24,287 nucleotides of DNA, from the IMG/VR virus record IMGVR_UViG_3300021519_000073, positions 1-24,287 of that record; one strand, given 5' to 3'. The notes beneath the pieces are model-generated. The model made no database searches. It saw nothing but the letters and a program-made list of their open reading frames with translations, and was not told the origin of the DNA. A program made the translations under genes and the position numbers. Origin of the DNA: a virus. Numbering within the stretch: position 1 is the first letter of the stretch; each line of letters starts with the position of its first letter. This document shows positions 1-24,287 of this stretch, in pieces.

Positions 1-2
1 AA

Positions 3-1019
3 ATTAAAATTGGTAATTATCGTAATACAGTAGTTCGTGATGTAGTGTTTACCCTTGTAAAAGGTTTTCAAACAGGCGCCAAAGGAGGCTATGTGACTGT
101 AAATGCTGGAGGCTATTTTGGCCCCGAAGTACCAGAAGTAGTTCGTGTTCGTGTAGATTCAATCGAAGATATTGAGTTTACTAATGAATCTGTTTCTATG
201 GCAGATTTTGTTGCACCTATTGTTACTCCTGTGGTTGCTGTAGAAACTGACGAAGAAGTTATGAACCGTATTGAAGAACGGTTTGAAGTTTTACAACAGA
301 TGACTCGTGCCACAATTTCTGGAGATGTCCGTGCTATGATTGTAGTTGGCCCTCCGGGTGTTGGTAAGTCATATGGTGTTGAATTTGAACTTGAAAAGTC
401 TGGCTTATTTGAGCGTATTTCAGGTAGAAAGATCAAGTATGAAATCGTTAAAGGTGCAATGACTCCAATTGGATTGTATTGTACACTATACAAAAATTCA
501 GACAAGAACAATGTTTTGGTTTTTGATGACTGCGATGCGGTATTCCAAGATGATTTATCCCTAAACATTCTAAAGGCCGCACTGGACTCTGGTAAAAAGC
601 GTAAGATTTGCTGGAATAGTGATAGTAGTATGTTGCGTCGCGAAGGTGTTCCTGATAGTTTTGACTTTAAGGGTGGTGCAATTTTTATTACCAACTTGAA
701 GTTTGACCACTTAAAAAGTAAGCGTATGCAAGATCACTTGGAAGCATTGCAAAGTCGCTGTCACTTTTTGGACCTTACCCTTAACACCATGCGTGATAAG
801 TTTTTGCGTATTAAGCAGATTTTCCGTCAAGGTCAATTGTTTAATGACTACGATTTTACACCAGAACAAGGTGACGAAATCTTGGCATTTATGGATGAGA
901 ATAAAGATCGTTTGCGTGAAATGAGTTTGCGTATGGCACTTAAACTTGCAGATTTAACCAAAGTTTCTAGTGACAATTGGAAGTCATTGGCTCGTAGTAC
1001 TTGTATGAAACATAGTTAA
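3..1019 (+). CDS. AAA+ family ATPase, 5' end cut by the window edge
   Basis: The reading frame is open from base 3 with no stop, so the gene begins before the window; the GTG at 45 is probably an internal valine. Counting from that GTG, a Walker A motif (GPPGVGKS) lies at residues 102-109 and a Walker B motif (VLVFDDCD) at 157-164, both typical of AAA+ P-loop ATPases. About 100 residues precede the ATPase core and form a beta-rich, glycine- and valine-rich segment of unknown role. The helical C-terminal part (about 265-324) resembles an AAA+ lid. Substrate is unknown: it could remodel protein or act in DNA replication. The next gene follows after one base, so the two are probably co-transcribed. 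ATPase assignment is secure; cellular role is not. Confidence 0.85.
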   Translation: MKIGNYRNTVVRDVVFTLVKGFQTGAKGGYVTVNAGGYFGPEVPEVVRVRVDSIEDIEFTNESVSMADFVAPIVTPVVAVETDEEVMNRIEERFEVLQQMTRATISGDVRAMIVVGPPGVGKSYGVEFELEKSGLFERISGRKIKYEIVKGAMTPIGLYCTLYKNSDKNNVLVFDDCDAVFQDDLSLNILKAALDSGKKRKICWNSDSSMLRREGVPDSFDFKGGAIFITNLKFDHLKSKRMQDHLEALQSRCHFLDLTLNTMRDKFLRIKQIFRQGQLFNDYDFTPEQGDEILAFMDENKDRLREMSLRMALKLADLTKVSSDNWKSLARSTCMKHS

Positions 1020-1020
1020 C

Positions 1021-1236
1021 ATGATTGACGATTTTAAATTACGAGCTGGCATTCAAGACAATCCAGACCAAGAAGGATTAGACTTGTTTGCCCAGCTGAT
1101 CATACAAGAGTGTGCCGACTTAGCTTATAGCTATACTATCTTTGGTCGAGGAAGGCCATGGAACTTGATTATCAAAGAGCATTTTGGTCAGACTATTGTT
1201 GATACGGATATACCACCTTATCTTAGAAATTTATAG
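1021..1236 (+). CDS. small hypothetical protein, 71 aa
   Basis: The ATG lies one base after the stop codon of the AAA+ ATPase gene, so translation is probably coupled to it. The product is a 71-residue, mildly acidic protein without signal peptide or membrane segment. It has a helical look in its first half (residues 13-36) and a basic turn near residues 43-48 (GRGRPW). I recognise no family. It is the last gene before a terminator, which places it at the end of the transcription unit that carries the ATPase. Confidence 0.65.
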   Translation: MIDDFKLRAGIQDNPDQEGLDLFAQLIIQECADLAYSYTIFGRGRPWNLIIKEHFGQTIVDTDIPPYLRNL

Positions 1237-1330
1237 TACTTGGTTGCACAAACTAAGTATTTAGGTAGCTCCTGGAACGCTAAAACCGTTCCACTTTATC
1301 CGGTACCCCTAAAAAGGTACCGGTTTTTTT
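1235..1330 (+). ncRNA. cluster of three stem-loops after gene 1021 (3' UTR or possible small RNA)
   Basis: Three consecutive hairpins fill this gene-free stretch. The first pairs 1235-1245 with 1251-1261 (11 pairs including G-U, loop gcaca) and starts inside the stop codon. The second pairs GGAACG at 1274-1279 with CGTTCC at 1287-1292. The third is the terminator at 1300-1323. A 3' UTR that protects the mRNA end is the simple reading; a processed small RNA is possible. Confidence 0.4.
1300..1330 (+). terminator. strong intrinsic terminator
   Basis: A perfect 8-bp stem, CCGGTACC (1300-1307) with GGTACCGG (1316-1323), has an 8-base loop and is followed by seven T (1324-1330). This is a textbook Rho-independent terminator and ends the ATPase transcription unit before the radical SAM gene. 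Confidence 0.92.
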
Positions 1331-1345
1331 GCTCTTTGCATACTA

Positions 1346-1353
1346 AGTATAAA
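1346..1353 (+). promoter_or_regulatory. possible degenerate late promoter upstream of the radical SAM gene
   Basis: The bases around 1348-1354 read TATAAAC, one or two changes from the T4 late box TATAAATA. It lies just after the terminator and about 30 bases before the ATG at 1387, with a weak AAGG Shine-Dalgarno site between them. No sigma70 pair with good spacing was seen. Weak call. Confidence 0.25.
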
Positions 1354-1386
1354 CAGCAGTTGAACAATTAATTAAGGTTTAATTTA

Positions 1387-2871
1387 ATGAGAGATGTAGT
1401 ACTTTGGAACACTGGGCCTACTGGCACGGATATGCATGCATTTACTTTATATAGAACATTAGGCTCTTATAAAATTGCACATTCGGTTCGCAACGCAGGA
1501 TTCACAGCCCAAGTAATTGACCATTATATGCGTATGACTGAAGAACAGTTGTATTCTTGTACTAGAAAATTTGTTGACAAAAATACAGTAGCTATAGGAA
1601 TTAGTACAACTTTTTCTCTCGGAAATGGAGTAAATCAATTTCCCGATGCAGTGATAAATGTTTTTAATAAATTAAAGGAAGAGTTTCCGCAGTTAGAACT
1701 TGTACTAGGCGGATATAATATTAATTCCTTAAAACATTTTAAAAAACCATTTAATACAAAATGTGTGCATGCTGTAATTAATTACGGTGAAAATATATTC
1801 TTAGATTTAATAAAGCATTTTAAAAAATTAGGACCCACTCCTCGCGGAAACTTAACAACCTACAACAAACAATATATGTTAGTATACAATCAAGCTGTAG
1901 AAGAAAAATATAATATTGAAGTAGATGATTTTAAATTTACTGATCAAGATTGTATTATGCCTAACGAAACTTTACCCATTGAAATAAGTAGGGGCTGTAT
2001 TTTTAAATGTAAATTTTGTAATCATCTCATGTTAGGAAGATCTAAATTAGATTATCTTAGAAATTTTGAATTAGTTAAAGAAGAGATGTTGAATAATTAC
2101 AATAAATGGGGTATAACCAATTACTATGTTATTTGCGATACGTTTAACGATACAGAAATTAAAATGCAGGCATGGCATCAAATGATTTCTAGTTTACCTT
2201 TTAAAATTAATTATACTGCATATCTTAGAGCCGACCTACTAGATAAGTTTCCGGATGTGCCATACATTCTGTTAGAAACGGGATTATTAAGTGCATTCCA
2301 CGGAATTGAAACTTTAGGAGTCGAAGGATCAAAAGTAATTGGTAAAGGATGGAGCGGCAAGAGTGCTAGAAATTATATTCCAAAACTATATAGCGATATT
2401 TGGAAAGGTAAAATATACCAAACTTTAAGTTTTATTGTTGGCCTTCCAGGAGACACAAGGGAATCATTCTATGAGACCGCAGACTGGTTTAAATCTAATG
2501 GTCTATATCATATGGCACTTCATAGCTTGGGCATACGCAATAATTGGGTTAATAAGAATCCTAGCGAATTTGACAGAGATGCTGAAAAATACGGGTATAT
2601 TTTTACAGATCCAAAAGACCCACAACAATGGAAAACCGATTATTGGACCTTAAGAGAAGCTACCGAGTTTTCTCAGACACTTGAAAAATACATAGGAACA
2701 GATAGTGCTAGGTACGGATCGTGGACCATGATGCATTTATTACAATACGGAGCAGATAAATCCAAATTTGATAAAAAAATAGTACATACCAAAGATATGG
2801 AACCGGATGTGTTTATACCAGCATCTAAAAAATTTCTACAAGACTATATATCTAAAATACTAGCGTTATAA
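1387..2871 (+). CDS. radical SAM enzyme with N-terminal Rossmann-like (B12-binding-type) domain
   Basis: The product has 494 residues. The radical SAM cluster motif CxxxCxxC is at C204, C208 and C211 (GCIFKCKFC), preceded by PIEISRG, which is typical of the family; it should bind a 4Fe-4S cluster and cleave S-adenosylmethionine. Residues about 30-150 look like the Rossmann domain found before the barrel in B12-binding radical SAM proteins (VAIGISTTFS, LVLGGYN, INYGE), although I do not see a clear DxHxxG cobalamin motif. A conserved-looking IVGLPGDTRESF segment lies near 350-365. The gene has more A/T-ending codons (TTA, AAA, ATA) than its neighbours and lies alone between a terminator and the uvsW promoter, as expected of a cargo gene. 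Substrate is unknown. Confidence 0.88.
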   Translation: MRDVVLWNTGPTGTDMHAFTLYRTLGSYKIAHSVRNAGFTAQVIDHYMRMTEEQLYSCTRKFVDKNTVAIGISTTFSLGNGVNQFPDAVINVFNKLKEEFPQLELVLGGYNINSLKHFKKPFNTKCVHAVINYGENIFLDLIKHFKKLGPTPRGNLTTYNKQYMLVYNQAVEEKYNIEVDDFKFTDQDCIMPNETLPIEISRGCIFKCKFCNHLMLGRSKLDYLRNFELVKEEMLNNYNKWGITNYYVICDTFNDTEIKMQAWHQMISSLPFKINYTAYLRADLLDKFPDVPYILLETGLLSAFHGIETLGVEGSKVIGKGWSGKSARNYIPKLYSDIWKGKIYQTLSFIVGLPGDTRESFYETADWFKSNGLYHMALHSLGIRNNWVNKNPSEFDRDAEKYGYIFTDPKDPQQWKTDYWTLREATEFSQTLEKYIGTDSARYGSWTMMHLLQYGADKSKFDKKIVHTKDMEPDVFIPASKKFLQDYISKILAL

Positions 2872-2904
2872 TTTTTGGTAACATTTTTACGGTAAGGTTT
2901 TCTC

Positions 2905-2933
2905 TTGACTGTTTACCCATTTGATGCTATAAT
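2905..2933 (+). promoter_or_regulatory. sigma70-type promoter of uvsW, leaderless
   Basis: The -35 element TTGACT (2905-2910) and the -10 element TATAAT (2928-2933), preceded by TGC, are 17 bases apart. The uvsW ATG at 2940 starts exactly 6 bases after the -10 element, where transcription should start, and no Shine-Dalgarno site is present. Confidence 0.85.
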
Positions 2934-2939
2934 ATTACT

Positions 2940-4400
2940 ATGAGAACTGCTACGATTATAATCCGTGATGAAGTAAACATTAAAATTGAAGGTCTTGAAC
3001 TCGATGCCCGGAGGGCTTTGGTCAATGCTTTTAAATATGATGTTCCGGGTGCCCGTTATTTGCCAGCAGTTAGACTTGGTCGATGGGATGGTAAGATAAG
3101 TTATTTCCAACTCGGCGGTAGTACCTTTGTAAATTTATTACCAGAAATTATTCCTATATTAGAAAAGTTTAACTATGATATTGAGCTTGACGATCAGCGC
3201 AATTATTCTACTTCTTTTGATTTTGAGCGAGTAGCCGAAGACACATTTAAACATATTATGTGGCCTAAGACTCATCCAATGGAGGGTCAGCCTATCTTGA
3301 TGCGTGATTATCAAGTTGAAATTATTAATAATTTTCTTGAAAATCCACAATGTATTCAGGAAATTGCCACGGGCGCTGGTAAAACAATTATTACCGCGGC
3401 ATTAAGTAATGCGGTAGCACCATATGGTCGTACCATTATTATTGTACCTAATAAAAGTTTAGTAACGCAAACAGAAAAAGATTATATCAATATGGAACAA
3501 GATGTTGGTGTATTCTTCGGAGATAGAAAAGAATTTGGTCGCCAGCATACTATTTGTACTTGGCAAAGTCTAAATGTCTTATTAAAAAATACAAAAAATT
3601 CAGTTGGGGATGTTACTATTAACGAGTTTCTTGAAGATGTTGTTTGTGTTATTGTCGACGAAGTCCATATGGCCAAAGCAGATGCATTAAAGACATTGCT
3701 CACAGGAGTCATGAGCCGTATTCCTATTCGATGGGGATTAACAGGAACTATACCTAAAGAACCATTTGAGTTTCAAGCACTAAAATGTAGTCTTGGTCCA
3801 GTTATTAATCATCTTAGTGCCAGCGAACTGCAAGATCGCGGAGTACTAGCACAATGTCATGTAAATATTGTACAACTAGTAGACCATGCAGAGTTTACCA
3901 ACTATCAAAGCGAGTTAAAGTTCTTATTAGAGGAACCTGACAGACTGGATACTATTGCTAACCTAATTCGACAAGTTAATTTAACTGGCAATACACTAGT
4001 TTTAGTTGACCGTATTGCGGCCGGGCAAGGTATTATAGAACGCCTGGGTGACAATGCAGTTATGGTCAGTGGAGCAACAAAAGCAAAGGCAAGACAAGAT
4101 GAATATGACGAAGTGGCAGAGGCGACTGGAAAAATTATTGTGGCTACCTACGGTGTTGCTGCTGTTGGTATTAATATACCCCGTATCTTTAATCTTGTTC
4201 TTATTGAACCTGGTAAATCTTTTGTTAGGGTTATACAATCGATTGGGCGTGGCATACGCAAAGCGGAAGACAAAGACCATGTCCAAATCTGGGATGTAAC
4301 TAGCACCTGTAAATTTGCCAAACGCCACCTGACCAAACGCAAGGTTTTTTATCGAGAAGCCAACTACCCATTCACACAAGAAAAGTTAGAATGGAAATAG
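2940..4400 (+). CDS. uvsW: UvsW-type superfamily 2 DNA/RNA helicase
   Basis: The protein has 486 residues, close to T4 UvsW. Helicase motifs are clear: motif I ATGAGKT (143-149), motif II DEVH (240-243), motif III GLTGT (266-270) and motif VI QSIGRGIRK (433-441). The N-terminal about 90 residues match the small DNA-binding domain of T4 UvsW in layout, with the characteristic GRWDGKI segment at 47-53. In T4, UvsW unwinds branched DNA and R-loops, restarts stalled forks and helps switch from origin-dependent to recombination-dependent replication. The gene has its own sigma70-type promoter with the ATG at the predicted transcription start. The next promoter and gene follow immediately. Confidence 0.93.
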   Translation: MRTATIIIRDEVNIKIEGLELDARRALVNAFKYDVPGARYLPAVRLGRWDGKISYFQLGGSTFVNLLPEIIPILEKFNYDIELDDQRNYSTSFDFERVAEDTFKHIMWPKTHPMEGQPILMRDYQVEIINNFLENPQCIQEIATGAGKTIITAALSNAVAPYGRTIIIVPNKSLVTQTEKDYINMEQDVGVFFGDRKEFGRQHTICTWQSLNVLLKNTKNSVGDVTINEFLEDVVCVIVDEVHMAKADALKTLLTGVMSRIPIRWGLTGTIPKEPFEFQALKCSLGPVINHLSASELQDRGVLAQCHVNIVQLVDHAEFTNYQSELKFLLEEPDRLDTIANLIRQVNLTGNTLVLVDRIAAGQGIIERLGDNAVMVSGATKAKARQDEYDEVAEATGKIIVATYGVAAVGINIPRIFNLVLIEPGKSFVRVIQSIGRGIRKAEDKDHVQIWDVTSTCKFAKRHLTKRKVFYREANYPFTQEKLEWK

Positions 4401-4405
4401 GATGG

Positions 4406-4434
4406 TTGCATTATTTAAATCAAGGCTGTATAAT
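4406..4434 (+). promoter_or_regulatory. sigma70-type promoter of the 4441-6654 operon, leaderless
   Basis: TTGCAT (4406-4411), a 17-base spacer and TATAAT (4429-4434) precede the ATG at 4441 by exactly 6 bases. No Shine-Dalgarno site is in range. The promoter begins just after the uvsW stop codon. Confidence 0.83.
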
Positions 4435-4440
4435 AACACT

Positions 4441-4941
4441 ATGCGAATTCTAACTTTAGACAACACTCCGTACGATCTCGATCATCTTCCAGAAGAAATA
4501 GATGATATGAGATTTGCCATACTTGATAATTCAAATCCATTGGATCCAGATTATCATTATATTCCATTAATCTTTCTAGAAAATTTTAATGCGCCAGCTT
4601 TGGTATTACGCATCGGCGACTATCGTGTGCGTATGCCCGTAGATTGGCAACTACTTATCGGCGAACCGGACCTTGGAGACCTAGAGGTTATCCCACTGTC
4701 GGCATTGAATGATCGCGGATTCAAAGCATTTCAATTCAATCCACTAACTTCATTTCGTCCAAGTTTTTTAGATGTAGAAATACTCGATGTTTATCAAGAT
4801 GTTGCGTGGTATGCTCCTAAGTTAAAGAATGGGCAGATGTTATGTGTACCATTAGGCGAAGGTAAAAAGCCCGACTGTGTGTATTTTGTTAAAGACATTA
4901 GTCGCAACTGTGAAATTGTAGATTATAATAAGGCATTCTAG
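4441..4941 (+). CDS. conserved-looking hypothetical protein, 166 aa
   Basis: I start the gene at ATG 4441 rather than at an upstream in-frame ATG (4402), because the earlier start would lie upstream of the promoter that should drive this gene. The product is about 166 residues, acidic, rich in aromatic and proline residues, with no membrane segment. It contains a strongly folded-looking middle (FNAPALVLRIGDYRVRMPVDW) of alternating beta strands and ends in EIVDYNKAF. It resembles hypothetical proteins of aquatic T4-like phages, but I know no function. It heads a four-gene operon in which the genes overlap by 1-4 bases, so it probably works with or is co-regulated with replication or late-transcription functions. 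Confidence 0.75.
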   Translation: MRILTLDNTPYDLDHLPEEIDDMRFAILDNSNPLDPDYHYIPLIFLENFNAPALVLRIGDYRVRMPVDWQLLIGEPDLGDLEVIPLSALNDRGFKAFQFNPLTSFRPSFLDVEILDVYQDVAWYAPKLKNGQMLCVPLGEGKKPDCVYFVKDISRNCEIVDYNKAF

Positions 4942-5402
4942 TGGATAAGTTAAGCATTAACAATGAAATGGCACAGCTTGATCGAAAAAATCGTGCGTTT
5001 TATGATGAACTTACTGACGAAGAAAAGAAAAAGTTTAGTAATTTTCTTATGATTCGATATGGCAGTAGTATTGATGCCAGTAACAATCCTAGAGATAAAC
5101 TAATACAGCAATATTATCTTCAAAGCTGTAATGAAAACTTAAACAAACATTTCTTTGCCATTAATCGTCATCCAAAATTGCAATGGCTATGTGCCACAAC
5201 AATTAGTCCAGATGACGGTAATAAAAGACATGCCTGGATTGCCCCTAAGAAAAAAGAAGCAGGAGTAACAGGACTAAAAAAACAATTAAGTGAATTATTT
5301 CCCACCCTTAAAGATGACGAAATAGAGCTTATGGCAAAAATTAATACTAAAAAAGATATAGATTCTTACTTAAAATTGTTAGGACAAGAAGTTAAAAAAT
5401 GA
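4941..5402 (+). CDS. conserved hypothetical phage protein, 153 aa
   Basis: Translation appears to start at GTG 4941, whose G is the last base of the preceding gene's TAG stop, so the genes overlap by one base. The 153-residue product is charged and mostly helical. It has a K/E-rich early helix (LTDEEKKKFSNFLMIRYGS), an NKHFFAINRHPKLQWL segment and a lysine-rich stretch near residue 100, followed by a small helical C-terminal domain. The NKHFF...HPKLQWL block looks like a family found in aquatic T4-like phages. I considered the late-transcription co-activator gp33 but the C-terminus does not show the expected clamp-binding tail. Function unknown. Confidence 0.75.
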   Translation: MDKLSINNEMAQLDRKNRAFYDELTDEEKKKFSNFLMIRYGSSIDASNNPRDKLIQQYYLQSCNENLNKHFFAINRHPKLQWLCATTISPDDGNKRHAWIAPKKKEAGVTGLKKQLSELFPTLKDDEIELMAKINTKKDIDSYLKLLGQEVKK

Positions 5403-6073
5403 CCTATAAGTGTCAATACTGCAAAAAAGATTTTATTAAAGAAAGTAGTTTGGCAGTACATTCATGTGAGCCAAGACGCCGACGCATGGAAAAGGATGAA
5501 GCTGGAGTTCGACTTGGGTTTCAAGCCTATATTAAATTTTATGAATTGACCCAAGGAAGTGCCAAATTAAAAACATTTGATGATTTTGCTGACTCCCCAT
5601 ACTATAAGGCATTTGTAAAATTTGGGCGGTATTGTGTAGATATCAAAGCAATCAACCCAGCTAGGTTTGTAGAATTTGTACTAAAACAAAATAAAAAATT
5701 AGACCACTGGGCAAAAGATAGCGTCTATACCGAATATCTTTTGGAATATTTAAAAGTAGAAAATGTAAATGATGCCTTGTCAAGGGCGTTAGAATTCAGT
5801 ATCGATTGGAGCGAAAGCAGTGGACATCCAAGTCACGATTGTCTGCGATATGGCAACAACAATGCCATGGCATACGCAGTTACTACTGGTCGTATTAGTC
5901 CTTGGGTCATTTATAATTGCGAGTCAGGACAAAGATTTTTATCCGAGCTCAGTCCAGATCAAATCAGCATGGTATGGCCATATATTGATAGCGATACCTG
6001 GCAACGAAAGTTTAAAGATTATGTAGCCGATCAAGAATATGCTCGAGAAATATTAGAAAAGGCAGGTTGGTAA
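5399..6073 (+). CDS. zinc-finger-bearing hypothetical protein, 224 aa
   Basis: The start overlaps the previous stop (ATGA). The N-terminus carries a C2HC zinc-finger-like motif: C5 and C8, then H21 and C23. A short basic stretch (PRRRRM) follows. The remaining about 190 residues form a soluble, mostly helical domain with many Trp and Tyr residues and no motif I can name; it contains the segments FVKFGRYCVDIKAINP and LRYGNNNAMAY. The finger plus basic patch suggests nucleic-acid or RNA polymerase binding, which would suit an operon with uvsW upstream and a polymerase-like gene downstream, but this is inference. Similar proteins occur in aquatic T4-like phages as far as I recall. Confidence 0.78.
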   Translation: MTYKCQYCKKDFIKESSLAVHSCEPRRRRMEKDEAGVRLGFQAYIKFYELTQGSAKLKTFDDFADSPYYKAFVKFGRYCVDIKAINPARFVEFVLKQNKKLDHWAKDSVYTEYLLEYLKVENVNDALSRALEFSIDWSESSGHPSHDCLRYGNNNAMAYAVTTGRISPWVIYNCESGQRFLSELSPDQISMVWPYIDSDTWQRKFKDYVADQEYAREILEKAGW

Positions 6074-6654
6074 TGTCGGCAGATATTGATTTAGACTTAG
6101 CAGATCGCGAACAAATATTGAAACTTATTCAAGCTACTCCAGCACGACAACACCACCAAGGACAAGTACGCAGACATAATTCTGGAATTTATGTTACAGA
6201 TATTCCGTATGATCCTATAAATCAATGTGCTGCTATTGATTACGAACAAGCAGAAGAGCGTGGATATTTTAAAATTGATTTACTGAATATGTCGGTGTAT
6301 CAGCTGATTAAAAGTCCTAAACAATATCAAGAACTATTATCCAAAGATCCACCATGGGAAAGATTATGGACTGACCCAACCTGGGCAAAACAGTTAGCTC
6401 ATGTGGGTAATTATACCGCGTTATTAGAAAGCATGAAACCCGATAGTATTCCAAGAATGGCGGCTTTTATTGCTATCATTCGCCCAGGCAAAGCACACTT
6501 ACAAAATCAACCGTGGAACACAGTTTTTGACACAGTATGGGATGGTGATAGTAGTAAAGGATTTGTGTTTAAAAAGTCGCATTCAATAAGCTATGCTGCA
6601 CTGGTAGCACTACATATGAACTTGCTTAGTCAACCCGCCGAACCAGCGTTATAG
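6073..6654 (+). CDS. small protein resembling a fragment of bacterial DNA polymerase III alpha (DnaE)
   Basis: I use ATG 6073, which overlaps the previous TAA stop (TAATG), rather than a TTG two codons upstream. The product has 193 residues. Three segments in the right order look like DnaE: RRHNSGIYVTDIP (33-45, compare the HAAGVVI region), AIDYEQAEERGYFKIDLLNM (54-73, compare TQFDxxxVExxGLxKFDFLGL, with D69 at the place of the third catalytic aspartate), MKPDSIPRMAAFIAIIRPGK (121-140, compare LKP..DL.ALIALYRPGP) and FKKSHSISYAAL (166-177, compare NKSHAAAYAL). The PHP domain, the PDxDxDF motif that carries the other two catalytic aspartates, and the C-terminal domains are all missing. It should therefore not polymerise DNA by itself. 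The last 29 bases overlap the convergent gene on the minus strand. Confidence 0.72.
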   Translation: MSADIDLDLADREQILKLIQATPARQHHQGQVRRHNSGIYVTDIPYDPINQCAAIDYEQAEERGYFKIDLLNMSVYQLIKSPKQYQELLSKDPPWERLWTDPTWAKQLAHVGNYTALLESMKPDSIPRMAAFIAIIRPGKAHLQNQPWNTVFDTVWDGDSSKGFVFKKSHSISYAALVALHMNLLSQPAEPAL

Positions 6655-7003
6655 ATTTTCGCTTACTTTTTTTACGAGCAAGCTCGCTTAAACTGCATAC
6701 TGGGCCGTGTAATACTTCTAAATCTTTGTTGACAAAAGTACGCAAATATATTTTAAATGGAATCCATTCGTGTTTTAAAAATATATTGATGGGTATACTT
6801 CTATTGCTTTCCCACCACCAAATATTGGCTAATTCTAAGAATTGTTTTTTTGTTTCGAGGTCAGTGATGCTGCCAAAGTCGTAAATGGTAGTAATTATAT
6901 CATCTCGATTTTGTATAATTCCTACATATTCTGCGGAGGCGTAGGTACAAAGCGTTATAAAAGGGTATTTTTCAGCTAATTTTGTAAAGATATCATTACC
7001 CAT
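6626..7003 (-). CDS. conserved-looking hypothetical protein, 125 aa, only minus-strand gene
   Basis: This 125-residue frame has normal protein character and a T4-type late box in front of it on the minus strand. The product contains a WWWESNR.IPINIFLK block (residues about 62-77), a beta-rich first half and a basic C-terminus (ARKKSKRKSITLVRRV). I recall closely similar hypothetical proteins in aquatic T4-like phages, which is why I treat it as real rather than as an antisense frame. It converges on the polymerase-fragment gene with a 29-base overlap, and no terminator is visible between them. Function unknown; the late promoter suggests a late or virion role. Confidence 0.75.
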   Translation of the reverse strand: MGNDIFTKLAEKYPFITLCTYASAEYVGIIQNRDDIITTIYDFGSITDLETKKQFLELANIWWWESNRSIPINIFLKHEWIPFKIYLRTFVNKDLEVLHGPVCSLSELARKKSKRKSITLVRRVD

Positions 7004-7033
7004 AAATATTAGTATCGTGTTCCATATGTGAGA

Positions 7034-7041
7034 TATTTATA
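7034..7041 (-). promoter_or_regulatory. late promoter box for the minus-strand gene
   Basis: Read on the minus strand this is TATAAATA, the exact T4 late promoter consensus. It lies about 30 bases upstream of the ATG at 7003. No -35 element is needed for T4-type late promoters. Confidence 0.65.
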
Positions 7042-7067
7042 CATATGAAATAACCAATTTAATTATC

Positions 7068-7075
7068 GGTAAATA
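7068..7075 (+). promoter_or_regulatory. late promoter box of the 7082 structural gene
   Basis: GGTAAATA ends 6 bases before the ATG at 7082. T4-type late transcripts start about 5-7 bases after the box, so this mRNA would have almost no leader. No Shine-Dalgarno site is visible. The divergent minus-strand box at 7034-7041 lies 26 bases away. Confidence 0.6.
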
Positions 7076-7081
7076 ATATGT

Positions 7082-8266
7082 ATGTATTCCACCACTGCTT
7101 ATCTATATCAACAACGCACTCAAGTACTAGTACTGGAAGTCAGCGACTGTGGACAATACTTCACCGCGAGATATGACCCTGTGTACGCAAAAAGATTAAC
7201 CATTAATCTAGGAGTTGATAATGTACTGTTATTTGCCCTAGTTAACCAAGACGAAAAGCCAGTTAATGTAATCGGCTCAACCTTTGTATTCCGTGTAACC
7301 AACACTTCTGGCACAGTAATGCTACTAGAAGAACCTATGGCAATTCTTAATGCTGTTACCGGGCAAATAAAAGTTACTATTCCAGCAAGTCATACACTAG
7401 AATTACAAGCACAACCAGCATCTTATTCGATTACTATTCAGCGTGGAGATCTTACACAGGCAGTATTTACTAATGCTCAAGCTGGTGCTAGAGCGCCATT
7501 AGATTTAGTAAATTCTGTATTTCCACAATTTGTACCATCATCGCCATTGACCATCCCAACTACTCAGCTAACCAGCCAAGTTAGTAATGACGGAACCAAT
7601 GTTGGTAATTATCCAGGTAGTCCTTATTGGTACGGAGCCGGCGATGGCACCTACTATAATTCAAGATTGAATACCTTGTACTATTCAAGTTTTATTGTAC
7701 CGCGCACTTCCATGACCACAGTTCAAATGGACTTAATTGGATACACTGGCACAATTAAAGCACAGTGGGCAGAAAACTATCAAAGTCTTTGGTATAATAT
7801 TACCGAATCAACTACCTACTATGATGAAACCAGAACGATTCATATGAATATCGAAGGATGGTATCCATTGTTGCGTTTGTGTTTTAATAATAGTGTAATA
7901 TCTTCGCCACAACCACCGGGCATACCTGCTACTGCCTATGCATTTTGTGAAAATGGTATCCTGACTAGTATTGTGGTTAACAATGGCGGCGCAGGATACT
8001 TGGCACCACCAAAAATTAACATTATAGGCGACGGTGCCGGTGCAACAGCCGAAGCAGTTATGAGTGAAACCTATCCACCAGGCCATCCACAAGAAGGAAT
8101 AGGATACGGAACGGTTGCCGCTATTAATGTTATAACTGGCGGGTCCGGATATTGGCCAGTTCCATCCGGCGGAGTAAATCCTTCGGCTTACCCAGTTCCA
8201 CCAGCAAACCAAGGCGCAGTTGTAACCATTACCACCGGGTATGTTGTTAACCTCTTGTATCGTTAA
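7082..8266 (+). CDS. phage structural protein with BppU-like N-terminus and GGxGY repeats
   Basis: The product has 394 residues. Residues about 37-130 (linear order: NVLLFALVNQDEKPVNV, STFVFRVTNTSG, TGQIKVTIPA, SYSITIQRGD) resemble the N-terminal domain of baseplate upper proteins that dock receptor-binding proteins onto the baseplate. A middle beta-rich domain (about 180-270) with many Tyr and Ser residues follows. Residues about 284-360 hold two copies of a repeat of the form ...SIxVxNGGxGYxxPPxI..., with GGAGY at 302-306 and GGSGY at 353-357, common in phage tail and fibre proteins. The late box directly in front fits a virion role. Most likely a baseplate or fibre-linked protein; the exact position in the particle cannot be told. 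Confidence 0.8.
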   Translation: MYSTTAYLYQQRTQVLVLEVSDCGQYFTARYDPVYAKRLTINLGVDNVLLFALVNQDEKPVNVIGSTFVFRVTNTSGTVMLLEEPMAILNAVTGQIKVTIPASHTLELQAQPASYSITIQRGDLTQAVFTNAQAGARAPLDLVNSVFPQFVPSSPLTIPTTQLTSQVSNDGTNVGNYPGSPYWYGAGDGTYYNSRLNTLYYSSFIVPRTSMTTVQMDLIGYTGTIKAQWAENYQSLWYNITESTTYYDETRTIHMNIEGWYPLLRLCFNNSVISSPQPPGIPATAYAFCENGILTSIVVNNGGAGYLAPPKINIIGDGAGATAEAVMSETYPPGHPQEGIGYGTVAAINVITGGSGYWPVPSGGVNPSAYPVPPANQGAVVTITTGYVVNLLYR

Positions 8267-8269
8267 TCG

Positions 8270-8298
8270 TTGATTTTACCAAGGATTTGTGTTATACT
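8270..8298 (+). promoter_or_regulatory. sigma70-type promoter of the primase-helicase operon, leaderless
   Basis: TTGATT (8270-8275), 17 bases, TGT-TATACT (-10 at 8293-8298), then exactly 6 bases to the ATG at 8305. No Shine-Dalgarno site. The -35 match is weaker than in the other three promoters of this type. Confidence 0.72.
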
Positions 8299-8304
8299 TG
8301 TGGT

Positions 8305-9267
8305 ATGATTGATGTAACCTCTTTCTTACCGTCTCGCAAAAAGAACACAAGTTCGGGCTGGATTTCTTTTAATGCCCCTTGCTGTATTCACAATGGGGAG
8401 AATATAGATAAGCGTCAACGAGGCGGCATAAAAACTACACCAGACGGATCATGGTCCTATCATTGTTTTAATTGTGGGTATACTACTAGTTTTATTTTAG
8501 GTCGCAATTTAACATTCAAAGCAAGAAAATTTTTGCAATGGTTAAATGTGCCAGGCGAAGAAATTGAACGCATAAATCTTGAAAGTTTAAAACAAAAATC
8601 AATTACAGGGCTACTTTCTGACCGACAAGAAATAGCAGAGAAATTACAAAATATAGAATTTGAAGGACGCGATCTTCCAACTGACACCCATCTGCTTACC
8701 GAACCAGCTGAAGAATATTTGCGCCAACGCAATATTCTATTGGACTATCCATTTTTATATAAAACAATGCCGCGACCTGGGATTATAATTCCGTTTACAC
8801 ATAATAATCAAGTGGTAGGACATACTACAAGATTTTTAGACAATCGTACTCCTAAGTACATACAAGATATACAACACGGATATGTGTTTGGCACAGATTT
8901 GCAACAGGCCAACTGGCAATATGCTATTGTTTGTGAAGGTGTGTTTGATGCCCTTTGTATCAACGGCCTAGCAGTATTGCATGCAGAAATTAATGATGCT
9001 CAGGTTAAACTGATTCGCAATTTAGGAAAAGAAATAATTGTAGTCCCAGATCAAGACGAAGCAGGTATCAAATTAGTAGACCGTGCGGTAGAATTGGGTT
9101 GGGCGGTAAGTATGCCCGAGTGGCCCGATTGTATTAAAGACATAAATGATGCAGTGATTTATATGGGTAGACTAGGAACTTTGCTAACTATATTAGAAGC
9201 TAAAGAAACTAGTAAAATTAAAATTGAACTAAGGAAGAAACAACTTGTTAAAAGATTACGGGCTTGA
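8305..9267 (+). CDS. gp61: DNA primase, T4 gp61 type
   Basis: The protein has 320 residues from ATG 8305, close to T4 gp61. The N-terminal zinc-binding domain shows C26, C27/H29 and C54/C57 (YHCFNC). The TOPRIM domain has its acidic residues at E211 (VCEGVFDAL) and D249/D251 (VPDQDEAG). Gp61-type primases make short RNA primers for lagging-strand synthesis and form the primosome with gp41. A TTG six codons upstream is in frame but lies inside the -10 region, so ATG 8305 is preferred. The helicase gene overlaps the end of this gene by 23 bases, which keeps the two primosome subunits in one transcript. Confidence 0.93.
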   Translation: MIDVTSFLPSRKKNTSSGWISFNAPCCIHNGENIDKRQRGGIKTTPDGSWSYHCFNCGYTTSFILGRNLTFKARKFLQWLNVPGEEIERINLESLKQKSITGLLSDRQEIAEKLQNIEFEGRDLPTDTHLLTEPAEEYLRQRNILLDYPFLYKTMPRPGIIIPFTHNNQVVGHTTRFLDNRTPKYIQDIQHGYVFGTDLQQANWQYAIVCEGVFDALCINGLAVLHAEINDAQVKLIRNLGKEIIVVPDQDEAGIKLVDRAVELGWAVSMPEWPDCIKDINDAVIYMGRLGTLLTILEAKETSKIKIELRKKQLVKRLRA

Positions 9268-10648
9268 TGTCCAAAAACTATTCTTAGAAATGATGTTGCA
9301 AGACGCAGAGTCGTACGTGCGTGTACAGAACATTTATAATCCAGAAAACTTTGATAGAAGTTTGCGTCCTGCAGCAGAGTTTATTGCCAAGCACAGTAAC
9401 GAATTTAAAACTCTTCCAGCACCTGAACAAATAACAGCCGCAACTGGAATTAAATTAGCCCATGTGCCAGAACTAAACGAAGGGCATTTTGAATGGTTCA
9501 TGAATGAGTTTGAAAGTTTTACTCGCAGGCAGGAACTAGAACGAGCAATTTTAAAATCGGCAGATTTACTAGAAAAGGGCGACTATGACCCAGTAGAAAA
9601 ATTAATCAAAGATGCTGTACAAATTAGTTTGACTAAAGACATGGGCACTGACTATTTTGCAGACCCGCAGGCTCGTATTAACAAATATTTTAATAGTGGC
9701 GGACAAGTTAGTACTGGTTGGCCACAAATGGACAAGATCTTGTATGGTGGATTTAGCCGTGGTGAACTAAACATTTTTGCTGGCGGATCTGGGTCAGGTA
9801 AATCTTTGGTTATGATGAATATTGCATTAAGTTGGATGCAGGCTGGATTATCTGGGGTATATGTTAGTTTAGAACTTAGTGAAGAACTATGTGCCTTGCG
9901 TACTGATGCAATGTTAGCAGGTATGAGTACAAAAGAAATTCGTAAGGATATTAATCAAACTGAACTTAAAGTTAAATTGTTTGGTAAAAAAGCTGGGCAG
10001 TATCGCATTAAAGCATTGCCAGCGCAGAGTAATATTAACGACATCCGTAGTTACATTAAAGAAGTGCAAGTTCAAACAGGCATCAAAGTAGACTTTATTA
10101 TGTGTGACTACTTGGACTTGTTGATGCCAGTTAGTGCCAAGGTTAGTCCTAATGACCTGTTTGTCAAGGACAAGTATGTTTCAGAAGAATTGCGTAACTT
10201 GGCTAAAGAACTTAATGTATTATTTGTAACAGCCAGTCAGTTGAATCGTAGTGCTGTAGAAGAAATTGAATTTGACCATAGTCATATCAGTGGTGGTATT
10301 AGTAAGATTAATACCGCGGATAATGTGTTCGGTATCTTTACAAGTCGTGCTATGCGTGAGCGTGGCAAGTACCAAATTCAATGCATGAAATCGCGTAGTA
10401 GTACTGGAGTAGGACAAAAAATTGATCTAGACTATAATATCGAGACCATGCGTATTACTGACCCAGGTGAAGAAGCCTCGCCAGTAAATTCATTTAAAAA
10501 GTCCAATATTTACGAAAGTATTAAAACACAAAGTCGTGTAAATTCTGGCGAAGCGGTAGAAGCAGCCGCAGATGAAGTTGGTAAAATTACAGCAGATGTA
10601 CAAAGTAGTAAATTAAAGGCATTATTAGGACAAATTAAGCAGAATTAG
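9245..10648 (+). CDS. gp41: replicative DNA helicase, T4 gp41 (DnaB-like) type
   Basis: The protein has 467 residues against 475 in T4 gp41. The RecA-type core carries Walker A GGSGSGKS (180-187), Walker B VDFIMCDYLDLL (282-293) and the FVTASQLNRSA segment (327-337) typical of DnaB-family motif 3/4. The N-terminal helical domain (about 1-130) should mediate hexamer and primase contacts. I choose TTG 9245 because an AAGGAAG Shine-Dalgarno site lies about 6-12 bases upstream and the N-terminal residues line up with T4 gp41; the next ATG (9290) would cut into this domain. The hexamer moves 5' to 3' on the lagging strand ahead of the polymerase. Confidence 0.93.
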   Translation: MLKDYGLDVQKLFLEMMLQDAESYVRVQNIYNPENFDRSLRPAAEFIAKHSNEFKTLPAPEQITAATGIKLAHVPELNEGHFEWFMNEFESFTRRQELERAILKSADLLEKGDYDPVEKLIKDAVQISLTKDMGTDYFADPQARINKYFNSGGQVSTGWPQMDKILYGGFSRGELNIFAGGSGSGKSLVMMNIALSWMQAGLSGVYVSLELSEELCALRTDAMLAGMSTKEIRKDINQTELKVKLFGKKAGQYRIKALPAQSNINDIRSYIKEVQVQTGIKVDFIMCDYLDLLMPVSAKVSPNDLFVKDKYVSEELRNLAKELNVLFVTASQLNRSAVEEIEFDHSHISGGISKINTADNVFGIFTSRAMRERGKYQIQCMKSRSSTGVGQKIDLDYNIETMRITDPGEEASPVNSFKKSNIYESIKTQSRVNSGEAVEAAADEVGKITADVQSSKLKALLGQIKQN

Positions 10649-10674
10649 AAAGCAGAGCCCTTACACTAAAAAGT

Positions 10675-10682
10675 AATAAATA
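10675..10682 (+). promoter_or_regulatory. late promoter box upstream of gene 10704
   Basis: AATAAATA lies 21 bases before the ATG at 10704, with an AAAAGG Shine-Dalgarno site in between. Unlike other late leaders here, no clear stem-loop follows. Confidence 0.55.
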
Positions 10683-10703
10683 ATAAAAAGGTTCTCGCTC
10701 AAA

Positions 10704-10952
10704 ATGCAAAAGAAAACTCGTAGTATTCTAGAAGAATTAGAAAATTTATACACGGAACACGATAATCGTCATATTATTGAAAATCGTGCTAATAATATTA
10801 TCACCAGTGCTATACGCTTACTTGAGCAAATTGATACAGCCTATAGCCCAGAGCAAGCAGAGAACCTTACACGCAAATTAATCAATGCCATTAAACTTCG
10901 CGATCCAGGCAAGTTTACTCGCACCGTAAGGAAAACTGATGCAAATTCATGA
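10704..10952 (+). CDS. small conserved-looking hypothetical protein, 82 aa
   Basis: The 82-residue product is helical and charged, with no membrane segment. It starts with KKTRSILEELENLY, carries an ENRANNIITSAIRLLEQI helix and ends in a LRDPGKFTRTVRK segment. I recall similar short proteins next to structural genes in aquatic T4-like phages, with no known function. It has a late box and a weak Shine-Dalgarno site, and overlaps the next gene by 14 bases, so it is probably the first gene of a late operon running to 13963. Confidence 0.75.
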   Translation: MQKKTRSILEELENLYTEHDNRHIIENRANNIITSAIRLLEQIDTAYSPEQAENLTRKLINAIKLRDPGKFTRTVRKTDANS

Positions 10953-12123
10953 AATAACTAAACTTCAAAATCAATTAGATGAAGGAATACTTAGTGGCCT
11001 TAAAAGTGCGGTTTCGACTGCAAAAACTGGTGTTGGCAAAATTGCCAAAGCTGCAGGACCAATGGCTAAAAAAATTGCTGGCAAAACAGCAGATGCACTT
11101 GAGTTATCTACAGTGGCTCCTGGATTGATGGGAGGCTATGGGGTTAGAGATGCTATGGCAGCACACAAGGCTGGAAATTTATGGTCTCCGGGCGGAATTG
11201 CTACTGCTCGCAAGGCACGCCTGCAAAAAGATGCAGATGCAAATTTAGCAATTTTAGCCAAGCGAGGTATTACCCCAACTTCGTATAAAGAAAAGCAAGA
11301 CGCAGAAAAAGCAACGCAACAGGCACAAACTGATCCTAATTTAGTTGGCATACGGTCTAAATTAGACCGACGATTTCCGCAAGAGTTTGAGGTTGGCCCA
11401 CCACCTGGCGGCACCGCTGAAAAACCAGAACCAACTGCCAGTCCAGGAAAAGAATTAAAAGTAGAACTACCAAGAGGTCCAGGGCAAACAGTATCATCAT
11501 ACGCTATTAAAACAGCTACTGGGTGGAAAACTGAAGAAGGAAAACCAATCACCAACCCCGATAGTATTGCATTCCTCAATAAAAGCATTGACAAAGAGTA
11601 CAAAGTTGCCCCAAATCTTCGCGAGGCTCCGGAGGATGTTGGAGGATTTAGTGCTGGCGGAATTGCATTACCCCCAGGAGCAAAAACTGCCGGACCAAAA
11701 AAACTTCCACTTCAATTTGATACCGTTAATGGGTGGATTGCTCGTGCAATTCCAGATTATAGTTTAATTAAAAATGATGCCAAAACACAAGCGGCTCTTA
11801 AAAATCAGTTTACTAAAATAGCTGCTGCCAAAAATAATGCCGCCGCCGCTACAAAATTATTTGATCAATATGTACTAATAATGCAAACAGCAATTTCTAA
11901 AGCAAAATTAGCCAGTAACGATACTCAATCAAACCCAACTAATACAACTAATTCAACTGGCTCTGATATGTCTCAATGGCGTGGCCGATCATTATCTGAC
12001 CTTCAACGAGATCCTAAATTTATAAAATTTATGGGCGACCGCGGTATTGGGTTAAATGAAGATGCTACTAAGTTTGATCGGCTAGAAGAAAAATTAAATC
12101 AACTGTTAGCCGAGAAATATTAA
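10939..12123 (+). CDS. possible head-packaged protein with protease-type N-terminal signal, 394 aa
   Basis: No family recognised. The first 15 residues end in QLDE, then GILSGLKS follows; L-x-E before a small residue is the kind of site cut by T4 gp21 prohead protease, which removes N-terminal capsid-targeting peptides from internal head proteins. The following about 40 residues (16-55) are rich in Ala, Gly, Lys and hydrophobics and could form a basic amphipathic helix. The middle (about 120-250) is rich in Pro, Gly, Thr and Lys and probably disordered; the C-terminus (about 345-394) is helical. The ATG is preceded by AAGGA. The gene overlaps the previous one by 14 bases and is one base from the next. 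Head packaging is inference. Confidence 0.7.
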   Translation: MQIHEITKLQNQLDEGILSGLKSAVSTAKTGVGKIAKAAGPMAKKIAGKTADALELSTVAPGLMGGYGVRDAMAAHKAGNLWSPGGIATARKARLQKDADANLAILAKRGITPTSYKEKQDAEKATQQAQTDPNLVGIRSKLDRRFPQEFEVGPPPGGTAEKPEPTASPGKELKVELPRGPGQTVSSYAIKTATGWKTEEGKPITNPDSIAFLNKSIDKEYKVAPNLREAPEDVGGFSAGGIALPPGAKTAGPKKLPLQFDTVNGWIARAIPDYSLIKNDAKTQAALKNQFTKIAAAKNNAAAATKLFDQYVLIMQTAISKAKLASNDTQSNPTNTTNSTGSDMSQWRGRSLSDLQRDPKFIKFMGDRGIGLNEDATKFDRLEEKLNQLLAEKY

Positions 12124-12124
12124 T

Positions 12125-13963
12125 ATGATACTTAAAGAAGGTGGTAATGTTTTTAAAAATAACGATGGGCAGGCAGTAACCCAGCGTATTAACCAAACGG
12201 ATGTTAAACCTACATTAAACTGGCTTGAGCAAATACTCAATCTTGATTTACAAAATAATACCCTAGGCTCAACTGGCCTTAAACCTACATCGGGCGACCT
12301 TGATGTAGCGGTTGATATCAGTCAAATTAGTCCGGATCAACTAGTAGCCGAGCTTACTCAATGGTGCAATAGCCATCAACTAAAGGCACAAGAGTATATT
12401 AAAAAAGGCGGCGGACAGATACATTTTAAAACACCTATTACCGGTAATCCTGATAAAGGATATGTGCAGACAGATTTTATGTTTATGAAAAACCTAGGTG
12501 TAGGCAAATTCTTTTTAGCAGCTCCTGCAAATTCAGAATATTCAGGACGCGATCGTCATATTATGTTTAACAGCATTGCCAAACCACTTGGTTACAAAAT
12601 AGTACCTCGTGAAGGATTGGTTAGTCGTGCTGATAATTCTGTTGTTGAAACAGACCCAGATAAAATTGCTAAAATATTGTTAGGCAAATCTGCTACCAAA
12701 GAAGATTTATACAGTGTAGAAACAATGGTGCAGGCCTTGCAAAATGATGCACAGCGTGATGCAAAACTTGCTGATGCTAGGGCATTCTTTTCTAAAGAAG
12801 GTGTTCCGTTTTTTGAAACTCGTGGTGAAAGCGACACTAACTTTCTAGCTAGATTGCGTGACCGCATTGTCAATCAAGGTATGGTACAACTGGTAGAAAG
12901 CACCGAAGCCCGCATTCCACACATTGAAGATTTAGTTTTTGACAAGGGATCTCGTGGTATAGCTGATGCGATCGCTATCATTCAGCATGCCGCTGAAAAT
13001 ACCGCAAAGACTACCACTGTTAAATGGGATGGCAAACCAGCAATTATCTGGGGTCGTAAACCTGATGGTACTTTTGTACTCACTGATAAGTCAGGATTTC
13101 ATGCCAAAGGTTACGATGGCCTGGCCACAAGCCCGGTTGAAATAGCTAATATTATGACTAAGCGTGGTGGCGAGCGTGGTGAACTTATTGGTATCTATGA
13201 AAAATTATTTCCAATGTTAGCGGCCGCTACCCCGGAAGATTTCACAGGATATGTCAAAGGCGACTTGTTGTACATTAATCAACCACCAGAAGTAACTGGT
13301 GCATTTGTATTCAAGCCTAACACTATTGAATATAAAATTCCAGCGGCCAGTGCATTGGGTCAGCGTATTGGGCAAAGTGAAGTAGGTATTGCGGTACACA
13401 CACGCATACCAGATCAAGGATCAGCAGAACAACCAATTGGTAATGAAAAATTTAATCCAGTACCGGGACTTTTATTAATTGAACCATCTGTAAAAGATAT
13501 TAAAAATATTGCTCCTGAAAACAAATTAATTCGTCAGATTAAACAACTTAATGCCGCCAAAGGCAAGGACATTGATCACTTGTTTAATCCAGCAGAATTA
13601 AGAGCCGCACAGGTTACTGACCTACCAGCATTATGTAAACAATATATCAACAGCAGAATTGATACTAATTTTGAAAACTTATTACCAGCATTTGGTGACT
13701 GGTTAAAAAACAAAGTTACTCCCCGCAAATATAACAACATCGTAGAATATCTACAAAGTCCAAGGTCAAACCTAGATGGTATGTCTGCGGCATTTACGGC
13801 GTTTTTAGGCTTACATGATCTTAAGATGAACACCCTACATCAACTTGACCTACAACAACCAGGGCAAGAAGGCTGGGTACTTGCCACTGATGCAGGCCGT
13901 GCTAAATTAGTTAATCGATTTGGGTTTAGTGCCCAAAATCGTGCTCAAAATACACCAAAATAA
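12125..13963 (+). CDS. two-domain protein: polymerase-beta-type nucleotidyltransferase plus ligase-like KxDG domain
   Basis: The product has 612 residues. Residues about 45-160 carry a polymerase-beta nucleotidyltransferase signature: GS at 48-49, then SGDLDVAVD with D58 and D60, and a third aspartate D117 in VQTDFMF. From about 262 a second region begins with HIEDLVFD and holds TTVKWDGKPAIIWG, where K300-W301-D302-G303 fits motif I of the DNA/RNA ligase and capping-enzyme superfamily; YVKGDLLY (377-383) and FVFKPN (395-399) sit where motifs III and IV would be. The second region resembles a domain family of unknown function common in T4-like aquatic phages. Reaction unknown: nucleic-acid end repair or protein/RNA nucleotidylation are options. 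The N-terminus MILKEGG could also be a prohead protease site. Confidence 0.75.
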   Translation: MILKEGGNVFKNNDGQAVTQRINQTDVKPTLNWLEQILNLDLQNNTLGSTGLKPTSGDLDVAVDISQISPDQLVAELTQWCNSHQLKAQEYIKKGGGQIHFKTPITGNPDKGYVQTDFMFMKNLGVGKFFLAAPANSEYSGRDRHIMFNSIAKPLGYKIVPREGLVSRADNSVVETDPDKIAKILLGKSATKEDLYSVETMVQALQNDAQRDAKLADARAFFSKEGVPFFETRGESDTNFLARLRDRIVNQGMVQLVESTEARIPHIEDLVFDKGSRGIADAIAIIQHAAENTAKTTTVKWDGKPAIIWGRKPDGTFVLTDKSGFHAKGYDGLATSPVEIANIMTKRGGERGELIGIYEKLFPMLAAATPEDFTGYVKGDLLYINQPPEVTGAFVFKPNTIEYKIPAASALGQRIGQSEVGIAVHTRIPDQGSAEQPIGNEKFNPVPGLLLIEPSVKDIKNIAPENKLIRQIKQLNAAKGKDIDHLFNPAELRAAQVTDLPALCKQYINSRIDTNFENLLPAFGDWLKNKVTPRKYNNIVEYLQSPRSNLDGMSAAFTAFLGLHDLKMNTLHQLDLQQPGQEGWVLATDAGRAKLVNRFGFSAQNRAQNTPK

Positions 13964-13992
13964 TATCAAGATTCTCCATTTTTTCCAATTCG

Positions 13993-14000
13993 GCTAAATA
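13993..14000 (+). promoter_or_regulatory. late promoter box of the first tandem paralogue
   Basis: GCTAAATA, a T4-type late box, ends 6 bases before a stem-loop (14007-14019). The gene starts at 14042 after an AGGAG Shine-Dalgarno site at 14028-14032. Confidence 0.75.
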
Positions 14001-14006
14001 TTAGTA

Positions 14007-14019
14007 GGACCTCGAGTCC
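14007..14019 (+). promoter_or_regulatory. predicted 5'-terminal mRNA hairpin, paralogue 1
   Basis: GGAC (14007-14010) pairs with GTCC (14016-14019) around the loop CTCGA. It starts where a late transcript should begin. The homologous leader of the second paralogue has GGGC/GCCC, so one base pair has changed on both sides. Confidence 0.6.
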
Positions 14020-14041
14020 ACATATATAGGAGATTTAAATC

Positions 14042-14482
14042 ATGGCTTCAATTCCATTAGTATCAGGTGGTTCACAACCAGTATTCGCTATTGACACACT
14101 CAATGGCCCACAGTTAGCTGCAAACGTAACATACGCACCAGCTGGCACACCAACAAACTTCGCAGGCCCAGCTTACGATTTCTTCGGTGTAGATTTAGGT
14201 GCTGATCCTTCAGCTCAAGCAGGCGTTAATGGTGCATTGCAAACAATTTTGCAAACAATCCAGCAAACTTGTACAGTTGCTATCTATCAAGTTGCAGCTA
14301 CAGGTAACGCAACAAACTTGAGTTTGGCTATCTACCCACTTGGTGCATATGACGCAACAACATTACAAGCTACTATCCGCTCATTAGGTTCTAATGTTGC
14401 CGGTACAGGCTACAGTGTTGCGGCTGCAAATGTAACTAACGTTGGTTTCCGTTTAGCTACAACAGCTACATCAGCAAGTTAA
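14042..14482 (+). CDS. tandem paralogue 1, probable abundant virion (decoration-like) protein, 146 aa
   Basis: The 146-residue product is rich in Ala, Thr, Gly and Val, nearly free of Lys and Arg, and looks all-beta. It shares its first 44 residues exactly with the next gene, and a 22-residue block (QAGVNGALQTILQTIQQTCTVA in two parts, about 59-80) is also the same. The gene stands alone with its own late promoter, 5' hairpin, good Shine-Dalgarno site and terminator, which suggests high late expression. A small capsid decoration or tail-surface protein is the likeliest role, but I know no named family and no catalytic motif is present. Confidence 0.78.
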   Translation: MASIPLVSGGSQPVFAIDTLNGPQLAANVTYAPAGTPTNFAGPAYDFFGVDLGADPSAQAGVNGALQTILQTIQQTCTVAIYQVAATGNATNLSLAIYPLGAYDATTLQATIRSLGSNVAGTGYSVAAANVTNVGFRLATTATSAS

Positions 14483-14502
14483 TTTTAAAGTTTACTTTAA
14501 AA
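14483..14502 (+). repeat. AT palindrome after paralogue 1
   Basis: TTTTAAAG and CTTTAAAA (8 bp) flank the loop TTTA directly after the stop codon. Nearly the same palindrome follows paralogue 2 at 15043-15062, so the duplicated unit includes the 3' flank. Possibly an mRNA 3'-end element. Confidence 0.6.
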
Positions 14503-14507
14503 ACACT

Positions 14508-14530
14508 AAACCCGCTTAGGCGGGTTTTTT
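14508..14530 (+). terminator. intrinsic terminator after paralogue 1
   Basis: AAACCCGC (14508-14515) pairs with GCGGGTTT (14520-14527 region) around a TTAG loop and runs into a T tract ending at 14530. Confidence 0.9.
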
Positions 14531-14538
14531 GTTATTGC

Positions 14539-14546
14539 ACTAAATA
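14539..14546 (+). promoter_or_regulatory. late promoter box of the second tandem paralogue
   Basis: ACTAAATA lies just after the terminator of paralogue 1 and ends 6 bases before a stem-loop (14553-14565). AGGAG at 14572-14576 precedes the ATG at 14584. Confidence 0.75.
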
Positions 14547-14552
14547 ACAGTA

Positions 14553-14565
14553 GGGCCTCGTGCCC
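14553..14565 (+). promoter_or_regulatory. predicted 5'-terminal mRNA hairpin, paralogue 2
   Basis: GGGC (14553-14556) pairs with GCCC (14562-14565) around the loop CTCGT. Compared with the GGAC/GTCC stem of paralogue 1 this is a compensatory A-U to G-C change. Confidence 0.6.
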
Positions 14566-14583
14566 ACATAAAGGAGAATTAAA

Positions 14584-15042
14584 ATGGCTTCAATTCCATT
14601 AGTATCAGGCGGTTCACAACCGGTATTTGCGATCGATACATTAAACGGTCCACAACTAGCTGCAAACGTAACATACGCACCAGCTGGCACACCAACAAAC
14701 TTTGCTGGACCAGCATTGGACTTTTTTGGTGTTGGCTTTGCTGCTGATCCAAGCGATCAAGCAGGTGTTAACGGTGCATTACAAACAATTTTGCAAACTA
14801 TTCAGCAAACTTGTACAGTAGCGTTTTATCAAGTTGATGCTACAACTGACGCAGTAAACATGAGTGTTGCTACATACCCAGTTGGTGCCTTTGGTGGCAA
14901 TGCTACGGTATCAGCAGCTACATTTGAAGCAGTTATCGTATCATGCGGTTCAAATGTTGCTGGCACAGGCTTTGATGCAACTACAGCTTCGGTAACAGAT
15001 GTTGGTTTCCGTTTGGCTACTTCGGCAACCGATCCAAGCTAA
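14584..15042 (+). CDS. tandem paralogue 2, probable abundant virion (decoration-like) protein, 152 aa
   Basis: The 152-residue product is the duplicate of the gene at 14042, with identical residues 1-44 and a diverged C-terminal half that contains a few extra residues (GGNATVSAATF region). It is more acidic than copy 1 at several places. Codons have drifted where the proteins are identical, except in a 46-base block (14657-14702 against 14115-14160) that is the same at every base. It has its own late promoter, hairpin leader, Shine-Dalgarno site and terminator. The two could form mixed assemblies or differ in surface exposure; role inferred only from expression signals and composition. Confidence 0.78.
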   Translation: MASIPLVSGGSQPVFAIDTLNGPQLAANVTYAPAGTPTNFAGPALDFFGVGFAADPSDQAGVNGALQTILQTIQQTCTVAFYQVDATTDAVNMSVATYPVGAFGGNATVSAATFEAVIVSCGSNVAGTGFDATTASVTDVGFRLATSATDPS

Positions 15043-15062
15043 TTTTAAAGTTTATTTTAAAA
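15043..15062 (+). repeat. AT palindrome after paralogue 2
   Basis: TTTTAAA (15043-15049) pairs with TTTAAAA (15056-15062). It matches the palindrome after paralogue 1 except for one base. Confidence 0.6.
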
Positions 15063-15069
15063 TGTCAAG

Positions 15070-15092
15070 AAGGCACCGCGAGGTGCTTTTTT
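15070..15092 (+). terminator. intrinsic terminator after paralogue 2
   Basis: GCACC (15073-15077) pairs with GGTGC (15082-15086) around a GCGA (GNRA-type) tetraloop, followed by six T (15087-15092). Confidence 0.88.
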
Positions 15093-15111
15093 GTTGACTG
15101 TAATTTATAGA

Positions 15112-15119
15112 CATAAATA
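15112..15119 (+). promoter_or_regulatory. late promoter box of gene 15181
   Basis: CATAAATA ends 5 bases before a GTAGC/GCTAC stem-loop at 15125-15138. The leader then runs about 40 bases, rich in CA, to an AAAGGAG Shine-Dalgarno site at 15166-15172. Confidence 0.72.
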
Positions 15120-15124
15120 TTCTA

Positions 15125-15138
15125 GTAGCAACAGCTAC
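15125..15138 (+). promoter_or_regulatory. predicted 5'-terminal mRNA hairpin of gene 15181
   Basis: GTAGC (15125-15129) pairs with GCTAC (15134-15138) around the loop AACA. It occupies the place of the expected late transcription start, as in the leaders of 14042 and 14584, but its sequence is unrelated. Confidence 0.55.
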
Positions 15139-15180
15139 ACTCATGTTTTACACACACATACACAGAAAGGAGTATATACC

Positions 15181-15405
15181 ATGAGCAAAACACCTTACGA
15201 GATCCGTCTCGATCTACTTAAACTCGCAAAAGACGCAATTTTTGAGCCCGTTTATTGTAAACGCGATTCACTCAAAGACGAGTTTTATTCTAAAATGACC
15301 GATGAGAATAAAGGAACTATTTCTTATCCGACCTTGCCTAGTTTTCCAGGCACCGACGATATCATTGCAGAAGCTGAAAAACTTAATAAGTTTATCAGTC
15401 AGTAA
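15181..15405 (+). CDS. small conserved T4-like phage protein, 74 aa
   Basis: I start the gene at ATG 15181 because a strong AAAGGAG Shine-Dalgarno site lies 8 bases upstream; the frame is open to a TTG at 15091, but that lies in the terminator of the previous gene. The 74-residue product begins MSKTPYEIRLDLLKLAKDA, a start I recall from a small protein conserved in aquatic T4-like phages. It is helical at both ends, with a Pro/Thr-rich middle (residues 46-56). Late promoter, hairpin leader and its own terminator suggest strong late expression. Role unknown. Confidence 0.8.
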   Translation: MSKTPYEIRLDLLKLAKDAIFEPVYCKRDSLKDEFYSKMTDENKGTISYPTLPSFPGTDDIIAEAEKLNKFISQ

Positions 15406-15409
15406 CATT

Positions 15410-15433
15410 AAAACCCACTTCGGTGGGTTTTTT
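15410..15433 (+). terminator. intrinsic terminator after gene 15181
   Basis: AAACCCAC (15411-15418) pairs with GTGGGTTT (15423-15430) around a stable TTCG tetraloop, then TTT. Ends the single-gene unit. Confidence 0.92.
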
Positions 15434-15434
15434 G

Positions 15435-15473
15435 TTAACATTACTTTCTGCCCATGTTATAATGGGTTAAATA
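15435..15473 (+). promoter_or_regulatory. overlapping sigma70-type and late promoters of gene 15481
   Basis: A sigma70 pair TTAACA (15435-15440), 17 bases, TATAAT (15458-15463) would give a leader of about 11 bases. A late box GTTAAATA (15466-15473) ends 7 bases before the ATG at 15481 and would give a leaderless mRNA. No clear Shine-Dalgarno site. Confidence 0.6.
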
Positions 15474-15480
15474 TCGTACC

Positions 15481-15735
15481 ATGACTGTTAGTAAAATTAC
15501 CGAAGTAACCGTATTTGAAAGTCCAGATGGCGGCCGAACAGTATATGCCCGCCGCCCTGGGCAGTCCGTTCGCGAACTATATTCTCAAGATCCGTTGCTA
15601 CAAAAAGAATTAGATGATATTGAACACCAGCGTCGCTGGATGGAAATATTTGGTGCCCGCAACACTAACGAAGGGCTGAATCAATTATGCGAACAAGTTG
15701 AAATTTTATATGAATTGTCAAAAAATCACGAATGA
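15481..15735 (+). CDS. small hypothetical protein, 84 aa
   Basis: The product has 84 residues. The first part is beta-like (ITEVTVFESPDGGRTVYARR, in order), the second a long helix (about 38-82) with many Glu, Gln and Leu residues. No membrane segment or known motif. It has its own double promoter and overlaps the next gene by 4 bases (ATGA). It may be an assembly or scaffold-type small protein, but that is a guess from size and place among virion genes. I do not recognise the family with confidence. Confidence 0.72.
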   Translation: MTVSKITEVTVFESPDGGRTVYARRPGQSVRELYSQDPLLQKELDDIEHQRRWMEIFGARNTNEGLNQLCEQVEILYELSKNHE

Positions 15736-16145
15736 AATTTGCCTGTAAAACTTTCTTTGACATTACTGCCACAGGAGTCACCGGGCATTATAAATCATCA
15801 CGAGTACCATTTAAAGATCGAGCTGACCAGTATATACAAGATGAAATAGACTGGAATCGAGCAAGAAACCAACAAAGAAATTGGGAAACCTTGACCCAAT
15901 TAATTTCTATGCGTACTCAAATATTTGAACTTAAACATCCTACTGAGATTAAAAATTGCTGGCACTTTGAATTTGAAGTTGAGACCCCGGATGTGTTTGG
16001 AACCGCAGAAAATCCTGTAGAAATATTATTAAAAGATACCGCAGGTGTTCCTATGCTGGTAAACTTAGAAAATCTTCCCAATTTAACTCCAATATTAATT
16101 GTTTCTGGCCCCGATCAAAATATTTGGTTTAGCGCATTGCCATAA
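15732..16145 (+). CDS. conserved-looking hypothetical protein, 137 aa
   Basis: The start overlaps the preceding stop (ATGA). The 137-residue product begins MKFACKTFFDITATGVTGHY and contains WNRARNQQRNWETLTQLISMRTQ (two parts of one block, residues about 41-63), which I recall from hypothetical proteins of aquatic T4-like phages. The C-terminal half is beta-rich and ends in a PDQNIWFSALP segment. Size and placement among late genes suggest a virion or assembly role. No signal peptide or membrane segment. Confidence 0.75.
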   Translation: MKFACKTFFDITATGVTGHYKSSRVPFKDRADQYIQDEIDWNRARNQQRNWETLTQLISMRTQIFELKHPTEIKNCWHFEFEVETPDVFGTAENPVEILLKDTAGVPMLVNLENLPNLTPILIVSGPDQNIWFSALP

Positions 16146-16148
16146 ATA
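16141..16148 (+). promoter_or_regulatory. late promoter box of gene 16198
   Basis: CATAAATA overlaps the end of the previous gene and ends 7 bases before a stem-loop at 16156-16177. A weak Shine-Dalgarno site (AAAGAGA) precedes the ATG at 16198. Confidence 0.65.
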
Positions 16149-16155
16149 ATTAATA

Positions 16156-16177
16156 GGTCGGCGTTAATAGCTGAACC
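16156..16177 (+). promoter_or_regulatory. predicted 5'-terminal mRNA hairpin of gene 16198
   Basis: GGTCGGC (16156-16162) pairs with GCTGAACC (16170-16177), with one bulged A and one G-U pair, around the loop GTTAATA. Fourth example of a stem-loop placed at the predicted start of a late mRNA. Confidence 0.5.
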
Positions 16178-16197
16178 GCTAACATAAAGAGAACCCA

Positions 16198-16461
16198 ATG
16201 GTTGAAGCCACAGATATTGAAAAGAAAAGCCTAGAAGCGCATGTTGAACTCTGCGCCGAAAGATACAATGCACTCGAAGACAAAATGACAGCCATGAATA
16301 CAAGTATTTCGCACCTTTGCGACATGGTACAAGAAGTAAAATCATCTGTTAGTAAGTTAACCGAAAAAAATAATGATAGATTAATTACCTGGGGCATTGG
16401 AATTATTGGATTTTTATCCGCATCAACCATCTATCTAATAACACATTACGTGCTCAAATGA
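16198..16461 (+). CDS. small coiled-coil plus membrane-anchor protein, XhlA-like
   Basis: The 87-residue product has a charged helical N-terminal part (residues about 1-58, with heptad-like leucine and methionine spacing) and one hydrophobic segment near residues 63-84 (WGIGIIGFLSASTIYLITHYV) close to the C-terminus. This layout is that of the XhlA family, small membrane-associated proteins found near phage lysis genes. No lysis enzyme is seen in the window, so a lysis role is only suggested. A tail-associated membrane protein is the alternative. It has a late promoter and hairpin leader and overlaps the next gene by 4 bases. Confidence 0.65.
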   Translation: MVEATDIEKKSLEAHVELCAERYNALEDKMTAMNTSISHLCDMVQEVKSSVSKLTEKNNDRLITWGIGIIGFLSASTIYLITHYVLK

Positions 16462-16955
16462 CAGAAACTCAAGAATTTGAACGGGCTCTGAGGCAAGAGA
16501 TCAAAGACATTTTGCCCAATGCAATCTGGCAAACTGATGATGGTGTTTATTCGGTGTTTGGCAAATATAAAATTGCACCAGAAAAACCAGGATATCGCGT
16601 TTTTTGTTCTGCCACAGATGTAGGTGTTTTTAGCACATCTAGATCTGCATTAAGTTGGTGTATTGCAGACAAATATCAAGAATATAATTTAGCCCGCGAT
16701 ATACTAGTGTTAGATACTAAATTAAACTCATTAAACAGTGATATACGCCTTCGTGCCACCATAGCAGACCGCAGTAAAGACCCAATTTTTCGCGAAACTA
16801 TTGAAACAAAATTAGAAACAAAGATTATACATAAAAAACTGGTTGAGAAACAACTTGTCAATTGTGTAAACAGAGCTAAATACTGTCAACAACGAGGATT
16901 TAATAATGAAACTGTTCGAACTGGCCGCAACGCAACCGTCAAAACAAGCCGCTAA
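16458..16955 (+). CDS. hypothetical protein, 165 aa
   Basis: The start overlaps the previous stop (ATGA). The 165-residue product has a mixed first half (VYSVFGKYKIAPEKPGYRVF, CSATDVGVFSTSRSALSWC) and a long basic helix from about residue 75 to 145, so it may dimerise as a coiled coil. The C-terminus is basic (CNRAKYCQQRG, RTGRN). No motif recognised. Its last 50 bases overlap the start of the next gene in another frame; both frames look protein-like, so this is a true overlap. Confidence 0.7.
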   Translation: MTETQEFERALRQEIKDILPNAIWQTDDGVYSVFGKYKIAPEKPGYRVFCSATDVGVFSTSRSALSWCIADKYQEYNLARDILVLDTKLNSLNSDIRLRATIADRSKDPIFRETIETKLETKIIHKKLVEKQLVNCVNRAKYCQQRGFNNETVRTGRNATVKTSR

Positions 16956-17832
16956 GGTATTTGAAAGCTATTTTGGTGATAGCATCAATCTTGATGTAAT
17001 CTCCCCAAAACAAGCTCGTATGATGTTATCTAAAGTACAAAAATTAGTTAACGAACATCGTCAAACTACTGCCTTCCATTATAGTGAGCAAAACCCAACT
17101 TACCTAAAATTGATAATGATGGAGCAAGTGTTGGCCGCTAAAGTTACTGAAACTTCTACAGTACCAGTTGGTACCGCTGTAGGTGCTGCTCAGAATGTTG
17201 CTCAACAACAATCTGGTATTGCTAAAGTTAATCCTACCGTAGCTGCTGGCGATGCTGCTAACCTAGCAAAAATTCAACAGATTAAAGATCCTAAATTAAA
17301 GCAAGTATTGACTAAGTCACAGTCAGGACAAAGCCTTAATCCAGAAGAACAAAAAATGGTTGCTCAAGCAGCCTTACAAACAGAGAGTAAACAATTGAGA
17401 AATAGCCTATACCACATCCTCCGCGAATCAGAAGTTCAACAAGCTCAAGTAGTACTAGCAAGTCAAGACATGGTTGACGAAGTTCAAAAAATGTCCGAGC
17501 AAGTTTCAAGTATGCAGTTTAAAGACTTGCCAGCACTGGTTGATCAAATTAAAAATCAAATTGGTGTTGACCAAGCTATGCAATTCAACACAGATGCAAC
17601 TGCTGCATTAGCAGGTTTGCTACAAAATCTGCAAGGCGCTCGTCAACAATTAGATCAAGCTCTTGGCGTAGTTACCGGTCAAGCCGCACCTGCAATTCCT
17701 GGTGCAGATGATTTAGGTGCCGAGCCTGAGTTGGATGGTATGCCTGGTGAAGAAGACATCAACATTGAAGAGCTCCCACCAGAAGAAGAGCCAGACATGG
17801 GTGCGCCTGATTTAGGTCGCGCAAAACGCTAA
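16906..17832 (+). CDS. structural-type protein with Ala/Gln-rich body and acidic tail, 308 aa
   Basis: The 308-residue product starts MKLFELAATQPS with a GAGG Shine-Dalgarno site upstream. The first 90 residues are helical and basic, the middle is rich in Ala, Gln and Val, and a helical block LRNSLYHILRESEVQQAQVVLASQDMVDEVQKM (in two parts, about 165-197) looks like one I recall from structural proteins of aquatic T4-like phages. The last 60 residues are very acidic and rich in Pro and Gly before a basic GRAKR end. The acidic tail and helical body are reminiscent of prohead core or chaperone proteins, but that is inference. The next gene follows after one base. Confidence 0.75.
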   Translation: MKLFELAATQPSKQAAKVFESYFGDSINLDVISPKQARMMLSKVQKLVNEHRQTTAFHYSEQNPTYLKLIMMEQVLAAKVTETSTVPVGTAVGAAQNVAQQQSGIAKVNPTVAAGDAANLAKIQQIKDPKLKQVLTKSQSGQSLNPEEQKMVAQAALQTESKQLRNSLYHILRESEVQQAQVVLASQDMVDEVQKMSEQVSSMQFKDLPALVDQIKNQIGVDQAMQFNTDATAALAGLLQNLQGARQQLDQALGVVTGQAAPAIPGADDLGAEPELDGMPGEEDINIEELPPEEEPDMGAPDLGRAKR

Positions 17833-17833
17833 T

Positions 17834-18181
17834 ATGTTAATCTTTGAAGTGGAAGGTTCTGAGGCTGTCGATTCTGGCAAGCTCATGGCATTGACACAAT
17901 TTTTATCTGGCCGTGCCGCTGGCACTGATGGTCGGAAACAAATTTCTACCAAAGCATTCATTGAATTAGCACAAAATTTAGGTGTTAATGTTACTGCCAA
18001 TACACTTGGCGACTTAATTGCTCAAGAACCATTAAGCAATGTATTAGAACCATATCAACCAAATTCAAATGTAGTCAGTTTCAAGGGTGACGAAACACCG
18101 CCTAACACTGACATGGATACAGCACAAGCAGAAAAAGTAGTAGACTCAAATGCTAAGTCGGCAATGAAGCGCCGGTTCTAA
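17834..18181 (+). CDS. conserved-looking structural-region protein, 115 aa
   Basis: The 115-residue product starts one base after the preceding gene. It has a helical block LMALTQFLSGRAAGTDGRKQISTKAFIELAQNLG (in two parts, residues 17-50), a middle with ANTLGDLIAQEPLSNVLEP and a VVSFKG strand, and a basic C-terminus (KSAMKRRF). I recall this pattern in aquatic T4-like phages, always next to a protein like the one encoded upstream, so the two may be partners. Function unknown. Confidence 0.75.
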   Translation: MLIFEVEGSEAVDSGKLMALTQFLSGRAAGTDGRKQISTKAFIELAQNLGVNVTANTLGDLIAQEPLSNVLEPYQPNSNVVSFKGDETPPNTDMDTAQAEKVVDSNAKSAMKRRF

Positions 18182-18187
18182 TTTAGA

Positions 18188-18574
18188 ATGGCCTACTCCG
18201 ACAAAGTCATCGATCATTATGAGAATCCTCGCAATGTTGGAAAGTTGGATTCAAAAGATACCACCGTGGGTACTGGAGTTGTTGGAGCACCTGCATGCGG
18301 TGACGTAATGCGCTTACAAATCAAAGTTAAGGATGGGATTATTACAGATGCAAAATTTAAGACATATGGCTGTGGGTCCGCGATCGCGAGTAGTTCGCTC
18401 GTCACGGAGTGGGTCAAGGGTAAAACGCTGGAGCAAGCTGGATCTATTAAGAATGCTGAAATTGCAGAAGAGCTCGCATTACCCCCAGTTAAAATCCATT
18501 GTAGTATCCTTGCGGAAGACGCTATTAAAGCCGCGGTAGAAGACTACAAGAAAAAAAATGATACAAGTAACTAA
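18188..18574 (+). CDS. iscU: Fe-S cluster assembly scaffold IscU
   Basis: The 128-residue product is full length and very close to bacterial IscU. The three cluster ligands are present: C37 in APACGDV with D39, C62 in YGCGSAIASSS, and C105 in KIHCSILAEDA. The HscA-binding motif LPPVK is intact (98-102). IscU receives sulfur from IscS and iron, builds a 2Fe-2S cluster and passes it on with HscA/HscB. No IscS gene is seen, so the phage protein would have to use host IscS and chaperones. Parts of the gene (about 18370-18450) are richer in G and C than neighbouring genes, consistent with a fairly recent host origin. It overlaps iscA by 17 bases. Confidence 0.95.
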   Translation: MAYSDKVIDHYENPRNVGKLDSKDTTVGTGVVGAPACGDVMRLQIKVKDGIITDAKFKTYGCGSAIASSSLVTEWVKGKTLEQAGSIKNAEIAEELALPPVKIHCSILAEDAIKAAVEDYKKKNDTSN

Positions 18575-18878
18575 TGCCGCCGCTAAAAAAATCAAGGCCA
18601 ATTTAGAAAAGCGTGGTAGCGGTGTAGCAATTCGAATTGGTATTCGTACTACCGGTTGTTCTGGAATGGCCTATGTGCTTGAGTATGTGGATACCCCAAA
18701 TCTTGAAGATATATTACTTACAGACAATGGTGCTGTAATTGTAGTGGATCCAAAATCTTTACCTATGGTAGCCGGTATTACAGTTGACTATGTTCGGCAA
18801 GGACTTAACGAAGGATTTGAATTTATTAATCCATTAGAAAAAGACCGTTGCGGATGCGGCGAATCATTTAGAATATAG
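18558..18878 (+). CDS. iscA: A-type Fe-S carrier IscA
   Basis: The 106-residue product has the A-type carrier fold signature with all three cysteines: C34 in TTGCSGMAY, and C98 and C100 in the C-terminal CGCGESF. A-type proteins accept Fe-S clusters from IscU and deliver them to target enzymes. The order iscU-iscA matches the bacterial isc operon. The start codon lies inside iscU, 17 bases before its stop, and no good Shine-Dalgarno site is seen, so translation is probably coupled. Assignment to IscA rather than SufA or ErpA rests on the pairing with IscU and the GLNEGFEF.NP segment. Confidence 0.93.
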   Translation: MIQVTNAAAKKIKANLEKRGSGVAIRIGIRTTGCSGMAYVLEYVDTPNLEDILLTDNGAVIVVDPKSLPMVAGITVDYVRQGLNEGFEFINPLEKDRCGCGESFRI

Positions 18879-18883
18879 TAAGG

Positions 18884-18912
18884 TTGATAACTTGACAAAG
18901 TTATGCTATAAT
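18884..18912 (+). promoter_or_regulatory. sigma70-type promoter of the nuclease gene, leaderless
   Basis: TTGATA (18884-18889), 17 bases, TGC-TATAAT (-10 at 18907-18912), then exactly 6 bases to the ATG at 18919. No Shine-Dalgarno site. A better-looking TTGACA at 18893-18898 is too close to the -10 to be used. Confidence 0.8.
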
Positions 18913-18918
18913 TATTAG

Positions 18919-19632
18919 ATGTATAATCCAAAATTTGCGTATCACGAACTTTCCAGAACAAGCGAAGAAGGCCGACGCTTATACCTTACACCAGATGGTA
19001 AAAAGGTTCCAAGTGTAACTACTATTCTTAGTGCTACAGAACCAAAAGAAAAAAAAGAAGCACTTAATAACTGGCGCAAGCGAGTAGGTGTAGAAAATGC
19101 ACAAAAAATAACCACAGAAGCTGCAAATCGTGGTACTCGAATGCATACCTATTTAGAGCACTATGTAAAAAATGGTGAGATAAAAGATCGCGGCTCAAAT
19201 CCATTTGGCTGGGCTAGTCATGCAATGGCACAAACAGTTATCGAAGATGGACTTAAAAATGTCAACGAATTTTGGGGTGTAGAAATTCCGTTATATTTTC
19301 CTCAATTATATGCAGGTACCACAGACTGTGTAGGCTTACACAACTCTGACGAAAGTATTCTTGATTTTAAACAAACAAATAAGCCTAAAAAAGCCGAGTG
19401 GATTACTGATTATAATTTGCAACTTGTAGCCTATGCCCTAGCACATAACGAGGTATATAAAACTAATATTCGCAAGGGTGTAGTTTTGATGTGTGTAAAA
19501 CCACCAGTAGATGACATGGGTAATCCGTTATCCCGCCCGGTGTATCAGGAGTTTGTTTTAGAACCCAAGGACTTTGATTACTGGGCAGACCAGTGGTGGA
19601 AACGATTGGAGCAGTACTACTTAATTAGCTAA
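18919..19632 (+). CDS. PD-(D/E)XK superfamily exonuclease
   Basis: The 237-residue product fits the Cas4/RecB-like PD-(D/E)XK nuclease family. NRGTRMHTYLEHY (70-82) resembles the helix with a conserved His/Glu, E122 lies in WGVEIPLYF, D136 in YAGTTDCVG, and the core D149-F-K151 in ILDFKQT; Q168 in DYNLQLVAYA is the typical downstream glutamine. No four-cysteine Fe-S cluster is present, unlike Cas4 and AddB, so the protein should not depend on the isc genes next door. It probably trims or recombines DNA ends during replication or repair. It has its own promoter with the start codon at the predicted transcription start. Confidence 0.88.
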   Translation: MYNPKFAYHELSRTSEEGRRLYLTPDGKKVPSVTTILSATEPKEKKEALNNWRKRVGVENAQKITTEAANRGTRMHTYLEHYVKNGEIKDRGSNPFGWASHAMAQTVIEDGLKNVNEFWGVEIPLYFPQLYAGTTDCVGLHNSDESILDFKQTNKPKKAEWITDYNLQLVAYALAHNEVYKTNIRKGVVLMCVKPPVDDMGNPLSRPVYQEFVLEPKDFDYWADQWWKRLEQYYLIS

Positions 19633-19635
19633 ATA
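19628..19635 (+). promoter_or_regulatory. late promoter box of the tail spike gene
   Basis: GCTAAATA overlaps the end of the nuclease gene. AAGGA (about 19649-19653) is the Shine-Dalgarno site for the TTG start at 19662. Only a weak TAGT/ACTA pairing is visible in the short leader. Confidence 0.68.
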
Positions 19636-19661
19636 GTTAATACTATCGAAGGACGACTAAA

Positions 19662-21251
19662 TTGGCTATTGTACAAATCTCTCAAATCACCAACCGTAAA
19701 GGGTTACAAGTTGATCTACCACAATTAGCGGGTGCCGAATTAGGCTGGAGTGTAGATACTCGCCAATTATACATTGGCAATGGGACACTTGCAGAAGGTG
19801 CACCTGTAATTGGAAACACTGAAATTCTTACAGAATTTTCAGACATTTTAAATTTAACTTCAACATATACCTATAAAGGTACAGCCGCTGGATACACTGT
19901 GCAAACGGGCCCAACACCCGGTACACCAGTAACTGTAAGTTTGCAAAACTGGCTAGATCAGTTTGCAAGTGTGTTAGATTTTGGTGCAAAAGGTGATGGG
20001 GTAACCAATGATACTGCGGCTATTAATCGGGCGCTTTATCAATTGTATTGTCAGCAAGCCAATCCACAAATTCGTCGTAGTTTATTTTTCCCAGCCGGTG
20101 TATATATTGTTGACGATTCTATTAATATTCCAGCATACGCTACACTATATGGCGAAGGTCCATTAAATTCTATTATTCAATTACAAACAGGCACTTCAGC
20201 TACTTGCGTGGCCCAAACTGCCGACAGTCGTCAACAAACTGGTATTAATATTGGTAATAACGGCGCAACACCGCCAACTGATATTAGTATTTTTAATATG
20301 GCGTTTCAAAGTTTAGACACCAGCAAAGACATATTTTTAATTCAAGCTGCTACCCAGTGCAAAATTCAAGGCGTAAGTTTTGTTGGGCCAGAAACAACTA
20401 GTACCCTAACTACCGATGCAAATAATACTTCTGGAATTATTTTTGGAAGTGCAGGCGGCTTAGTCACCTCTAATATTATTCTTGACACTTGCAGATTTAC
20501 CGGCACGGTGTATGGTGTTAATACTAGTCAACATATTGCTGGCGTAACAATTTCTAATTCTAGTTTTAATATATTGTATCAAGGTGTAGTGTTAGGAACC
20601 GTATCCGTAGGGTCCGGACCAACTGGTACTCGAATTACCAATAATGTGTTTAATAACATCTACTACGAAGGTATTATTTTTGGTGCATACACTAATCTAA
20701 ATGCCAGCGGATGTAATATTTTTTATGATGTGGCCAATTCATTTGATGGTACTGCAAGCCCATCAACTTCTGTAATCAGAATTCAAAGTAACAATAATGT
20801 TAGTATTGGTGATATGTTTGAAAGAACTGATGCTTACAGTACCAATTACCCTCGTGTAAATCTTAGCCAAACACAAAGTATCGCGACTACAAATGGTGAA
20901 CAATTAGAATTAGGCACTAAGGTCGTAAAGTCAGGATTAGTAACTACATTAATTGATAACGAAGTTAATTCGGTAGCGTTTACCGTCGAAGTTAATGCAG
21001 TGACATCATTTAAAATTGACTATACAATTAATAGAGCCGATAGCTATCGCACTGGCACAATGTGGATTGCATCAAATGGTATTCAATTGCTCAATTTTAT
21101 GGATGACTACACTGAAAATTCTGCCAACGGAGATCCTCAAATTACGCTAGGTGCATTGCAAACAGGATCAACTGTTAGTATTTTATACACAACCGTTCCA
21201 ACCACTGGCGAAAATGCCATAATGTATTATTCTATTTCCTATTTTAATTAA
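19662..21251 (+). CDS. tail spike/fibre with right-handed beta-helix (pectate-lyase-like) domain
   Basis: The start is TTG 19662, supported by an AAGGA site. The 529-residue product begins with a short docking domain (LPQLAGAELGWSVDTRQLYIGNG, in parts, residues 19-41) like the N-terminal repeats of phage receptor-binding proteins. From about residue 103, VLDFGAKGDGVTNDTAAINRAL (in parts) is the classic start of a pectate-lyase-3 beta-helix. Residues about 130-400 show repeated short strands rich in Asn, Thr, Gly and Ile, as in beta-helix rungs. The C-terminal about 110 residues form a separate beta-rich domain. Such spikes bind and often cleave surface polysaccharides. No catalytic residues can be assigned. 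Confidence 0.88.
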   Translation: MAIVQISQITNRKGLQVDLPQLAGAELGWSVDTRQLYIGNGTLAEGAPVIGNTEILTEFSDILNLTSTYTYKGTAAGYTVQTGPTPGTPVTVSLQNWLDQFASVLDFGAKGDGVTNDTAAINRALYQLYCQQANPQIRRSLFFPAGVYIVDDSINIPAYATLYGEGPLNSIIQLQTGTSATCVAQTADSRQQTGINIGNNGATPPTDISIFNMAFQSLDTSKDIFLIQAATQCKIQGVSFVGPETTSTLTTDANNTSGIIFGSAGGLVTSNIILDTCRFTGTVYGVNTSQHIAGVTISNSSFNILYQGVVLGTVSVGSGPTGTRITNNVFNNIYYEGIIFGAYTNLNASGCNIFYDVANSFDGTASPSTSVIRIQSNNNVSIGDMFERTDAYSTNYPRVNLSQTQSIATTNGEQLELGTKVVKSGLVTTLIDNEVNSVAFTVEVNAVTSFKIDYTINRADSYRTGTMWIASNGIQLLNFMDDYTENSANGDPQITLGALQTGSTVSILYTTVPTTGENAIMYYSISYFN

Positions 21252-21679
21252 TGTGGCCTAACAATTTTGCTGACAGGTTAAAATCCTGGGCAGACCTACG
21301 CGAGCAAACCCAAACTCAGGATTTAGAACAAGCTCTTAATACTATTAATACTTGGTGGTTTAACACACCGTGGAAATCCTATTATCTACATTGGGATGAC
21401 CAGCCTAACTGGCCAGATCCATGGCAACTTTTGAGTGACAATATCTATTGCGAGGTTGCAAGAGGGCTTGGAATCCTCTATACTATAAGTATGATAGAAC
21501 ATCCAGCAGTGGCCTCTGCAGACTTGGTTTTAACTGAAGATGGACATAATTTAGTCCTAGTTAACAAAGAAAAATATATACTTAATTGGGAGAGAGAAAT
21601 TGTCTTAAATACTCACCAAGCAACGAAAATCAAGAAAAAGTTGTCGGCGGAACAAACAAACCAGCAATGCCAGAAGTAA
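21251..21679 (+). CDS. conserved-looking hypothetical protein, 142 aa
   Basis: The ATG overlaps the preceding TAA stop (TAATG), so expression is coupled to the tail spike. The 142-residue product is rich in Trp (LNTINTWWFNTPWKSYYLHWDD, in parts, and NWPDPWQLL near residues 57-66), mainly helical, with a lysine-rich C-terminus. I recall similar proteins encoded in aquatic T4-like phages without a known role. A chaperone or partner of the spike is possible from position alone. Confidence 0.75.
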   Translation: MWPNNFADRLKSWADLREQTQTQDLEQALNTINTWWFNTPWKSYYLHWDDQPNWPDPWQLLSDNIYCEVARGLGILYTISMIEHPAVASADLVLTEDGHNLVLVNKEKYILNWEREIVLNTHQATKIKKKLSAEQTNQQCQK

Positions 21680-21700
21680 AAACACATACGAGAGTTAAGA

Positions 21701-24019
21701 ATGCAAATTACAGTAGTTAAAAGAAGCGGACTAAAAGAGCCACTACACATTGAGAAGTGGCAGGCACAAGTTGCTAAAGTCTGCCAAGGAATTGCCGATG
21801 TCAGTCAATCCATGATTGAAATTAAAGCACAGTTACATTTTTACGATGGAATTACGACCCAAGAGATTGATGGTATCACTCTTCGGGCTATTGTTGACTT
21901 GATTGACATTGAGTCAAATCCTGATGTTGGTCATACCAACTACCAATATGTGGCGGGCAAACAACGCTTGAGCATGTTGCGTAAGGATGTTTACGGATCA
22001 TATGATGTTCCACATCTTTATGAAATTGTAAAGAAAAATGTAGCCACAGGTCTTTATACCGGTGAACTTCTTGAGTGGTACACCGAAGAAGATTGGAACA
22101 AAATGAATGACATGCTAGATCACGACAAGGATGAATTATATTCCTATGCCGCCATCGAACAACTTATTGAAAAGTATTTGGTACGCAACCGCGCAACAAA
22201 GGAAATATATGAAACTCCTCAAATTAGATACATTGTGGCAGCCGCTACAGTATTCCATAAAGAAGAACCTAACGCAGCCCGCATGCGTCTTATTAAAGAA
22301 TATTATAATTGTGCATCCGATGGCCTCTTCACTCTTGCTACCCCTGTCCTTGCTGGGCTTGGGACTCCTACTAAACAGTTCAGTAGTTGTGTGCTTATCC
22401 GTAGCGATGACAACCTTGATAGTATCTTCGCATCTGGAGAAATGATGGCCAAGTATGCCGCTAAACGAGCTGGCATAGGTCTTGAAATTGGTCGTCTGCG
22501 ACCACTAGGCGCACCCATTCGTGGCGGCGAAGTCATGCACACAGGAATGATTCCATTCCTTAAAAAATGGTTTGGAGATTTAAGAAGTTGTTCACAAGGA
22601 GGTATCCGCAATGCAAGTGCTACCGTATTTTATCCTATTTGGCACTATCAGTTTGATGATCTTATTGTGCTTAAAAATAATCAAGGAACTGAAGAAACTA
22701 GAGTAAGGTTCATGGACTATGGGGTTGTGCTCAATGCCTTGTTCTGGCGCCGTTTTAAAAATAAAGAAAATATTACTTTCTTTGATCCGAACGAAGTTCC
22801 AGATCTTTATGAAGCATTTTATAAAAATACTACACTTTTTGAAGAGCTTTATGTAAAGTATGAAAAGCGCAAGGACCTACGCAAGAAAGTGATGAACGCC
22901 GAGGATGTATTCAAAGGCGGCATTCTTAAAGAGCGCACCGATACTGGTCGCATCTATCTTGTGTTTATTGATAATGTAATGAATCAAGGACCGTTTGATC
23001 CTGAACATCATACCATCTACCAAAGTAATTTGTGTTGTGAAATTTTATTGCCAACTAAATCATTTACTCGATTAGATGATGACCAAGGTCGTATTGCTTT
23101 ATGTACACTTGGTAGTATCAACTGGGGAGCATTCCGTAACCCAGAAGATATGCGCCGTGCTTGCCGTATTTTACAGCGTAGTCTATGTAACATACTTGAT
23201 TATCAAGACTTTTTAAGTATTCAAAGCCAGTTAAGCAATCAAGAAATTCAGCCTCTGGGCATCGGCATTACAAATCTTGCTTATTGGCATGCTAAACGCA
23301 GTCTTAAGTATGGAGAAAAAGATGCTCTACAAGAAGTTAAAACTTGGATGGAACATCAAGCATACTACTTGACCGAAGCCACAGTTGAATTGGCCAAAGA
23401 ACGAGGGCCATGCAGTCATAGCGGACTCACTCGTTACGGGCAAGGAGAGTTTCCTTGGGAGCGTCGTGCTGAAGCAGTCAATGAATTAGCCAATTTCAAG
23501 CCAGAATTGGATTGGGAAAAGCTAAGAGCAACAATGAAAGTTCATGGTGTGCGTAATGCCACACTAATGGCAGTGGCACCAGTAGAGTCGAGTAGCGTTG
23601 TAATTAATAGTACCAATGGTATTGAAATGCCAATGAGTTTGATTACTGTTAAAGAATCTAAAGCTGGTAGTTTAATTCAAGTAGCACCTGAGTACAATAA
23701 ATTAAAAAATAAATATCAACTGATGTGGGAACAAAAAGACTGTGTAGGTTACTTGAAAACGGCCGCGGTTATACAAGTGTATGTTGACCAAAGTATAAGT
23801 ACTAATACATTTTATTCGCCGAAGCATTTTCCTGATCGCAAAGTACCATCGACCTTGATAGCTAAGAATTTAATGTTGTTCCATAAATGGGGCGGAAAAA
23901 CTTTTTATTATAGCCTTATTGATAAGCAAGGTAGTAAGTCTGATAAAAGTGACGAAGTTGTTGAGTTACCAGTAGATGATTTTGGCGACGAAGAGGATTG
24001 TTTGGCCTGTAAACTATGA
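21701..24019 (+). CDS. nrdA: class Ia ribonucleoside-diphosphate reductase, large subunit
   Basis: The 772-residue product is full length (E. coli NrdA 761). An ATP-cone-like regulatory domain covers residues about 1-95. The redox pair is C230 (FSSCVLI) and C468 (ALCTLGSIN); the radical cysteine C445 lies in NLCCEI with N443 and E447 in their usual places. The C-terminal tail ends in CLACKL with C767 and C770, the pair that takes electrons from thioredoxin or glutaredoxin. The enzyme reduces ribonucleotides to deoxyribonucleotides for phage DNA synthesis and needs the diiron NrdB subunit, expected just beyond the window. GAGAG before the ATG is the likely Shine-Dalgarno site. The next gene overlaps by 4 bases. 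Confidence 0.97.
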   Translation: MQITVVKRSGLKEPLHIEKWQAQVAKVCQGIADVSQSMIEIKAQLHFYDGITTQEIDGITLRAIVDLIDIESNPDVGHTNYQYVAGKQRLSMLRKDVYGSYDVPHLYEIVKKNVATGLYTGELLEWYTEEDWNKMNDMLDHDKDELYSYAAIEQLIEKYLVRNRATKEIYETPQIRYIVAAATVFHKEEPNAARMRLIKEYYNCASDGLFTLATPVLAGLGTPTKQFSSCVLIRSDDNLDSIFASGEMMAKYAAKRAGIGLEIGRLRPLGAPIRGGEVMHTGMIPFLKKWFGDLRSCSQGGIRNASATVFYPIWHYQFDDLIVLKNNQGTEETRVRFMDYGVVLNALFWRRFKNKENITFFDPNEVPDLYEAFYKNTTLFEELYVKYEKRKDLRKKVMNAEDVFKGGILKERTDTGRIYLVFIDNVMNQGPFDPEHHTIYQSNLCCEILLPTKSFTRLDDDQGRIALCTLGSINWGAFRNPEDMRRACRILQRSLCNILDYQDFLSIQSQLSNQEIQPLGIGITNLAYWHAKRSLKYGEKDALQEVKTWMEHQAYYLTEATVELAKERGPCSHSGLTRYGQGEFPWERRAEAVNELANFKPELDWEKLRATMKVHGVRNATLMAVAPVESSSVVINSTNGIEMPMSLITVKESKAGSLIQVAPEYNKLKNKYQLMWEQKDCVGYLKTAAVIQVYVDQSISTNTFYSPKHFPDRKVPSTLIAKNLMLFHKWGGKTFYYSLIDKQGSKSDKSDEVVELPVDDFGDEEDCLACKL

Positions 24020-24287
24020 ACTATCAAAAAATTTACAATAACTTAATCAATCGTGCTACACGCAGGATTAGTGAGGGCTATGTTGAAAAACATCACATAG
24101 TTCCTCGTTGCCTTGGCGGCACAGATGCTAAAGAAAATATTGTAAGTCTTTATCCCGAAGAACATTATCTTGCTCACTTACTATTGTGTAAAGTAAACAA
24201 AGGTAACTCAAAGGTATTGTATGCCGCAATGAATATGACTTCAGGGTCTATGATCAACAACGGTAAAAGAAATAATAAAGCATATGC
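24016..24287 (+). CDS. HNH endonuclease (probable homing endonuclease), 3' end cut by the window edge
   Basis: The ATG at 24016 overlaps the nrdA stop (ATGA) and the frame is open to the end of the window (90 codons). The product begins MNYQKIYNNLINRA and contains EKHHIVPRCLGGTDAKENIV (residues 24-43) followed by LYPEEHYLAHLLL, which is the HNH fold as found in T4-type free-standing homing endonucleases: the HH pair, the Asn and the later His are all present. Such genes often sit between nrdA and nrdB in T4-like phages. The end of the protein and any DNA-binding repeats lie outside the window. Confidence 0.88.
   Translation, partial: MNYQKIYNNLINRATRRISEGYVEKHHIVPRCLGGTDAKENIVSLYPEEHYLAHLLLCKVNKGNSKVLYAAMNMTSGSMINNGKRNNKAY

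Follow-up and report, generated by a model that had tools for sequence, protein, structure and literature searches.

Four late-promoter-like boxes in an uncultured phage genome are each followed within a few bases by a stem-loop, which raises the question of whether the late messages begin with a hairpin and what such a hairpin might do. The window analysed here is a 24,287-base IMG/VR phage fragment carrying T4-type replication genes (helicases, primase). Its DnaB-like helicase has its closest cultured matches in jumbo phages, e.g., PA5oct, with 52% identity. The evidence from the window and its relatives supports the conclusion that conserved RNA stem-loops sit where the T4-type late mRNA should begin in an uncultured clade of T4-like freshwater phages.

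Late boxes and stem-loops in the window

All features of the window described here lie on the plus strand. The box GCTAAATA (13993..14000) precedes by 6 bases the stem-loop GGAC-CUCGA-GUCC (14007..14019; arms 14007-14010 and 14016-14019), located in the leader of gene P1 (14042..14482), whose 146-aa product has no Pfam or PHROG match. This monocistronic unit ends with the intrinsic terminator CCCGC-TTAG-GCGGG-TTTTTT (14511..14530), recognised, like those named below, in the sequence and by a terminator test. The P1 paralogue P2 (14584..15042; 152 aa, 78% identity to P1 in alignment) shows the same arrangement, with the box ACTAAATA (14539..14546), a gap of 6, the stem-loop GGGC-CUCGU-GCCC (14553..14565; arms 14553-14556 and 14562-14565) and the terminator GCACC-GCGA-GGTGC-TTTTTT (15073..15092). 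The box of the P leaders (GC/ACTAAATA) departs from the TATAAATA of T4. Upstream of gene Q (15181..15405; 74 aa, MSKTPYEIRL..., a family defined by pattern matches in viral contigs), the box CATAAATA (15112..15119) is separated by 5 bases from the stem-loop GUAGC-AACA-GCUAC (15125..15138; arms 15125-15129 and 15134-15138), and the terminator ACCCAC-TTCG-GTGGGT-TTTTT (15413..15433) follows the gene. Gene R (16198..16461) encodes an 87-aa protein with a coiled coil and a C-terminal membrane segment, as judged by inspection. Its leader has the box CATAAATA again (16141..16148), a gap of 7 and the stem-loop GGUCGGC...GCUG-A-ACC (16156..16177; arms 16156-16162 and 16170-16177), in which the bulged A is either 16174 or 16175. 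None of the four stems is followed by the U run of an intrinsic terminator. The gaps of 6, 6, 5 and 7 bases reported in a preliminary description of this DNA can thus be read directly in the sequence, as can the paired A-U to G-C change by which the paralogue stems differ (GGAC/GTCC versus GGGC/GCCC). The late units at 7068, 10675 and 19628 were confirmed to lack a stem, as that description had stated.

The position of the start site can be predicted from T4, where cryo-EM revealed that gp55, the late sigma factor, recognises adenines at -12, -9 and -8 (PMC7892883). With these adenines, TATAAATA fits only as -13 to -6, so that +1 is the sixth base after the box. The predicted starts are therefore A14006, A14552, G15125 and T16154, so that 1, 1, 0 and 2 unpaired bases would precede the stems, which would begin at +1 to +3 given this numbering of the box. 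As in T4-type late units, the gene is closely preceded by an 8-bp box resembling TATAAATA, roughly one turn ahead of the predicted start. Homologues of gp55 are encoded in the related contigs G001, G004 and G011 (E 1e-21 to 2e-23), the window being a 24-kb fragment.

Within the window alone, the excess of stems is modest. Perfect stems at a gap of 5-7 were found for 3 of 10 boxes, compared with a mean of 0.84 in shuffled sequence (P=0.043), in a count that the bulged stem after the 16141 box escapes. TAAATA occurs 7 times in the intergenic DNA of the window, with 1.46 occurrences expected. The strong case comes from the relatives.

Conservation of the stems in three gene families

Among the relatives of the P genes, all 39 distinct leaders fold, and in 35 of them the stem stands at exactly offset 6, a position reached by about 10% of shuffles for any given offset. 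The TAAATA core is present in every distinct leader, while the first two bases of the box vary; TA or CA directly precedes the stem in 36/39, with A at the predicted +1. The leaders include several stem sequences unrelated to one another, namely GGAC/GTCC, GGTCC/GGACC, GAACC/GGTTC, GAGTC/GACTC, GGATC/GATCC, GAGCAAA/TTTGCTC and TGAATC/GATTCA. When 27 leaders are aligned with MAFFT without regard to structure, 108/108 cells are paired, 4 of 4 pairs have changed on both sides and 13 cells carry double changes, cells here and below counting sequences rather than independent events. None of 500 shuffles matched the covariation score.

The Q family rests on 280 confirmed matches among 301 pattern matches in viral contigs. 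Its stem is found mostly at offset 4-5, and about 30 of 46 leaders share one offset or two adjacent ones. In the alignment of 17 leaders, 85/85 cells are paired, 3 of 5 pairs covary and there are 12 double-change cells, a score reached by 0/500 shuffles. Q leaders also conserve (G)CUCRUGU...ACACACAYACACA outside the stem, before the Shine-Dalgarno (SD) sequence. For R, 24 distinct long leaders were collected, about 16-17 of which have the stem at offset 7. The alignment of this bulged stem has 84% of cells paired and 13 double-change cells, and its score was again matched by 0/500 shuffles; covariation is weaker than in P and Q, yet positive. Both checks proposed in the preliminary description, for covariation and for an excess of stems over shuffled sequence, thus gave positive results across the relatives. 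The distance from stem to AUG, with a standard deviation of 3.7 nt in P, 4.4 nt in R and 13.3 nt in Q, is looser than the box-to-stem distance, most clearly in Q. This combination of a nearly fixed spacing to the box with a variable spacing to the start codon indicates that the position of the stem is tied to the promoter.

The R family occurs in two leader forms. In orthologues with the stem, including that of the window, 40-55 nt separate box and AUG, the stem follows the box directly, and the SD (AGAGAA) is weaker and largely open in both read-through and late RNA. Stem-less orthologues mostly have 17-19 nt between box and AUG and a strong SD (GGAG). In these, pairing of AUUUCCAU with AUGGAGAU spans the box, and in read-through RNA the upstream arm occupies the SD, which is unpaired at 0.11 there, compared with 0.72 in the late RNA. 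This corresponds to the known arrangement by which T4 sequesters ribosome-binding sites (PMC2988022, PMC3014915). The R genes therefore offer a natural comparison of close orthologues with and without the stem.

The AlphaFold model of P1 (pLDDT 69.7) gave no match in the PDB, and its hits were uncharacterised viral proteins only. No virion annotation was found for P, Q or R. Searches yielded no cultured relative for either the leaders or the P and Q genes, and Q had no match in cultured phages. Salicola phage SCTP-2 was considered as a cultured relative and discarded, the match being too weak.

Other leader classes in related phages

In a census of eight large related contigs and the window, 27% of long-leader TAAATA sites had a stem at +4 to +8, compared with 12% in other bands (about twofold); control motifs gave 11-20%. 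Short, plain leaders are frequent among late genes, and the mean z of 90 short leaders was +0.14. Structured leaders are found at P, Q, R and ClpS-like genes, at genes named by eye from their sequence as Hsp20-like, DnaK, GroES, PhoH-like and phasin-like, and at endonuclease-like genes. Structured leaders were found more often at genes with a terminator directly behind them (17/79 versus 9/111, p=0.010), counts in which orthologues are not independent. In T4, Syn9, P-SSM2 and HTVC008M pooled, 17/54 long-leader sites, some of them inside genes, have a stem at +4 to +8, compared with about 12% in other bands, which is suggestive only.

Several classes have elaborate structures of their own. The leaders of Hsp20, DnaK and phasin-like genes have in common a bulged UGCC..GGG stem. 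Genes resembling GIY-YIG or HNH endonucleases carry a third, strongly covarying leader type, a new leader RNA, which forms a two-tier hairpin. In its alignment, 94% of cells are paired, 7 of 10 pairs covary and there are 30 double-change cells, a score matched by 0/500 shuffles; CRC and CUCUAAYG are conserved. The Rfam motif freshwater-2 (RF02980) was detected in 21 of 39 related contigs, in 10 of them above the cut-off. TAAATA directly precedes its first stem in 17 of 17 located copies, which identifies this orphan motif as a late leader. Freshwater-2 resembles the window leaders in occurring in freshwater phages of the same group and in having its first stem right after TAAATA, but differs in comprising three stems with conserved motifs (UAUGC...GCGUAG...UAGAAC-like). 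At the gathering score, its covariance model has no match in the window; Rfam hits in the window at permissive E-values were dismissed as chance.

ClpS-like leaders have long stems after TAAATA that begin at offset 0-2, their paired bases including some upstream of the expected +1. Box and stem together, therefore, do not always mark a 5' end; either the start differs in these leaders or transcripts that begin farther upstream contain the hairpin. In contig G001, the Hsp20-like gene lies just upstream. For the window, the earlier proposal that the stem forms the very 5' end of the message agrees with the predicted position of the stems, at +1 to +3.

Possible functions of the 5' stems

In E. 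coli, 5'-terminal stem-loops stabilise the ompA and papA messages (Emory 1992, Bouvet and Belasco 1992, Bricker and Belasco 1999; cited in PMC3997798). More generally, secondary structure at the 5' end stabilises mRNA, since both RppH and RNase E require that end to be single-stranded (review PMC3997798). The most likely role of the simple stems of the window is to protect the 5' end in the same way, a reading that combines a predicted start site with a presumed protection and a presumed longer half-life and is about as likely as not. Transcription from the gp55-type late box would start about 6 nt after the box, and the late message would begin with 0-2 unpaired nucleotides followed by a stem of 4-8 bp in which pairing is kept and sequence is largely free. 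Such a paired 5' end would be poorly accepted by the pyrophosphohydrolase RppH and by RNase E, with its 5'-sensing pocket, and a message denied to both would live longer. The SD downstream of the stem would stay open, and in P and Q the terminator hairpin would close the 3' end of a one-gene message.

A 5'-end function is favoured by the near-fixed spacing to the box, the free stem and loop sequences in P and R, and the open SD. In folds, the stems avoid the SD, which is unpaired at 0.65-0.75 in late transcripts. As in ompA and papA, the stem lies 0-2 nt from the (predicted) 5' end and leaves the SD open, and pairing matters whereas sequence does not. The window stems differ from that class in belonging to phage late genes, in serving many unrelated genes per genome and in following a gp55-type promoter. 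A phage message beginning with a hairpin is also found in the T7 gene 10 leader, although this is a single case, transcribed from a T7 RNA polymerase promoter and without homology to the window stems. Other findings count against a protective cap, namely that only about 10% of E. coli mRNAs respond to RppH inactivation (PMC3997798), that the tail-sheath genes lack stems, that the genome-wide enrichment is only about twofold, that the box of the P leaders is unlike that of T4 and that the ClpS-like stems reach upstream of the expected start. In G001, G002, G003 and G011, the late box of the gp18 tail-sheath gene is followed by a plain leader of 27-32 nt, and gp23 in the relatives has no box within 100 nt. 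In T4, gp18 is an abundant virion protein. The suggestion that the stems cap abundant virion mRNAs is consequently not upheld, since gp18 leaders are plain in four relatives, P, Q and R lack any virion annotation, and genes of chaperone-like, ClpS-like and homing-endonuclease-like type have structured leaders as well. The plain leader of gp18 likewise leaves the supposed lower expression of stem-less late units unsupported.

Instead of protecting the 5' end, the stems could act in translation, as standby or insulator elements holding the ribosome landing site open, or in protein recognition, by binding an RNA-binding protein of phage or host, their place near the 5' end following from short leaders only. 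This is a possible but less likely reading. It draws on the sequences kept in addition to pairing, i.e., (G)CUCRUGU...ACACACA outside the stem in Q, the conserved parts of freshwater-2, the bulged stem common to chaperone and phasin-like leaders, and the CRC and CUCUAAYG of the endonuclease-like leaders, as well as on the weaker SD of hairpin-bearing R leaders compared with their hairpin-less orthologues. However, loop and stem sequences drift freely in P and R, and the spacing is near-fixed to the box and variable to the start codon. The sequence conserved outside the stem in Q and freshwater-2 is more than a pure cap would need and, together with that of the chaperone and endonuclease leaders, points to further roles in some classes. 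Timing control, in which the ribosome-binding site is hidden in read-through RNA but free in late RNA, which starts beyond the upstream arm, is documented for T4 (PMC3014915, PMC2988022). The T4 e, soc, I-TevI and segB leaders resemble the window in having a late box close to an RNA hairpin, but there the late start removes the hairpin, whereas the late message of the window contains it. Such control fits the stem-less R orthologues, and 17 of 38 P leaders have reduced SD access in read-through RNA. It is nevertheless unlikely for the stems of the window, which do not themselves pair with the SD; in three of the four window leaders the SD is open in late RNA and in read-through RNA alike (0.76-0.85 in the latter), and Q shows no difference between the two RNAs. 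The late box as a device for sequestering the ribosome-binding site was accordingly rejected for most window leaders and retained for stem-less R orthologues.

Because the dyad comes straight after the box, with its start near +1 in every case, it might also act in DNA or at initiation, as an operator or in promoter escape. This appears very improbable, since covarying stems with unrelated sequences are ill-suited to a sequence-specific operator and the non-Watson-Crick cells point to RNA, with 5 G-U and 0 A-C in the aligned P and Q cores and 26 G-U, 0 A-C and 1 other mismatch in 595 pairs of ClpS leaders. Aligned cores were used for the P and Q counts; forced 5-bp stems on P, Q and R are uninformative, the true stems being of 4 bp or bulged. 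That the stems arose by chance in short leaders, as the P value of the window taken alone might allow, is hardly conceivable, given that three gene families show both conserved offsets and covariation.

The late promoters of T4 hardly differ from one another, yet one sigma factor yields very different amounts of late proteins. One concrete possible answer is that particular late messages carry a covarying structure at what are predicted to be their first bases. The orphan freshwater-2 and the new homing-endonuclease leader RNA are now placed at late-promoter start sites. Tentatively, the phages of this clade, and perhaps T4-like phages in general, might mark chosen late messages with several unrelated 5'-terminal RNA designs (simple stems, freshwater-2, the chaperone-gene type and the homing-endonuclease type). 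These would add to the single gp55 promoter a post-transcriptional layer that nucleases or an RNA-binding protein could read and that may set the expression of each late gene.

Leaders of the Q and R genes

The leaders of Q, the 74-aa gene at 15181-15405 of the window, and of its family keep (G)CUCRUGU and ACACACAYACACA 5' of the Shine-Dalgarno sequence (15139-15180 in the window; related leaders L082-L159). Around these conserved elements the 5' hairpin, at 15125-15138 in the window, has been rebuilt in three designs. GUGU-ACAC pairing could form in the Q leaders. In many of them (L082, L092, L095, L102-L159) TAAGTA replaces TAAATA at the box position and is perhaps a variant late box. The stem-less orthologues of R (the window gene at 16198-16461) are small membrane-protein-like genes (L227-L304), in which a hairpin sequestering the ribosome-binding site, AUUUCCAU/AUGGAGAU, contains the late box. 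The same arrangement is found in T4 e and I-TevI.

Leader RNAs of endonuclease-like and ClpS-like genes

GIY-YIG and HNH endonuclease-like genes carry a late box followed by a conserved two-tier hairpin RNA, which comprises, in order, AGUG, an outer stem, CRC, an inner stem and CUCUAAYG. Covariation is strong among its 14 distinct copies (L183-L189, L198, L199, L217, L114). In the contigs scanned against Rfam, no match that reached the gathering score corresponded to this hairpin. L183, a 142-kb phage contig, also contains a tmRNA gene of the beta-proteobacterial/permuted type (L183:3555-3952:+; 116 bits).

Upstream of ClpS-like genes (L306-L385), a near-invariant GTAAATACAGT precedes a long stem with perfect covariation, including 26 G-U and no A-C among 595 pairs. 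The box-to-stem distance in these leaders is too short for a T4-type start site.

Freshwater-2 RNA and chaperone-gene leaders

The Rfam freshwater-2 RNA (RF02980) is a 5' late leader: of the 17 copies located, all 17 have a TAAATA box directly 5' of the first stem. Copies are those of L427-L443 and L186:3996-4072, L108:4291-4365 and L149:6470-6546. TAAATA followed by a GCC..GGG stem occurs in leaders of Hsp20-like and DnaK genes of related phage contigs (L163:19298-19744:-; L194:13206-15107:+) and of the Hsp20-like genes of Syn9, P-SSM2 and HTVC008M (L404 + 18959, L422 + 3430, L411 + 11895). This combination is possibly an old chaperone-gene leader common to these phages.
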